Origin: Methanobacteriota archaeon
Lineage (GTDB): Archaea; Thermoplasmatota; Poseidoniia; Poseidoniales; Thalassarchaeaceae
DNA: 60,756 bases
Assembly: GCA_002717835.1 (NCBI GenBank)
Contig: PBBV01000015.1
Span: 35,782 to 96,537 of the forward strand
Direction: 5' to 3'
The first letter of the stretch is position 1. The number at the start of each line of letters is the position of its first letter. The translations under genes were made by a program, and so were the position numbers. The notes under the pieces are model-generated. The model was not told the DNA's origin. It made no database searches and worked only from the letters and a program-made list of their open reading frames with translations. Shown here piece by piece: positions 1 to 60,756 of the stretch.

Positions 1-1
1 C

Positions 2-523
2 ATGGACGAGATAATACTCGGAGGCGGTTGTTTCTGGTGCATCGAAGGAGGCCTGAAAGGGCTTAGAGGGATTGTGGGAATCAAGTCTGGGTATTCCGGT
101 GGAGATGTACCCAATCCCTCTTACGAGCAAATATGCGGGAAGAAAACAGGTCACGCCGAAGTAGTCAAAATTACATTCGACCCGAATGTAGTAAGACTTG
201 AGGACATTTTTGATGTGTTCTTCACTCTTCACGATCCGACGCAAATCGATAGACAGGGGAATGATGTAGGCCCTCAATACAGGAGCTGCATATTTTATGC
301 GGACGAGAACCAGAGGATAATTGCCGAAGATGCAATTCAAAAAGCAGCCGAACTTTATGAGAATAAGATAGCTACAAAGCTAGAAAAAATAGATATCTTC
401 TGGCCTGCAGAAAACTATCATCAAGATTATTTTGCGCGCAATCCGAATCAACCATATTGCCAGTTTTCGGTTGCCCCCAAGGTGGCCAAAGCAAGAAGAA
501 AGCACTCTGTTTTGTACGAATAA
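2..523 (+). CDS. msrA: Peptide methionine sulfoxide reductase MsrA
   Basis: Reduces methionine-S-sulfoxide in proteins and free methionine, a cytoplasmic repair enzyme against oxidative damage. The N-terminus carries the family signature GGGCFWC with the catalytic Cys at residue 10 and a second Cys at 13. The C-terminal block ENYHQDYFARNP followed by a Cys near residue 150 (a candidate resolving Cys) is also typical. Its 173 residues match the usual single-domain MsrA length. The ATG is at the second base of the window and sits at the normal distance before the signature, so the gene is probably complete, although anything upstream is invisible. It is followed after 54 bases by an AlkB-type hydroxylase on the same strand; pairing an oxygen-using enzyme with oxidative repair is plausible but inferred. 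Confidence 0.95.
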   Translation: MDEIILGGGCFWCIEGGLKGLRGIVGIKSGYSGGDVPNPSYEQICGKKTGHAEVVKITFDPNVVRLEDIFDVFFTLHDPTQIDRQGNDVGPQYRSCIFYADENQRIIAEDAIQKAAELYENKIATKLEKIDIFWPAENYHQDYFARNPNQPYCQFSVAPKVAKARRKHSVLYE

Positions 524-577
524 TCGATTATTGCGATTATGCACACCTTTTTGCATCCAACCTCTTGAGAAGAATAC

Positions 578-1609
578 ATGGAAGAAGATGAAACACTGGT
601 TCCTGAGCCATGGCCTTTGCACCTGTTGGGCCTCATAAGCCCCTCCTTGGTAATTGCTGGAAATCTTCTTGGAGGAGTTTACACACTCCTAGGCGTCATT
701 TTCATTTGGGTCATCAGTCCAATTCTCGATCTTGTCATGGGGAAGTCAAAGATTACACGCCCCCCTAGAGAATCCGGTACACCATTTATCACGCTGTTGT
801 GGATGCATGGTGTCGTACACTTCGTTATGATGGGTTCATTCTTCTTCTTTGCATATTCAGAAGGAATCACCGTTTGGCTCATCACAGCCTCATTATCAAC
901 TGGCCTTGCAGCAGCGGCATCAGCGATAGTGACTGCTCATGAACTGGGCCACCAACGTCCGAAGAGTCCTGGATGGCGGCTTGCGCGACTTCTCTTATTC
1001 AGCATAAACTATCCACACTTCACTACTGAACATAACCACAACCATCACAGAAATGTTGCAACAGATGACGATCCAGCAAGTGCGAGAGCCGAGGAGGGAA
1101 TCTGGTCATTTTGGCTTAGAACTATCCCTGGACAGTTTTTGTCGTCCGTGCGAATACACAACAAGAAAGGAAGAACAGGCTTCTCAAATCCTTCATGGAA
1201 GGGACTTGCCATTCAAATCTCGATATTCGCTTTGTTGACAAGCATGTACCTCCTAGGTTACAAACAAGCAGCACCAATTGCAATTGGTTGGCTAATCCTC
1301 TCTGCGATATCAATTCTGACTCTTGAGTATGTCAATTACATTAGACACTGGGGACTGAGACGTGGCGACTCAGATAGGAAATTCCAAGCAGAACATGCAT
1401 GGAACACTGAATCAAGATGGTCGCGATGGAGTCTTCTTGAGCTGACTCGTCACAGCGACCACCATCTTCGTGCATCTGTGCCATTCTGGAAATTACGACC
1501 TCACCCTGACGCCCCGACTCTTCCTGCTGGGTACTACGCATGCTGGTGGCCATGCCTGGTCCCTCCTTTATGGAGGCGAATCATGGCAGGGAGAGCGCCA
1601 AATGTTTGA
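578..1609 (+). CDS. AlkB-type membrane di-iron hydroxylase (alkane 1-monooxygenase family)
   Basis: A 343-residue integral membrane protein with the full histidine-box set of the alkane monooxygenase / xylene monooxygenase branch. HELGH is at residues 121-125, the second box EHNHNHHRNVAT starts at 151 and is followed by DPASAR, an NYIRHWG motif lies near 253-259, and RHSDHH is at 291-296. The VAT...DPASAR and NYI.H.G elements separate this branch from ordinary acyl desaturases. Hydrophobic stretches near 20-55, 70-120 and 215-250 fit the six-helix fold. Family members hydroxylate terminal carbons of alkanes or other hydrophobic substrates using O2 and electrons from rubredoxin or ferredoxin. 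No rubredoxin gene lies beside it, so the substrate and electron donor are unknown. Its stop abuts the stop of the next, convergent gene. Confidence 0.9.
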   Translation: MEEDETLVPEPWPLHLLGLISPSLVIAGNLLGGVYTLLGVIFIWVISPILDLVMGKSKITRPPRESGTPFITLLWMHGVVHFVMMGSFFFFAYSEGITVWLITASLSTGLAAAASAIVTAHELGHQRPKSPGWRLARLLLFSINYPHFTTEHNHNHHRNVATDDDPASARAEEGIWSFWLRTIPGQFLSSVRIHNKKGRTGFSNPSWKGLAIQISIFALLTSMYLLGYKQAAPIAIGWLILSAISILTLEYVNYIRHWGLRRGDSDRKFQAEHAWNTESRWSRWSLLELTRHSDHHLRASVPFWKLRPHPDAPTLPAGYYACWWPCLVPPLWRRIMAGRAPNV

Positions 1610-2890
1610 TTAGACAACACCCAGAATTCTGGATGTTGGAGTTTGGTTATTTTCAGATATTATGAACGCACTCTCAATATCGTGTAGATCATCAGATAAA
1701 CCCCCTCTGTGGTAGACTGTGGCCACAATCTCGTTCGCTGAGATAGGACTTCCTACCCCTACATGGATTACAACACCCACAGCATGGTCGATCGAACCTT
1801 CCAATTCTGTTCTTCCTGCCCCAATATTTAGACACAGATCAGCAATTGAGATAGCGTCTATATCCGAAACCCATCCGTTATGGCCAGAAAAAATATCAGT
1901 TGAATATAATTCAGGGCTAATCAAGCCAAGACCTGCATACAAGTCTTGATCAGAATCGAATATCGAGGTGTTCCCACCTTGTGCTTCTACCATCTCCAAA
2001 AACTTTCCAAATGCAGATCCATCATAAAGTGAATCAAGTATCATAGCAGACCCATGACCTTGATCCACCGCCAAGCCAATCGAGTGTAGTAGTAAGCCGC
2101 CTTGGATGCACACAAGCTCTTCCAAATCATTCGGACCTCTTCCACAGAGTGCCTCCACTGACTCAACAATCTCCAAAGAGTTGCCCACAGCATGTCCAAT
2201 GGGATGATCCATTGACGTTATCAGACAAGTCGTAGATATTCCCATTCCTTCAGCGACATTCTTCATGGAACGCGCTAACTCCTCAGCCGATGCCCTTTCT
2301 TTCATGAATGCAGCTCTGCCAGTTTTCACATCAAGTACAAGTGCCCTGATTCCCTCCGCTGCCTTCTTTGAGATGATGCTTCCAGTGATGAGCGGGACTG
2401 ACGCTACTAGTCCAGAAACATCCCTAAGGGCGTACATTCGACGATCAGCAGGAACCAGGTCTTCAGTTTGACCGACCATTGCAACACCTATTCTCGACAC
2501 CTGTTCAATCAATTTTTCAACCGAAATATCAGTCCTAAATCCAGGTATTGATTCCAGCTTGTCAAGAGTGCCTCCAGTATGCCCCAGACCTCGTCCAGAT
2601 ATCATTGGAACTTTCGCACCACAGGCTGCTAAGGCAGGCGCCAAGGCAATCGAAACTTTGTCGCCAACGCCTCCAGTTGAGTGTTTATCGACAACAAGGG
2701 AGCCAATTTCATCAGGCCACTGAATCACTGTTCCAGAATCACGCATCTTCTCCGTTAAGAGAACCGTCTCGTCCGGTTCAAGCCCGTTCTCGAATATGTC
2801 TGTTAGATATTGCACCACCTCTTCATCGGACATTGATCCATCTGATACAGATTGCACAAATATCTCGATACCATTCTTACGGTCACCCAT
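1610..2890 (-). CDS. deoA: Pyrimidine-nucleoside (thymidine) phosphorylase
   Basis: Phosphorolyses thymidine or uridine to the free base and (deoxy)ribose-1-phosphate for nucleoside salvage. The phosphate loop KHSTGGVGDK lies at residues 69-78 and the family signature SGRGLGHTGGTLDKLE at 98-113. Its 426 residues match bacterial-type pyrimidine phosphorylases. Archaeal AMP phosphorylases of the same superfamily are about 500 residues with an extra N-terminal domain that is absent here. I placed the start at the ATG at 2890 because the longer frame adds 13 residues unlike the family and would overlap the upstream region of the divergent surface-protein gene. It is convergent with, and directly abuts, the AlkB-type gene. 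Thymidine versus uridine preference cannot be read from the sequence. Confidence 0.93.
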   Translation of the reverse strand: MGDRKNGIEIFVQSVSDGSMSDEEVVQYLTDIFENGLEPDETVLLTEKMRDSGTVIQWPDEIGSLVVDKHSTGGVGDKVSIALAPALAACGAKVPMISGRGLGHTGGTLDKLESIPGFRTDISVEKLIEQVSRIGVAMVGQTEDLVPADRRMYALRDVSGLVASVPLITGSIISKKAAEGIRALVLDVKTGRAAFMKERASAEELARSMKNVAEGMGISTTCLITSMDHPIGHAVGNSLEIVESVEALCGRGPNDLEELVCIQGGLLLHSIGLAVDQGHGSAMILDSLYDGSAFGKFLEMVEAQGGNTSIFDSDQDLYAGLGLISPELYSTDIFSGHNGWVSDIDAISIADLCLNIGAGRTELEGSIDHAVGVVIHVGVGSPISANEIVATVYHRGGLSDDLHDIESAFIISENNQTPTSRILGVV

Positions 2891-2980
2891 ACCGCACCCT
2901 AATCGGGTAAAGTGAATGATGCCTTCCATGGAATTACAGGGCAGATTCGAAAAAAAATCAAATTAAGGAAAGTCCACCTG

Positions 2981-2989
2981 TATATCTTA
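2981..2989 (+). promoter_or_regulatory. Putative archaeal TATA box before the surface-protein gene
   Basis: TATATCTTA follows an A-rich stretch (a possible BRE-like region at 2950-2968). It lies about 50 bases before the chosen ATG at 3035, which would give a leader of roughly 25 bases. A very similar element (CATATCTTAA) precedes the lipoprotein gene at 32253. Motif-based inference only. Confidence 0.4.
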
Positions 2990-3034
2990 CACATCGGCAC
3001 CGCATTTTTGAAGAAGATCAATCTGGCTTTGTAC

Positions 3035-6000
3035 ATGGGTCGCGGGCACGCTCTCAGTGTTGCACTGTCTATGCTGCTCGTCATGATCATGCTGGGCTCT
3101 TCTGCAACCCCTCTTGGACTGGTGAAATCTAATTCAGCTCTAACACACTCAGATTCGGGAATCCAAGCGGATTTTAACCATCCATCGATAATAGTTGAGG
3201 GTTCTCAGATTGTACCAATGACATTCAATGCTGTGTCTGCTTTTGGCAGCGAGGCAGAAGGGGACTGCTCCCCTCCGATTATTTGTCCCAAGCCAGAGCC
3301 TCCAATTAAATTAGCAGATATTCCCCAATCTGGCACTCTGGGCCAGAATTCAGGCATGGTGGCAATGGACGGTATTCTGTATTTTGATTCAAACACACCA
3401 AAGTCACAATTATGGCGATATGATCCTTCATCTGACTCAATATCCGAGATTACCTCAATCTCTCAGTCAAGCACTTATGGGGGCCAGGTGGCAAAGTATG
3501 GTGGATTCGCCGTTCTTGACCACATTCTGTATTTTGATGCTACTGAATCGGCAACTGGAACTGAATTATGGGCATTCAGCCCTATGAATGATACATACTG
3601 GATGATTGAGGACATTCGCACTGGCAGTGGCAGTAGTAAGCCAGGAAGCAGCACCGGATTGATACCCATGTCTGGAAAGTTATGGTTCAATGCAGAAGAC
3701 GGAGCACAAGGAAACGAACTCTGGAGTTATGACCCGGCCACCGGAACAGCAATGATGGTGACAGATCTCTCTCCAGGGTCAACCGGATCTTCGCCTGGGG
3801 TATTTTCCGGATTGGTTCCAATTTCAGATCGATGGCTATTCTTTGATGCAGATGATGGCACAAACGGAATAGAGCCTTGGGTACATGACACACTCACCGG
3901 ACACACGACTCTTCTCGGAGACATAAATTCAGGAAGCTCTCCTAGCCTGCCGGGATATTTACTACCCTTCGTGGATGTCGGGAATTACGTCGTTTTCGAT
4001 GCTAGTAACCAAACTCACGGAACAGAACTCTGGGCGGTAGACAAAACATCTCAAAACTGGGAGGCCTCCTTGGTTTGCGATATTTGGCAAGGAAGCCCAA
4101 GCGGACAGCCAAATTCTGGCTCAGATGAACCAACAGTTATCGGGGGGCGCATATATTTCTCTGCTAGAGATCAGACTCATGGCAGCGAATTGTGGTCGTT
4201 CAACTCCGCAGATCAAACGTGCACGCGCAACTCGGACATAAGGCCAGGATCGCAAGGGAGTAATCCCGGTTCAGTTTCAGGAGGTTTCCATAATATAGCC
4301 GGAGTAATTGCGTTTTCAGCAAATGACGGAACATCTGGAAATGAACTTTGGTTCTACTCTCCAGAAAACACAACGTCGTGGCTGGCCGCTGATCTCACAA
4401 CGGGGGCAATATCCTCATACCCAGGACAATACAGTGGTTTCACCATTACAGACGAAGGTCATGCTTACTTCACTGCATCATCAAGCGGGAGTGGTTTCGA
4501 ACCGCATGTTATTGACTCAACTAATTTTTCCGCATCCTTACTTGCAGACATCCGAGCAGGGTCTCATTCTAGCGAATCAGCAAGGAACACAGGTTATGTT
4601 ATTATGAATCGAGACTTGTATTTCGATGCCAAGGACAGCTCGTCTGGAAGCGACCTTTGGGTTGTCAGAAATGCAACCAATAACTCAGCTGTTGCGTGGA
4701 CCGTATCGCCAACACTCCCCTACGGTCTCGACATCTCTCCTGTTGATGGGACAATAAGTGGTACTCCCACTCAAGTATCCGATCTTACGACGTATCAAAT
4801 AGATGCAACCAACTCTTCAGGGGTGACAGTTAGCATTCACATCGAGATAGCCGTTTTGGCTGATAACGATCTTGATGGAATACCAGACAGCGTTCCTAAT
4901 GATTTATCCTCTTACACTGATTTGATTTCGGATTCAGACGATGACAATGACGGGATTTCCGATTCAGCGGAATTGGGTCATGGCTCCTCCCCACTTGATG
5001 TAGATTCAGATGATGATGGATTCTGCGATGGACCGATTGAAGTGCCAGGAGTTTGTACCTACGGTCCAGACCCTTATCCTGTAAATCCAAATTTCCCAGT
5101 CGATACGGACGGTGATCGATTAGCTGACTCTGATTTCGATGGGAATGGTCCGGCGGTTGCTGACGATGATGATGACAATGATGGATTCACCGACTCAGAA
5201 GATGCCTTCCCACTCGATCCATCTGACTGGCTCGACACTGACGGGGATACTGTCGGGGATCTTTCCGACGCAGATGACGATAATGACGGAGTAGATGATG
5301 TAAATGAACATCAAGCAGGAACAGATCCCACCTCAGTAGACACTGACGAAGACGGTATCTGCGACGGCCCGTATGCGCGTCAATCTTGTACGACTGGCCC
5401 CGATCCATATCCAGTAGACCCCTTACTCCCTATGGACACCGATGGCGATGGGCTTTGGGACAATCTCCCGGATGATGCCGCAGATAATTTTGTTGAGGAT
5501 TTTGATGACGATGGCGATGGGCTTGACGACGCCGTCGAGACTGGAACAGGATTTTACATCTCACCATATGATAGAGGAACAGATCCGCTCAACCCAGATT
5601 CAGATGGCGATGGGTTCTGCGACGGAAGTAACGAGGTAGTGGGCACATGCTCCAGAGGAGAAGATCCCGAGCCTTTCAACCCAAATATACCGATGGATAG
5701 AGATCAAGATGGTCTCGCGGATCAAGTTGACCCCCTATGGCCAGCCTTCTATGGAGATGAAGATGCTGATGATGATGGGGACGGATACACGGATAGCATG
5801 GAGTACAAATGCGATTCATCTGCGCTCAATCCAAATGATGTTCCTGATGATCTGGATGGCGACTTCATTTGTGATGATGAAGATCTAGATATGGATGGAG
5901 ACGGGTCATTCAACACAGAGGACAGGTTCCCAGAAGATCCTAATGATTGGAGTGATTTTGACAACGATGGAGTAGGAGACAACTCTGATTTGGACTCGGA

Positions 6001-6580
6001 TGGAGACGGCTTAGCTAATGAATACGAACATCCCGAATGCATACTTTCCCTCGACTGTGACACGGACGGAACTCCCGATGTATCAGATCCATTCCCAACT
6101 GATCCAACTGAATACTCCGACACAGATAACGATGGTATTGGTGATAATTCAGATCCAGATTCAGACAACGACCAAATTTGCGACGGAAGCACAAGCTTCC
6201 CGGGGATATGTTCGGGTGGACCCGATGCGTTCCCCTATGACCCAGCTGCTTATCTCGACACGGACGGCGACGGTCTCACAGATTATCTAATAGAAGGGAT
6301 ACCGTCAACGCTAGTAATAGATCTCGACGACGATGGCGATGGGTGGGATGATTTGGAAGAGATACGCTGCAGATCGGACCCCCTTGATTCTAATGATGTG
6401 CCGAGTGATGTAGATAACAACAAACAATGTGAGTCAGTAGGCGCTCAAGTTAGCGAAACCTTCGCAGTCTTTGGGGCTTTCATTGCCCTCCTCCTTGTAG
6501 TCGGTTTATTCGCCACCCCGTTGATACGTGACCACATCCGAAAACGAATCGAATCATCCCGTTCCGAGGATGAAGGGTAA
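3035..6580 (+). CDS. Large membrane-anchored surface protein with ELW-type and thrombospondin type 3 repeats
   Basis: An 1181-residue predicted cell-surface protein. The start at 3035 puts a classic signal peptide first (hydrophobic core about residues 6-23); the longer frame from 2912 adds a charged leader and was rejected. Residues about 100-550 hold several repeats of the ELW..D....G / LADI..GS....PG type, like the ELWxxDGT repeat family. About 552-608 resembles a putative Ig (He_PIG) domain with LPYGLDISPVDGTISGTP. About 609-1128 is a run of Asp-rich D.D.DG.D calcium-binding repeats of the thrombospondin type 3 kind. A single transmembrane helix follows at about 1142-1166 with a short basic cytoplasmic tail. 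Four Cys-containing modules interrupt the Asp-rich part. The likely role is adhesion or surface-layer attachment; ligand unknown. A WD40 protein gene follows after 17 bases. Confidence 0.88.
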   Translation: MGRGHALSVALSMLLVMIMLGSSATPLGLVKSNSALTHSDSGIQADFNHPSIIVEGSQIVPMTFNAVSAFGSEAEGDCSPPIICPKPEPPIKLADIPQSGTLGQNSGMVAMDGILYFDSNTPKSQLWRYDPSSDSISEITSISQSSTYGGQVAKYGGFAVLDHILYFDATESATGTELWAFSPMNDTYWMIEDIRTGSGSSKPGSSTGLIPMSGKLWFNAEDGAQGNELWSYDPATGTAMMVTDLSPGSTGSSPGVFSGLVPISDRWLFFDADDGTNGIEPWVHDTLTGHTTLLGDINSGSSPSLPGYLLPFVDVGNYVVFDASNQTHGTELWAVDKTSQNWEASLVCDIWQGSPSGQPNSGSDEPTVIGGRIYFSARDQTHGSELWSFNSADQTCTRNSDIRPGSQGSNPGSVSGGFHNIAGVIAFSANDGTSGNELWFYSPENTTSWLAADLTTGAISSYPGQYSGFTITDEGHAYFTASSSGSGFEPHVIDSTNFSASLLADIRAGSHSSESARNTGYVIMNRDLYFDAKDSSSGSDLWVVRNATNNSAVAWTVSPTLPYGLDISPVDGTISGTPTQVSDLTTYQIDATNSSGVTVSIHIEIAVLADNDLDGIPDSVPNDLSSYTDLISDSDDDNDGISDSAELGHGSSPLDVDSDDDGFCDGPIEVPGVCTYGPDPYPVNPNFPVDTDGDRLADSDFDGNGPAVADDDDDNDGFTDSEDAFPLDPSDWLDTDGDTVGDLSDADDDNDGVDDVNEHQAGTDPTSVDTDEDGICDGPYARQSCTTGPDPYPVDPLLPMDTDGDGLWDNLPDDAADNFVEDFDDDGDGLDDAVETGTGFYISPYDRGTDPLNPDSDGDGFCDGSNEVVGTCSRGEDPEPFNPNIPMDRDQDGLADQVDPLWPAFYGDEDADDDGDGYTDSMEYKCDSSALNPNDVPDDLDGDFICDDEDLDMDGDGSFNTEDRFPEDPNDWSDFDNDGVGDNSDLDSDGDGLANEYEHPECILSLDCDTDGTPDVSDPFPTDPTEYSDTDNDGIGDNSDPDSDNDQICDGSTSFPGICSGGPDAFPYDPAAYLDTDGDGLTDYLIEGIPSTLVIDLDDDGDGWDDLEEIRCRSDPLDSNDVPSDVDNNKQCESVGAQVSETFAVFGAFIALLLVVGLFATPLIRDHIRKRIESSRSEDEG
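5021..6280 (+). repeat. Four Cys-containing CDG...C..GPDP modules within Asp-rich repeats
   Basis: Within the Asp-rich part of the surface protein, a module of the form (F/I)CDG, five to seven residues, C, then G(P/E)DP.P..P followed by D.D.DGL starts at 5021, 5357, 5615 and 6176. The spacing is irregular (112, 86 and 187 residues). Each copy has two Cys about 8-10 residues apart, probably a local disulfide that caps a calcium-binding stretch. The 12-mer GATGGCGATGGG recurs exactly at 5441, 5510, 5603 and 6332 in the same region. Confidence 0.75.
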
Positions 6581-6597
6581 TTCTGAAAATCGGATTG

Positions 6598-7803
6598 ATG
6601 CGCATGAATGAGGGCCCCCAACAGGATGAAGATTCAGAAAATCTTCCGAATCCTTTCGCAGGATTGAGTGGTGATATAAAAGAAAGAATAGAGGAGGAAA
6701 AGAAATCCGCAGCCCAAGACGAGCAGAAGGCTGCTCTGGATTTCATCAGGATATTTAGATTGAAGGAACGATTATCTGTTCTGCAAGGGCCTAATGACCA
6801 GATCGAGGTCATGCTTAGCGGACCTTTGTTTTCCAGAACACTTCACAAAGACCCAATTACTTCAGTGGCATTCGTGGACAGTTCTGTTTGTGCTTCGGTT
6901 GGAATGGATCAGAGAATTCATTTCTGGAATTCTACTACCGACACTGTAGTCAGAACTCTTGATCAAACCGCATACAAAGGCCGTCTAGTGGCATCTCCCG
7001 ACAGATCTCTTCTCGCATGCGGGTCGCTAGACAAAACAGTCCAAATGTGGAATACTTCTGACGGACAACACTTACGGACAATAGACCTGGGCGGATTCGG
7101 GGTGCTTAGTGTGGATATTGCCCCCACTGGATCTATCATAGCATCAGGACTGTACAATGGGAATGTCAGATTATCAGACGTACAAACACTAGAGACAATC
7201 ATGGAATTCAGGGCCCATGAAGAAGCCGTGACAGCATTGTCATTCTCCCCATCTGGAAATACGCTTGCTAGCGGGTGTGAAGACGGGTCGATCAACGTCT
7301 GGAAATTACCTAATGGGTCTCACATTGCTGGCACATCAGAGTTTGAAAAACCAATCAATTCTCTTGTGATGCTCGAAGACGACCGATCCGTCGTTGTCGC
7401 TTTAGAACACAAACAAATACACCGGTGGAACACTCATGAACGTGAGATCACTGGAACTTATTCAGGTCATTCAGGAGAAGTCTACTCCCTATCTATGTCG
7501 CCCGATCGCAAACTCCTTGCAAGTGGGTCAAAAGACAACACCATTAGAATCTGGGATCTAGAATCTTGCACCGAGCGAAAGACATTGAGAGGCGGTCCGG
7601 GACGAATAAATGGTATTACATTCAGCAACGATGGAGAGCATTTGTTCTCGGGAAACTCCGAGGGAGAAGTTGCCTATTGGGGAGTTCAACTTGATGTGAC
7701 TCAAAGAGTGCTCGACAAGGTCGAGCAGATGTTGGTTGATGGGGGCTTCAATGTAAGGCGGACAAGAAAGCAAACAATACTCATTTCGCTAGCTAATAAC
7801 TGA
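6598..7803 (+). CDS. WD40 seven-bladed beta-propeller protein
   Basis: A soluble protein of 401 residues with no signal peptide. Residues about 15-75 are charged and helical, probably a coiled coil (EEEKKSAAQDEQKAALDFIR). Seven WD40 units follow, recognisable by endings such as IHFWN, VQMWN, INVWK, IHRWN and IRIWD, enough to close one propeller. A C-terminal tail of about 35 residues rich in Lys/Arg and Leu remains. WD40 propellers are scaffolds, so the partner is unknown. It starts 17 bases after the surface-protein gene and is probably cotranscribed, suggesting a cytoplasmic partner for that system (inference). Possible starts are TTG 6595, ATG 6598 and ATG 6604; no clear Shine-Dalgarno separates them. 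Confidence 0.85.
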   Translation: MRMNEGPQQDEDSENLPNPFAGLSGDIKERIEEEKKSAAQDEQKAALDFIRIFRLKERLSVLQGPNDQIEVMLSGPLFSRTLHKDPITSVAFVDSSVCASVGMDQRIHFWNSTTDTVVRTLDQTAYKGRLVASPDRSLLACGSLDKTVQMWNTSDGQHLRTIDLGGFGVLSVDIAPTGSIIASGLYNGNVRLSDVQTLETIMEFRAHEEAVTALSFSPSGNTLASGCEDGSINVWKLPNGSHIAGTSEFEKPINSLVMLEDDRSVVVALEHKQIHRWNTHEREITGTYSGHSGEVYSLSMSPDRKLLASGSKDNTIRIWDLESCTERKTLRGGPGRINGITFSNDGEHLFSGNSEGEVAYWGVQLDVTQRVLDKVEQMLVDGGFNVRRTRKQTILISLANN

Positions 7804-7804
7804 A

Positions 7805-8077
7805 TCAGAACTTCCTCTTTATTTTCGGCATTTTTCGACCAGATTCATTTTCAGAATCGTCCTCATATTCATCGCTGACAGGGCCCGTGGGTACAGATAG
7901 GTAAACTGCGACCAACTCCATCAGGTATGTCGTAGCAAATATCCCTCCCCACTGCCATACTTCGGTCCATCCCAATACCGCGTAAGCAATCACGGCTGCA
8001 GCCGTGGGGCGGATCCAGGATAGGGATGATCGAAGTGTGAAACCCATCTTTTTGATAGATTGGGACCTCCCAGCCAT
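7805..8077 (-). CDS. Small membrane protein, unknown
   Basis: A predicted 90-residue protein of unrecognised family. Two hydrophobic stretches lie at about residues 20-37 (IRPTAAAVIAYAVLGW) and 41-62. They are followed by an acidic segment (DEYEDDSENE) and a strongly basic end (KMPKIKRKF). I prefer the ATG at 8077, six codons inside the longest frame, because the extra residues add nothing recognisable. It is convergent with the WD40 gene, one base from its stop. The basic N-terminus, paired hydrophobic segments and charged tail look like a real small membrane protein, but the function is unknown. Confidence 0.6.
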   Translation of the reverse strand: MAGRSQSIKKMGFTLRSSLSWIRPTAAAVIAYAVLGWTEVWQWGGIFATTYLMELVAVYLSVPTGPVSDEYEDDSENESGRKMPKIKRKF

Positions 8078-8195
8078 GCTACTGCCAACAATCACTGGTT
8101 CTTGATGTTCGCACCGATATCGAGGTCAAACAGAGGCGTATTGTCGTAAATTACCCTGCTGACTTTTTTTTTGTAAGCCGTTCATCAGCGGCAGG

Positions 8196-8204
8196 TAATA
8201 TATA
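8196..8204 (+). promoter_or_regulatory. Putative TATA box for the four-gene block
   Basis: TAATATATA is centred about 29 bases before the ATG at 8229. In archaea transcription starts about 25 bases downstream of the box, so the first gene of the block would be leaderless or nearly so. Confidence 0.45.
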
Positions 8205-8228
8205 CATTGACAGACTGAAGAAGAAACA

Positions 8229-8471
8229 ATGAGCGAAGCCGATGAAAAACAAATGCTGCCAATCGCACTTTCCGGGGCAATAGGCGTATTGGCTCTCGCC
8301 GATGCTTTCTTGATCACTGCTGACTCAGATGATATGTTCAAGATAATACTGGGAATAGGCTCTCTCGCGGTCTCTGCGATCCTTTTGTTCTCCGGCGACA
8401 ACCCAATGCCGTCACTTCCTTTTGGAGGCAAAGAGGAAGAGCCTGAAGAGGAGCCGGAGCCAAAATTCTGA
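8229..8471 (+). CDS. Small two-helix membrane protein with acidic tail, unknown
   Basis: An 80-residue protein. Hydrophobic segments lie at about residues 10-28 (LPIALSGAIGVLALADAFLI) and 37-55, followed by a proline-containing linker and a Glu-rich C-terminus (KEEEPEEEPEPKF). I do not recognise the family. It is the first of four genes on this strand, and the next begins 13 bases after its stop, so cotranscription is likely. A TATA-like element sits about 29 bases before the ATG. The acidic tail could recruit the soluble protein encoded next; this is inference from adjacency only. Confidence 0.7.
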   Translation: MSEADEKQMLPIALSGAIGVLALADAFLITADSDDMFKIILGIGSLAVSAILLFSGDNPMPSLPFGGKEEEPEEEPEPKF

Positions 8472-8476
8472 GGTGA
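8471..8476 (+). promoter_or_regulatory. Shine-Dalgarno site fixing the start of the 683-residue orphan
   Basis: AGGTGA ends seven bases before the ATG at 8484. This supports that start over the next in-frame ATG at 8517, which has no such site. The site begins at the last base of the preceding gene's stop codon. Confidence 0.6.
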
Positions 8477-8483
8477 ATGTAAG

Positions 8484-10535
8484 ATGTGGGAACATAGGAG
8501 CATATCGAATACGGAAATGCGAAAATCAAAGACAATCGCTCCATCAGAGACTTATGTCCGTCTCATGGATGCAATTCAGGATAGCATAAAGGAAGCTGAG
8601 AGCAAAGAACTGGATTATGAGAGATTCTTGAAACACATACCAATGGAGGGCCCGTGGGCTCGTCTGGATGGTAATGACGAGGCTAAAGATAACCCAATCG
8701 AAAGATACGTGGGACCGGGGAAAGCCCGACTCATGAATACAAATTTATTCCTAGGCTCATCATGGATTGACACTCAGAGATTCAAATTCGAGCGTCGTAT
8801 CGACACCCCTGCAGATTTCATCCGTCAAAAGACCGTCGTGAATGCAAACATGTGGACTCCCAAACAAGTCTCTACGACACAGACCCTGTTTTTCTGCTCA
8901 ACAGGAGACGAAGATAGGTTGGGCGGTTCAATCTTGTCCAGCAATGGTAAGCCAAAGAATAACATCTCGGATCAACATCCATTTTTGGGTAAAGGAGACT
9001 CGGCTTACGCAGAGTGGGAACCAATTCTTTGGGGGCTTGGACACAGGGGCGTAGTACCTGGATCCGATCCTCAAGACAAGGTATATTACCCCTCTTTGAT
9101 GCATCGCGGAGTCACATTCAACAACAGACTTGGTTGGACCAGATATTCCCCAGCAGGGTTTGGAAAAGACGCTAGTGGTTACATGATGACTAGGCCCTAC
9201 TCTTGGATATGGCCTGCTGTAGATGGCAACAGGGAGAACGCTACTGCCTTCAATCTACTAGTCAATATGCCCGACAGAAGAGCATCATTTGGGGAGGATG
9301 GAATCACAGATGTTTACATTACCACCGGGAAAACTTCACTCTACACAATGATGGGTATGATGCGTTCTGCCACTGTGCGTCAGATGTTTGGCGGTGGGTC
9401 CGAACTCGTTCCCCTTGAATTCCACCTTGTTGAACCTGGGATTGACGAGTGGATACGCGGTGCTAGTGATGAGGACAAGTATGCCAGGCTGTTCGAAGTT
9501 ACGGCTGCTCTGGGTTACTACCTAACGAGTAACGAGACGGGGACTCTTGGCGGGGGCGGTAAGCGCCGACGCCTGGTCGTCTACCCAGACGATCAAGGGA
9601 ACCTTCTGACATGCGTCAACGCAAGCCAGGTCGCAGATCATGCATTGAAGACTAATTTCACTGCGTCCCTCTTCACCAAACTTGATCAAGCTGATTTCAT
9701 GAATAGAGTCTCAAGGAGATTCACCGCATATGCAGATTTAGTTGCTCGAAGCGAGAGCAGCAGAGGAGCGAAATGGATTAGCTCTGCATCAGTCAATGGC
9801 GAGAATGTTCAGGGGCCCAACGTACACACTATACTTGCAGTACGTGGATATGACATCATGACTATGAGTGAATATATGGATACATTCAATGATGTATCGG
9901 CTGCTCCTGAAAGAATAATTCGACGTTGCATACAGTCCATAGGGACAAATGCTCTAAAGACGCTTTACAGGCTAGATGATTTAGGAGAGGTACCGGGACA
10001 GTCCCCCTTCAAGCATATCTTCGCTCCCGAAGATGGGAAGCCTTTCGTTTACTTCACTGATCTAAGGTTCCTTGTACCCAATTCAATAGATCAGATGAGA
10101 ACTCTGGTTGGTAGTAAAGGTGCAGACAGAGGTAGGATGCGTGATGCCTTCGCTGAAATGACAGGAGCTGACCCCCTTACTGCGTTGTCGGTCTCAGACA
10201 TCTGTCTTCCATTCTTAGCGGACATGGGCGAAGACACTTGGCAGACAGGTACCGGTTTGAACACAGATGAGATTATTGTGGAGGTCACCATGGCCGTAGA
10301 CCCTGCTAGAGTTTGGAAGTCAATGTTAGAACCGACATTGGACGAGGTATTCGACATGCCCAAGGGAGGCAAAGGAACAGCGGCAAACATATGGGGCGAT
10401 GTATTCATTCAAAATGAAGCCCTGCATGATAGGATGAGAAAAGATGGACAGGGAGAATTCCTCAAGATACTACAACTTGCATATAATTGGTCAAATGACC
10501 ATTCAAGGAAAAGGCACAAAGATGCGTTTCAATGA
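8484..10535 (+). CDS. Unrecognised 683-residue soluble protein
   Basis: I do not recognise this protein. It has no signal peptide, no convincing transmembrane helix and no nucleotide-binding or metal-binding signature that I can identify. It is rich in Gly, aromatic residues and Met. Distinct stretches include VGPGKARLMNTNLFLGSS near residue 75, a Trp/Tyr-rich region at about 175-260, a Met-rich segment (YTMMGMMRSATVRQMFGG) near 290-310 and a basic patch GGGGKRRR at about 353-360. The reading frame is clean across 2 kb and has a good Shine-Dalgarno, so it is a real gene. It sits in a co-directional block with three genes for membrane proteins. Structural, enzymatic and nucleic-acid-binding roles are all open. 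Confidence 0.85.
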   Translation: MWEHRSISNTEMRKSKTIAPSETYVRLMDAIQDSIKEAESKELDYERFLKHIPMEGPWARLDGNDEAKDNPIERYVGPGKARLMNTNLFLGSSWIDTQRFKFERRIDTPADFIRQKTVVNANMWTPKQVSTTQTLFFCSTGDEDRLGGSILSSNGKPKNNISDQHPFLGKGDSAYAEWEPILWGLGHRGVVPGSDPQDKVYYPSLMHRGVTFNNRLGWTRYSPAGFGKDASGYMMTRPYSWIWPAVDGNRENATAFNLLVNMPDRRASFGEDGITDVYITTGKTSLYTMMGMMRSATVRQMFGGGSELVPLEFHLVEPGIDEWIRGASDEDKYARLFEVTAALGYYLTSNETGTLGGGGKRRRLVVYPDDQGNLLTCVNASQVADHALKTNFTASLFTKLDQADFMNRVSRRFTAYADLVARSESSRGAKWISSASVNGENVQGPNVHTILAVRGYDIMTMSEYMDTFNDVSAAPERIIRRCIQSIGTNALKTLYRLDDLGEVPGQSPFKHIFAPEDGKPFVYFTDLRFLVPNSIDQMRTLVGSKGADRGRMRDAFAEMTGADPLTALSVSDICLPFLADMGEDTWQTGTGLNTDEIIVEVTMAVDPARVWKSMLEPTLDEVFDMPKGGKGTAANIWGDVFIQNEALHDRMRKDGQGEFLKILQLAYNWSNDHSRKRHKDAFQ

Positions 10536-10581
10536 TCAAGAAGCCAAGAAGCCTATGGCTGAATCGGCACGCGTATAGACC

Positions 10582-11187
10582 ATGGAAGGCATTCAACTGC
10601 TAATTGCCGCGTCTACCGGACTGGGTCTAGCTGCAGCCTCTGGATTCAGGGTATTTCTGCCCCCGTTCCTGATGGCCGTCTGGGTTAGGCTTGGTTTCCT
10701 CGATGTAAGCATAGAGGGTACTGAATTCGAGGCTTTTTCGTCCGACGTGTCGATCTTGCTTCTCGCCGTGGCTTCATTATCCGAGATAATGGCTTACAAA
10801 ATTCCATGGATGGACAACATGCTTGACTCTCTCGCGACTCCCATGGCGGGTCTCGCCGGAGTATCTGTGGTTGCTGTATCCATGGAAGGGGCAGATCCAT
10901 CCATTCAATGGGCTCTTGCAATTATCGCAGGGGGAGGTGCGTCCCTATCAATTCAATCCGCGACGGTTGCAGGAAGGGGACTATCTTCGATGTTCACGCT
11001 GGGTCTGGCGAATCCATTTTTCTCCCTCTTCGAGGATTTCACCTCCATTTTACTGATTTTGTTAGCCCTATTGGCACCACTGCTGGCTCTAACGGCATCG
11101 CTGATGCTAATATTCGTAATATTACGGAGGAAAATGCAAGAAACGGTCGACTATCCGGCAATAAAATTAGGCCGGCAATCAACATAA
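10582..11187 (+). CDS. DUF4126 family membrane protein
   Basis: A 201-residue polytopic membrane protein resembling the DUF4126 family. The N-terminal GLAAASGFRVFLPPFLMAV and the YKIPWMDNMLDSLATPMAG block near residues 72-90 match the family's conserved SG.R.FLP and KIP..DN.LD...TP..A elements as I remember them. About five hydrophobic segments are visible, and the protein ends in a basic cytoplasmic tail (RRKMQETVDYPAIKLGR). The family has no established function. It is the third gene of the 8.2-12.1 kb block, 46 bases after the orphan protein. Confidence 0.8.
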   Translation: MEGIQLLIAASTGLGLAAASGFRVFLPPFLMAVWVRLGFLDVSIEGTEFEAFSSDVSILLLAVASLSEIMAYKIPWMDNMLDSLATPMAGLAGVSVVAVSMEGADPSIQWALAIIAGGGASLSIQSATVAGRGLSSMFTLGLANPFFSLFEDFTSILLILLALLAPLLALTASLMLIFVILRRKMQETVDYPAIKLGRQST

Positions 11188-11231
11188 CCGGCGAGAAAAG
11201 ACTCTTGTGTAATCCTCATGATTGTTTGATT

Positions 11232-11238
11232 AGGGGGA
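11232..11238 (+). promoter_or_regulatory. Shine-Dalgarno site supporting a GTG start
   Basis: AGGGGGA lies six bases before the GTG at 11245. There is no alternative ATG for about 28 codons, so the GTG start is well supported. Confidence 0.6.
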
Positions 11239-11244
11239 AATGAC

Positions 11245-12087
11245 GTGCAGTTACTTCCAGTATTGCCGCCAGAAACGGTCAGGGATTACTTGGTTGTGGT
11301 TCTTACCGCTGCATTCATCATTAGGATTTCCATGATAATCGGTCCACTACGACGGTTAGCAACATCAATCGATGACGATATCGAGCACAGAAGCACCGTC
11401 TCGAATCTGATGAATGTGAGCGATATATTTCTGAAACCCTCGATCCAGAGCCTCGGCAAATCCTTCATCCTCAGTGAAGTATTCATTCTCTTCGCACCCA
11501 TGCTGATTGCTCTTCCAGTAATGACGTTGGTTGGAGCAAGAGAAATACTAGCATCTGAATTGTCTCCGATGTCTTATCCCATTTTCGCTGGATTCCTTGT
11601 CCTTTGGCTGGCTCGAGACATACGCAGGTCCTCTAGGCTCAGGGCATTCTTGGATGTGACACACATACGATTAGAGGGGATGTGGATGTTCGCCGAGGAG
11701 GAGTTCAGGTCATGGAATTTGAATCAAGATTTCAGAAGGTCATGGTTCCTCAATGAGCTCCAGCAGGCTGATCTGAAAGAGGCGGTTGAAGGTGAGAATG
11801 GGATATTATCAGGTTTCGCGGGGCTGTTGTCTAGAAATCCGATTGCCGTTGCTGTTGTAAAGCAGATAAAGCGTGGACTAGACTCCAATATCCTTGCGCC
11901 ATTCTCTGAACAAATACACTCCACTGTGATGAGTGTAATCCGAATGAGAATGAATCAGATAGTTGGAGAGCAGCTAGAAGATTTTCGTCGGAAGTCTCCG
12001 ATGAGAAGGGCTAATCTTCTGTTCGAGGCTTTGCTTCCAACCATGTTCATATCGGCACTTTTGATGCTACATGTCGGTGGAATTTGA
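11245..12087 (+). CDS. Membrane protein of unknown family
   Basis: A 280-residue protein starting with GTG. Hydrophobic segments lie at about residues 15-35, 76-96 and 108-126, and a last one near 260-278 ends almost at the C-terminus (LPTMFISALLMLHVGGI). Between 130 and 255 is a long amphipathic, mostly helical domain with many Arg and Glu, likely cytoplasmic. I do not recognise the family. It is the last gene of the four-gene block; its stop faces the convergent MFS gene 77 bases away. It may form a membrane complex with the DUF4126 protein and the orphan soluble protein, an inference from order alone. Confidence 0.75.
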   Translation: MQLLPVLPPETVRDYLVVVLTAAFIIRISMIIGPLRRLATSIDDDIEHRSTVSNLMNVSDIFLKPSIQSLGKSFILSEVFILFAPMLIALPVMTLVGAREILASELSPMSYPIFAGFLVLWLARDIRRSSRLRAFLDVTHIRLEGMWMFAEEEFRSWNLNQDFRRSWFLNELQQADLKEAVEGENGILSGFAGLLSRNPIAVAVVKQIKRGLDSNILAPFSEQIHSTVMSVIRMRMNQIVGEQLEDFRRKSPMRRANLLFEALLPTMFISALLMLHVGGI

Positions 12088-12164
12088 GAAACAATCACTC
12101 CGATCACCTGTAATGAGATATTTTACACATGGAAACAGCGGGTAGCTGACTGGTTTTGAAGCCG

Positions 12165-13424
12165 CTAGTACCCTTTAGGCAGCATCATCGATCGTTCCGA
12201 TGGAGTTGCTAAAGTCAACCAAGCCATCCCCATTATTATCTGAATGAATGCAGTCACAGCGATAGTTTCTCTGAGATTCAAAATATCATATTCCATGACC
12301 AAACCGGCTCCCAGTGCGGAGAACCCCATCATCCCTGTCAAAAGGAAGTAATCCGAACCGGCCACCCGACCACGCCATTCATCCTCCGTCCGCTCTTGGA
12401 GGAGGGTAGTGCTGAGTACCCAATTTATGCCACTACTCCCGTGGGATATGAAAACCAGTGCAAGTATCACCCAAGTCCACTCAACGGCTGATATGATTAG
12501 ATAGAATACACCTGATATCAAAATAGACCATCCAAGAAGAGAAGGCCGCAGCCTATCCGATCTCATGAGTCTTCTACCTATCACGGGCCCAGTTCCGGAT
12601 CCAAAACCACGAGCCATATACAGTATTCCTATTGACCCAGCAGCAACTGAACCGAATCCTGCTTCCATGCCGATGAGTATCAGCAGGAATACCTGGGCGC
12701 CACCGCCAGCAGCCCACATCGCTTTGGCAAAAACAACTCTCCTTATTGGCGGATTTGATTTGAGGTGTTTCCAACCATCCAAAATTTCCACGAGACCGGT
12801 CAGTATTCCCCCCTTGCCTTGTTCATCTTGACTTGGCCCTCCAAATGGCAGGCTGGCGAACATCATAGCGGAAATTAAGAATGTCAGCGTATCGATCCAG
12901 AGCGCCATTTCAACACCCAACTGGGAGATAGTCAATCCACCAAGGCCTGCACCTATGCCAAGAGAGGCAGACCACCCTGCACTTCCCATTGCATTAGCAG
13001 TCAGAAGCTCCTCCTCGTCGCAAATATTCGGAAGATAAGCATATTCTGCAGGGTCGAATAGCACCCTTGCTAATACCAATGTCGAGGTCAAAGCGTACAC
13101 TGACCAAAGACTGCCCAGCAAATCAAATGCCAGAAATGTCGTTAGTACCACGAATGAGGAACCGTTAGCGAGAACCATCAGACCTCTTCGAGAATATCTA
13201 TCAGCAAACATTCCGGTTAGCGGTTCTAAGGGCGCATGCGTCAGACTGCGAACTGCCATCACGCCAGCTATGGCGAGCGGAGAGCCATCCGAGACTTCGC
13301 CAGCTAGTAGGAACATTGAGATTATCGTAAACCAATCTCCGATGAATGATATCATATTTGCAGCAAAGAGCCTCCTGAAAGGACGATTCCTTTGGAGTAG
13401 TTCCACATATCCTATGCTAGCCAC
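12165..13424 (-). CDS. MFS transporter (drug/enterobactin-exporter-like)
   Basis: A 419-residue, roughly twelve-helix permease. The N-terminal pattern RRLFAANMISFIGDWFTIIS and the GMFADRYSRRGLMV loop between helices 2 and 3 are typical of the MFS DHA3/EntS-like group (the G...D...RR loop motif). A second-half DEWRGRVAGSDYFLLTGMMG segment resembles the R.RV.G.......G motif of the same group. The substrate cannot be assigned; drug or small-metabolite export is the family norm. It is divergent from oligoribonuclease, with starts 79 bases apart, and is read alone on this strand. Confidence 0.88.
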   Translation of the reverse strand: MASIGYVELLQRNRPFRRLFAANMISFIGDWFTIISMFLLAGEVSDGSPLAIAGVMAVRSLTHAPLEPLTGMFADRYSRRGLMVLANGSSFVVLTTFLAFDLLGSLWSVYALTSTLVLARVLFDPAEYAYLPNICDEEELLTANAMGSAGWSASLGIGAGLGGLTISQLGVEMALWIDTLTFLISAMMFASLPFGGPSQDEQGKGGILTGLVEILDGWKHLKSNPPIRRVVFAKAMWAAGGGAQVFLLILIGMEAGFGSVAAGSIGILYMARGFGSGTGPVIGRRLMRSDRLRPSLLGWSILISGVFYLIISAVEWTWVILALVFISHGSSGINWVLSTTLLQERTEDEWRGRVAGSDYFLLTGMMGFSALGAGLVMEYDILNLRETIAVTAFIQIIMGMAWLTLATPSERSMMLPKGY

Positions 13425-13503
13425 AGCCTAAACCAGATGGAACAGGTTATCATCTCATGCATCAAGCCAACTGCTATGTGTTCTCAGCGTTGTAACTGGG
13501 ATT

Positions 13504-14043
13504 ATGCGCGAGCGGCGTTTGGTTTGGATCGACTTAGAAATGACCGGTTTATACCCTGATGAAGGGGACTGCATAATAGAAATTGCCACAATAGTCACAG
13601 AAGGGGATCTTACGCTAGTCGCAGAGGGCCCAGTACTTGCAGTAGCCCCCAGCGATTTGAGCCGTCTTGATCGCATGGACGAATGGAACATGAAGACTCA
13701 CACGTCTTCTGGATTAGTAGATAGAATATTGAAGGATGGGGTCGGTATCTCAGAGGCCGAATCTGAAACACTGTCCTTCTTGAAGGAGCACTGTCCACCG
13801 GGACTTCCACTAGCAGGCTCTTCAGTGCATCATGATCGCCGATTCATAAGAAAAGAGATGCCAGCTTTGGATGAGTTTCTATCGTACCGAATAGTCGATG
13901 TATCGTCATTCAAAGAGGTCATCAGGAGATGGGCGCCGGATCATCCTAGGCATACGAAACCCCCGAACCATAAGGCTCTAGAGGACATTAGGGGATCTAT
14001 AAGCGAACTACAGTATTATCGGGATTCTGTTTTCAAAATATGA
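13504..14043 (+). CDS. orn: Oligoribonuclease (DEDDh 3'-5' exonuclease)
   Basis: Degrades two- to five-nucleotide RNAs to mononucleotides, finishing mRNA and cyclic-dinucleotide turnover. The motif WIDLEMTGL supplies the Exo I Asp10 and Glu12. The middle region keeps the family layout (VHHDRRFI), and the C-terminal HKALEDIRGSISELQYYR gives the Exo III His and Asp. The length of 179 residues equals bacterial Orn. The family is widespread in proteobacteria, actinobacteria and eukaryotes but uncommon in archaea, so transfer is likely. It is flanked by convergent and divergent neighbours and seems to be a single-gene unit. Confidence 0.93.
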   Translation: MRERRLVWIDLEMTGLYPDEGDCIIEIATIVTEGDLTLVAEGPVLAVAPSDLSRLDRMDEWNMKTHTSSGLVDRILKDGVGISEAESETLSFLKEHCPPGLPLAGSSVHHDRRFIRKEMPALDEFLSYRIVDVSSFKEVIRRWAPDHPRHTKPPNHKALEDIRGSISELQYYRDSVFKI

Positions 14044-14064
14044 TGCCAATTCGGCGATACTTCC

Positions 14065-14760
14065 TCATTCTATCGGCATGCCGAATGAATCAGTCAATAC
14101 TACATTTATCGCTAAACCACGTTTGTGAAAGGCAATCAACTCCAGCCCATGTATCCTGTGTCCTGTTACAGCACGTCCGATCATCGGCCGATCCTTTTCA
14201 TCTGGTAGCTCAGTAAGAGGCCTCCTTACGCCTTCCACATCATCGAACCAAGGAGCTGCTCCTTCTGGAGAAAACCAAACTCCAAGAATCAAATCTACCC
14301 CTTCGGTAAATTGTGCAGCTTCTGCATCAGCCCCGCTTGGAACTGCTGGGGCATTAGGATGTGTGTGTAACCAATGGGTAAACCTCCCTCCACGAGGACC
14401 CCTATCTTCTGAAAATAAACCATCGACCCACTCTTCCGGGACATGATGTACTTCATATGAATCGCCACGATTAACAAGATGCGGCCTTCCAACCAACATG
14501 CCTTGGCCTGCAAATAAGTCAGGCTCGTTTGATGAACCGATATAACGAGACAATTCCTCTGAATAATCCGTTTTTTCGGTATCTACGTCTAATCCCACCA
14601 AAATCTCATCTGGAAGCGATCTGAATGTCCAATCCAGTATTTCAGACAGTGAATCCATTGGAACAGCCATCAGGCCAGCATATGCATCTCGATTTTCTAA
14701 GGACGTGAGGTTGTATCTTTGAGCTGCAGTAAACAGCCAATCAGGAAGCGCCTCACGCAT
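14065..14760 (-). CDS. JAMM/MPN-motif protein (putative metalloprotease or desampylase-like)
   Basis: A 231-residue soluble protein with a perfect JAMM zinc motif at residues 132-145: His132-x-His134, seven residues, Ser142, two residues, Asp145 (HTHPNAPAVPSGAD). An upstream Glu around 103-110 in the SYEVHHVPEEW segment could be the catalytic glutamate. JAB/MPN metalloproteases cleave isopeptide bonds of ubiquitin-like proteins (archaeal SAMPs) or act in sulfur transfer. This protein is longer than minimal archaeal JAMM enzymes of about 140 residues, and its first 80 residues are unlike anything I know. It ends 21 bases from the stop of orn (convergent) and precedes taw2 in the transcribed order reversed: taw2 is upstream, 19 bases away, so the two are likely cotranscribed. 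Confidence 0.75.
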   Translation of the reverse strand: MREALPDWLFTAAQRYNLTSLENRDAYAGLMAVPMDSLSEILDWTFRSLPDEILVGLDVDTEKTDYSEELSRYIGSSNEPDLFAGQGMLVGRPHLVNRGDSYEVHHVPEEWVDGLFSEDRGPRGGRFTHWLHTHPNAPAVPSGADAEAAQFTEGVDLILGVWFSPEGAAPWFDDVEGVRRPLTELPDEKDRPMIGRAVTGHRIHGLELIAFHKRGLAINVVLTDSFGMPIE

Positions 14761-14779
14761 GATTCAAACCACTCCCGCC

Positions 14780-15685
14780 TCATTCATAGTCGTAATGAGG
14801 AATCAGATTTACATCCAGTACCACATGATCCCATCTTGGCGCATAACTCTTGACACGATGCATCGCAGCCCGATGAACTTCAAATCCATTTGAAGCAGCC
14901 TGAATTTCTGATATCCAATTATTCGAATAGTGTTCATATTCCCCTGAGGCTGCTAATCCATGCAGATGAATCATGCCTCCTTTTTCAGACATGGCTCCAA
15001 CAGCAGCATAAATCGCAGATGTTGCATCTGGGAGAAGCCCTAAGATTATACGATCGACCTTGAGATTAAGCGAAGTCACCGTTTCCATGCAATCTCCTTC
15101 CAAGACAGTGCATTGAGATTGAACGTTATTCTCATCAAGATTCCATTTCAGCGCTTCTATTGCGGCATAATTCCACTCACAAGACCATACGGTGACGCTG
15201 GGGTCTGCCAATAGGGATGGAAGAGTGTAATAACCAATTCCCGCAAACATATCCAGTATTCTCTCTCCTTTTTTTGCTATTTCACGCATCCTCCTTCTCT
15301 CATTGACATTTCCAGCGCTCCACATGCATCGTAGAATATCGTAGCCATAGCGAATGCCGTTTTCCTTTCGAACGGCCCATCCTCCTCTCGGACCCATAAG
15401 CAAAGGCTCAATCAAGGGATTCCTAGTTGGTCCTTCGACCTCTCCCTTGCGGAAGACCCTCTCCACCCCTAGGGATTTAGCCACGCAGATCCACAGGGAT
15501 GGCTCAGAAACAGAGTCCCAAAATTTGCTTACGAAGGCCGAGGATGGAAGAATCACGACGTCGTCGAAAATCTCCCACTTCTTTGGTACGTCAGACGGAA
15601 GAGGAATATCCTTTGAAAACCCACTCTCAATCAATAGATTCCTAAGACCTTCCTCCAAATTGGAGTGAGGATCGAAACGAGTCAT
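14780..15685 (-). CDS. taw2: tRNA wybutosine-synthesis protein Taw2 (TYW2 family)
   Basis: Predicted to transfer the 3-amino-3-carboxypropyl group of S-adenosylmethionine onto the tricyclic base at position 37 of tRNA-Phe. MWSAGNVNERRRM at about 121-133 is the (F/W)S.GN..E element of the Trm5/TYW2 group. Motif I ILDMFAGIGYYTLP lies at 143-156. ILGLLPDA at 214-221 resembles the GL(I/L)P of TYW2, whereas Trm5 methyltransferases carry N.P.P there, so TYW2 activity is favoured. The start at 15685 was chosen because the longest frame would run into the divergent surface-protein gene. It is followed 19 bases later by the JAMM gene. Confidence 0.82.
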   Translation of the reverse strand: MTRFDPHSNLEEGLRNLLIESGFSKDIPLPSDVPKKWEIFDDVVILPSSAFVSKFWDSVSEPSLWICVAKSLGVERVFRKGEVEGPTRNPLIEPLLMGPRGGWAVRKENGIRYGYDILRCMWSAGNVNERRRMREIAKKGERILDMFAGIGYYTLPSLLADPSVTVWSCEWNYAAIEALKWNLDENNVQSQCTVLEGDCMETVTSLNLKVDRIILGLLPDATSAIYAAVGAMSEKGGMIHLHGLAASGEYEHYSNNWISEIQAASNGFEVHRAAMHRVKSYAPRWDHVVLDVNLIPHYDYE

Positions 15686-15737
15686 AGGCAGACGGGAAGG
15701 CGCGATGATAAAGACGGTCACCCCTCTGAACAGTACT

Positions 15738-18620
15738 ATGGGAGGGAAATCCACGTCAGTTTTCCTCGTCGTCATAATGGCGATATCGACGGTCAGTGCA
15801 GATCCGCCGCCGGGCTCACCAGAGGTTCAGAATTCAATTTGTGACACTAACTCAACCCCGGGAGGAATTTGCGACGATTACGACTCAAATTTGGATGGTA
15901 GTATCGGCCAAGATTGGTCACAAATAGCAGTTCAATTGTCTATGGAAAGTGCGAGTGAAATAGAGATAGAGATCTTTGTTGCTATGCACGAGGTAGGCAG
16001 ATCACAGCTGGGCCTGCAAGAAATAGACCTCGAGGGAGACTCCGGGCCTGAGGACGGAATTCCCGCTGATTATATCAGGAATTTCTTCGATGAAGAAACA
16101 GGCGATGGGAGAACTGTAAGTGACAGGATGTTCGACGAAGTAGATCGAATGGTCACAAATGTCCTCGGGGAGAATTTTGAATCTATAGGCCAACCTGTTA
16201 CGAACACAGTCAGCACCATACCGAGGACACTTTCCTCGAATTTGCAGTGCACTGCAGACTCATCAATAGATTCTGCAGATGAAGTTGAATTCAGAGACAA
16301 TGATCCATTCTGGCCCCCCATTTGTGTCAGATCAGCACTATCGGTGACAATCAATGCCTCCTCAATTGGTATGGACGAAACCAGAGGAAACCTCGATAGA
16401 ACCCTTCGCGGCCTCTTGATAATGGGCGCTTCGGTAGATCTCAAATTCGACCTTTTAGTCGAGCCAGGCCAGTCTCTGGAGATGTCCCTCACCCCACCTC
16501 AATATGCTGAAGCAATTTCAGCTAGACAAGGCACATTGATTGTAGACCAAGATATCACTGATTCAAGAACACAAGGATTTGCCGTAATCGACCAGGACAG
16601 AACAGGAGAAAACCCGATTCAACCACCTTCTCTTTTGACATTGGATACAACAATTCGCCATCTACCGGATGAAACTCCCACTGTTGATCTGAGTCAGACG
16701 GATGAACCTGGGTTATCCATCAACCTAGTCGTAGATGCTGTTGACACATCTAATGCCAGATTCGGCCTAGATATCGCTCTGCATCACTTGGATTCTTCCA
16801 CTCTAGAGGCATGGTCAATCGACATTGAACAGGATGGAGTTGATGTCCCATGGGTCACTGCTGACGGACTTCGACTTCTAGACGAGGAAACAGATTTAGG
16901 GCTGAATCAAGTCATAAACGGCATACCAATGGAAGAGATATCCAAATCCCTCAGCGAGGTCCTTGGAAATGACATACAATTGGAGACACCATACTTTTCT
17001 CAGACCAATGAAACCGGTGGACTTGATTTCATCCATACGCCTGGTTCAACTTGTTCAGAGACATCCCCTTCTCGATATTGTCTGGCTGGCCCCAATTCTA
17101 TGGGAACGACGTACCCGATTCTAATATCAGCGTACAGTAACCCAGCTCCAATAGAACTCTCGAAAACATTCGCACGTCTTTTAGAGAATAGCGGCATGGA
17201 CCTTGCACAGATTGACATTTCTGCATTCTCAGACCAAGATTTGGCAAGGATGATGTCTGTACTATCAGTTGATCTCTCTCATGATGTCGGTTGGATAGCA
17301 GGAAGCCTTCCAGACATACTCCCTGACTCAGATTTGAAAATACGAATAAATCTTCCAAGTTGGGTAAAATCGAAAATTGGAAACCCGTCGGCGCTCATAC
17401 TTGATGTATCTGAGGAAGACGCAATCCAACAAATCAGCGTTGAAGGCACCAGACAATTCGATTGGAGGCATGCGATATGCATGAATTCTACCCCCTGTAC
17501 AGATGATAGTCAAGACGTGATTTGTAAATCCTCACAGTCCACCTGTGTCTCGGCTACGGTCGCCTTTAATGTAGAAAAAATATCTATTCGGGAACTATCA
17601 TCCTCAGCAACAGTTGACTTTGACCTTCACTTTACCATAGACCTCTACAGAATCGATGTGGACTTCGGCATCGAGGGGGTGGAAATCTCTCCAATGCCCT
17701 CTGATCTGATGAGGCACGTCGTTAGCGTGGGAGACAAGGCAGAAGGAGGAATATTGAATGGGACTGAATTTAAGCGAATAGACTCCCCATTTCCTAATGA
17801 CAATCATCCAATAGATCTTGACATATCCAATGAGGGCATGCAAGACCTTGCTGAAGAGATGACAAATAGAATCCGTTTACAAATGATTGAATTGGGCAAA
17901 GAAGAGGGTTCTGAAATTGAATTGGGAAATCTGGGCACTGTCACTCCATCATTTGATCTCTCAGACGCCCCCCTCGCTCTTTTTATAGATAGATTCGACT
18001 CATTAGAGTCGCCAGAATTGTCTGATAGGCAACCACTTCGAATCGGCGGCTCTATGTCCGATGCCCAAGTTAGAATTTCGCTTGATGACGATGAACTCGG
18101 AATCAGGGTGGCTGAACAAACCGCATTTACAACATTCATATCCACAATCAGAAATTCTGTCTCTCCTGGAATAAGCATGGACGGTATTGGGCCATTTTCA
18201 GGAGCAGTCAGCGTCGTCCCATTGGATGAAGAAACTGAACTTGGAACAATAAGGCCAGTAGTAATCGAACGCATCAAACTTCCCAAATCGATAGACGTTC
18301 TCGTGTTTGAGAGCAGCATGCAAAGAGCATACATAGAGAGATCTGGAGAATATACGACCCTTGTCTATATGACTCCAGTTTTCGATTGCGAAGTTGCGCA
18401 AGAACAATTTCCATGTGAGACCAAAAAAGATACCGTCGAACTCTCAATCATGATATCTTGGTCACTGGTTTTGACAGAGGTCATTCCATATTTACTTGCG
18501 ATCTCGGTGATTCTTGGTTTACTTATCTGGAGAAGACGAGTAAAGCGGATACTCAAGCGAAAAAAGAAAGCGGATGCGCTTGAAAAAGCAACCATGGAAT
18601 GGATTGAATCCGTCGATTAG
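15738..18620 (+). CDS. Large orphan surface protein, signal peptide and C-terminal anchor
   Basis: A 960-residue predicted exported protein of unrecognised family. The chosen ATG at 15738 gives a short signal peptide (MGGKSTSVFLVVIMAISTVSA); an ATG at 15705 would add 11 residues. The N-terminus of the mature protein is Asp/Pro-rich with Cys pairs (CDTNSTPGGICDDYDSNLDG). The body lacks the repeat families seen in the other surface proteins and looks like long beta-rich domains. A transmembrane helix at about 906-930 is followed by a highly basic tail (WRRRVKRILKRKKK). The topology is type I: a large outside domain with a short inside tail. It is divergent from taw2 (starts about 50 bases apart) and nearly touches uvrC. 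Function unknown. Confidence 0.8.
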   Translation: MGGKSTSVFLVVIMAISTVSADPPPGSPEVQNSICDTNSTPGGICDDYDSNLDGSIGQDWSQIAVQLSMESASEIEIEIFVAMHEVGRSQLGLQEIDLEGDSGPEDGIPADYIRNFFDEETGDGRTVSDRMFDEVDRMVTNVLGENFESIGQPVTNTVSTIPRTLSSNLQCTADSSIDSADEVEFRDNDPFWPPICVRSALSVTINASSIGMDETRGNLDRTLRGLLIMGASVDLKFDLLVEPGQSLEMSLTPPQYAEAISARQGTLIVDQDITDSRTQGFAVIDQDRTGENPIQPPSLLTLDTTIRHLPDETPTVDLSQTDEPGLSINLVVDAVDTSNARFGLDIALHHLDSSTLEAWSIDIEQDGVDVPWVTADGLRLLDEETDLGLNQVINGIPMEEISKSLSEVLGNDIQLETPYFSQTNETGGLDFIHTPGSTCSETSPSRYCLAGPNSMGTTYPILISAYSNPAPIELSKTFARLLENSGMDLAQIDISAFSDQDLARMMSVLSVDLSHDVGWIAGSLPDILPDSDLKIRINLPSWVKSKIGNPSALILDVSEEDAIQQISVEGTRQFDWRHAICMNSTPCTDDSQDVICKSSQSTCVSATVAFNVEKISIRELSSSATVDFDLHFTIDLYRIDVDFGIEGVEISPMPSDLMRHVVSVGDKAEGGILNGTEFKRIDSPFPNDNHPIDLDISNEGMQDLAEEMTNRIRLQMIELGKEEGSEIELGNLGTVTPSFDLSDAPLALFIDRFDSLESPELSDRQPLRIGGSMSDAQVRISLDDDELGIRVAEQTAFTTFISTIRNSVSPGISMDGIGPFSGAVSVVPLDEETELGTIRPVVIERIKLPKSIDVLVFESSMQRAYIERSGEYTTLVYMTPVFDCEVAQEQFPCETKKDTVELSIMISWSLVLTEVIPYLLAISVILGLLIWRRRVKRILKRKKKADALEKATMEWIESVD

Positions 18621-18624
18621 TCAA

Positions 18625-20328
18625 TCAGTATTTTCTGAATGACTCATGAATCCTTCTCGCTAGCTCTTTTCCTATCCCCTGTATGGCCCTCAACTCCTCC
18701 AGACTGGCATGCTCTATACCTTGGATTCCCCCGAAATGCCTCAGAAGAGCCTGAATTTTCTTTGCCCCAAGACCCTCCACGTTCTCCAGCGGGTTTCTCA
18801 GACTTCCCTTCGATCTCTTCTTTCGATGATATGAATTTACGAATCGATGTGCTTCATCTCTCGCATGTACAATCATCCGGCCTTTCCTATCTAGAACGAA
18901 TTCCCTACCATCCTCTGTGAATACTGTCTCTTCTCTTTTCGCCAGGGCGATTACAGGGAAAACACCAGCTAGATCATGAGAATCGAGCATTCTAAGCACT
19001 GCAGATAAGTGGGTCTTTCCACCATCCAAGATGACCAAATCTGGCCATTCATTCTGATGTTTCAACCAACGCTCTACAACTCCGGTCATCATTCGAAGAT
19101 CATCCGCAGCTTCGTCCTTCACACGATAGGTTCGATATTCTGACTTCTCAGGACGACCATTTCTGAAAACGACGGATGCCCCTACTCGCGACTCCCCAAG
19201 AAGCTGTGCCATATCGAAGCACACAACATGATTCAGTCTGCTCATTCCGAGCAACTCTGCTGCATCATCGGCGGCTTGTTGTTCTACCTTTCCCGAAGAT
19301 CTGCTCTTCGCACGTTCAACGTGTAGCTCAGCATTCCGATCAGCCAAGCGTCTGAGTTTTGCAAGTTTCCCTCTCTCCGGAACACGAACTTCCACGGCAG
19401 CACCACGCCTTTCGCACAGCCATTTTTTGAGGTCACTACCGAGATCCTTCGGTGTAAGGAGAATCTTTGGGGGCCTTTGGCTGGAATAATGCTCTGCGAC
19501 AAGTAATGATACCGATTCCCCAACGTCCCCTCTGTGTATCATCGGATAGGTAACCTGCCCTTGGATTACTCCTTCATCGGCTTGTATGATTACTGCGTTC
19601 CCAAAATCTCCTCTGTGTGCGAATCCTACAGCATGTACCTCAGTGTAGAATCGACTGCGTATGATCTGATCTGAAATTGTTTTTTGAATGACCGCTATCA
19701 TATCTCTGAAACTTGCAGCTTTCTCATACTGCATGGTTTCTGAAGCGATATCCATATTCTTTTGAAGACCCTTGATTATTGAGGCAGCATCACCGTCAAG
19801 GACACTTTGTACCACTCTGACTCTGCTGTTGTATCCCTCAAGTCCTCCATGATCTTCGTAACCGAAAGGTACATTGTCCCGCTCATCCCGAATTCCGAAA
19901 TGCCTTCTTAGCAGTTTTATGACTCTCTTGGCTGCACCAGCATCTGGAAAAGGCCCCCATATCTTCGATCCCTTTGGGGGTCTTCTCGTGTAGATGATGC
20001 GAGGATATTCGTGTTTCGTGATGGCGATAAATGGGTATGTCTTGTCATCCTTGAACATTGAATTGTACCTTGGTTTATGCTTCCTAATCAACTGTTTCTC
20101 TAACACAAGGGCCTCATTTGGGCTTCGTGTTACAATGAAATCGACATCATCAGAACTTGAGACCAATTGTGGAATCATCGCTCTGTCTGGATTAGGAGAA
20201 AAATATGACCTAACTCTGGTTCTGATATTCGTTGCCTTTCCAACATACAGAACCCTACCTGAATCAGTCCTGAAAAGATAGACACCAGGAGCTTCTGGAA
20301 GGTCAAGATCACGAGGTTTGAGTGGCAT
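18625..20328 (-). CDS. uvrC: Excinuclease ABC subunit C
   Basis: The dual-incision nuclease of bacterial-type nucleotide excision repair, acting with UvrA and UvrB (not in this window). The N-terminal GIY-YIG nuclease has GVYLFRTDSGRVLYVGKAT within the first 40 residues. A UVR motif for UvrB contact lies near 190-225. The RNase H-like nuclease has CFDMAQLLGE, VILDGGKTHL and RDEAHRF supplying the catalytic acids and His. Helix-hairpin-helix repeats close the protein (VEGLGAKKIQALLRHFGG, IQGIGKELARRI). The length of 567 residues is slightly short of the usual 600 but no domain is missing. UvrABC in archaea is generally regarded as acquired from bacteria. It is divergent from the STAND ATPase gene by 56 bases. 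Confidence 0.97.
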   Translation of the reverse strand: MPLKPRDLDLPEAPGVYLFRTDSGRVLYVGKATNIRTRVRSYFSPNPDRAMIPQLVSSSDDVDFIVTRSPNEALVLEKQLIRKHKPRYNSMFKDDKTYPFIAITKHEYPRIIYTRRPPKGSKIWGPFPDAGAAKRVIKLLRRHFGIRDERDNVPFGYEDHGGLEGYNSRVRVVQSVLDGDAASIIKGLQKNMDIASETMQYEKAASFRDMIAVIQKTISDQIIRSRFYTEVHAVGFAHRGDFGNAVIIQADEGVIQGQVTYPMIHRGDVGESVSLLVAEHYSSQRPPKILLTPKDLGSDLKKWLCERRGAAVEVRVPERGKLAKLRRLADRNAELHVERAKSRSSGKVEQQAADDAAELLGMSRLNHVVCFDMAQLLGESRVGASVVFRNGRPEKSEYRTYRVKDEAADDLRMMTGVVERWLKHQNEWPDLVILDGGKTHLSAVLRMLDSHDLAGVFPVIALAKREETVFTEDGREFVLDRKGRMIVHARDEAHRFVNSYHRKKRSKGSLRNPLENVEGLGAKKIQALLRHFGGIQGIEHASLEELRAIQGIGKELARRIHESFRKY

Positions 20329-20384
20329 CTTCGATGTTCCCTAATAGGCCAAGGGCCATGAAGTGATGGCTTGACCCCCACCAT

Positions 20385-22505
20385 GTGCTGACAGGGCCCG
20401 AGGAGAGGTTGTTGACCGCTCTCGCAAGTGTAGAGGTAGATAGAAATCTACGCCGAGACTTTCCTCCGGCACTTTCATTGCCTGCCTTGGCATTAAGATT
20501 GGGAGTGGTCCGTTCGGCCCTTCACGTGCCAGCAGCCTCTCTCGAATCAAAAGGATTGATACAATCAATCAAGAGCAATGTGATTGGGGCCACAAGGAGA
20601 AGAACCGTGCTCTTGTTGACGCAAAAAGGTCTAGAATTACTAGACGAATTGAGCATACTACATGACATCCACAGACGTGCTCCAACTGCATTTGGAAGAT
20701 CGGCCGATATCGAGGCTCTCCAAGGCATACTTTCCGAGCCTGGAATTGTGACTCTAACTGGACTACCCGGCATTGGTAAGACAACCCTTGCACGGGCTGT
20801 CAAGCATAGCCTGGAGAAAGAAGGCAAGAAATTTGAGTGGTGTACGGCTAATGCAGCGACTGATATCAATCAAATTATGAAATCATGGACTAAATTTTCC
20901 ATTGAGGAATCTCCAAAACTTTCCGCATCAAGACTTGAAGAGAATTCTATTTATGTCCTTGATGAGGCACAGGAAATTCACAAACGGCATGCAGAGCCAA
21001 TCAAATCTATGATTCAGAATGCTCCTCATGCGACTATGCTGGTCATAACGAGAACTCCTAGCATCTTCTCAACGATTCCTTCTGCTACCCGGTACCCGTT
21101 AGAAGGAGTAGATATCGAGGCCGCGTCCAAAATAGCCCCTCATTTAGAACAGAATCGTGCAACACAGATAGCAACCGCCTTGGGAGGGCATCCTCTGGCA
21201 ATCGAGTTGTGGAGAGAGGGAGATGACCTCCCCACACCTGAAACTCCAATTGCCGAGTTTGTGACTTCTACCGTCTTGAGCAGATTGAGCAAATCCTCAG
21301 TGCAAGGTCTTGACAAATTATCCTTGGAACCATTTCCCATCCAGAGGAACAACTCCCTCTCCGATCAAATTGTCGATATTTTGGATGAGGCAGCAATTCT
21401 GAAATGGGGGGAGTCTGGTTTTGAAGCTCATCATCTGATCAGAAATGTACATTCAGCGGCTATGGACGAGGTGACAAAGGCATCGATCCACGCCAATCTG
21501 GCTGCTCATTGGTCTGCCATCCAAGGCCATGTGGCGCGAGCATTCGAAATGCATCATAGAATTGCTGCAGGGCAAAGCCTCGACCAGGATCTCGCTAAAT
21601 CTGTCTCTAAGGAATCCGAATCTGCCATTGCCGCTTCATTACTCAGCGACGCACTGGAAAGAGAGAATAGGGACGATTTACGCATTCTGTCCGCAAATGT
21701 TGCGATTTCAAGAGGAGAAGCCAGTGCAGCAAGAGAAATAGCAAGTGATATTGCGGAAGGCCTTGATCGTTGGAAAATAGAACTTGAATGCGCCCGTATG
21801 AGCGGAGATGATAAAGAGCGTTCCAGAATAGAAGGGCTACTTCTTGATCAGCTCCCCGACTCTGAGAAAGCGAGAGTATTGGTGAGGGGGGCTATCGCAA
21901 TGCATGATGATCGTTTACCCGGGCCTTTAGATCAGGATTTGGGAATCAGGCTTACTAAAAGGTTGAACCAAACAGAGGGCATATCATCCGAAATGAGCCC
22001 TTCTCTTTTGGCTTCAAGGTTGATTCTTCGATATATCATAGCTTCAAGTTCCAGTGATGTAATTGAAGCAGCCTCACTCAGATCATCAATAGTTGAAATT
22101 CTTGGCGAGGGTCATCCCCGATTGGAGGAGATAGATCTGAAAATCACATTACGCCCTTGGAACAACATAGCAGAATCGAGGCTCTTAGAATCCATTCAAT
22201 GCACAGCCGGAAGATATGCGCGACTGAAGAAGATTCACTGGGGGCTTGACTCATCTTACCCCAAGATGCCCAAATGGCTCATTGAGGCTCATGATGCTGA
22301 GTTTAACCTCGAAGAGAATGCTAATACGCCTGAGCATAGAAGAATTGATGCATTCGCATGGTATTGGAGCGGAGCTAACCATCCGGATAATCGGATACGG
22401 CTATGGTCAGAAGCAACTCGAAGACTCAGGGCGGCGGGTTGTGTTAGGGCAGCTTCAGAACTTCTTGATGAAATCCATATTGAAATCAGATCTCGGCGCC
22501 GATGA
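20385..22505 (+). CDS. STAND-type ATPase with N-terminal winged helix
   Basis: A 706-residue cytoplasmic protein. Residues 1-90 look like a MarR-like winged helix (LSLPALALRLGVVRSALHV and TVLLLTQKGLELLDEL). A P-loop NTPase follows: Walker A GLPGIGKTT at 126-134, Walker B YVLDEA at 190-195, a sensor strand MLVITRTP near 220 and the STAND hallmark GGHPLAIEL near 266-274. From about 300 to the end it is alpha-helical and Ala/Leu/Arg-rich, compatible with TPR-like or superhelical sensor repeats, though none is sharply defined. Such proteins act as signal-gated transcription regulators (MalT/AfsR style) or defence-like switches; the signal is unknown. The start is the GTG at 20385. Its 3' end overlaps the convergent RAM-domain gene by 20 bases. 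Confidence 0.82.
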   Translation: MLTGPEERLLTALASVEVDRNLRRDFPPALSLPALALRLGVVRSALHVPAASLESKGLIQSIKSNVIGATRRRTVLLLTQKGLELLDELSILHDIHRRAPTAFGRSADIEALQGILSEPGIVTLTGLPGIGKTTLARAVKHSLEKEGKKFEWCTANAATDINQIMKSWTKFSIEESPKLSASRLEENSIYVLDEAQEIHKRHAEPIKSMIQNAPHATMLVITRTPSIFSTIPSATRYPLEGVDIEAASKIAPHLEQNRATQIATALGGHPLAIELWREGDDLPTPETPIAEFVTSTVLSRLSKSSVQGLDKLSLEPFPIQRNNSLSDQIVDILDEAAILKWGESGFEAHHLIRNVHSAAMDEVTKASIHANLAAHWSAIQGHVARAFEMHHRIAAGQSLDQDLAKSVSKESESAIAASLLSDALERENRDDLRILSANVAISRGEASAAREIASDIAEGLDRWKIELECARMSGDDKERSRIEGLLLDQLPDSEKARVLVRGAIAMHDDRLPGPLDQDLGIRLTKRLNQTEGISSEMSPSLLASRLILRYIIASSSSDVIEAASLRSSIVEILGEGHPRLEEIDLKITLRPWNNIAESRLLESIQCTAGRYARLKKIHWGLDSSYPKMPKWLIEAHDAEFNLEENANTPEHRRIDAFAWYWSGANHPDNRIRLWSEATRRLRAAGCVRAASELLDEIHIEIRSRRR

Positions 22506-22719
22506 GCGTTCGTGTATCGGTAATCCCCTCGATTGCACGGATATCTCCGATTACTATTTTTGTAATTTTACCCTCATCACTTGCTTCTACTTTAACTAAG
22601 AGATCGTGACTTCCAAAGACAACCCATCGACCGGATACGCCGTCAATTGAGTCCAAAGCATTCCTGACGGAAATCTCACTTCCGGGTTCAGTAGTTATGA
22701 GCACAAAACCTACGGACAA
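22486..22719 (-). CDS. Stand-alone Lrp/AsnC ligand-binding (RAM) domain protein, copy 2
   Basis: A 77-residue protein made only of the RAM (AsnC_trans_reg) effector domain, with no helix-turn-helix. It begins with the usual strand (VGFVLITTEPGSE), has the helix ISVRNALDSIDGVSG, the central strand GSHDLLVKVEA and ends TDTRTLIGAEI, matching the T.T.I....V end of Lrp family domains. Such small proteins bind amino acids and form dimers to octamers, and can mix with full Lrp regulators. It directly follows a second RAM protein, two bases away, on the same strand, and overlaps the 3' end of the STAND ATPase gene by 20 bases. Confidence 0.85.
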   Translation of the reverse strand: MSVGFVLITTEPGSEISVRNALDSIDGVSGRWVVFGSHDLLVKVEASDEGKITKIVIGDIRAIEGITDTRTLIGAEI

Positions 22720-22721
22720 AC

Positions 22722-22997
22722 TTACACCTCTGCGGAAATTAAAGTTTCAGTTTTTAAGACGCCCGGAATCGCTCGCATTTCTTCAATCAGAAACCTGGTC
22801 ATTGCCCGAGAATCTTCAAAATCAACCCTCGCAACTAAATCATACTCCCCATACACTGAGTGAGTTTCTACAACTGATTCCATTTTGAGAAGACTCGCAT
22901 AAACGTCTCTTTCTTTCATTGGAAGGGCTTTAATCAGAACAAACGCGGTCTCGATAAAAATCCCCTCAATTCCTCGGAATGAAAGTCCGTTTATCAT
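22722..22997 (-). CDS. Stand-alone Lrp/AsnC ligand-binding (RAM) domain protein, copy 1
   Basis: A 91-residue RAM-domain protein: ETAFVLIKALPMKERDVYA, then VVETHSVYGEYDLVARVDFE, and the C-terminal end GVLKTETLISAEV. The motif V.G.YDL...V is characteristic of Lrp effector domains. It lacks a DNA-binding part. The first 15 residues (MINGLSFRGIEGIFI) are not part of the domain; the true start could be an unusual codon further in, since GAGGGG lies at codons 12-13, but no standard start follows it. The ATG at 22997 overlaps the most upstream ATG of the divergent surface-protein gene. It is upstream of, and surely cotranscribed with, the second copy. Confidence 0.82.
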   Translation of the reverse strand: MINGLSFRGIEGIFIETAFVLIKALPMKERDVYASLLKMESVVETHSVYGEYDLVARVDFEDSRAMTRFLIEEMRAIPGVLKTETLISAEV

Positions 22998-23028
22998 GCC
23001 TCCCTACAATTTGTACGACGCACATGTC

Positions 23029-26000
23029 ATGGCAAAGCATACAACGATATCATGCTGTACTGGCATAGTGAGGTTGCAAGCGGAGCCGAATCCGACCCCT
23101 CGATGGCCCCTCATCATCGTCGGGTTAATTCTACTTTCTTTGGCTCCGGCGGTCACTTCTTCTACCACAGTTATCGTATGGTCTGGAATTGTAAATTTAC
23201 CTGATGGAGCGGTGATTGATGATGATCAAGTGGTCCAAGTGCTACCGGGAACGGAAATTAGAATCGGAGAGGGAGAATCAATAGAAATTGAGGGCAGGCT
23301 TTCCGTTCAAGGAACAGCAAGCGAGAAAGTAATGGTAAATTCGATTAATGGTAAACACAATGGAATACAATTCGAACCCCTCAGCCGAGGTTTGGGGTCA
23401 TCGATTTCATATCTAACAGTTGCAAATGCTTCACGAGGAATAATAGTCATAGATTCCGATCCGATAATGAACAACATTACAGTAATCAATGCTGATTTCG
23501 TGGCAGTTGATTTATTCTCCTCCGCAAATCCACAGATCAACAATCTAACTGTGCTCGGAGGCGGCCAAGATGTACACGGAATGTCAGGAACATGGCGATA
23601 TGGTATTGGCCTATCGCTGGGGAGCGGGAGCGCCCCGATAGTTAACGGCCTACTGGTTGACAACTTAGTCACTCGAGCACTCAATGTCTGGGGCGGCTCT
23701 GGAGGGGTAATCAGAGACTTATCAATCACTAATATAAGTGGAGCAACTCTTGCTGTCTCCTCAGGAATATGGGTTGAAGACTCTGTTCTGTTGATATCAG
23801 ATACAGAGATAGAGAAATCGGATAATGGGGTTTTCGTACGCCATATATCCGAGGGATTCACAACGCGTCCCACCCTTGAGAACATTTCCATCTCCAATTC
23901 GAAGTATCGGGGAATAATGATTGAGCAATATAATCGTTCCAAATGGAACGATCTGAATGTGAATGCAGTTATCAGAAATGCTACTGTTTCGGGAACCGGA
24001 GGCCCCGACTCAGAAACACAGGGCCTTGCCAGTTCTGCTGTCGAACTCAACACAAGTGGCGCAATTATCGAAGGTTTAGATCTAATTTCGAATCACGCTA
24101 CGGGACTTAAGGCATACATGATTGATGGTACATCCGTATTCAGAGATATCGAATCTTCCGATGACGGCTCAAGAAACCCTGGTTCTGGGCCAGGGGAAAA
24201 GGCTGGCATCTATCTCAGAAGTGCTAGTTGGCCTGTAACTTTGGAAGACGTCAGCGTGACGGGCGCGCAAGGATCCGGAATCCTACTCTGGAAGGGAGGT
24301 GCAACAGGATACAATTGGACAACTACTCAGAATGGTGGCGTGGGCATCGATGTCAGAGAATTCCATCCAGAGGTAGTAGGACTCACATCTTCGATGAATC
24401 AGCTTTCTGGCGTACGAATCATGGACTCATCTAATGTTTGGATAGAGAATGCTCTTACTTCCGGAAATGGAGCTATGGGGGGCATAAATTCAGATAAGGC
24501 AGGATTTTCATTCATCCGTTCAAACGATTTTATCAGTTCGGGTAAGAATGTGAGTTGTGTAAATTGCACATCCAATAGCGATAAAGTAGGCTTTTCTATA
24601 GTCGACAGCATAGATCTGCAGTTGACTGGGATAAGCTCTGTTTCCCCCTTATCCGGGCTTGCAATATCTGGGGATGGGACCGACCTTCAGAGAAATGGAC
24701 CGATCCTAATCAACGGAGCCAATCTGCACACGGATTCAATCAACCCTGCTGTGGTAATGCAGTCGATCGACGCCCATCTTGTTGACGTTTCGATATCCGG
24801 AATATCTGGAGGGCTGGAGTGGACTCCCTCTGGCCCGTCAGAATCCAGCATAGTCAACAGCCATATCACCGGAGTGAGCGGATGTGCTTCGTTCTCCGGA
24901 TTCAATTCCGTAGTTATCAGAAATGTAGTTTTCAATTGCACCACTCAAAGTCCGCCTTTATTCCATTCCTCAAACGCATCGCTAAGCAATGTCGAATTAA
25001 TCGGTCCACCCTCTCTAAATCTCTCATCAGGGAGTATCATAAATTGGATTTCTTCATCCCCCATCAGCGAGCCATCATCAGACGATTTTGACGATCTGTT
25101 GAACGTCTCTTGGATGATTCAAGCAGAGACTGTCAATCAAAACGGATACGGAATACCATATGCAGGGTTGAACCTCTCATTTGATTCACATCAGCAAGGC
25201 CAGGATCTGATCATGCCGTACTCTGGCAGATCAAATATTGGCCCATATGTGGGTCAAACCTGGAATAATAGTGCAGGCTGGTCTTCCGTAGCCAGTGTAC
25301 AAGGCGTTTGCTCATATGGCGGCTACAGTAACTCAACGGATATCATGCTCTTGAACCAGGATATTTCATTGATATGTGAAATTGATCTCCCAAATCAGCC
25401 GCCATTCATTGTTTGGGACTCGCCCAAAGACGGATCGATATTTGGAAGTTCAGACAGGGTCATCTTGAATGCCACTAATTCTTGGGACATGGATAACGAC
25501 TCACTCACATACTTGTGGACAAGTTCCATCGACGGGATTCTAGCGGGGCCATCCGCTATATCTTCGTTTATAATCGCGAATAGTGGGCACGAGGATTCCC
25601 CGAATCTTAGTGATGGCCAACACATCATTACCCTAGAGGTCTGTGACACGACTGGTCTATGCTCAATCGATCAGCGTTCAATCGAATTACTCAACCTCCC
25701 GCCTTCTGTATCTGTGGAAGCATCACCTCAAATCTCTCCGTTCGGAGTGATGAGTCTCGGCATGACAAGAAATGCGACTGTCGATTTGTCTGGAACTTAT
25801 GATCCAGAAGATGATGTCCTTCAATGTTGGATTCAAACCAGCTACGGTGCGAACATTTCCTTCAGTCCGCCATGCGATAATGTCTTCTCGGTCGGCTTTG
25901 ACCAATCAGAAGATGCATTCACCGCAACAGTATCTGTGTATGATGGGTCAAATCAGCCGGTTTCATGGACCTTCACAGTTGATCATTTCAATGAGCTACC

Positions 26001-27660
26001 TGAAATATATCACTCAATCACCCGATTAGGAACAACCTCTGAGGATATGTTGGAAATAAGCTTCGAAGGAACCTCTGACCCCGAAGGAGATACATTGCAT
26101 CTTTCAATAGAATCTGACTTGGATGGACTCATATGGTCTGGAATCGAGGAATTTGATGGGAACTCATGGCAAGGACGACTTTCGAAAGGGATACACCTGG
26201 TAACTTTGAGTGCATGGGACAACAACCCAGAGAATGCGGGTCGAAAGTCCTATCATCAGGTAGAAATTGAAGTCACAAATTCAGATCCAAGGTCCGTTAT
26301 TGCATTTCCACCAGAGGGTTACACGACAGACTCTTCAAATCTGATTGAATTCAGTGCAACTGGATCAGGCGACCAAGACTTGCACTGCATGGATCTCCCT
26401 CAAGAGGGATGGGGTCTGCTGTGTTCCCTAAGAGGGTCCTCAAATGATTTGGTCAGTGTCGTGTGGAATATCGATGGCCAATCAGAGCCGCTATCAACCG
26501 AGTGGAGTTTTCAGTCCCGGCTTCCAGAAGGACAACACATTCTGACGCTCACGGTGGATGATGGATTGGGTAATCCCGCACATTCGCATGTCAATGTCTC
26601 TGTTACTCCCTCTGCTCCTGTCATCATCATAGACAGCCCAGAGGACGGCGCAATATCAAAATCAAATGAGAAAGTAGTCTTCGATCTCCGTAACTCTTTC
26701 GATACGGATGGAAACCTCTTCTCCATGACGATATATTCTGATATCTCGGAGGCACCAATATTGCAAGGCGTAAATCCCAATCAAATTTATGAGAGGCATA
26801 TTTCCACCGGACAGCATAATCTCACAATCATACTAGAGGATTCCACAGGACTAATAAGAACCAGCGAAATATCCCTCCAAATTCTTCCAAGCTCCCCCGT
26901 TGTGACCATAGCACATCCTCAAGATGGACGCTTCTTTCCCCCCGGCGATCGAGTAATGCTCGACGCTACGGGAACTGTAGATTATGATGGTGACCTATTA
27001 CTCCTTGAATGGGCTCTTGCCGATGGGACAATTCTTGGTTCAAACTCAATCATAGAGGCTAATTTACCCCCCGGGCAGCATATTATCGTACTAACTGCAA
27101 AAGACTCCAGAGGAACATTTGACCAAGAATCCATTTCAATTATGGTGGGTTCTAGCGCGCCGTCCCTCTCTTCACTTTCGGTATCTCCGGACATTCTGTA
27201 CAGCAAACAAGCCCAGACCATCAAGATTCAGGTGTCTTTGGTCGACCTGGATGGAACGTCCGAACAGGTTTCAGCTGTGATAACAGTTTCAGGGAACCCT
27301 ACATTAGTTGAATTGAACGATGATGGGGCTTTCGGGGATTCAGTGCCTAATGACGGGGTGTGGACTAGGAATGTCCAAGTGTCACCTGACGAAAGTGATT
27401 GGATGAGAATCGATGTTTGGGCCAGAGATGGGGACACAGTAAGCCCGACCCTCACGGTTACTATCCCGATAGAAGATGACGGTTCGGATTCAGGAATAAT
27501 TCAGATAATTTTCACATGGGGTGCAGCGGCGTTGGGCCTCCTTGCGGTAATCGGGCTGTTCGTCGCTCGCTCGAGGCGAGCATCTACCATAGCAGATATA
27601 GAAATGATTGAATCATGGAGCGGATTTAATTCCAATCCGGATGATGAAGCATTCGAATAG
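23029..27660 (+). CDS. Giant surface protein: beta-helix repeats, PKD/Ig-like domains, C-terminal anchor
   Basis: A 1543-residue exported protein. The start at 23029 is preferred over the ATG at 22996, which overlaps the divergent gene start. A hydrophobic signal or anchor segment lies at about 25-44 (WPLIIVGLILLSLAPAV) and ends in AVTSS. Residues about 50-690 hold parallel beta-helix (PbH1-type) repeats with recurring I.N.T..N and G.G..... patterns, as in carbohydrate-active or adhesive proteins. About 785-1480 contains several PKD/Ig-like domains, each opening with P.V...SP.DG...... and continuing D..GT.D.DGD.L...W. One transmembrane helix at about 1494-1515 is followed by a basic then acidic tail. 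Probable polysaccharide binding or adhesion; no catalytic triad is visible. Ends one base before the convergent glycosyltransferase. Confidence 0.87.
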   Translation: MAKHTTISCCTGIVRLQAEPNPTPRWPLIIVGLILLSLAPAVTSSTTVIVWSGIVNLPDGAVIDDDQVVQVLPGTEIRIGEGESIEIEGRLSVQGTASEKVMVNSINGKHNGIQFEPLSRGLGSSISYLTVANASRGIIVIDSDPIMNNITVINADFVAVDLFSSANPQINNLTVLGGGQDVHGMSGTWRYGIGLSLGSGSAPIVNGLLVDNLVTRALNVWGGSGGVIRDLSITNISGATLAVSSGIWVEDSVLLISDTEIEKSDNGVFVRHISEGFTTRPTLENISISNSKYRGIMIEQYNRSKWNDLNVNAVIRNATVSGTGGPDSETQGLASSAVELNTSGAIIEGLDLISNHATGLKAYMIDGTSVFRDIESSDDGSRNPGSGPGEKAGIYLRSASWPVTLEDVSVTGAQGSGILLWKGGATGYNWTTTQNGGVGIDVREFHPEVVGLTSSMNQLSGVRIMDSSNVWIENALTSGNGAMGGINSDKAGFSFIRSNDFISSGKNVSCVNCTSNSDKVGFSIVDSIDLQLTGISSVSPLSGLAISGDGTDLQRNGPILINGANLHTDSINPAVVMQSIDAHLVDVSISGISGGLEWTPSGPSESSIVNSHITGVSGCASFSGFNSVVIRNVVFNCTTQSPPLFHSSNASLSNVELIGPPSLNLSSGSIINWISSSPISEPSSDDFDDLLNVSWMIQAETVNQNGYGIPYAGLNLSFDSHQQGQDLIMPYSGRSNIGPYVGQTWNNSAGWSSVASVQGVCSYGGYSNSTDIMLLNQDISLICEIDLPNQPPFIVWDSPKDGSIFGSSDRVILNATNSWDMDNDSLTYLWTSSIDGILAGPSAISSFIIANSGHEDSPNLSDGQHIITLEVCDTTGLCSIDQRSIELLNLPPSVSVEASPQISPFGVMSLGMTRNATVDLSGTYDPEDDVLQCWIQTSYGANISFSPPCDNVFSVGFDQSEDAFTATVSVYDGSNQPVSWTFTVDHFNELPEIYHSITRLGTTSEDMLEISFEGTSDPEGDTLHLSIESDLDGLIWSGIEEFDGNSWQGRLSKGIHLVTLSAWDNNPENAGRKSYHQVEIEVTNSDPRSVIAFPPEGYTTDSSNLIEFSATGSGDQDLHCMDLPQEGWGLLCSLRGSSNDLVSVVWNIDGQSEPLSTEWSFQSRLPEGQHILTLTVDDGLGNPAHSHVNVSVTPSAPVIIIDSPEDGAISKSNEKVVFDLRNSFDTDGNLFSMTIYSDISEAPILQGVNPNQIYERHISTGQHNLTIILEDSTGLIRTSEISLQILPSSPVVTIAHPQDGRFFPPGDRVMLDATGTVDYDGDLLLLEWALADGTILGSNSIIEANLPPGQHIIVLTAKDSRGTFDQESISIMVGSSAPSLSSLSVSPDILYSKQAQTIKIQVSLVDLDGTSEQVSAVITVSGNPTLVELNDDGAFGDSVPNDGVWTRNVQVSPDESDWMRIDVWARDGDTVSPTLTVTIPIEDDGSDSGIIQIIFTWGAAALGLLAVIGLFVARSRRASTIADIEMIESWSGFNSNPDDEAFE

Positions 27661-28401
27661 TCATCTATCGCCGAGGCCCCATGGCGTTCTTTCCCTTGTT
27701 AGCCCCAACCTGAGGGTGAATAATGACAGAAGGTTACCGAGCCCGTCTCTCCAAGTGTTAATTTCAGCATCGCCAACTCTCGACCTATACGGCACGCTAA
27801 TCTCTTTTCTTCGGCTGCTAGATAATTTTGTCATGCATCGGATCTTGAACTCCTGAGACATTGCCATTCCATCATGCTTGGGCCTGAGATCCTTACGATC
27901 AAGAATACTACGTCTAAAGACCCACATACCACTTTGTGAATCTGAAATAGGTGTAAAGAAGAGAAGCCTGGTGAAGAAGGTGAGAGTCTTGTTGCCGAGA
28001 CTGTGGAGAATTGACATAGAGCCATCTTCTGCCTTAGAGAGTCGATCGCACGTAATAAAATCCAAATCTTCGTCAATCAGCATCTTAACAAGAGAAGGAA
28101 CCTCTTCTCCTGGATATGTGCAATCAGCATCCATTGTCACAATTATGTCCGCATCAGAGAGAGCGAATCCTGTTCTGTAAGCTCGCCCATATCCTCTCCT
28201 TTCCTCTAGGTGAACTCTCGCACCCATATTCTCAGCTAGTTCTCTTGTCTTGTCCTTTGAGTTTCCGTCCACAACTATGAATCCAAGCTCACGACACCAT
28301 TTTCCTGTGGGTACTGATTTAATGGTGTCAACTATGGCTGCCTCTTCGTTTCTCGTCGGTATCACAACATCAACGCGAACATCTACACTGTTCCCGGCCA
28401 T
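27661..28401 (-). CDS. Family 2 glycosyltransferase (dolichyl-phosphate sugar synthase-like)
   Basis: Transfers a sugar from a nucleotide-sugar to an acceptor, probably a polyprenyl phosphate, at the inner membrane face. The GT-A hallmarks are present: VVIPTRNEEAAI near residue 10, VVDGNSKDKT, then the metal-binding MDADCTYPG. No C-terminal transmembrane region is visible. Its 246 residues match single-domain Dpm1/DPMS-like enzymes. I chose the ATG at 28401; a GTG at 28425 would add eight residues. It converges on the giant surface protein with no gap and could take part in glycosylating surface proteins (inference). Confidence 0.88.
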   Translation of the reverse strand: MAGNSVDVRVDVVIPTRNEEAAIVDTIKSVPTGKWCRELGFIVVDGNSKDKTRELAENMGARVHLEERRGYGRAYRTGFALSDADIIVTMDADCTYPGEEVPSLVKMLIDEDLDFITCDRLSKAEDGSMSILHSLGNKTLTFFTRLLFFTPISDSQSGMWVFRRSILDRKDLRPKHDGMAMSQEFKIRCMTKLSSSRRKEISVPYRSRVGDAEINTWRDGLGNLLSLFTLRLGLTRERTPWGLGDR

Positions 28402-28490
28402 GGCCTCGCCACCGAATTCCCCCACTTAACGACTAGTAGTGACTCTTATGCCGGCGAACACTTCATTTCTCCACGCCCGGAGTGTGGTAC

Positions 28491-29582
28491 ATGAGTGGCA
28501 ACGCGCGCCTAGGCACAAGCGGACTCAGATTACGAACTGCGACCAATTTGGCCGTTTTGCTCTTCGTCGTCATAATCGCCATCAAGCAACTTTCTACGAT
28601 AATACAGCCAATGGTTGTAGCAGTTTTCCTGTTTTTCGCAATACGTCCCCCCGCGTCTTGGCTCGAGGAAAGGTTCGGCCATCCACTGCTATCATACAGT
28701 GCGATCCTGGTTACTTTCCTTGGTGCCATTCTCCTAATCAGCCAGATATTATACTCTAGCCTGTCCGAATTCTCGAGTGAGGTTGACAATTTATCTCCGA
28801 TATTCAATGAAAGAATAGAGTGGTTAGAAGGCATAGATTTCTATGGATACAGCATAGATCTCGCTGGTCTGAAAACAGTGATATCAATTGAAGAGATTAA
28901 TCGTCTAGTTACCGAGTTCATAGGATCTCTAGCCTCGTTCACAGCGAATCTTCTGACCGTTCTGATATTCCTGGCATTCATCATCCTAGAAGCCGAATCA
29001 CTTCCAAGAAGAATCATGGCCGCGTTCCCCGAGGAAACAAACCGATTTGATGACATTGCTAGCAAGGCGGAGCGTAACATCAACGTATACATCAAAACAA
29101 AGGCGACAGTCGCATTTGGACAGGCAATAATTGCGGGTATTGCATTGACCTTATTTGAGATACCCGGGGCATTCATATGGGCATTCTTGGTTTTCCTACT
29201 GGACTTCATACCCTATCTGGGAGCATTTCTCTCATTCATACCTCCAGTAATCCTTGCATTCATCATACTTGAACCAGCAGGTTTCCTCGCAGTCGTGTTC
29301 ATCCTAGTCGCAAATCAACAGCTATGGGGCAGTATCGTGGAACCCCAGCTGGCTGGGCAAAGATTGGACATGTCGCCCATTGTCCTACTTTCCTTAGTGG
29401 CTTTCTGGTATTGGGCTTGGGGCCTCACAGGAATGATTCTCGGCGTGCCACTGGCGGTCATAATGAAAATTCTACTCGAGTCGGACGAGCGAACTCTTCC
29501 AATCGCAATCATGCTATCGAGGAACCCGCCGTCATCTATGGACGACGACAATCACGTTACCATCAGTCGAGACTCTGAGTAG
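28491..29582 (+). CDS. AI-2E family transporter (PF01594-type permease)
   Basis: A 363-residue permease with about eight transmembrane segments. Typical elements are the N-terminal paired helices (LAVLLFVVIIAIKQLSTII), an extended hydrophilic region at about 95-165 and the family's C-terminal block (FALLDFIPYLG-like LLDFIPYLGAFLSFIPPVI, then WGSIVEPQLAGQRLDMSPIV). Relatives have been described as exporters of AI-2, or as Na+/H+ antiporters, so the substrate is uncertain. The ATG at 28491 has GGAGTG five bases upstream; a GTG lies nine bases earlier. Its last 51 bases overlap the 3' end of the convergent thiamine pyrophosphokinase gene. Confidence 0.9.
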   Translation: MSGNARLGTSGLRLRTATNLAVLLFVVIIAIKQLSTIIQPMVVAVFLFFAIRPPASWLEERFGHPLLSYSAILVTFLGAILLISQILYSSLSEFSSEVDNLSPIFNERIEWLEGIDFYGYSIDLAGLKTVISIEEINRLVTEFIGSLASFTANLLTVLIFLAFIILEAESLPRRIMAAFPEETNRFDDIASKAERNINVYIKTKATVAFGQAIIAGIALTLFEIPGAFIWAFLVFLLDFIPYLGAFLSFIPPVILAFIILEPAGFLAVVFILVANQQLWGSIVEPQLAGQRLDMSPIVLLSLVAFWYWAWGLTGMILGVPLAVIMKILLESDERTLPIAIMLSRNPPSSMDDDNHVTISRDSE

Positions 29583-30140
29583 TGTCGATTCTGAGATATT
29601 GTGCAGTCCTCTCGTCGAGAGAGAGAAGAACTCGTCTTCTATCGACCATCTCCCGCCTATCACTGTAACAGATTCACAAGGCTCAAGAGCAAAGACCGAG
29701 AAAAGTTCCTCGGGTTTTGTTTCGATTAAAAAATCAATAGAACCGGGAGCGACTCTATGACACACAGTATGACTGGAGTGAAGCCTCAATGCGACATCAT
29801 CCGGTGACTCCATGACTGATCCCCATATTCCCAGTTGATGCCCTTCGCATCCTCCTTCTATCCCGATTACATCCATCTCATCATATCCCAAGTCCCACAG
29901 ATGATGAATTGCCTTAGAAAGATCACTAGACTCTTGATTTTTCAGATGGACCCTCTCAACTTCATCGTGTGAATTTTCAATCGAGTCCAAATCACCGAGA
30001 ATAAGATCAACTTGGATACCGGCCCCTTGTGCTCGATCAGCTCCCCCGTCGACGCCCACTATTATATCGGCCTCGGAAATAATCGTTTTTTGAATGGCCG
30101 CGGAAGGCCCATTCGAATTAAGCCACAATACAGCGCGCAT
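29532..30140 (-). CDS. Thiamine pyrophosphokinase-like protein
   Basis: Predicted to convert thiamine and ATP to thiamine diphosphate. The catalytic-domain signatures are present in order: IIVGVDGGADRA near residue 28-39, LILGDLDSIEN near 48-58 and LKNQESSDLSKAIHH near 68-82. These correspond to the D-GGA, GD-DS and Q...(S/T)D..KA motifs of the family. The C-terminal half has the usual small beta domain (FALEPCESVTVIGGRWSIED). Length 202 residues, slightly short. The start ATG at 30140 shares its first base with the stop of the upstream M29-like gene (TGATG), so the two are translationally coupled. Confidence 0.85.
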   Translation of the reverse strand: MRAVLWLNSNGPSAAIQKTIISEADIIVGVDGGADRAQGAGIQVDLILGDLDSIENSHDEVERVHLKNQESSDLSKAIHHLWDLGYDEMDVIGIEGGCEGHQLGIWGSVMESPDDVALRLHSSHTVCHRVAPGSIDFLIETKPEELFSVFALEPCESVTVIGGRWSIEDEFFSLSTRGLHNISESTLLRVSTDGNVIVVVHR

Positions 30141-31156
30141 CACTTGGACCTCGGCGTGTATTTTCCATCTACAACAAGGGCCTTACCATCAATTTCAATG
30201 GTTGGCTTGATGAGTAATCCCCTGACATTAGTTGAAACATTTGCAGAACCACCTAGACCAACATTATTTCCGAAAGCAAACATAGCCCCCCCTCTCCAAC
30301 ATTGATCTTCAAGGAGACCCAATCCTCTCTTTGCCCTAGGATTCATGCCAAAACTGAACTCAGAAAAAGTTCTCACAAGATGTCCCCTGCCTGATCTCAT
30401 TTCTTCTGATGCCAATTCAAATTCTGATTCTATGTTTGCGGAAATAGAATCACCCGTTGCCGATGATAATAACCCGTCCTTGACAACGATTTGCAGTGGC
30501 TTCTCAAGCTCATTGCCCTCCCAAGACCCATCGAGAATGAGCCTACCTTGAGCAGTACCCTCCTTAGGCATGACAAATACTCTTCCAGCTGGCAGGTTTG
30601 TCACTTGCCCCGGGCGGGTGCATATGCCTGTGTCTTCCAGTATCCATCTACTTCCTGTTAGAAAGCGTAGATCAGTTCCCAGCGAACTGGTAACTCTTAC
30701 TTCACGTGCTCTTCGGAGCTTAGATCCCATACTTGCGATTTCAGTCGCCATTGCGTTGTGATCAGCTGTAAAACCACCTCTAGAAAATGACTCAACTCCG
30801 ACTCCTGGAATCGATGCAATTCTCGCACCTTCTCTTGAGGCCGTAGCCCTTGCCCTTGTGTGTGTCATCGACTTAGTGGTCAGGAGGAATATCACATCCT
30901 GCCTTTTCATAAGGTCTGAAACAGGAGAAGGCGGCTCAATCCCTTGCTCTTCAAGTTCTGGCATCATCATCATGAGTACCCTTGAAGTAACTTCAGAGGA
31001 CGCTTCATAGACCGCTCTAGCAATTTTTGTTGTCTTTGTGTCGGTTACTATAAGCACGTTCTCATGCTCTCTAACTTCCAAGCAAGAATGAATCACGGTC
31101 CTCGCAGATATCAGTAAGTCTTCCTCACTGGCATCTATTTCATTTGATTCAGCCAC
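30140..31156 (-). CDS. M29 aminopeptidase-like protein, apparently lacking several metal ligands
   Basis: A 338-residue protein of the leucyl aminopeptidase / aminopeptidase T (M29) family. Conserved parts include NLPAGRVFVMPKEGTAQGRL near 190-210, SEFSFGMNPRA near 268-278, and IKPTIEIDGKALVVDGK at the C-terminus. Family members have a C-terminal VHIALG.N element and an HLDG element that supply His/Asp metal ligands. Here the matching places read AMFAFGNN and NVRG, so both His and the Asp seem replaced, while both Glu ligands remain. That alignment is from memory. It may be a non-peptidase or a different enzyme. GTG start at 31156 with a strong Shine-Dalgarno. It is coupled to thiamine pyrophosphokinase. 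Confidence 0.82.
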   Translation of the reverse strand: MAESNEIDASEEDLLISARTVIHSCLEVREHENVLIVTDTKTTKIARAVYEASSEVTSRVLMMMMPELEEQGIEPPSPVSDLMKRQDVIFLLTTKSMTHTRARATASREGARIASIPGVGVESFSRGGFTADHNAMATEIASMGSKLRRAREVRVTSSLGTDLRFLTGSRWILEDTGICTRPGQVTNLPAGRVFVMPKEGTAQGRLILDGSWEGNELEKPLQIVVKDGLLSSATGDSISANIESEFELASEEMRSGRGHLVRTFSEFSFGMNPRAKRGLGLLEDQCWRGGAMFAFGNNVGLGGSANVSTNVRGLLIKPTIEIDGKALVVDGKYTPRSK

Positions 31157-31164
31157 GCGCGCAG

Positions 31165-31171
31165 CACCTCC
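31165..31171 (-). promoter_or_regulatory. Strong Shine-Dalgarno site supporting a GTG start
   Basis: GGAGGTG on the minus strand lies about eight bases before the GTG at 31156 and decides the start of the M29-like gene. Confidence 0.65.
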
Positions 31172-31256
31172 GATATGTCAGTGCTCGCGGTCGACCTTGG
31201 TAAAACGTCTGCATCAAAACACGCCACCCATCAACAAAATACCCTTTGGGTTCTAT

Positions 31257-32141
31257 CTATGATATTGTTCCGACTTTCTTTACTTCCTTCGAGACGGACA
31301 ATGTATCCTTGCCAATTTTCGAGACTCTCCATTTTGGCCTCCTGCCATTCGAAGTCGCTTCAACCATATCTGATTGGCGCAATTCTCTGAGATGGTGACT
31401 GAGTAGCTGCCTTGATATCGTCATTTTAATCTGTATTTCTTTTCCAGTCAAACCGATTTGACCCGATTTACTAAGTATCTCCAGTATCGCTAAACGAGTT
31501 CCCACTATTGGGTTCCTTATGCGTCCAATTTCTTCTTTAGATAACTTAGATATTGCATATCGTCTTAGCTTACCATCGCGCCAAGAGACGACTTCTCCAC
31601 AACTTTCAAGCAAATGTAGGTGATAAGACGTCACCCCGTTGGCGAGGCCTAGTCCATCTCTTAAAGCAGAGAAATGTATCCCTGCATTACTTTCGAGATA
31701 TCCAAGAATACGGCCACGTGTCAGCATATCGTTGCGACTATTCTTCATTCCAGCAATCAGGGGGGATACCAGCGCAGCAAATACAGCTACTTTCACAAAT
31801 TCAAGAACAAATGAACCTAGTATCAGAGACCCAATTATTCCAATGCCGCCAGCCATCAAGCCACTGGATAGAGGGGACGTGGGATAGCCTTCCTCCTCAT
31901 TGCCGCTCCCACGACCATCCCCTCCACTTGAATCGGCTGCGTATTCTGCCTCAAAAGTAGAATCATCGGTTCCGTCATTCATTGATAGGGCGGAAGCGTC
32001 GGATGGAGATTGTGCAATCCATATGCTGGAGACTATGGCAGATATCGCAAACAGAGTCACGATTCTGACGACAATGACGTCTTTCATCGATCCTCGATAC
32101 GTATCTTCGCCTATGATTGCCTTGGTGAGTTGATTTGACAT
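31257..32141 (-). CDS. Membrane-anchored tandem winged-helix transcriptional regulator
   Basis: A 294-residue protein with two parts. The N-terminus has one hydrophobic segment at about 24-44, a Ser/Gly/Glu-rich, probably extracytoplasmic loop of about 50 residues (DSSGGDGRGSGNEEEG), then hydrophobic segments at about 92-130. The C-terminal part carries two ArsR-like winged helices. The first is at about 140-198 (GRILGYLESNAGIHFSALRD, then SYHLHLLESCGEV). The second is at about 210-280 (RLAILEILSKSGQIGLTGKE, then LSHHLRELRQSDMVEATSNG). This layout fits a membrane-bound one-component regulator. It is divergent from the beta-propeller lipoprotein gene across an AT-rich 111-base gap, so that gene is the obvious candidate target. 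Confidence 0.85.
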   Translation of the reverse strand: MSNQLTKAIIGEDTYRGSMKDVIVVRIVTLFAISAIVSSIWIAQSPSDASALSMNDGTDDSTFEAEYAADSSGGDGRGSGNEEEGYPTSPLSSGLMAGGIGIIGSLILGSFVLEFVKVAVFAALVSPLIAGMKNSRNDMLTRGRILGYLESNAGIHFSALRDGLGLANGVTSYHLHLLESCGEVVSWRDGKLRRYAISKLSKEEIGRIRNPIVGTRLAILEILSKSGQIGLTGKEIQIKMTISRQLLSHHLRELRQSDMVEATSNGRRPKWRVSKIGKDTLSVSKEVKKVGTIS

Positions 32142-32223
32142 ATAACGGAATTAACCAGACGGATTATTAGTGCAATAAATCAAAAATAAATCATAGTTTG
32201 TCAAATCACGATACCAAGTCGTT

Positions 32224-32233
32224 CATATCTTAA
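32224..32233 (+). promoter_or_regulatory. Putative TATA box before the lipoprotein gene
   Basis: CATATCTTAA is centred about 25 bases before the ATG at 32253, implying a leaderless transcript. The gap 32142-32252 is AT-rich and is the only space for control sites of both divergent genes. Confidence 0.4.
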
Positions 32234-32252
32234 AGTGTGCCGAGTTGCTATT

Positions 32253-34568
32253 ATGAAGCGCATCTCGACAATCGCCGTGATACTGGCTCTTCTCATGCAA
32301 GGATGCCTTGCATCGATGAGTCAGGACGAGGAAATATGGCCTGCTGATGGTGATTATCCCAGACTTGAACTTTCGGAAAAATCTAGATCCAGTGCTGTAC
32401 TACAAAATTTCAATGACTGCGACTCATTGTTACAATCTCTCCAGCAGAACCTCCTCGATGAGATGGCTGTTCGACTCGATCAGGAATCTTATTGGCACTG
32501 GGCTAACCCTACATTACGTGATTTCGGAGGAGTCTGGTTTGACGATGCCATGGCAGAAGGAACAGACACAGCGCTGGACAGCAATGCCGAATCATCTCCT
32601 TCCAGAGAAGGTGAGTATTCAGGAACCAATAACCAAGAATCTGGTGTAGACGAAGCGGATTTCCTGAAGACAGATGGTTTTCATACATATATGCTCAATG
32701 GACCACTTTTGTTGATAATGGAAATTCCTGAGTTTGGCCAAATCAACCTCCTAAGTACGCTGGAAATTGAAGGAAATCCGATGTCTATGATGATCGAGGG
32801 GGATACTATGGTCGTAGCTTCCTCCGTATATGGATGGCAGCTTGAAGAAGGCCATCCCTTGATAGAAATCCTCGCCAGGGAATTCTCCTACCCAAATTCT
32901 GATTATGTCTACCAACAATATCGATCTGATTTGGTAAAGTATTCAATCATCGACATAAGCGACCGAAATTCCCCCGCCGTTCAGCACGAGCTTTATTTGG
33001 AGGGATATTACAACACTGCTCGTTTGGTGGATGGTACCGTACGAAGCATTACTCATGCGCAGATGGATGTCTGGGGCCTAGAGTATTACGTTACTCTTCC
33101 AGACGAATACTGGTCCATTGAAGATGCGTATGAGAGAATGGATGTGTGGAATTCTTCTCTTCTACAGACACTATCCGATAATCGTGATAAAATACTAATG
33201 CTAACCCTTGAGGATCTTCTCCCTCAAAGATACGTAATGGATGGAGATAATGTGATTACTCTGCCATATTCCGTAAGTGAATGCAATGAATATGCAGCAT
33301 CTTCTGATAGCGTTGCCAGGGGCTTTCTGTCGATTACAACCTTTGACTTATCAAATGATTATGTTTCAATGGAGGTTGATCACATAGCCTCATCGTGGGC
33401 TCATGTTTACGCTTCGCCTGATGCGCTGATTTTCGCCGAGCCTGCGAATGACTGGTGGTGGTTTTGGGGGAACGATGAATATGAGGATGCAACTAATATT
33501 CACGTATTCGACATCTCCCAACCAGGTACTACATCCTATGTTGCCTCCGGTAGAGTTTCTGGAACCGTGCAAGATCAGTTTTCAATATCTGAGTTCCAGG
33601 GGGTCATCCGCGTCGCCTCAACTACCGATGCTTGGGGGCGTTGGTGGATATCAGATCCTATGAACTCGGAAACCGACGAACCTGCATTCACCGGCCCGTC
33701 TAACAGAGTCTCTATGTTGGAACCAACCTCATCTGGAGATTTAGACCAAATTGGCATAATCGAGGGAATAGCAGATGGAGAGAGAATTTGGAGTGCTCGA
33801 TTTATGGGGGACAGAGCATATCTCGTCACGTTTGAAAACATAGACCCTCTTTGGGTACTAGACCTGTCTGATCCTATCAACCCCACTATACTAGGTGAGT
33901 TGGAAGTCCCAGGCGTTTCAACATATATCCATCCTGTGGATGAAACCACCCTTCTCACAATCGGCATCGGGCCGGGCGATGACGGTCTTGGTCTCGATTG
34001 GTCTGTAACTCAAATCTCACTCTTCGACGTCAGCGATCCGACTAATCCGACATTGGCCGATTCTCTACCGCTGTCGCCAGTTTATGCTGATGATGACTGT
34101 CAAAATATCAATACCTGCGGATGGTCTTGGTCATGGTCTGAGGCAACATATGAACACAAGGCATTCGTATACTGGGCACCAGAAAGTATCCTAGCAGTTC
34201 CCCTATCCACTTATCGATATGTGTACGATGAAATCCACTACGAGGGCAGCTATGAACACATTTCCATGCTAAAGTTGATCGATGTGGATAAGGTAAACCT
34301 GAGTCTATCAGAACATGGCGAGATAGATCACTCATCGTTCTATAATGAACACGATGGACCGAATTGGTGGTTCTATGATACAAACATTCGGCGGTCAATA
34401 TTCATGGGGGATTACATCTATGCATTCTCAACTCTAGGGGTAACTATCCACAAAACTGACGATCTGACTCATATGCAAGACCTGTTAATCCCCGGGTCGC
34501 ATGATTTGGAAACTGTGGGCGAAGAAGATTCCGAACAGGAAGCATCCATGTCATCGAGTGAAGATTAA
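32253..34568 (+). CDS. Beta-propeller domain lipoprotein (PF09826-like)
   Basis: A 771-residue exported lipoprotein. The ATG at 32253 gives a signal peptide ending in a lipobox LMQGC with Cys18 as the lipidation site; a GTG at 32235 would put six residues in front. The segment NNQESGVDEADFLKTDG near 130-146 matches the (V/S)GVDEAD..KTDG block of the secreted beta-propeller family. Repeated blades follow, with recurring IIDISDRNSPAV, VLDLSDPINPTI and LFDVSDPTNPTL strands. An Asp/Trp-rich section and an acidic Ser-rich C-terminus complete it. Outer-face anchoring is likely; the ligand is unknown. It is divergent from a membrane-bound winged-helix regulator. Confidence 0.88.
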   Translation: MKRISTIAVILALLMQGCLASMSQDEEIWPADGDYPRLELSEKSRSSAVLQNFNDCDSLLQSLQQNLLDEMAVRLDQESYWHWANPTLRDFGGVWFDDAMAEGTDTALDSNAESSPSREGEYSGTNNQESGVDEADFLKTDGFHTYMLNGPLLLIMEIPEFGQINLLSTLEIEGNPMSMMIEGDTMVVASSVYGWQLEEGHPLIEILAREFSYPNSDYVYQQYRSDLVKYSIIDISDRNSPAVQHELYLEGYYNTARLVDGTVRSITHAQMDVWGLEYYVTLPDEYWSIEDAYERMDVWNSSLLQTLSDNRDKILMLTLEDLLPQRYVMDGDNVITLPYSVSECNEYAASSDSVARGFLSITTFDLSNDYVSMEVDHIASSWAHVYASPDALIFAEPANDWWWFWGNDEYEDATNIHVFDISQPGTTSYVASGRVSGTVQDQFSISEFQGVIRVASTTDAWGRWWISDPMNSETDEPAFTGPSNRVSMLEPTSSGDLDQIGIIEGIADGERIWSARFMGDRAYLVTFENIDPLWVLDLSDPINPTILGELEVPGVSTYIHPVDETTLLTIGIGPGDDGLGLDWSVTQISLFDVSDPTNPTLADSLPLSPVYADDDCQNINTCGWSWSWSEATYEHKAFVYWAPESILAVPLSTYRYVYDEIHYEGSYEHISMLKLIDVDKVNLSLSEHGEIDHSSFYNEHDGPNWWFYDTNIRRSIFMGDYIYAFSTLGVTIHKTDDLTHMQDLLIPGSHDLETVGEEDSEQEASMSSSED

Positions 34569-34606
34569 GCCTGTCCAAAAGGCACCGAAGGATCTCCGTT
34601 GGGCGA

Positions 34607-35965
34607 TTAGAATTGGTTGAAATTCAACACCCTACCAACAGATCCGGGTTCGGCCACAGATACTCCTCTTAGAGAACCGCCGACTTCTCGCCTGTGAACT
34701 ATTTTCCCATCTACGATAGTGTATATCGGCCACCCCGTCAGTTCTCTACCCGCATAGGGCGTCCATCCTACCCTCGTCCAAGTATCTTCATCTGAGATAG
34801 TACGGTGTGTTTCCAGATCAACCAGTGTCAAATCAGCATCGTATCCTTCTACAAGCGACCCCTTCTTCTCGATTCCATAGACATTCGCTGGCCCTTCACA
34901 CATCCAGTTAACCACGTCCGTCACACTACATTTCCCACCCACTGCATGAGTGAGCATCACAGGTAACGATGTTTCGACTCCGGGCATCCCAGCCGGAGCT
35001 CTGGGAAAACCAGCCGCCTTGGCCTCCAAAGTATGCGGGGCATGATCTGTCACGATGCAATCTATGGTGCCGTCTTTCAGTCGCTTCCAGAGGGTCTCTT
35101 TATCTTCGGTGTACCTGATTGGAGGATTCATAAGGGCTCTCACGCCTAATTTCTCGACATCGTCTTGGTCAAAGGTTAGGTGTTGGGTACAAACTTCAGT
35201 TGTAATTAAATCACCTTTTTTCCCTGCCAACCAATCTGCTTCTTTGGCGCTGGTGAGATGTACAATGTGTAGTCGATGATCGTAATCGCGCGCTAAACCA
35301 GCCGCGCGCTTGGTGGCTAGGAAAGCGCATTCCACGTCTCGGCATTCGGCATGAGCCGCGATGTCGGTGCGATGTGAGTACTCGCTTATTCGGGTTCGAA
35401 GTCTATCCTCGTCTTCTGCATGGGTTGCGATGACACCCCCTGTATTGGAGAAAATATTTTCCAGATCCTTCTGCTCATGAACAAGCAGATCACCTGTACT
35501 ACTGCCCATGAAAACTTTGATTCCACAAACACCAACCATATTTTCTACGTCCTGCAAATCAGTTAAATTCTCCTTTGTCGCACCGACAAAGAAACCATGG
35601 TGAGTCACAGTTTTCTTGTCAGCCAGGGCAATTTTTGCATCAAGTGTTGCTCTATTAGTGGCATTAGGTATGTTATTTGGCATATCCAAGAATGAAGTTA
35701 CACCACCGGCAGCCGCAGCTCGACTTCCACTCTGAAGATCTTCTTTTTCCGGCTGACCGGGCTCCCTGAAGTGCACATGAGGATCAATAACGCCCGGGAG
35801 GAGGTGTAACCCCGTGGCATCAATTGTATACTCGCCATCCTTTGGCTCTAGACCACCACCCGGAGCAATAGTGGCGATCGAACCGTCAGTAACCCGGAGG
35901 TCCCCATTGGTCACACCATTAGGTAACACTAAATTGGCGTTTAGAATTAATATATGGCCGGTCAT
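34607..35965 (-). CDS. pyrC: Dihydroorotase (class I)
   Basis: Third step of de novo pyrimidine synthesis: carbamoyl-aspartate to dihydroorotate. Metal-binding GVIDPHVHFREPGQ is near residue 60 and the lysine-bearing GIKVFMGSSTG near 145-155. IATHAEDEDRL, LHIVHLTSAKEA and the substrate-binding IVTDHAPHTLEAK near 305-317 are also present. The length of 452 residues matches class I enzymes; allantoinase is a close alternative, but HFREPGQ and the archaeal setting favour dihydroorotase. The ATG at 35965 is preferred over an upstream TTG at 35977. Its 5' end faces the initiator tRNA gene about 110 bases away. Confidence 0.92.
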   Translation of the reverse strand: MTGHILILNANLVLPNGVTNGDLRVTDGSIATIAPGGGLEPKDGEYTIDATGLHLLPGVIDPHVHFREPGQPEKEDLQSGSRAAAAGGVTSFLDMPNNIPNATNRATLDAKIALADKKTVTHHGFFVGATKENLTDLQDVENMVGVCGIKVFMGSSTGDLLVHEQKDLENIFSNTGGVIATHAEDEDRLRTRISEYSHRTDIAAHAECRDVECAFLATKRAAGLARDYDHRLHIVHLTSAKEADWLAGKKGDLITTEVCTQHLTFDQDDVEKLGVRALMNPPIRYTEDKETLWKRLKDGTIDCIVTDHAPHTLEAKAAGFPRAPAGMPGVETSLPVMLTHAVGGKCSVTDVVNWMCEGPANVYGIEKKGSLVEGYDADLTLVDLETHRTISDEDTWTRVGWTPYAGRELTGWPIYTIVDGKIVHRREVGGSLRGVSVAEPGSVGRVLNFNQF

Positions 35966-36044
35966 GTATGGTTCCAATATACTCGCATAGCAGTCATCAC
36001 AATACTCTTTTCATTATGGGAATAACCATGATCTCCCCGCTCGC

Positions 36045-36053
36045 TTCAAATAA
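36045..36053 (+). promoter_or_regulatory. Putative TATA box of the tRNA gene
   Basis: An A/T-rich run (TTCAAATAA) centred about 26 bases before the first base of the tRNA, the expected distance for an archaeal promoter. Confidence 0.35.
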
Positions 36054-36074
36054 GCGATGGTACAGGGCCTAAGC

Positions 36075-36152
36075 AGCGGGTTGGAGTAGTCAGGTTATCT
36101 CGTCGGGCTCATAACCCGGAGACCGGTGGTTCAAATCCACCATCCGCTACCA
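36075..36152 (+). tRNA. Initiator tRNA-Met (CAT), CCA encoded
   Basis: The cloverleaf folds by eye. The acceptor stem is AGCGGGT with ATCCGCT, with discriminator A and an encoded CCA end. The T arm is GGTGG-TTCAAAT-CCACC. The anticodon loop CTCATAA has anticodon CAT. Two features mark it as the initiator rather than an elongator: three consecutive G:C pairs at the foot of the anticodon stem (GGG...CCC) and an A1:U72 first pair, as in archaeal initiator tRNAs. No intron. The surrounding gap (35966-36285) holds only this gene and its flanking A/T-rich promoter-like sequence; I see nothing else in it. Confidence 0.95.
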
Positions 36153-36256
36153 CATCCATTTCAAAGTGAACGTAATCTGAAAGTGAATATTCGATAGACT
36201 ACGGGCCATCCACATCTCAAAAAAAAGATTTTCAATAAACAAGGGCCAATGCGTGT

Positions 36257-36264
36257 TTCATATA
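36257..36264 (+). promoter_or_regulatory. Putative TATA box of radA
   Basis: TTCATATA is centred about 25 bases before the radA ATG at 36286. A start site 25 bases downstream of the box would coincide with the ATG, a leaderless arrangement. Confidence 0.45.
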
Positions 36265-36285
36265 CCCTCGCCATAGAGTTGTATC

Positions 36286-37287
36286 ATGGCGTCCAAGAAG
36301 ACAACACAGAAAATTGAGGATGAAGAGATAGTAATCGATGCTCAGGAAGAGGAAGCTGGTATCGAGGATTTACCCGGTGTCGGGCCAGCAACTGCAGAGA
36401 AACTTAGAGAAGCAGGATTCGAAGAACTCATGACTATCGCAGTTATGAGTCCTAAAGAGCTTGGAGATCAAGCGGAGTTGGGAGAAGCAGTCGCATCCAA
36501 AATAATCGCTGGAGCCAAGAAAATGGCCAACGTCGGAGGTTTCGTGAGCGGCGTCTCCCTTTTGGAGCGCCGCTCAGAAGTACAAAAATTGACATCCGGT
36601 GCAGCCGCTCTCGATGAACTCCTTGGAGGTGGCTTTGAGACCCAAGCTATTGTCGAGGTCTTCGGAGAGTTTGGTAGCGGTAAGACTCAGATAGGACACC
36701 AACTTGCTGTAAACACAATCTTGCCTATCGCTCAAGGAGGATTCGATGGAGAAGTATTCTATATCGATACGGAAGATACATTCAGGCCAGAAAGGATCGC
36801 TCAAATGGCAGAAGGAGCGGGCCTAAATCCAGATGCCGTGCTAGATAGAATACATGTCGCAAGAGCATACAATTCTGCTCACCAGATGCTACTAGTGGAT
36901 GAAATCAAGAGGATGTCCAAGAGTATCGATGTAAAGATGGTTATAGTCGATTCTTTGACGAGCCACTTCCGAGCTGAGTATGTCGGGAGAGGTATGTTAG
37001 CCCCCAGGCAACAGAAATTGAATAAACACCTCAAGGAACTCAAGCAACTTTCTGATGTGAACAACGCATTGGTACTCGTTACAAATCAGGTAATGTCGAA
37101 TCCAGGAGCAATGTGGGGAGATCCGACAAAGGCGATTGGCGGACACATTGTGGGCCATGCAAGCACCTTCAGACTTTACTTACGCAAGTCAAAAGGAGGC
37201 AGGAGAATAGCCAGACTAATCGATAGCCCCAATCTTCCAGAAGGCGAGGCCGTTTTCACTGTAACAGCAGAAGGAATTAGGGAGTAA
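36286..37287 (+). CDS. radA: DNA recombination and repair protein RadA
   Basis: The archaeal Rad51/RecA recombinase that forms filaments on single-stranded DNA and catalyses strand exchange. An acidic Lys/Glu-rich N-terminus is followed by a helix-hairpin-helix domain at about 26-80 ([18 protein letters not shown]). The ATPase core has Walker A GEFGSGKT at 127-134 and Walker B MVIVDSLT near 224. It ends with the usual C-terminal beta strands. Length 333 residues is normal; no intein. The ATG follows a TATA-like element by about 25 bases. Its stop is four bases from the stop of the convergent M3 peptidase gene. Confidence 0.98.
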
Positions 37288-37291
37288 CCGG

Positions 37292-38995
37292 TCAAACGGA
37301 GAGTCCAGAGAGTGATTTTCTGACCGAATTTATCAGATTCCCAATGTGACTCTCATCGAAACTTAACTTGATATCCGCCGATTCAAAAAGATGTGGAAGC
37401 GTACGCGTATTACCGAGTTTCATGGCGGTTGCATAATCATTCAGAGCCTTCTCAGGATTTTCGAGCTGAGTCATCCAAATTTGTAAAGCCCCAAGTTGGG
37501 CTATTCCGTATTCGATGTAGTAGAAGGGCGCTCCAAATATGTGGCCTTGAGTCTGCCAGAATAGTGCTTCGTCTTCTTCAAATCCATCCCAGTTCGTCTT
37601 TGGCCCATATTTGGCTCTGAGGTCAAGCCATGTTTTCGAGCGTTCCCTGCGCGTGTGGTTTGGATTTGAGTACATCCAATGCTGAAATGCATCAATCCTG
37701 CATATCCATGCAAGAAGACCGATAATGGCCTCAAGGTGCATCTTCCTTGCACGATCCGTGGTCTCTCTCGAGTCATAGAATTCATCCCAGTAGGGTTGAG
37801 TAAGAAGTTCCATTGACATCGACGCAACCTCTGCAAATTCGATTGGATAGCTACGATCTTGTATGAGGGGTTGATGACTACAATACATCGTATGGAACGC
37901 ATGCCCAGCCTCATGAATCATGGTCTCAACATCCCCCTGCTGACCTGACGCATTCATGAAAATGAAGGGAAGTCCAGTTTTTTCCAAGTTATACTGATAT
38001 CCGCCGGGAGCCTTTCCTTTCCTGCTTTCAAGATCTAGAACTTCACCTTCGATGAGTCGATTGAACATTCCACCTAGTTCAGGAGATAGAGAATGGAAGA
38101 CTTTTGAGGTGATTGATACCAAATCACTCACTTCTTCGAACGGCTGTAGGGGAGGACGTCCGAAAATATCTGGAGAGTCCCCTGATTTTTCATTGATGTC
38201 CCAGGGTCTCAAATCATCATAATTGAAACCATTTCGACGTTCTTCATTTATACTGTGAATCAAGGGCATGCAGTGAATTTCTACGGCTTCATGAAACGAT
38301 AGGCAATCCTTCGGAGTATAATCGAACCTTTCCATAGAACGGAATGCATAATCAACATAGTTTTCAAAACCTGAATTTATGGCTATCATATGTCTTAAAC
38401 GAACCAGTTCGTCCATGATTTCAGATATCCTTTCAGAATCAATCATTCTTCTTTCTCTGATTTTCTTCCACGCTAGACGTCGGATATCGCGATCATTGGA
38501 TTCTAGGAATTTCCTCATCTGGGGCATAGTATGCTCAATGCCATCAAATTCTACTGTCATTGCACCTGTAATCTTCTGATATTCTGTAGAAAGCCTCGTG
38601 CATTCCACAGATAGGGGGATATTCTCTTCCCTGAATATTTCAATAGAGTTCCGCATACTTCTCATAATCAAATCATAACGTTCTGGGAGGCTCTCCAGGA
38701 AATCAAGATTCGCTATTTTCAGATCTATTTTATTGGAAACCTCCGACATTTTTGGACGTATATTTTCCACGAAAGACATGTAAGTGGATTGCTTTTCTTC
38801 GTTTTCAGTATCACAAGTCATCCCGATGTACAATTTCGCGCCGGCTTCAGAGACATGCTCTGCCATGTCGGATATATCTCTGAAAAGAGATTCCAAGTCG
38901 TCCGCATCTCCAATAGGACGTTCCAGAAGATTCGTTGTCACTGGCTCCAATTCAATCCATGAGGTTGCATTGAAATCATTTGGTAGGGGAAACAT
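37292..38995 (-). CDS. M3 family oligopeptidase (PepF-like)
   Basis: A cytoplasmic zinc metallopeptidase that degrades short peptides. The active site HEAGH is in MIHEAGHAFHTMYC near residue 358, followed by the downstream Glu in FAEVASMSMELL. The N-terminal half (WIELEPVTTNLLERPIGDAD and long helices) fits the oligopeptidase F fold. The length of 567 residues is typical. It pairs naturally with the secreted protease and the peptide-oriented lifestyle inferred here. It is cotranscribed (nine-base gap) downstream of a small zinc-ribbon gene, and that in turn is downstream of cgi121 and hel308. Confidence 0.94.
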   Translation of the reverse strand: MFPLPNDFNATSWIELEPVTTNLLERPIGDADDLESLFRDISDMAEHVSEAGAKLYIGMTCDTENEEKQSTYMSFVENIRPKMSEVSNKIDLKIANLDFLESLPERYDLIMRSMRNSIEIFREENIPLSVECTRLSTEYQKITGAMTVEFDGIEHTMPQMRKFLESNDRDIRRLAWKKIRERRMIDSERISEIMDELVRLRHMIAINSGFENYVDYAFRSMERFDYTPKDCLSFHEAVEIHCMPLIHSINEERRNGFNYDDLRPWDINEKSGDSPDIFGRPPLQPFEEVSDLVSITSKVFHSLSPELGGMFNRLIEGEVLDLESRKGKAPGGYQYNLEKTGLPFIFMNASGQQGDVETMIHEAGHAFHTMYCSHQPLIQDRSYPIEFAEVASMSMELLTQPYWDEFYDSRETTDRARKMHLEAIIGLLAWICRIDAFQHWMYSNPNHTRRERSKTWLDLRAKYGPKTNWDGFEEDEALFWQTQGHIFGAPFYYIEYGIAQLGALQIWMTQLENPEKALNDYATAMKLGNTRTLPHLFESADIKLSFDESHIGNLINSVRKSLSGLSV

Positions 38996-39004
38996 GTTTA
39001 TTCC

Positions 39005-39250
39005 TCAATTGCGATGAGAATAGGGTCCAATAGGAAGCGGGCCATCTTCTCTAGAATACTTCTGACGCTTCCATTTTTTTGCCGCCTCTTGGACTGCCTG
39101 TCTTATACTTTCCAAGTCTGGATGATCAGGATTCTCTTTTTCTATCCAGCAAGCGGAGCAGTACCGCACTCCAGCATGATCAACATAGTTGCTGGGAGTG
39201 CAACCGACAGCGCATACAGAGCATTTCCCATAGCCAAGGAATCTGGACAT
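39005..39250 (-). CDS. Small zinc-ribbon protein, unknown
   Basis: An 81-residue protein. Cys10-x2-Cys13 (KCSVC), a further Cys17, then Cys31-x2-Cys34 (YCSACW) form a zinc-ribbon-like site. The rest is a charged helix (QAVQEAAKKWKRQKYS) and a proline-containing end. I cannot assign a family. The tight spacing, nine bases from the M3 peptidase start and 39 from cgi121, supports a real gene in the operon. It may bind RNA or protein. Confidence 0.7.
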   Translation of the reverse strand: MSRFLGYGKCSVCAVGCTPSNYVDHAGVRYCSACWIEKENPDHPDLESIRQAVQEAAKKWKRQKYSREDGPLPIGPYSHRN

Positions 39251-39289
39251 GTATATCCCAGAACAGGCTTACCTATCAGATTGACTGAT

Positions 39290-39889
39290 TCAGTTGATGA
39301 CTGAATTTGAAAGATGTACTATGAAAGCCTCCTCGAGAGAAACAAACTCACTCTCGCGAACAGAACCCTTGATTTTCCTCAGACCACTAATTGTTGGAAT
39401 CGGTCGTTCAGGAACCAGTACGCCTCCCAGATGTCCAATCAATAGCTCAGCATCCTCGTTACGGCCGTTGTAGCATTCTCGTGAGATTTTTATTTCATGC
39501 AACGGGGAGCCCCGCGAATCTTCAGGAAGGTAGAACAGCCAAGCACGTGAATCCCCGTCTCTCAAACCTGAACGCTTGATACCTTCACTGATCTGTCTTG
39601 TTCCGCTTAAAATCCTCATGAATTCCGTTTCAGGGCTCCTAGCCAAGGTTTTCCCATGAGATTCCAATCTTCTGAGTGCCGCCCATGCCGACCAGGCGTG
39701 ATTCTCACTGGCAACGACTCCGTCGCCTATCAGACCCCACCTTTCACTGGTTCTCCATTCATGCAGAGAATCAAGAAGGTCATGGATCATAATTGGTTCT
39801 TTAAACCGAATCCCCCATACCGGAAACCATGGAACCATGTCACTCATGACAACACCAGAACGCCATTTAAAATCAAGCCTTGCCACCAT
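39290..39889 (-). CDS. cgi121: KEOPS complex subunit Cgi121
   Basis: A probable subunit of the KEOPS complex, which with Kae1, Bud32 and Pcc1 makes the threonylcarbamoyl-adenosine modification at position 37 of tRNAs; Cgi121 binds tRNA and activates Bud32. The best signature is ILSGTRQISEGIKRSGLRDG near 93-112, which resembles the family's SG.RQI..AI...G element. SENHAWSAWAALRRLE before it is the expected helix. The length of 199 residues is slightly long; an internal ATG at 39847 would drop 14 residues and leave a gap to the upstream gene. It overlaps the 3' end of hel308 by 17 bases; Cgi121 and Hel308 are neighbours in a number of archaea, as I recall. Confidence 0.75.
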   Translation of the reverse strand: MVARLDFKWRSGVVMSDMVPWFPVWGIRFKEPIMIHDLLDSLHEWRTSERWGLIGDGVVASENHAWSAWAALRRLESHGKTLARSPETEFMRILSGTRQISEGIKRSGLRDGDSRAWLFYLPEDSRGSPLHEIKISRECYNGRNEDAELLIGHLGGVLVPERPIPTISGLRKIKGSVRESEFVSLEEAFIVHLSNSVIN

Positions 39890-42431
39890 TTGCTTTAATT
39901 TTTGAAGACGCCTCTTTCCTGATTCCGGTGGCCAACTTTACACTCCAACCCTGAAGGGCAGATAACTTGTTGATATCCGAATCAGTCATTGATGCCACAT
40001 CGTTAACTGACTCCAGCGACAATTTCTCGATCATGTCCCTGGCTCTTGACCTACCAACTCCACGAATAGAAACCAGTTGTATAATGTCAGATCTACATCC
40101 ATGTCTAATTCTAATTTGCACCTCCTTGAGAAGTTCAGTCAGTGAATCAGCAATTGAAACACTATCGACAATATTCTCAGAAGACTCTGCAAGTATCCTG
40201 ATTGACGACCTCAATAACCACTCCACAGCATCTACTCGCGCTCTTATGTCGCCCGGTTGAACTCCCCAAGAAGATTCCAATTCACCGATTGATTGTTCCT
40301 CAATCCAATCTAGTAACATGGAAGTGGATTTAACTCGTTCGAGCTCTTCAGTAACGTCAATAGAAAGCAGCCTTTCACGGTCGTGAATATTCGATCTAAT
40401 CTCCATATCTTCAAGCTCACTCCGCTTAACCCATAGTTTCTGAAAATCGGGCGTGGAAATCGCTAGATGGATTAGCGAGAACGGTGTAATCTGTCCTACG
40501 TCATCGACACCTGAAAGAATGGCGCCAGCTCTGGACAGGCCATCAGATATTATCCGGCCTGAAATTGGATTGAGATACAGCCTCGCCACAGTTCTCCCAA
40601 GCCCTGTTGCCTGATACGTCATAGACAGGGATTCGGGCGAATCTGGAACAATCCTTTCAACATCACTTGCACGACTGAATCCAAAGACAGCAGGCCCTTT
40701 CCTAGGACTTATCACACGTCTTTCCAGTGTTTTTCGATGAATATTCTCAATGCTCACTAACCCGTCTGCAACTCTTGCCCAATCCGGAAGATCATCCCCC
40801 CAGTCTTCTTCCCCATCATCTGAAAACTCAATTTTAGAAATTCTTTCAGCGACTCTATTGTCTTCCCCAGCCCTATCTATCATGCCATTGTCTGCTAACC
40901 ACACGATTGATCTGTCAATTCTTGATTCCATCTCCTCTTTGTCTAGGGAATCTGCAAGAAACGTTTGAGCAAGAAACGAGCCCAATGCAAATCTGTCATT
41001 CAAACCCCCTGTTGCGATCAAGGCCAACAGATGGGTCAACAGGGCTGGGTCCTCCTCAGCAATAGACGAATTCGGGTTTGCAAGTTTGGAAACTATCGGT
41101 TCAATTTCTCCAAGTAAATACCGATCCACAATAAACTGCTCTTCATCTGAACTCTTTGCTAATATCATGCCTTCACCATGAGGGTCATACCCAGGTCTAC
41201 CAGCCCTCCCTAGCATCTGACGAACCTCGATTGCCCTGATGGGCATTGATCCCCCGGCAGAGGAATTCCATCTCCTATGGTCCCTTATTACGACCCTTCT
41301 CGAAGGCAGATTCACTCCTTGCGCTAGGGTTGGAGTGGCCACAAGTGCTGTTAAATTACCCATTCTGAACGAATCCTCTATGATTCTTCTCTGCCGAGAG
41401 GAAAGCCCTGCATGGTGAAATCCAACTCCTCTTGACACAGATTCAACCAATGCATTGCTCATAGTGGTCCCCTCGCTAGCACTGGCAATCGACTTCGAAA
41501 TAATCTCCCAATTCCCTATTTGAGATCGTATATTCTCATTTCCTTCTCTTTCCGAAATGCGCTTGATATGTTTAGATAATTCTCTAGCTTCTTTCTGAGC
41601 TGAGGCCCTTGAATTTACGAATATTAGAGTTTGCCCACCTGTCTCCATCGCATCGAGTACCAAAGCCCTGAGATTCTGATTGGGGTTGCCAGATATTTCT
41701 CTGGGCGGTGGGAGCCTCCTCTCAATCATTCCATCTATTCTGTGAATCTTCAGTTCTAATCCATTTACAGTACCAGATTGAAGTTCCACCGGACGCCATT
41801 CAGATTTTACAAGGTCGGCTTTGAGCCAATTTGCCACTGAATCTGAATTTCCGACGGTGGCGGACAAGGCTATAATCTGACATTCAGGCCGTTCATGCCT
41901 TATTCTAGCGATTATGATCTCGAGTGTAGGGCCTCTGCCAAGGTCATCAAGAAGGTGGAACTCGTCGATCACAATCGCTTCAACATTATTTAGAAAATTC
42001 GGACGATTTCGGATTAAAGAATCAAGACGCTCACTGGTACAGACAAGGACGTCCCAGTCATGTAGGGAACCCATCTCTTCCCCCCTGTCCCCAAGAGCAA
42101 GACTTGATTTGAGCCCGACTCCTTCGCAAAGTGCGTGTATTTCTTCATGTTTTTCGCTTGCCAGTGCCTTGAGAGGAACCACGTAGATACCCCTCCCGCC
42201 TTCGCTCGAAATTACCTTCTGAAGCATGCATATGTGCGCAACCAATGATTTCCCACTTGCAGTGGGAATTGACAACATCAGATTCCTGCCTGTCAGACCA
42301 TGTCTCAAAGCTAGCTCTTGCGGAGGGTAAAGAGAATCTATCCCGAGTACATTTTCAACCGACTCAGCCAGTCTGTGATCAATGTCCAGGGAGCGAACTC
42401 TGGCCTTCGAGCCAACTTCCATTATGACCAT
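39873..42431 (-). CDS. hel308: Ski2-like DNA helicase Hel308
   Basis: An ATP-dependent 3'-5' helicase acting at stalled replication forks. Motif I PTASGKS lies at 56-62, motif II DEFH near 155, LSATVGN (motif III) after it, and motif VI QMLGRAGRPGYD near 406-417. A winged helix, a ratchet domain and a C-terminal helix-hairpin-helix (LVSIRGVGRSRARDMIEKL) follow. With 852 residues it is longer than the typical 700-720. The extra length seems to lie in the region after motif VI (an acidic segment DDGEEDWGDDLPDWARV near 553-570 lies there). Starts at 42431 or 42422 are both ATG. Confidence 0.93.
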   Translation of the reverse strand: MVIMEVGSKARVRSLDIDHRLAESVENVLGIDSLYPPQELALRHGLTGRNLMLSIPTASGKSLVAHICMLQKVISSEGGRGIYVVPLKALASEKHEEIHALCEGVGLKSSLALGDRGEEMGSLHDWDVLVCTSERLDSLIRNRPNFLNNVEAIVIDEFHLLDDLGRGPTLEIIIARIRHERPECQIIALSATVGNSDSVANWLKADLVKSEWRPVELQSGTVNGLELKIHRIDGMIERRLPPPREISGNPNQNLRALVLDAMETGGQTLIFVNSRASAQKEARELSKHIKRISEREGNENIRSQIGNWEIISKSIASASEGTTMSNALVESVSRGVGFHHAGLSSRQRRIIEDSFRMGNLTALVATPTLAQGVNLPSRRVVIRDHRRWNSSAGGSMPIRAIEVRQMLGRAGRPGYDPHGEGMILAKSSDEEQFIVDRYLLGEIEPIVSKLANPNSSIAEEDPALLTHLLALIATGGLNDRFALGSFLAQTFLADSLDKEEMESRIDRSIVWLADNGMIDRAGEDNRVAERISKIEFSDDGEEDWGDDLPDWARVADGLVSIENIHRKTLERRVISPRKGPAVFGFSRASDVERIVPDSPESLSMTYQATGLGRTVARLYLNPISGRIISDGLSRAGAILSGVDDVGQITPFSLIHLAISTPDFQKLWVKRSELEDMEIRSNIHDRERLLSIDVTEELERVKSTSMLLDWIEEQSIGELESSWGVQPGDIRARVDAVEWLLRSSIRILAESSENIVDSVSIADSLTELLKEVQIRIRHGCRSDIIQLVSIRGVGRSRARDMIEKLSLESVNDVASMTDSDINKLSALQGWSVKLATGIRKEASSKIKANGGKA

Positions 42432-42484
42432 GCTTCAAGTCAGGGCGCTAAAGGATGCCGAATGTATGAGGGATATATTTCCAA

Positions 42485-42967
42485 TCAAGACCATCTGTGA
42501 AATGCTGGATGACCCTCTTTAACTGCAACAAAAAGTCCTTTCCCTTCTGCACAAAGAATTCCATCTGCCTCAAGCGTCATCTCAATTTTCATCCGATCAT
42601 CCCACTTCGATTTATCCACTGGCTTTGCCCTGATAACCAATTTTGAATTTGAGGGAGTCGGCCTTCTTAGATTAACAGTATAACTGGCAGTAACTGTACA
42701 CGGAGGTTCATCTAAACCATCTCTGTCCATGATCGCTATAGCAGCAGCCCAATTCCCGTGACAATCAAGCAGAGCCCCTATTATCCCCCCATTCACCATA
42801 CCAGGAAATGCTTGATGTTCGGGTGAAGTGTCGAATTCCATTACGAGGCCATCTTCTGAACGAAAAGACCGAATTCTCAGCCCCTTCAAGTTGGAAGGGC
42901 CACAACCAAAGCAGATGCTGCTGCTAGCATACTTTTCTTGAACTGACATCTCGCCTAAATCACTCAT
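42485..42967 (-). CDS. PaaI-type hotdog-fold thioesterase
   Basis: A 160-residue cytoplasmic acyl-CoA thioesterase of the PaaI/YigI group. SSICFGCGPSNLKGLRI near 16-32, the substrate-pocket segment FPGMVNGGIIGALLDCHGNW near 54-73 and TASYTVNLRRPTP near 92-105 give the standard hotdog pattern. The acyl substrate is unknown. It is read towards hel308 on the same strand (53-base gap) and is divergent from the aspartoacylase-family gene. An internal ATG at 42949 is an alternative start. Confidence 0.85.
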   Translation of the reverse strand: MSDLGEMSVQEKYASSSICFGCGPSNLKGLRIRSFRSEDGLVMEFDTSPEHQAFPGMVNGGIIGALLDCHGNWAAAIAIMDRDGLDEPPCTVTASYTVNLRRPTPSNSKLVIRAKPVDKSKWDDRMKIEMTLEADGILCAEGKGLFVAVKEGHPAFHRWS

Positions 42968-43021
42968 ATTTAATCACTAAAGGAATACGAATTCAATCAT
43001 TGCGGAACCAACCCACCCTCA

Positions 43022-44386
43022 GTGCCACTTATTTTGGACCCCCGCCTCCCACAGACGTTGAGTGACGATTCTGGAACTAAGGATTCCAAAAAAGGAGTCA
43101 AACGCGCTTCCAAGAGGCGCAGATCACCATTGAAGGTGGTAAACCAAATACCGAAGAGGAGACGTAGAGAAATAGAAGACGCTAGTGAAGAAAAATCTTC
43201 CAGTCCAGAGGCATGGTCTCGAAGATCAGGTCAGAAAAATCACAAGATTGAACGTAGAATGACGAAACCAGGCGTAGTTCGTACCATACCATTCGACTTG
43301 ATAGATACTGAGATCGGTGAATCTTGGTCGATACCCGTAACCGTTGTTCATGGGTCTAGACCCGGCCCGACAGTAACCCTTCTTGGGGCTGTGCATGGGA
43401 ATGAATTGGTAGGCCCACAGGCACTTACTTTCCTTCAATCAAACCAGATACTCGGAGAAGGCAAGGCGATAGACGCTGGAGTAATGGCCGGTACCCTCAG
43501 GATAGTTCCGATTGTCAATCTTCCCGGTTACAGGAGGAGAACACGTTACATTCCAGATGGAAGAGATTTGAATAGGTTCTTCCCAGGTAGAGATGGAGGA
43601 AATACCACGCAGAGAATAGCCTTGAGATTGTGGGAACACATCGCCAAGACTAGCGACTTCATCATCGATCTACATTCTGCAGCAAGCGGTAGGACGAACA
43701 TGCCGCACATACGCGCGAATCTTGCACATCCGCCCAGTAGCATGCTTGCACGGGCATTCGGAACCGAAGTTCTTCTTGACGGCCTCGGGCCAAGAGGTTC
43801 TCTGAGAAGAGTCTCCAATGAGCATGATCTTGGATGCATAACATTTGAGGGAGGTGGCGCAGATTCCTTAGACTCAGATGCTGTTCAGGTTGCAACATAT
43901 GGTATATTGAACATACTGCGATATCTGCATATGATCCCGGGATACCCGAGCAGTCCAAGATTCCGACTCTTAGCATCTGGCTCAGTATGGATACGGTCTG
44001 ACCACGGGGGACTGTTGGATGTGTTGGCCCCTGTAGGGTCCGTAATAGAAGCAGACGAAGTCGTTGCTACGGTGACTGATCCAGAGCATGCTAGAGAATC
44101 AGTAGAGATCCGTTCTCCAGGAAGAGGCCTTCTGATTGGAATGGCTACACATCCATTCGTGACATCGGGAACTCCCATAGGACATCTTCTTCCGCTGAAA
44201 AGAGGATTATCAACGATAAGAAGTAGATTAGACGAAGACGATGTTCTAATGCTCAGTGGAGTTCTCGAAGACCCAATCTGGCGAGAGGAAGAAACAGAGG
44301 ACATAGATCTTGAGTCATTGGACGAACCTTCTCCTGACGGATGGACAAGCGTTGATGATCCTATGCTTGAAGAGGAAGATGATTGA
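43022..44386 (+). CDS. Succinylglutamate desuccinylase/aspartoacylase family protein with basic N-terminal extension
   Basis: A zinc-dependent amidohydrolase-like protein of the M14-related AstE/AspA family. Zinc ligands appear in GAVHGNELVGP (His and Glu) and in DLHSAASG (His); a catalytic Glu is likely in ITFEGGG. A C-terminal beta domain (LDVLAPVGSVIEADE) resembles a lipoyl-like barrel. The frame from the GTG at 43022 adds about 79 residues of Lys/Arg-rich sequence (KRASKRRR, KRRRREIED). An ATG at 43259 just before the catalytic domain is a possible alternative start. The extension is open and highly basic, so it may be real. The C-terminus is acidic. The substrate is not predictable. Confidence 0.85.
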   Translation: MPLILDPRLPQTLSDDSGTKDSKKGVKRASKRRRSPLKVVNQIPKRRRREIEDASEEKSSSPEAWSRRSGQKNHKIERRMTKPGVVRTIPFDLIDTEIGESWSIPVTVVHGSRPGPTVTLLGAVHGNELVGPQALTFLQSNQILGEGKAIDAGVMAGTLRIVPIVNLPGYRRRTRYIPDGRDLNRFFPGRDGGNTTQRIALRLWEHIAKTSDFIIDLHSAASGRTNMPHIRANLAHPPSSMLARAFGTEVLLDGLGPRGSLRRVSNEHDLGCITFEGGGADSLDSDAVQVATYGILNILRYLHMIPGYPSSPRFRLLASGSVWIRSDHGGLLDVLAPVGSVIEADEVVATVTDPEHARESVEIRSPGRGLLIGMATHPFVTSGTPIGHLLPLKRGLSTIRSRLDEDDVLMLSGVLEDPIWREEETEDIDLESLDEPSPDGWTSVDDPMLEEEDD

Positions 44387-44396
44387 AAAAATTATT

Positions 44397-47300
44397 TCAA
44401 TCACGCTTGAAATCAGGTGCCCGAGGTATATTTCTCGGAGGAGACGCCTCGTGAATGTGCTGTTCTGAGAATCCGTAAGCTTCGAGTGCCTCTTTCAAAA
44501 CGGCTTTCCTCCTTGAGACAATCATAGTCGCTGCAACGAATATCGCCAGAAGTAGCACTATGCAACCGATGACCGCGAATCCGATAGGCCCGGCAATCGC
44601 TTCCAAAAATTGCTGAGATAAAGCCGGAGGCTCAGACCAAGTTTGAACATCAACATTCCAAACAAGAATCGTCTGAATTCCAGAATCAACTAAACGGAGC
44701 TCAAGCACATGTAGCTCGCTCGATTCACACAGACTACTCAAAATATCCTCTTCAGCACAGTTAAGGGGACCAATCTCGATGAATCCAAGAGCCTCCGTTT
44801 CATATTGATTTAGGGGGATTCCGTTCAAAGTCCAATACATGGTTGCATTGACTCCCTCTGGGATACTCGGGGCCATCACGACCATCGACTCGTTAGATGC
44901 CTGCCACACTATCATTGCGTCAATAGGGTGCTTTAGTTCTGAAAACCGATTGATGCTCTCGTCCACCACGCCATTACAATTTTGATCCAAACCATCCCAA
45001 AACTCAGTCGCATCAGGGTTTATGTCGGGTCTCAGATCGTCACAATCGACAAACCAGTGGTATCCATCACCGTCTTCATCAGAGTCGAATAGGTTTGGAT
45101 TTGTATCGAATAATAAGACCTCATCTCCATCACCAAGGAAATCACCATCTGTATCATAAATCAATGGCTGAGTGTTATGTAGGTGCACTTCATCATAATC
45201 TGAAAGACCATCTAAGTCACTATCTAGGTTAATGAAGTCCTCATCAGAAAAACCATCACAATCATTGTCTTTCTTATCTAAAATTTCCACTCCAACAGGA
45301 GACGAGTTTGCATCTTGATCATCACAGTCCTCAAACCAATAAAAACCATCAGAATCTTCGTCACTATCGAAAACAAGTGGATCAGTAGCACTTATGCTGA
45401 TTTCATGCCCGTCTGAAAGGCCATCCCCGTCTGAGTCGGGATGGAACGGGTTGGTAAATCGTAAATTGAATTCTTCGTAGTCTGTTAGGCCATCAGAATC
45501 GAAATCTGAATCGAGATAGTCCTCATCGACCTCATTGTCACAGTCGTTGTCGATTCCGTCTAAGTATTCTAGGGCATCCGGTGATATTTGTGGATTAGAG
45601 TCATCACAGTCCTCGAACCAATATCTACCATCAGAGTCCAAATCCTCGTCAGCAAGCAAGGGATTTGTGAAGTAAACTAGAATCTCATCCCCATCTGAAA
45701 TCAAGTCATCATCTGTGTCGCGGTCGAGATAATCCGTACCGTGGATGTGATATTCTGGCCAATCCTTCAATCCGTCATTGTCCCTATCGGTAAAATTGTA
45801 CCCTTCGTCGATTGTCTGATCGCAATCGTCATCAATGCCATTCAGCGATTCCGGTCTCCCAGGGTTTATTGTTGGATCTGAATCGTTACAATCGTCAAAA
45901 TGATAATACAAATCACCATCCTCATCCGGATCAAATATCAATGGATTGCTTCCATAAATTGTTATTTCTTGTCCATCCAACAATCCATCCCCATCAGTAT
46001 CCGGATTAAGCGCATCTGTGAGGAAATGTTCTACTTCATCGCCATCTGATAATCCGTCAATATCGCTATCAGATACCAATGGGTTAGTACCATTCTCAAC
46101 TTCAAAAGCGTCGTTGAGGCCATCATTATCAGTGTCTGAATCATATGGGTCAGTATTGTGAATATTTATTTCATCCACAGTCAGAAGCCCGTCATCATCA
46201 TGGTCGCTTTCAAGATCAATACCATGCAGAGTCAAGCCCCATGAATTCAGAGTCCCAGTTACTCCAGGCGAGGAGTCTTTCAATCTCAATGTCCAATTAC
46301 CAACGGCAGATTCTCCCCAGTGATGGACACTTCCGTAAATCCAATCCTGAATATCCTCTCCAGTATCTCCATTTGAACCTCGAAGGACTGAGGTGGTTCC
46401 CGCAGGTGATACCAATTCAATATCGAGATCCCCTCTGTTTGAATGTGATATATCTACAATGATACTTACCGATTCGATACTCATATTGTCTGTAACTGTG
46501 AATTGAGACTCGACCCATCCACTTTCTTCGGGGATTGATATGGGAGTCGTTGTCGGCCCGTATGTAGCGTTCGATTCAGGTACTAAGTTAGTCCAATTAG
46601 ACGCCATTGATGTCGCTGCTCCCGCATCTATGACTCCGAACCCATACTTGTGGGAGACGAGATGCCCTGCCCCGTTAGTCGCCCAAGACACATCGTTAAT
46701 ATCGTTCTTTTTCGATGTTAGAACAATGATCTCTTGAACATCTCTCCATGAGAGATTCCCATTTGCCTCAAGCATAAGTGAAATAATTCCCGATACAAGT
46801 GGGGTAGCACTTGAGGTCCCTCCAAAGGAATGTGTCACATCCCCCCCATTGTACCCTGAAGATCCTGCTACGTCGGTCGTTGTTATGCCCTCGCCATCTC
46901 CCTCCGAAGGAGCAGCTACGAGGATATTGGCTCCAGGTTCAGCATACCAAGATTGTTCACCGTTGTGATTTACTGCTGTCACCGCGATTGTGAATCTATT
47001 ATTTGTGAATCCATCCGCATTTGAGTCATCATCATTCTGTAGTCCATTTCCCGCAGCGAAGGTGTAGATATTACCCAATCCACCTCGACCATTGTACACT
47101 CCATTTTCGATTGCTGAAAGTGTCAATGGCCCCGGTCCTGAGATAGTTGCACCATCATCTGACGGCCCCCAAGAGTTCGAGTAAATGTCGATATCTTGAG
47201 GCATGTAACCAAGTGCAGAAGCCTCCAGCGAGTCTCCCCCCCAACAAGCAATTAGTCTGCCTCCTGCTAGATTGGCCCCGAACCCCGCTCCCGTGACGTT

Positions 47301-47999
47301 TACCCCATTGTTGCCCGCGGCAGCCGCCACTCCACCTGCAGCGGTTCCATGAGCGTCGTTTCCGGAGGGGCTGGGATCCGAGTCTGAATCGCAGAAATCA
47401 TATGACGTAGAGGCTTCGTAATTAGGGCTGAGATCCGGATGTGCATGGTCAAGACCATCATCGATGATCGAGATTGTCACCCCCGACCCATTGTAGGAGT
47501 TCCATGCTCCTGTGATGTTCACATCTTCATTCTGCAACCCGCCTGTCTGCCCTGTGTTGGAGAGGTGCCATTGTTCAGGAAAATCAGGATCATTAGGAAT
47601 TAACCTTGGCGCCTTCTCCCTCTGTTTATCGGGTATGAATAAATCAATGAAATTCATTTTTTCAAGGGTTTCAAGCACTTCCAAAGTTTTTCCAGATTTA
47701 TAGGGCGTCCATACATATGTCCCATCCATCCAACCCACGGCCTCCAAATGCCCCCTCGGGAGGACATCAATGAGGAAATCTATTTCCCTTTCACTCAGAA
47801 GTATCCAACTACCATTGTGGGCTTCAAATGAGTCAATGTCCGACAGGGCCCTTTCGAAAGCCGCAGAGACTTCTGGAGAGAACCCTTCCAGTATCGCGTA
47901 TCTGTCAGAAGATTCTGTGGAAACCAATCTTTCAGCTGCGCTTCCAACTGGCGATAAAATCAGGATGAAAGCCATCGCTATTGAGTATCGCACAGACAT
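44397..47999 (-). CDS. Secreted kexin-like subtilase with P domain, calcium-binding repeats and C-terminal anchor
   Basis: A 1200-residue exported serine protease. The signal peptide is MSVRYSIAMAFILILSPVGS. The S8 catalytic domain spans about 135-465 with Asp180 (ISIIDDG), His217 (NDAHGTA), Asn318 in the AAGNG loop and Ser396 (GGTSSATP). A P domain like that of furin/kexin follows at about 480-605 (HSNRGDLDIELVSPAG, GNWTLRLKDSSPG). Asp-rich thrombospondin-type and MopE-type calcium-binding repeats then run to about residue 1020, with a final beta region. A transmembrane helix lies at about 1133-1161 with a basic tail. It is likely a cell-surface enzyme that degrades external protein. It is the last gene in a long minus-strand run. 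Confidence 0.93.
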   Translation of the reverse strand: MSVRYSIAMAFILILSPVGSAAERLVSTESSDRYAILEGFSPEVSAAFERALSDIDSFEAHNGSWILLSEREIDFLIDVLPRGHLEAVGWMDGTYVWTPYKSGKTLEVLETLEKMNFIDLFIPDKQREKAPRLIPNDPDFPEQWHLSNTGQTGGLQNEDVNITGAWNSYNGSGVTISIIDDGLDHAHPDLSPNYEASTSYDFCDSDSDPSPSGNDAHGTAAGGVAAAAGNNGVNVTGAGFGANLAGGRLIACWGGDSLEASALGYMPQDIDIYSNSWGPSDDGATISGPGPLTLSAIENGVYNGRGGLGNIYTFAAGNGLQNDDDSNADGFTNNRFTIAVTAVNHNGEQSWYAEPGANILVAAPSEGDGEGITTTDVAGSSGYNGGDVTHSFGGTSSATPLVSGIISLMLEANGNLSWRDVQEIIVLTSKKNDINDVSWATNGAGHLVSHKYGFGVIDAGAATSMASNWTNLVPESNATYGPTTTPISIPEESGWVESQFTVTDNMSIESVSIIVDISHSNRGDLDIELVSPAGTTSVLRGSNGDTGEDIQDWIYGSVHHWGESAVGNWTLRLKDSSPGVTGTLNSWGLTLHGIDLESDHDDDGLLTVDEINIHNTDPYDSDTDNDGLNDAFEVENGTNPLVSDSDIDGLSDGDEVEHFLTDALNPDTDGDGLLDGQEITIYGSNPLIFDPDEDGDLYYHFDDCNDSDPTINPGRPESLNGIDDDCDQTIDEGYNFTDRDNDGLKDWPEYHIHGTDYLDRDTDDDLISDGDEILVYFTNPLLADEDLDSDGRYWFEDCDDSNPQISPDALEYLDGIDNDCDNEVDEDYLDSDFDSDGLTDYEEFNLRFTNPFHPDSDGDGLSDGHEISISATDPLVFDSDEDSDGFYWFEDCDDQDANSSPVGVEILDKKDNDCDGFSDEDFINLDSDLDGLSDYDEVHLHNTQPLIYDTDGDFLGDGDEVLLFDTNPNLFDSDEDGDGYHWFVDCDDLRPDINPDATEFWDGLDQNCNGVVDESINRFSELKHPIDAMIVWQASNESMVVMAPSIPEGVNATMYWTLNGIPLNQYETEALGFIEIGPLNCAEEDILSSLCESSELHVLELRLVDSGIQTILVWNVDVQTWSEPPALSQQFLEAIAGPIGFAVIGCIVLLLAIFVAATMIVSRRKAVLKEALEAYGFSEQHIHEASPPRNIPRAPDFKRD
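44950..46060 (-). repeat. Four 282-base (94-residue) Asp-rich/MopE repeat units in the subtilase
   Basis: Homologous points, the codons before the second conserved Cys of the DCDD....(D/N)DCD motif, lie at 44974, 45256, 45538 and 45820, exactly 282 bases apart each time. Every unit pairs a D.D.DGL.D..E stretch with D.D.DG..WF.DCDD, a Pro-containing loop and a final IDNDCDG..DE. The DNA has diverged though the period has not. Confidence 0.85.
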
Positions 48000-48021
48000 T
48001 GGACTCCGAACTTAGTAAAAA

Positions 48022-49281
48022 TCAGACCGCTTCTTTGTGCGTCCTAATCGCGGAGAAGATTTCCTCCTCACTCATGAGTCTTCTTTGCGATTTTGCTACG
48101 CTGAATAAATGGTCAACTAGCGATGCGGACTCTTCTATTCCGTGTTGTTCAAGCCAGTGTATGATATTCGAACGACCGCTCATATGTCCGATTCGTATGA
48201 CTTGGTGGAGGCCAAAATCCCCGGCCGGAACTCCTGAGTAAACTCTGTCCGCAAGCCAATCATCCCCTTTCTTCATGGCCTTTATGACTGCGGAAGCATG
48301 CACACCGGTACCAGTCTCAAATGCATCATCTCCAAATATAGGATAATTTCTTGGCAAAGGTACTTCGATATACTCATTAGCTTTCTTCATGTAGTTGTTA
48401 AGGCCTGTCAGGTCATTCGAAATTACTCCCATTAGGCTTAGGTTGACCAGTGTCTGGTCAATGGGGGCATTGCCCGACCTTTCTCCTACACCCAGTGCTG
48501 TGCCATGTATTACATCAGCACCCGATTCGACTGCTGCGAGATTGTTTGCAACTCCGAGACCACGATCTTGATGTCCGTGCCAATTCACTTCTATATCCCG
48601 GCGCCTAACACCAGAGTCAGGTATCACTTCTTGTTCTATGAATGACATCAGATTACGCACCCCACTTGGGGTGACATGACCGCAAGTATCACAGATGCAA
48701 ATTCTATCTGCACCAAGCTCAATGGCTCTAGTGTAGACGGCCTTGATATCCTCCGGACGACTTCTGGTCGTATCTTCAGTAACAAACATGACAGGAATAT
48801 CGTTGTCGATTGCAAATTCAACTGCGTCCTCTGCAGTTTTCATGATTCTCTCCATTGTCCAGTTTTCGGCATATTGGCGTATAGGGGATGTGCCGAGAAA
48901 AGCGCTTGCTTGTATCTGACGCTCATGTTTTGCTTGCAGATCGACAAGGGGCTCAATATCCGAAACTAAGGTCCTAACTGCACAACCAGGGCGTATCGAG
49001 TAACCATTCTCCCCCATGTGCCCAAGCATCGAATCTATGTGCTCGATGTGGTATTTACCAGCACCCGGGAGGCCAAGATCAACTTTTTGGATCCCTAGCC
49101 CCTCCATGCAATCCAAAAGTTCGATCTTCTGTTCTATCGTGGGATTTCTGGCACTAGGACTTTGCAAACCATCCCTTAGCGTCTCATCGTCGAACCACAC
49201 GGGATGAGGGTGATTGCCCGAATTTCTCTGGAATTCAGGGTCTATCTTGTTCCAGTCGTAGATCAATTCCCGCTCGTCCAT
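48022..49281 (-). CDS. 2-isopropylmalate/homocitrate synthase-like enzyme (HMGL family)
   Basis: An acetyl-CoA-condensing TIM-barrel enzyme. FDDETLRDGLQSP near 30-42 carries the metal-binding Asp/Arg pair. NWHGHQDRGLGVAN near 234-247 has the His-x-His ligand, and GVGERSGNAPIDQTL near 268 is the conserved GERxGN element. At 419 residues it lacks a recognisable full C-terminal leucine-sensing domain of about 120 residues, so it could be a short isopropylmalate synthase, a homocitrate or citramalate synthase-like enzyme, or a relative with another 2-oxo acid. No other leucine genes are nearby. It follows ctaB by 54 bases and may share its transcript. Confidence 0.83.
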   Translation of the reverse strand: MDERELIYDWNKIDPEFQRNSGNHPHPVWFDDETLRDGLQSPSARNPTIEQKIELLDCMEGLGIQKVDLGLPGAGKYHIEHIDSMLGHMGENGYSIRPGCAVRTLVSDIEPLVDLQAKHERQIQASAFLGTSPIRQYAENWTMERIMKTAEDAVEFAIDNDIPVMFVTEDTTRSRPEDIKAVYTRAIELGADRICICDTCGHVTPSGVRNLMSFIEQEVIPDSGVRRRDIEVNWHGHQDRGLGVANNLAAVESGADVIHGTALGVGERSGNAPIDQTLVNLSLMGVISNDLTGLNNYMKKANEYIEVPLPRNYPIFGDDAFETGTGVHASAVIKAMKKGDDWLADRVYSGVPAGDFGLHQVIRIGHMSGRSNIIHWLEQHGIEESASLVDHLFSVAKSQRRLMSEEEIFSAIRTHKEAV

Positions 49282-49335
49282 CTTCTACGCCGTATATCCC
49301 ACCGTACTGGATGTGTTTCAAGCATTCGGAGGAAG

Positions 49336-50385
49336 TCACACAAATGGATTCCCTGTTTTCAAGAACTTTTTCTCACTCCTGACTATAATCATAACAGCCA
49401 ATATCGATCCAATAACTGAGCCATATTGTCCCGATGATGCGAATAGTGCCATGAGGAACATAAGTCCTAGATACACTTGGGAAACCCAAAATGAACGGGC
49501 TGCCTTCGGCATCCTGCCCATGTTATCCATTTCCTCATCATGATTCAAAACAAAAAGCGTCCTGACATACCATATTGCCACAAATACCGAACCAACTAGA
49601 AAGGATATGGATGCGATAGAGTAACTTTCGTGGAATATCAGATATGGCCCAATGAATGAAGTTAGAAGTAGGAGACACCCATACATTCGCATCTCAAGTA
49701 TCGTTCTCTTAGCCCCTTTGACACCGGGCATCATTGGGATTCCAACTTCGTGATATTCCTTTGATTTGTACAGAGCCAAAGCCCAGAAATGAGGAGGCGT
49801 CCAAAGGAATATCAAAGCTACCATGTAGTACGGAACAAAGCTTCCAGTATCCAAAGCTGAACTTACAAACGGAATAAACCCAGACCAATCTAAGGAAGTA
49901 GAGCCAGAGGCGACCCACCACCCTATCAGAGGAGGTGTAGAACCCGCGAGACCTCCGATTACTATGTTCTGAACCGTACTTCTCTTTAGCCATATTGTGT
50001 ATATGAAGACGTAGAAAAGAATACTGAAAACAGCCCAGAAAGCTGCTATTTCACCACTCATCAATGCGAACCAAATTACGCCTATCAGAGAAATTGATAT
50101 CCCAAAAAGAAGGGCCATATTTGGACCGATATCTCCTGATGGGATGGGGCGATTGCTTGTACGCCTCATCTTTGGATCAATGTCACGATCGTACCACATG
50201 TTGATCGCATTTGCTCCCCCTGCAGTAAGATAACCTCCCAAGACGGTTATTGCTACCGATCGGGAAGTATGGCCGATGGGGGGCCTGATTTCGAGGGTCA
50301 AATCATGTATCAGTACGGCACAGACTGCAGTGACCTGCAGGAGTATTACAACTCCAGGCTTTGTCAATCGAAGCCATGCCATCAT
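49336..50385 (-). CDS. ctaB: Protoheme IX farnesyltransferase (heme O synthase)
   Basis: Adds a farnesyl group to heme b to form heme o, at the membrane. The polyprenyl-diphosphate and metal site is in ANAINMWYDRDIDPKMRRTS followed by NRPIPSG near 69-95, the family signature N...D.D(I)D..M.RT..RP. The protein is a UbiA-type, roughly nine-helix membrane enzyme. I start at the ATG at 50385 (a second ATG follows at once), where the typical AWLRLTKPGVV begins; the longest frame would overlap ctaA by 50 bases. It lies directly downstream of heme A synthase, giving the heme o to heme a pathway in one operon. Confidence 0.96.
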   Translation of the reverse strand: MMAWLRLTKPGVVILLQVTAVCAVLIHDLTLEIRPPIGHTSRSVAITVLGGYLTAGGANAINMWYDRDIDPKMRRTSNRPIPSGDIGPNMALLFGISISLIGVIWFALMSGEIAAFWAVFSILFYVFIYTIWLKRSTVQNIVIGGLAGSTPPLIGWWVASGSTSLDWSGFIPFVSSALDTGSFVPYYMVALIFLWTPPHFWALALYKSKEYHEVGIPMMPGVKGAKRTILEMRMYGCLLLLTSFIGPYLIFHESYSIASISFLVGSVFVAIWYVRTLFVLNHDEEMDNMGRMPKAARSFWVSQVYLGLMFLMALFASSGQYGSVIGSILAVMIIVRSEKKFLKTGNPFV

Positions 50386-50407
50386 GATTACCCACTCCCC
50401 CCCGCGC

Positions 50408-51475
50408 CTATGAAGAGATACCATCGGGATCGGACATAATATCTTCACGACTCGCAATCAATATGGTCGCAAGAATAAGAAATGAAATAGACCCAATCAG
50501 GAGATGTATAAGTGAGAGAAATTCCCAAAATGAATTAGTTCCGGGGTCGTAGGATATTACATACAGGCCACCTAGTAATCCATTGAATAGGAAAACACCC
50601 GTGGCTGTAGATACCCACTTGGCCAATTTCCTTGATTCAGGCTCAAATGGAACCCGCTTCCAGGTTGAAATTGAGGCTGCAAGTAGTGCGATTCCCTCAA
50701 AGGCTACGATAACACGATGGATTATCTGGGAATCAGCAGCAATGTCATCTACTGGTATTAGCAATTCACCATGACAAAGGGGCCAACTTTCGGAAATTCC
50801 TGCGACACCGCACCCATAATTCGCACCTTCTGTTGTGGAGACATAAACTCCAATGAACAAGGCTGAAAGAGCACCTAAGGAGGACAATGCAACCATTCTT
50901 TTTTGCTTTGAATTAGCATATATCTGCATCATCTCGGGTGTTTTATCAATCTCTCTCCAACGCGCCAATAGTAACCATATGATGCACAAAGTGAACGCTA
51001 GTGCGCTCACAAGGTGAAGGGCAACCGACCAATGTTCGTTATCCATTCTCACTGTGAGATAACCTAAGAAGCCCTGCCAAACTATCAGAACAAGACCCAT
51101 TGAACCCGCTTTCCTGACATGATTATCCACACTTTGGACTCGAGTACACACCCAAAGTAAAAACATCATTGGCCCGAGTAAGGCACCAGCCAACAAACGA
51201 TGGAACCATTCAGTAAAAATCTCAAAAGTGGTATACCTGTGATTGGCTCCACGAGAATCCTCTTCTTCCGGGTTCTCATCCCACCAAGCTTCCTGCTCGT
51301 CTTCAGAGACGTCAAACCCCCATGTACCAAAGCACGTAGGCCAGTCTGGACAAGACTCTCCCGCATCATATATTCGAATCATCCCTCCCATTGCTATGAC
51401 TGATCCGGTAACGGCAAGGGCGACCAGACAAAGAGTCGTTATCGGAATTCTCTCGGCGAGATCCCTTGCACCCAT
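50408..51475 (-). CDS. ctaA: Heme A synthase (CtaA/COX15)
   Basis: Oxidises the C8 methyl of heme o to the formyl group of heme a for cytochrome oxidase. The protein has about eight transmembrane helices in two homologous halves, with conserved heme-ligand His residues in EWFHRLLAG, ALHLVSAL, IIHRVIVAFEG and LIHLLIG. Extracytoplasmic Cys pairs occur in both halves (CPDWPTC and CGVAGISESWPLC). An unusually acidic loop sits after the first pair (SEDEQEAWWDENPEEED). The ATG at 51475 is preferred over a TTG at 51505, which coincides with an AAGGAGG. It is between rpoK and ctaB, so heme a supply is cotranscribed with a transcription-machinery subunit. Confidence 0.95.
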   Translation of the reverse strand: MGARDLAERIPITTLCLVALAVTGSVIAMGGMIRIYDAGESCPDWPTCFGTWGFDVSEDEQEAWWDENPEEEDSRGANHRYTTFEIFTEWFHRLLAGALLGPMMFLLWVCTRVQSVDNHVRKAGSMGLVLIVWQGFLGYLTVRMDNEHWSVALHLVSALAFTLCIIWLLLARWREIDKTPEMMQIYANSKQKRMVALSSLGALSALFIGVYVSTTEGANYGCGVAGISESWPLCHGELLIPVDDIAADSQIIHRVIVAFEGIALLAASISTWKRVPFEPESRKLAKWVSTATGVFLFNGLLGGLYVISYDPGTNSFWEFLSLIHLLIGSISFLILATILIASREDIMSDPDGISS

Positions 51476-51505
51476 GCCCCCACCGGGGCGACGGACCTCC
51501 TTCAA

Positions 51506-51781
51506 TCAAACGTTATTAGCGGCTTCAACATCGATTGGTATCCGATCAGTCTCATATTCGAGAGTTGCAATTTTAAGTGGGTCAAGGACGAATCGAGCCT
51601 TTGCCTCCTCTGTTCCATATAGTTGAATGAGCTCATGCATGAAAGCCTCACGGAGTTCTTCTTCAGAGACATAAAGGGGGGCTCCCATGCTAATTTGGAG
51701 GGCTCGAGCGCCGAGAATGCGAGCTTTCTCAAATCTAGTATGTGTTCGAGGCATGGTTAACGCCGATTGTATGACGCTCAT
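51506..51781 (-). CDS. rpoK: DNA-directed RNA polymerase subunit K (RpoK/Rpb6)
   Basis: The archaeal counterpart of eukaryotic Rpb6 and bacterial omega, which helps assemble and stabilise RNA polymerase. The motif [20 protein letters not shown] near 14-33 is the family signature (T.FE.ARI.GARALQ...GAP), and the end [17 protein letters not shown] matches the D...IA..E.E....P(I) tail. It is 91 residues with the ATG at 51781, which has a GGTGG just upstream; the TTG at 51799 would add six residues. It sits between the thiolase and heme A synthase in a long minus-strand run. Confidence 0.94.
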
Positions 51782-51799
51782 AAGGCCACCGACGTACAA

Positions 51800-52963
51800 T
51801 CATTGATCACGTGAGACCAACATTCCTACTGCATTTCCGCCACCGAGGCATAGTGTGACGATTCCAAGAGTCCCTCCGGTTCTCTCCAGAGCATTCAGCA
51901 GACTCATCAGACATCTAGCCCCAGAAGCACCCAAGGGGTGACCCATAGCAATGGCACCCCCGTGCACATTGAAACAGTCTTGACCGATCCCAAAGTAGCC
52001 ACGTATGCCACAAGATGCTGTAGCGAACGCCTCATTGTGTTCATAAAGATCAATATCTCTCACCTCAAGTCCATTCCTTTCCAATAGAGATTGTATACAT
52101 GGTATCGGCGCAGACATCACCCTAGATGGTTCGACCCCAGATGTTTCAAAATCAATAATCCTTGATAGAATCGGCCAACCCTCTCGTTTTGCGGCCTCTT
52201 CTGAACAAATCAACAGTGCTGCTGCGCCATCGCTCACCTGACTTGAGTTACCTGCAGTAACAACTCCTCCATCTAGGAACGCAGGCCTAAGTCCTGAAAG
52301 GATATCCAATGTCGAATTATCTCTTATGCCCTCGTCTCTAATGAGGTTTGGAACAGTTATTGTTTCTTTTTCCATCCATCCATTACGCCATGCAGCCGAT
52401 GCTCTACTATGAGATTGCAGTGCATATCCGTCGGCTTCAAGTCTGGATATCTCCTCCTCGACAGCTATGTTTTCTCCGGTGATACCCATTGATTCGTTGG
52501 TAAAAGCGTCTCTCAATCCATCATGTTGCATCATCGATACAAGACTTGAGTATTCTACAGACTCCCCCTTGGATATATTGCGTGCTATCATCGGAGCATT
52601 TGACATGGACTCCATCCCACCTGCTATCAAGACCTCAGACCGCCCTGATTCAATTTCCGATGCGGAGATCATGACTGCCTTCAAGGAGGAACCACATACC
52701 TTGTTCAGGGTAGTTGCGGGAGTCTTCAGAGAAAGCCCTGCGCCCAACGCGGCTTGTCTGGCTGGGGCCTGACCTGCACCCCCCTGTAGGACCATGCCCA
52801 TGTACACTCCATCAACAACTCCGGATTCAGGAGATATGTCCAAGGAATCCAACAAACCAGATATTGCCATCGTGCCCAACTGCACAGCGGAATATTCCGA
52901 GAGGCCGCCTCCATACTTTCCAAAGGGAGTTCGAGCATAACCCGCAATCACTGCCACCGTCAC
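51800..52963 (-). CDS. Acetyl-CoA acetyltransferase (thiolase)
   Basis: Condenses or cleaves acyl-CoA at a beta-keto bond. The nucleophilic Cys lies in NKVCGSSLKAV near 85, the conserved NEAFA near 312 (the usual N-E-A-F-A element), and the catalytic His and Cys in GGAIAMGHPLGASG and CLGGGNAVG. Length 387 residues is standard. The start is the GTG at 52963, because the protein then opens with VTVAVIAGYARTPFGKYGG as in all thiolases, and AGGGG lies five bases upstream; the longer ATG frame has 18 extra unrelated residues. It is downstream of tryptophan dioxygenase. Degradative or biosynthetic use cannot be told. Confidence 0.92.
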   Translation of the reverse strand: MTVAVIAGYARTPFGKYGGGLSEYSAVQLGTMAISGLLDSLDISPESGVVDGVYMGMVLQGGAGQAPARQAALGAGLSLKTPATTLNKVCGSSLKAVMISASEIESGRSEVLIAGGMESMSNAPMIARNISKGESVEYSSLVSMMQHDGLRDAFTNESMGITGENIAVEEEISRLEADGYALQSHSRASAAWRNGWMEKETITVPNLIRDEGIRDNSTLDILSGLRPAFLDGGVVTAGNSSQVSDGAAALLICSEEAAKREGWPILSRIIDFETSGVEPSRVMSAPIPCIQSLLERNGLEVRDIDLYEHNEAFATASCGIRGYFGIGQDCFNVHGGAIAMGHPLGASGARCLMSLLNALERTGGTLGIVTLCLGGGNAVGMLVSRDQ

Positions 52964-52968
52964 GCACA

Positions 52969-52973
52969 CCCCT
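52969..52973 (-). promoter_or_regulatory. Shine-Dalgarno site deciding the thiolase start
   Basis: AGGGG on the minus strand, five bases before the GTG at 52963. It favours this start over the ATG at 53017. Confidence 0.55.
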
Positions 52974-53030
52974 AATACTAAGCCGATTTCAATAGCACGG
53001 TCTGAATTAAATGGCAACCATCAGGTTCTA

Positions 53031-54116
53031 CTAGTCAGAAACTGAGGAAAAACTGTAAAATTCGGGCCTTTCGATTCGTGGTCGAAGTTCCGGCCTAACC
53101 AAAACTGTTCGAATACCCCACAAATCGGTGAACACACGATAGGCCGCTGTAGCATCAAGGTAGTCGACGCCAGATGATCCTCCAGTACCTACCCTTCTTC
53201 CAATAATCCTCTCAACCATTCTTGCGTGAGCATGCCTCCATTTTACCATGGCTTCTTCAAGCTCCACAACGGCATCCACAAGTGCTCTCGGCCAAGTTAA
53301 AAGCGGCAATTCCCGATAAGATTCTATGAACAGCAACCCTGCCCTTGATCTATCGAATTGACCATTTGGAAGAAGAAAATCCCTCACTTGTATTCTGGCT
53401 CCCTCAAACCTAGCTTTTATCGCCTCAGGAGGCATACCTCCTGATAACATCATAGCCGCCTCCTGATCTTTCGAGTGCCTCTCAAATGCGTCCAGATGAT
53501 CATTTACATATTTCGAGACGACCTCCATATCCCCCTCGTCACCAGGATTAGAGCCCATGATAGGAGTTCTATGCACCCATGCCCTCACCACTTCGTGCAG
53601 AGACGGTTTTTCGTTGGCACGAATGAGACGATCGAGTGCATGCTTCTGAGTTGGATCTTTTTCTGCTATTTTCCTAAATTGATTGAGAGGATCAAAATTA
53701 GAACCTCTCATTTCGGGTGTGAGCCCAAGGACAATTTCCAACTCCCTCATTTGATACGATTCAAAACCCGATGCCGTCCCAAGTCCGTCCCTAAATGCAA
53801 GAAAGCCTTGGGGCGTAAGAGTTTCTAGAACGCCCCACTGGTGAGCCATTAATTGGAATATCTCGGTTACACGTCGCATCCCATGGACACAGGATGGAAT
53901 CGCCTCTTCTGGCACTGAAGAGGCTCCTAACTGGTCTCTTACCCCTTCCAATTCCTTGATGACTTGTTTGAACCACAACTCAAAGGTCTGGTGGACGATG
54001 ATAAAGTGCATCTCATCTCTTGATACCCCCCTTTCATCGCCTTGGAGCTGTAGTAAACGATCCAGTTCAAGATAGGTTCCGTAAGTCCAATTGCCATCAG
54101 ACTTGTCCCCGGCCAT
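53031..54116 (-). CDS. kynA: Tryptophan 2,3-dioxygenase
   Basis: A heme enzyme that opens the indole ring of L-tryptophan to N-formylkynurenine using O2. DEMHFIIVHQTFELWFKQ near 40-57 and the C-terminal GTGGSSGVDYLDATAAYRVF, with DLWGIRTVLV after it, match the family. The length of 361 residues is a little longer than bacterial homologues (about 280-300). The ATG at 54116 gives an N-terminus GNWTYGTYLELDRLL in line with the family. It is the first gene of the long minus-strand run and faces the GNAT gene. A kynurenine route (formamidase, kynureninase) is not visible in this window. Confidence 0.95.
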   Translation of the reverse strand: MAGDKSDGNWTYGTYLELDRLLQLQGDERGVSRDEMHFIIVHQTFELWFKQVIKELEGVRDQLGASSVPEEAIPSCVHGMRRVTEIFQLMAHQWGVLETLTPQGFLAFRDGLGTASGFESYQMRELEIVLGLTPEMRGSNFDPLNQFRKIAEKDPTQKHALDRLIRANEKPSLHEVVRAWVHRTPIMGSNPGDEGDMEVVSKYVNDHLDAFERHSKDQEAAMMLSGGMPPEAIKARFEGARIQVRDFLLPNGQFDRSRAGLLFIESYRELPLLTWPRALVDAVVELEEAMVKWRHAHARMVERIIGRRVGTGGSSGVDYLDATAAYRVFTDLWGIRTVLVRPELRPRIERPEFYSFSSVSD

Positions 54117-54225
54117 GGCTGTCGAGAGACGCTACACCTTATCAGTTGAGTCGGATAATTCCGGATCTAAATGGGCTGGATCAACTTACCATGGCATTCA
54201 TATCTCCTAGATGTAAGCAGTAACC

Positions 54226-54786
54226 GTGATTTACATCCCAGATGCTATTCCCGTGTCTGAAGATCTTAACTTAAGGGCTGCTCGTCTTGATGACGCCGCC
54301 GAACTGTTCAGTCTGGTAAACAAAAATAGAATGTTCTTGAGAAAACATCTACCATGGCTCGATGATACAAACAGCGTATCCGACGAGACCGACTTCATTC
54401 ACCAACAGTCTGAGAAAGCCAATCGAATGGAGGCCATGCTTTTGTTGGTTGAATATAGAAATGAAATCGTGGGGACTTTGAGCATCAATCGAATCGACCA
54501 TGGGAATAGAACCGCATGGATAGGATACTGGTTGGACGAAGATCAATGCGGAAATGGCTTGATGACTAAATCTGCAGGCGCACTGATAGATGTTCTACTA
54601 AACGGCTGCGCTTTTCATCGAATTGTGATAGAGGCAGGAGTCGATAATCTGCCCTCTAGAGCCATACCTGAAAGACTAGGTTTCAGGAAGGAAGGAGTGA
54701 GCATCGAGAGAGAATGGCTGTATGACCATTGGATAGATATCGTTCAATATGCAATAACCGAAAGGGAATGGAATACCGGCGGTTAA
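54226..54786 (+). CDS. RimJ/RimL-type GNAT N-acetyltransferase
   Basis: Transfers acetyl from acetyl-CoA to an amine, for example a protein N-terminus or an antibiotic. Typical elements are an N-terminal LRAARLDDAAELFSLV, the AWIGYWLDEDQCGNGLMTKS block near 104-123 (ribosomal-protein acetyltransferase style, with a Q..GNG acetyl-CoA loop), and the final RAIPERLGFRKEGVSIER near 145-162. The length is 186 residues. The start is a GTG at 54226; there is an in-frame stop 12 bases upstream. The substrate is unknown. It converges on, and overlaps by four bases, the Rqc2 homologue gene. Confidence 0.88.
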   Translation: MIYIPDAIPVSEDLNLRAARLDDAAELFSLVNKNRMFLRKHLPWLDDTNSVSDETDFIHQQSEKANRMEAMLLLVEYRNEIVGTLSINRIDHGNRTAWIGYWLDEDQCGNGLMTKSAGALIDVLLNGCAFHRIVIEAGVDNLPSRAIPERLGFRKEGVSIEREWLYDHWIDIVQYAITEREWNTGG

Positions 54787-56867
54787 GAACCTAGGAGACC
54801 GTGATCTATCAAATCACAAGTCCCGGAAGGAAGCGCAGCAAGAACTTCTCCATGATCGAGCCCGGTGGCCTTGGATATACGCCTCGCAAGATCTTCCTTC
54901 TTTTTTCTCCCTGGAATTATTTCCGCCCAACGCTTGCATGAATTGCTGATTGCGGAGATGGAGCCGGGAACTGGCATTGGGATTCCATTAACCGTTCCCA
55001 ATCCAATCGCCATTTTCAGTACGAGATCGCGATGCCACCCCCTGGTGCCTCGCACTACGAATGATCCCCTACCGAGTGCTTCTCCGCTTTCTGTCGCCTT
55101 ACTTACCTGAGATGGCCGGACATGGAACGCAGTTGCGGCTGCCGAACCAGCCCCCCATGCCCTAGACCAGCAAGCTGCTAATGCCGCCGCCTCTTTCTTT
55201 TCATCGTCCGAGAGCATCTGAAGGTCTTCAGGTGCCCCGTTTATTGACTGTACTATCCTGAATTTACATACCCCCTCTGAAGAGACATCATAATCCTCTT
55301 CCAGTTCCAATCCATCTACTCTCTTGAGAGCACATGAGGCTGCCCCGTGGAGATCAGCGTGAATGTAAAGATCCCCCGTAGAAAGGTGCTTCTTCACTAC
55401 CGCATCGTTACCGCGGGCATCTCTCCCGCCTACTATCAATCTACCAGGCCCTACAATGCCCCATCTGTAGCGTTCAAACCAGAACTTCCTTGTTCTACGT
55501 ACTGATGATACCTTACCCTTATTGCGCTCTTTTGCAACTCTGGAAGAAACCCTCTTCTGTTCGCTTTCCGTATTTTGAAGTGCCTTTCTGGCGCCTTCTG
55601 CCTTAGCCTTCAGCGTGTGTGCCTGTTCAAAATATTCTTGAGCACTCTGATGAATTGTACCTTCTATTGAAATCAATACCTCTTGGCCAGGCTCGCCGTT
55701 TGAATCAGGTAAGAGAACCTTCGCGTTTTTGCTGGCCGGATCAACCTCTGAGATCCATTTGGAGTCGGATGCTTGTTCTGATGTCAGAGACCATCCAACC
55801 TTCGATGCTTGTTGTTCAATCTGAGACCTCACTTCTTCAAGATGGGACCATGCTTCAAGCATAGATGAGCCCTTCTTCTGAAGTACCGAGGCTTCCTCGA
55901 TAAATGACTCAATTCCCTTTCGTTGTTGTTCGGCTCTCCGAATTAGCCTGTCATCATTCCTGCCCCCTTCTTCCTTTAGCACTGTTTCTTCCACCCTTCT
56001 AGCCAAGGCATTGGCATCATGTTCCCCATAGATTGAATCAATGGCTGCACATAGAGAATCAGTAGCCTCTCGGACAAGCCCTTCTCTTGGCGAATGAGTG
56101 AAGGGCGAGAAAAATTTGTTTGTGTCCGTTTTATTCTCAGACCACACCGATCCTTCCCCTACCATGTTAGACTCTTTCATGAGCAATTGAATGGTATCAA
56201 CAATCGAAGATTGCTCCTCATCGCCGAGATCCGTGATTGAAGATCTCGGGTCAATCTCTGAAATTTTGCAGACTAATCCAGCATACCTTCTCCCGAGATT
56301 GACCCTTCCTGCAAGGGTGCGCTCCAAATCTCGATCCCCATCTCTGAAGAGGTCCAATAGCCCCTTTTCATTTAGGTTGCGGGGGTCTGTTGCAGAAGGA
56401 GGTGGCGCGTATCTCTCCCCCTTCTTCAACACCCTGCTGCTGTAAGCAGCGCTCGTTAGGGGCTGGATAATCAAATCTTCATCACCAACTAGAATCGCAT
56501 TACCGTCTCTGAACATCTCGATAACGAGAGAAATTTTTCCTCGTCCATGCTCAAAATCAAGTCGTAGAACTCTATCAAACCCTATTTGGAGGACTCCAAT
56601 AAGCCTCGCATTTCCAAGATATTTTCTCAAAGTCATTGCGAATGAAGAAGGATTCTGGGGCATGGGGCGATCCCTCTCAGATAGATACACCCTTCTGCCT
56701 CTGACGATTACAAGATCGACGGGGCTTGAGCCGCTTTTTTTCATTCTGAGAACAATCTGTTCATAGTGCGGCTGATATGCTTTCTGAGCACGTGCCCCAA
56801 CCAATTGTTCGAGTTCAACGCGTACTCTGGCCACATCAAAGGCGGACATTGCAATTTCAGATACCAT
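54783..56867 (-). CDS. Rqc2/NEMF (NFACT) ribosome quality-control protein
   Basis: Recognises the peptidyl-tRNA on stalled large ribosomal subunits; in bacteria and eukaryotes this family adds C-terminal tails. The N-terminal NFACT-N has Asp11 in AFDVARV and the GFDRVLRL motif with Asp98 and Arg99, the pair needed for tailing in Rqc2/RqcH. A long coiled coil follows, then NFACT-R at about 460-580 (RYRWGIVGPGRLIVGGRDAR and DLYIHADLHGAASCALK). Length 694 residues. The start at 56867 is decided by AAGGGGGG five bases upstream; the longest frame overlaps the rhomboid gene. It ends four bases into the convergent GNAT gene. Confidence 0.94.
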   Translation of the reverse strand: MVSEIAMSAFDVARVRVELEQLVGARAQKAYQPHYEQIVLRMKKSGSSPVDLVIVRGRRVYLSERDRPMPQNPSSFAMTLRKYLGNARLIGVLQIGFDRVLRLDFEHGRGKISLVIEMFRDGNAILVGDEDLIIQPLTSAAYSSRVLKKGERYAPPPSATDPRNLNEKGLLDLFRDGDRDLERTLAGRVNLGRRYAGLVCKISEIDPRSSITDLGDEEQSSIVDTIQLLMKESNMVGEGSVWSENKTDTNKFFSPFTHSPREGLVREATDSLCAAIDSIYGEHDANALARRVEETVLKEEGGRNDDRLIRRAEQQRKGIESFIEEASVLQKKGSSMLEAWSHLEEVRSQIEQQASKVGWSLTSEQASDSKWISEVDPASKNAKVLLPDSNGEPGQEVLISIEGTIHQSAQEYFEQAHTLKAKAEGARKALQNTESEQKRVSSRVAKERNKGKVSSVRRTRKFWFERYRWGIVGPGRLIVGGRDARGNDAVVKKHLSTGDLYIHADLHGAASCALKRVDGLELEEDYDVSSEGVCKFRIVQSINGAPEDLQMLSDDEKKEAAALAACWSRAWGAGSAAATAFHVRPSQVSKATESGEALGRGSFVVRGTRGWHRDLVLKMAIGLGTVNGIPMPVPGSISAISNSCKRWAEIIPGRKKKEDLARRISKATGLDHGEVLAALPSGTCDLIDHGLLGS

Positions 56868-56872
56868 ATCGA

Positions 56873-56880
56873 CCCCCCTT
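56873..56880 (-). promoter_or_regulatory. Shine-Dalgarno site deciding the Rqc2 start
   Basis: AAGGGGGG on the minus strand, five bases before the ATG at 56867, in the 22-base gap after the rhomboid gene's stop. Confidence 0.65.
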
Positions 56881-56889
56881 ACACTGCTC

Positions 56890-57876
56890 CTATGGCCATC
56901 GAAGATGCTTCCGGTTAGATGAGCATTCCACAACATAGTTGCCTGAATGCCCTGAAATAGCCTCCAGCGCACTGCCGCATTCAGGACAAATTGCTTGTTC
57001 GGCCAATTCTTCAAGCCAGGCTTGGCGAGTTTCCGCTTCGTCACCTTCCTCCTTCAGTCTAGTGAGTATCCTACTCACAGGGGCCGATGGATCTAAACCC
57101 CTTTCCTGCCATGGGTCAGTCCCAATTGGAATCATTCCCCGTGCCTCATCTTGCTCAAAATCCCCTTCAAGTGGGACATTGCCGATTCGGGCAATCGGCC
57201 TGACTAGAACATATGCGCCGAAAAAGCCCCCTACATGTGCGAGATGAGCAATCCCAGTAGACTGCCCCAGACTTTCCACTTCGTACATGGCGTAGATTTC
57301 AAACCCCAATTTGATCAAAGTGATTAACCATACCGGCCAGGCTCTGATGAAAAACAGAATGGGGAACTCAATTTCGTCACTTGGCCAGCCCGCCATATAC
57401 GCACCGAGCAGCCCGAATGCAGCGCCACTTGCGCCTAACGATGCCCCAGTATCACCGATATGAGTCCCAACCCATGAGCAATTACCCGCTAAGAGCCCGA
57501 TAATATAGATCATCATCCACCTCTTACCTCCCAGCCTTTGCTCAAGAGGAACTCCGACTAGTGCAATAACGAGAATGTTGTTAAGAACATGGAACCAATC
57601 AGCATGCAGCCACCCTGCGGTAATCCACCTGTGTGCCATACTGGGTTCGAAGGCGATAGCCGGAATTAGGGAAAGAAAGGCAATGGGGTCAAATGCCAAC
57701 CCTAGAATGTCCACTCCGGCTTGGAAGAATGTAACCAACAGCAGAGATAGGACAGTGCTGAGGGCCAGACTAACACCCGAACGAATAGCATAGACATAGG
57801 GGCCGATTGCAAAGATTAAGAGAATACTGAGCACAATAAAGTCACTCGCCGTCAAGTCGCTCCAGTATACCTCCAC
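56890..57876 (-). CDS. Rhomboid family intramembrane protease with C-terminal zinc ribbon
   Basis: A membrane serine protease that cuts transmembrane substrates. The Ser is in GASGAAFGLLGAYMAG (about residue 150 in this numbering) and the His in AHLAHVGGFFGAYV (about residue 214). FHVLNNILV carries the family's H...NN element, and six or so helices are evident. After the last helix come an acidic soluble linker (DFEQDEARGMIPIGTDPWQERG) and a small zinc-ribbon-like end with CPECGSALE and a further Cys and His. The GTG at 57876 follows GGGGGGG by four bases and opens just before the first helix, which supports this start over the longer frame. Confidence 0.88.
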   Translation of the reverse strand: MEVYWSDLTASDFIVLSILLIFAIGPYVYAIRSGVSLALSTVLSLLLVTFFQAGVDILGLAFDPIAFLSLIPAIAFEPSMAHRWITAGWLHADWFHVLNNILVIALVGVPLEQRLGGKRWMMIYIIGLLAGNCSWVGTHIGDTGASLGASGAAFGLLGAYMAGWPSDEIEFPILFFIRAWPVWLITLIKLGFEIYAMYEVESLGQSTGIAHLAHVGGFFGAYVLVRPIARIGNVPLEGDFEQDEARGMIPIGTDPWQERGLDPSAPVSRILTRLKEEGDEAETRQAWLEELAEQAICPECGSALEAISGHSGNYVVECSSNRKHLRWP

Positions 57877-57880
57877 ACTT

Positions 57881-57887
57881 CCCCCCC
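57881..57887 (-). promoter_or_regulatory. Shine-Dalgarno site supporting the rhomboid GTG start
   Basis: GGGGGGG on the minus strand, four bases before the GTG at 57876. The longest open frame extends further upstream but encodes an unrelated N-terminus. Confidence 0.55.
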
Positions 57888-57939
57888 GGATTGATACGGT
57901 TGATGCCCATGAATAGCCCCTCCGGCTGTTTGCGGTGCA

Positions 57940-59367
57940 ATGAAAGGACCCTCCGCAGTGGGAGGGCACGTGTCGTACCCGGTCCTGCGCATCAAGGGAG
58001 CTACCGTGCTAAGGGGTTCACGGACTGTGGTAGAAGACATAGATCTAGATGTAATGCGCGGAGAATTGTTATGCCTGACAGGTTCAAATGGATCTGGAAA
58101 ATCAACAATTCTTGAGACACTCGCAGGACTTCATGCTCCGAGGGCTGGCGAGGTGTTGGTCCCTCTTCCAGATCAGGAATCAATACCTATTCGAGACTCA
58201 AGAGGCAGGAGAACACCAGTACCTGGTCTTTCCATCGCACTGCAGACTGATGGCGCATGCTTGGATGAAACGGTATTGGAGAGAATCAAAACTGCATCCA
58301 ATGTTGCTGGAAAATCGCTTTCAGATGAAACAATCTACGCCGCTATGGAACAGTGGGCATTAGCCCATAGAGCCAATGACAGACTAGCCGTTTTGTCCCA
58401 AGGCCTAAGGAAAAGAGTGTCAATACTCGCTGCGATACTACCCGCAATAGAGTCCAGCAATCCAAGAATTATACTGCTAGACGAGCCAAGTGAAAGCCTC
58501 GACTCCGCATCGCGGGACCTCCTTCATGAATCGTTATTCTCCCTTAGGGAGAAAGGACACTCAGTTGTAATAGCGACCCACGATGATGCCATAATCGAAA
58601 TTTCTGACAGGATAGTCGAGATATCTACGGGTACAATATCGGTAATCGGTCCGAATCAATCCTCTAATGACCCCCCGTCTAAACATGCTACCCCCACAGG
58701 AGGTGCGATATCGGCACTTGCCAGATGGATATTGGCTCTTGAGGCGAGGAATCCAGTCGACACAGTGCAAAGGATAGTTCCGGCACTTCTGGCACTTTTC
58801 TTGCTTCGAACGATAGGGTTGGATGCAATTTCGGACGGAGCCCCCTCATCACTTGCATTCTACGTCCTGATTCCTGCATTGATTGCAATTCTATTACGAC
58901 CTGCACTTATCGACCGTCTAAAAGAGCGACGTTCTGGAGATTGGTGGCGAGCCCATCTCGGTCGTTCAATAAGGCCCCTTTCATCAATAGTCGGCTCACC
59001 ATGGATGTTGCCGATTCCATTGACGTATCTTTCCTTCATTGTATTCTCAAACAGCTCATCTGATATCGATCCTTCCGCATATGCTTGGCTATGGCTCCCA
59101 GCACTTTCCATGTTGGACATAGGGGCTGCAGCAACTGCGATACACATGCTCGTATCTGGTTTTGAACGGAGCACTGCAGTTGCAGCATCTCTGATGATGG
59201 CTATACTGATCTGGCCATTTCTCTTGCTAGTTGACGCTACAACCGAGATACTTTACCAAGGAATGAATTTTGATATTGGGTTCGATACGCCCTTGGGTCT
59301 TATCATATGCTCAAGTCTGATTGCTGCTTCAGTATGGGGTGCAGCCGTAATAATACCCGACGAATGA
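57940..59367 (+). CDS. Fused CcmA-CcmB-like heme exporter (ABC ATPase plus permease)
   Basis: An ABC transporter with ATPase and permease in one chain, 475 residues. ATPase part: Walker A GSNGSGKST at 48-56, signature LSQGLRKRV near 150, Walker B IILLDEPSESL near 176 and the H-loop VIATHDD near 208. The C-terminal 230 residues have about six hydrophobic segments (VPALLALFLLRTIGL, YVLIPALIAILLRPALI) matching the size and helix count of CcmB. A ccmC and a ccmD-like gene follow, so this is taken as the CcmAB unit of system I cytochrome c maturation. In most bacteria CcmA and CcmB are separate. GTG at 57970, just after GGGAGG, is an alternative start. Confidence 0.85.
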   Translation: MKGPSAVGGHVSYPVLRIKGATVLRGSRTVVEDIDLDVMRGELLCLTGSNGSGKSTILETLAGLHAPRAGEVLVPLPDQESIPIRDSRGRRTPVPGLSIALQTDGACLDETVLERIKTASNVAGKSLSDETIYAAMEQWALAHRANDRLAVLSQGLRKRVSILAAILPAIESSNPRIILLDEPSESLDSASRDLLHESLFSLREKGHSVVIATHDDAIIEISDRIVEISTGTISVIGPNQSSNDPPSKHATPTGGAISALARWILALEARNPVDTVQRIVPALLALFLLRTIGLDAISDGAPSSLAFYVLIPALIAILLRPALIDRLKERRSGDWWRAHLGRSIRPLSSIVGSPWMLPIPLTYLSFIVFSNSSSDIDPSAYAWLWLPALSMLDIGAAATAIHMLVSGFERSTAVAASLMMAILIWPFLLLVDATTEILYQGMNFDIGFDTPLGLIICSSLIAASVWGAAVIIPDE

Positions 59368-59406
59368 AGGCATTGATTCATTGATGATGGCCGTGACGGT
59401 GAACTC

Positions 59407-60123
59407 ATGCTACGCGTCCCCGCACAGGCCATTGCCTTGTTGGCACTGGGGTCAATAGGCGTGGTTGCGACCGTATTCCTCGGAATAACGTGGGCACCTG
59501 ACGTCAATCCAAGCCAGTGGAGAGCTCCTGCTGCATATCGTATAATATTCCTCCACGTGCCCTTTGCCTGGACATCTTTCCTTGCTTTCGCTATGCTCTT
59601 TTGGGGATCATTGAGATGGTACCTCCGTCGCACCGAACGTTCGTGGAGGTTAGTACAATCCGGATCCGATTTAGGACTTCTTTTCGGCATCGGAGTCATA
59701 ACTTCAGGACCAATATGGGGCATGGCTGAATGGGGCGTTCCCTGGGACTGGGCCGATTTACGGCTGAATACTTTCGGATTGCTCACCGCCCTTGCATTGT
59801 TCATCGTCATGGCGAGGCGATCGCAGCCGGACCATGACTCAACGAGGGACACCATTGCTGCAGTGGGGTTATTTGGATTCATACTAGTCCCCATCACTGC
59901 AGTAGCAACTACCCTGTATCAGAAGAGACATCCTGGAGTGGTAATCATAGAGAGCGAGGATTCTGGACTAGATCCGACCATTCGTGCAGTGATGATGGTA
60001 GGATTCGTTTCCATCACTCTTCTATTCATCGGTTTTACGATAATCTCTGACAAACTATACTCTGCAGAGGCTGAGATAGAGCTGAACCACAGGGCGCTTG
60101 ATGAAATTAATGGAGGCGAATGA
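59407..60123 (+). CDS. ccmC: Heme exporter protein CcmC
   Basis: A six-helix membrane protein that presents heme to the chaperone CcmE in cytochrome c maturation. The heme-binding tryptophan-rich loop is seen in SGPIWGMAEWGVPWDWADLR near 98-117 (the WWD-type domain), with conserved His in FLHVPFAWTSF near 50 and a later loop His in YQKRHPGVV near 180. Length 238 residues equals CcmC. The ATG at 59407 has GGTGA nine bases upstream. It follows the fused CcmAB-like gene and precedes the CcmD-like gene. Confidence 0.95.
   Translation: MLRVPAQAIALLALGSIGVVATVFLGITWAPDVNPSQWRAPAAYRIIFLHVPFAWTSFLAFAMLFWGSLRWYLRRTERSWRLVQSGSDLGLLFGIGVITSGPIWGMAEWGVPWDWADLRLNTFGLLTALALFIVMARRSQPDHDSTRDTIAAVGLFGFILVPITAVATTLYQKRHPGVVIIESEDSGLDPTIRAVMMVGFVSITLLFIGFTIISDKLYSAEAEIELNHRALDEINGGE
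60112..60116 (+). promoter_or_regulatory. Shine-Dalgarno site for the CcmD-like gene
   Basis: GGAGG lies eight bases before the TTG at 60125, inside the 3' end of ccmC. Confidence 0.5.
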
Positions 60124-60124
60124 A

Positions 60125-60283
60125 TTGTCAGGTGAGACACACCTCATTGTAGCATATGCTATCTTGATTGGCTCTCTCGTACTTTATGGGAATTGGTTGC
60201 GGTCTAGATACCGCAATATTGTAAATTCACGGGCCAGCATCCTTGAAGCCCGAACCCCCCACCCTCATGATGGCGAGGACTGA
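60125..60283 (+). CDS. ccmD: CcmD-like small membrane protein
   Basis: A 52-residue protein starting with TTG (GGAGG is eight bases upstream; further in-frame starts lie at 60098, 60101 and 60110 inside ccmC). One transmembrane helix (HLIVAYAILIGSLVLYG) is followed by a basic stretch WLRSRYRN, the general shape of CcmD, which holds CcmC/CcmE with CcmA/CcmB. Sequence similarity is weak because the family is so short; the call rests on position and topology. Its stop overlaps the next ATG by one base (TGATG). Confidence 0.65.
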   Translation: MSGETHLIVAYAILIGSLVLYGNWLRSRYRNIVNSRASILEARTPHPHDGED

Positions 60284-60756
60284 TGGCACAGGAGTTCTGT
60301 ATTGTCTGTGGGGCCCCTCCGCCCGTATACGCTGGAAGACTTTGCGAGTCTTGCCTCCGAGATAGAACGAATCTTTCCAAAATACCTGAACGTCTACAGC
60401 AAGCAAGATGCTCAAAGTGCAGACTTCACAACGTGGGGAAGAGTTGGAGCGATAATGACGATCTGTCCATAGCAGAAATTAGAGTCCAGGACCATCTTGA
60501 GATTCTATCTGAAGCAGAGGACGTCGATGTCGGACTCACCGTCGAGACAATTGACGATAGAACCTCCCGGATATCCATAGATGTCAGTGCAACGGTGCAC
60601 GGCCTACCCTTCGATGACCAACATACCGTGCTCCTCCAGACAAGCGACACAATCTGCCAGACCTGCTCAAGAAAAGACGGCGCCTACTTCGAGGCAGAGT
60701 TCCAGATAAGATCCGCAGGAAGGAGGTTGTCCAAGGATGAAATAGGCGTCATTCGA
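60283..60756 (+). CDS. nmd3: NMD3 family 60S/50S ribosomal subunit export-type protein, N-terminal part (cut by window edge)
   Basis: The first 158 codons of an open frame that runs off the right edge. An N-terminal zinc site has FCIVCG and LCESCL followed by RCSKCRLHN; after a charged region, CQTCSRKDGAYFEAEFQIR matches the C..C.R..G.YYEA..Q.R element of NMD3. Archaeal NMD3 is thought to act in late large-subunit maturation. The ATG at 60283 overlaps the stop of the CcmD-like gene, so it may be read from the ccm transcript. Confidence 0.88.
   Translation, partial: MAQEFCIVCGAPPPVYAGRLCESCLRDRTNLSKIPERLQQARCSKCRLHNVGKSWSDNDDLSIAEIRVQDHLEILSEAEDVDVGLTVETIDDRTSRISIDVSATVHGLPFDDQHTVLLQTSDTICQTCSRKDGAYFEAEFQIRSAGRRLSKDEIGVIR

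Follow-up and report, generated by a model that had tools for sequence, protein, structure and literature searches.

What does a large soluble protein of no recognised family do when its gene sits among genes for membrane proteins? The window, by which we mean the whole 60,756-nucleotide stretch of DNA analysed, comes from a Poseidoniales (Marine Group II, MGII) genome (G000) of genus g1, family f1, and contains such a gene, P0002, flanked on the same strand by P0001, P0003 and P0004. Relatives of the window genes are found in MAGs labelled Poseidoniales or Euryarchaeota. Among planktonic archaea of the surface ocean, Poseidoniales have been described as the most abundant (PMC6461757). They are reported as uncultured, and the literature that we searched reports no cytoskeleton for them besides FtsZ.

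Genes of the locus

Features are listed in Table 1. The four ORFs are separated by gaps of 12, 46 and 57 bases, and their lengths and gaps are as the initial annotation had given them. Kyte-Doolittle analysis found two hydrophobic segments in P0001, none in P0002 and four each in P0003 and P0004, in agreement with the earlier descriptions of P0001 as a two-helix protein with a Glu-rich tail and of P0004 as a membrane protein. P0003, described before as DUF4126-like, is a clear member of that family (PF13548, E 5e-37, 127.7 bits against a gathering cut-off of 27.5), but lies outside the conserved gene pair identified below. The TATA-like element noted before the first gene is real, sitting inside a block kept in eight genomes of genus g1, with the flanking DNA diverged. 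It ends about 20 bases ahead of the P0001 ATG, and the transcript is therefore probably leaderless or nearly so. The product of the divergent gene has two moderately hydrophobic stretches by eye, which fall below the transmembrane threshold used.

Table 1. Features at the P0002 locus, in window positions; residue numbers are those of P0002, and element limits are those of its predicted model
Feature	Position	Strand	Remarks
Second candidate tether, 96 aa	7805..8095	-	Ends ...PKIKRKF; divergently transcribed
Promoter block	8180..8213	+	Conserved, upstream of P0001; TATA-like element at 8196-8207
P0001, putative membrane tether	8229..8471	+	80 aa; Glu-rich tail; C-terminus ...EPEPKF
P0001 C-terminal PKF codons	8460..8468	+	Putative docking peptide
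P0002, putative divergent tubulin/FtsZ-superfamily member	8484..10535	+	683 aa, soluble; structure, Foldseek, distribution
P0002 residues 1-274	8484..9305	+	Strongly conserved, low model confidence; invariant MWEH start
P0002 residues 275-683	9306..10532	+	Tubulin-like element order (secondary structure and Foldseek)
Residues 276-288, DVYITTGKTSLYT	9309..9347	+	Strand-loop-helix at T4 position, TTGKTS for GGGTGTG
Residues 399-405, KLDQADF	9678..9698	+	T7-like loop
Predicted elements, first part			β4 276-279, H4 283-301, β5 311-317, H5 329-348, β6 362-368
Predicted elements, middle part			H7 374-393, T7/H8 399-421, β7 450-460, H9 474-491, β8 522-531
Predicted elements, last part			H10 549-560, β9 568-574, β10 596-605, H11 607-620, H12 657-677
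P0003, membrane protein	10582..11187	+	DUF4126, 201 aa; genus-level neighbour outside conserved unit
P0004, membrane protein	11245..12087	+	280 aa; genus-level neighbour outside conserved unit

The conserved unit

Neighbourhoods were compared by tblastn across more than 100 loci. P0003 and P0004 adjoin P0002 in genus g1 only; no homologue of either was found near P0002 outside g1 in these loci. The conserved unit is two genes, a P0001-type gene and P0002, plus variable neighbours, and not four. The initial annotation had proposed a membrane complex of all four proteins, including the DUF4126 protein and the 280-aa protein. All four genes are indeed adjacent in nearly all g1 loci of sufficient length, but the distance to P0004 widens to 0.5-1 kb in several g1 genomes and the last two genes have no homologue beside P0002 in any other genus, which makes such a complex very improbable. 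The suggested link between the soluble protein and an acidic-tailed membrane protein is supported.

To describe the upstream partner we scanned 80 distinct loci in which 420 bp or more precede P0002, and an ORF ended 9-20 bp before P0002 in every one. Its product has two predicted membrane segments in 61 loci and a single one in 15, so that it is membrane-spanning in 76 of 80; in the other 4 no segment passed the threshold used. Most of these proteins have a long acidic tail (median cytoplasmic tail 98 residues, 27% acidic), the window P0001 being of the shortest type, and 73 of the 80 end in -KF. One (L039) carries an EF-hand pair between the membrane part and the tail. From the gaps of 9-20 bp we infer that the upstream gene, hereafter the tether gene, is co-transcribed with P0002.

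In family f2, P0002 is present in 86 of the 87 genomes with a clear tether (Fisher p 2e-26), a co-occurrence that is partly a linkage effect because the genes are adjacent. The sole exception, G172, has its tether fused to the apparent C-terminal tail of P0002, which looks like a deletion or an assembly collapse. A further 22 P0002-positive f2 genomes gave no clear tether match; eight are of g16 and two of g18, where the tethers are divergent, and in some of the others P0002 lies at the edge of a contig.

Distribution and conservation of P0002

P0002 was found in all 11 g1 genomes searched, in 3 of 10 g8 genomes and in 108 of 171 f2 genomes (18 of the 21 of best quality). A phylum-wide profile search of 390 genomes confined it to the order Poseidoniales, across which its presence is patchy. 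Within g1 it is 95-98% identical, while most neighbours drop to 57-67% in more distant species. Because this identity is kept despite synonymous sites near saturation across g1, we take the four ORFs to be real genes. Similar comparisons of the two standard FtsZs of g1 genomes give 93-98% and 83-86% identity; by amino acid identity P0002 is thus conserved at FtsZ level across the genus.

Several candidate associations were rejected. A viral origin was dropped, with no P0002 relative in IMG/VR and only noise (E>=0.3) in a Foldseek search of viral structures (BFVD). The archaellum is found in all MGIIa genera and some MGIIb (PMC6461757, PMC6336850), a distribution that overlaps with that of P0002 but differs from it, P0002 being missing from g20 and from most of g15.

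Chaperonins also occur nearby: in g12 and g13 a thermosome gene lies directly after P0002 or one gene later, and CCT folds tubulin. The same thermosome paralogue is present in P0002-negative genomes, which points to gene order rather than a dedicated partner, and the fourth chaperonin of three P0002-positive genera is a GroEL of bacterial type, likewise present in genera without P0002.

Sequence searches and predicted fold

Searches of P0002 against Pfam, NCBIfam, PHROG and PDB sequences gave no match. Pfam tubulin-clan models (PF00091 and others) matched none of 29 family members, hhalign against MGII FtsZ gave nothing, and FtsZ was not among the best-ranked hmmsearch matches with filters off. 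No report of the family was found in the literature, with subscription papers and preprints mostly outside the scope of that search. The earlier description of P0002 as an orphan thus stands at the level of sequence; what it did not foresee is a predicted fold that matches the tubulin/FtsZ superfamily.

AlphaFold2 models were made of P0002 and of the 678-aa L041 orthologue, which are 68% identical to each other. Both have mean pLDDT 54 and pTM 0.57-0.58; in the C-terminal 400 residues many blocks reach a pLDDT of 70-89. Residues 1-272 of P0002 were poorly modelled, with no structure resolved. Each model was compared by Foldseek with about 350,000 PDB chains, and the best 50 of each match list were examined. 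For both models all 50 matches listed are tubulin-superfamily chains (alpha-, beta- and gamma-tubulin, and TubZ for the P0002 model), at probability 0.99-1.00, with best E of 3.9e-6 and 7.3e-6 and 267 matches at E<=1e-3 per search. TM-scores are 0.20-0.25 by query and 0.29-0.37 by target, and rmsd is 10-18 Å. Because TM-scores stay below 0.4 and rmsd is so high, the match is one of local structure in order and not a clean superposition, and this is the main weakness of the tubulin reading.

The predicted elements of residues 275-683 follow the tubulin/FtsZ order, β4-H4-β5-H5-β6-H7-T7-H8-β7-H9-β8-H10-β9-β10-H11-H12, in the established nomenclature for tubulin. At the T4 position TTGKTS, invariant bar one position, replaces GGGTG[TS]G, a signature that was not found in P0002. 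The two acidic residues of the T7 catalytic loop, spaced three apart where H8 begins, have counterparts in P0002: D401 and D404, at the predicted H7/H8 junction, are invariant in 58 sequences. This set has just two invariant [DN]xx[DE] motifs, and LDQAD, which holds both residues, is among them. KLDQAD is comparable to the NxDxxD of FtsZ, with Lys in place of the FtsZ Asn. Equivalents of T1-T3 may lie within residues of about 178-274, our guess from sequence being ~180-235.

The match could be misleading, P0002 being instead a soluble enzyme, of new fold or otherwise unrelated, that is linked to a small membrane protein. The low TM-scores and pLDDT, the missing sequence signal and a Walker-like GKTS after a strand would suit that explanation. 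It does not sit well with two orthologue models picking the same single superfamily out of ~350,000 PDB chains at such probability, with the absence of generic Rossmann or P-loop proteins among the 50 matches listed, or with a T7-like motif in the right place, and we regard it as quite unlikely. A tubulin-like fold for P0002 from about residue 275, while not proven, is on these models likely. P0002 looks like a very divergent candidate member of the tubulin/FtsZ superfamily, so far unrecognised, that lacks the sequence signature.

Invariant residues cluster around residues 200-316 and 377-412, segments that, placed on the model, would correspond to the two faces that meet in a protofilament. 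A tubulin-like P0002 might nevertheless not polymerise and serve as a membrane-recruited adaptor or nucleotide sensor held by KF tails, as other degenerate superfamily members may; the exchange of the GGGTG loop for TTGKTS and the lack of relationship to FtsZ at sequence level are in keeping with this. FtsZ-level conservation across the genus and the clustering of invariant residues on putative longitudinal faces fit an assembling protein better, and we think the non-polymerising form unlikely.

C-terminal KF ends

The background frequency of -KF was taken from 1015 ORFs in stretches from three genomes, and only two of these end in KF, one being the divergent 96-aa gene of the window. A complete genome, G119, was also scanned for [KR]KF ends, each site then being read. 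Two credible proteins remained, one being the tether and the other a He_PIG surface protein of 1441 residues that ends KKKF and is encoded far from the locus; one doubtful 88-aa ORF was a further candidate. On these counts we rejected KF ends as a general feature of the proteome.

Similar ends occur on other membrane proteins that neighbour P0002: the divergent 96-aa gene in g1 (KRKF or KKKF), a 'SMADRYGP...RKF' protein in g8 and g16 (ending ...DRKF in g16), and a 170-aa protein downstream of P0002 in g19 (KKKF). The gene directly upstream of P0002 ends in KH or KI, not KF, in g16 and g19.

In these two genera, where the adjacent upstream gene has lost -KF, another neighbour carries a KF end.

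Because the end is rare, recurrent and apparently replaced when lost, we read it as a docking peptide. Alternatively, some other factor might read it as a signal for the sorting, stability or processing of membrane proteins, or it might simply reflect common ancestry of the tethers. The adjacent tethers are probably homologous, so that the 73 of 80 are not independent events, and the He_PIG protein has the same end at a distance; such ends are nevertheless very rare genome-wide, and they turn up again on membrane proteins near P0002 that look unrelated. We consider this explanation rather unlikely. It is compatible with the tubulin reading, and our confidences in the alternatives do not sum to one.

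A proposed membrane-tethered assembly

Our preferred reading, to which we give somewhat better than an even chance, is that P0002 is a divergent tubulin/FtsZ-superfamily protein that assembles and is held at the membrane by a co-transcribed tether docking through its C-terminal KF peptide. The P0002 assembly would be a filament or scaffold distinct from the division ring formed by FtsZ, with nucleotide binding, if any, through the changed T4 loop. The small membrane protein encoded just upstream would be the dedicated tether at the cytoplasmic membrane; its tail, which is acidic and probably disordered, terminates in a short peptide that is in most cases [KR]KF-COOH. Several flexible tether copies could recruit P0002, the terminal KF peptide being its putative docking site, and other membrane proteins with a KF end could join the assembly. 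The result would be local scaffolding, which might serve cell shape, the organisation of the surface or attachment. For assembly and KF docking as such our confidence falls just short of even. More tentative is the general form of this proposal, that a tubulin-superfamily family without the classical GTP-binding signature forms a membrane-tethered Poseidoniales cytoskeleton, with exchangeable adaptors that, rather than the tubulin itself, carry the disordered linker and the conserved -KF docking peptide and, in one lineage, a calcium-binding EF-hand pair.

If true, the superfamily would gain a fourth, sequence-invisible relative with its own tether, its range would extend past loss of the GTP-binding signature, and there would be a testable handle on Poseidoniales cell shape or surface organisation. 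P0002 would then also be an example of an orphan, as conserved as FtsZ, whose familiar fold escapes profile searches. As a short linear motif, the -KF end lends itself to binding assays with peptides.

Comparison with known systems

Two standard FtsZs are encoded in the genomes that carry P0002, together with a third, FtsZ-like protein of ~305 aa that has GGGTGTG and NLDLMD; P0002 would bring the number of tubulin-superfamily members in MGII to four. It resembles tubulin, TubZ and gamma-tubulin in its predicted β4-H12 order, in all Foldseek matches listed and in the T7-like D-x-x-D at the H7/H8 junction. It differs from them in lacking detectable sequence similarity and in having TTGKTS for GGGTG[TS]G, ~175-270 extra N-terminal residues and insertions in the C-terminal domain.

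FtsZl1 (Tubulin_2) and FtsZl2, described by Makarova and Koonin in 2010 (PMC2875224), are likewise large divergent superfamily members that coexist with standard FtsZ, and FtsZl1 adjoins membrane-protein genes. The C-terminal regions of FtsZl1 are coiled-coil and helical, and its partners are vWA/GTPase proteins (PMC2875224); none of these features was seen for P0002. P0002 is neither: both keep GGGTG(S/T)G (PMC2875224), whereas the P0002 family lacks this loop and gave no match to the Tubulin_2 profile (PF13809).

With FtsZ and its SepF/FtsA-type tethers, the proposed system shares a short C-terminal peptide that holds a cytoskeletal protein at the membrane, but the peptide and disordered linker are on FtsZ itself there and on the membrane protein here. 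CAP-Gly domains recognise C-terminal EEY/F tails. The tethers have a comparable acidic tail, in which a last aromatic residue with a free carboxylate would be the recognition feature; they differ in having basic residues before the Phe, and no CAP-Gly domain was found here.

Tether variants and a second possible KF client

In one lineage the tether, the small putative membrane protein encoded directly upstream of P0002 (the putative divergent tubulin/FtsZ-superfamily protein), carries an EF-hand pair, as tested in L039, that separates its membrane part from its acidic tail, suggesting that calcium may control this tether. A large surface protein of G119, encoded ~760 kb from P0002, has a helix-hairpin-helix-like C-terminal domain ending in KKKF; it may be a further client of KF, the putative C-terminal docking motif of tethers, or else the ending is a coincidence.

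Neighbouring genes and broken copies

Upstream of the P0002 locus lies a gene for a soluble WD40 beta-propeller protein, in synteny kept within genus g1. Downstream of P0002 in genera g12 and g13, either immediately or after one intervening gene, lies the gene for a divergent thermosome subunit; in part of g12 a coiled-coil protein is encoded between the two. This thermosome paralogue is also present in P0002-negative genomes. P0002 appears as two overlapping partial copies in G068, has an internal deletion in G136, and is lost from G172, where the tether is fused to an apparent P0002 C-terminal tail; these are deletions or assembly faults.

FtsZ-like and GroEL genes in MGII

Besides two standard FtsZs, MGII (Marine Group II) genomes encode a third FtsZ-like family (~305 aa) with GGGTGTG and NLDLMD motifs both intact, found in P0002-positive and P0002-negative genomes alike. 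A bacterial-type GroEL with C-terminal GGM repeats stands beside thermosomes, patchily among genera (g1, g2, g7, g8 and g16 of those seen), a pattern as after lateral transfer.

Locations of the features discussed
Feature	Location	Remarks
WD40 beta-propeller protein	window 6595-7803	
Coiled-coil protein	L041:12072-13316	C-terminal membrane anchor
Divergent thermosome subunit gene near P0002	L041:13357-15006; L072:12130-13716; L082:12085-13680	
Broken P0002 copies	L115:2656-5180; L118:357-790; L269	G068, G136, G172
Tether with EF-hand pair	L039:4716-5633; L040:8862-9986	one lineage
Large surface protein	L268:2141-6466	G119; He_PIG Ig-like domains
Third FtsZ-like family	L259-L267	G119, G170, G048, G003, G009, G010, G127, G121, G238
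Bacterial-type GroEL, MGII	L300-L303
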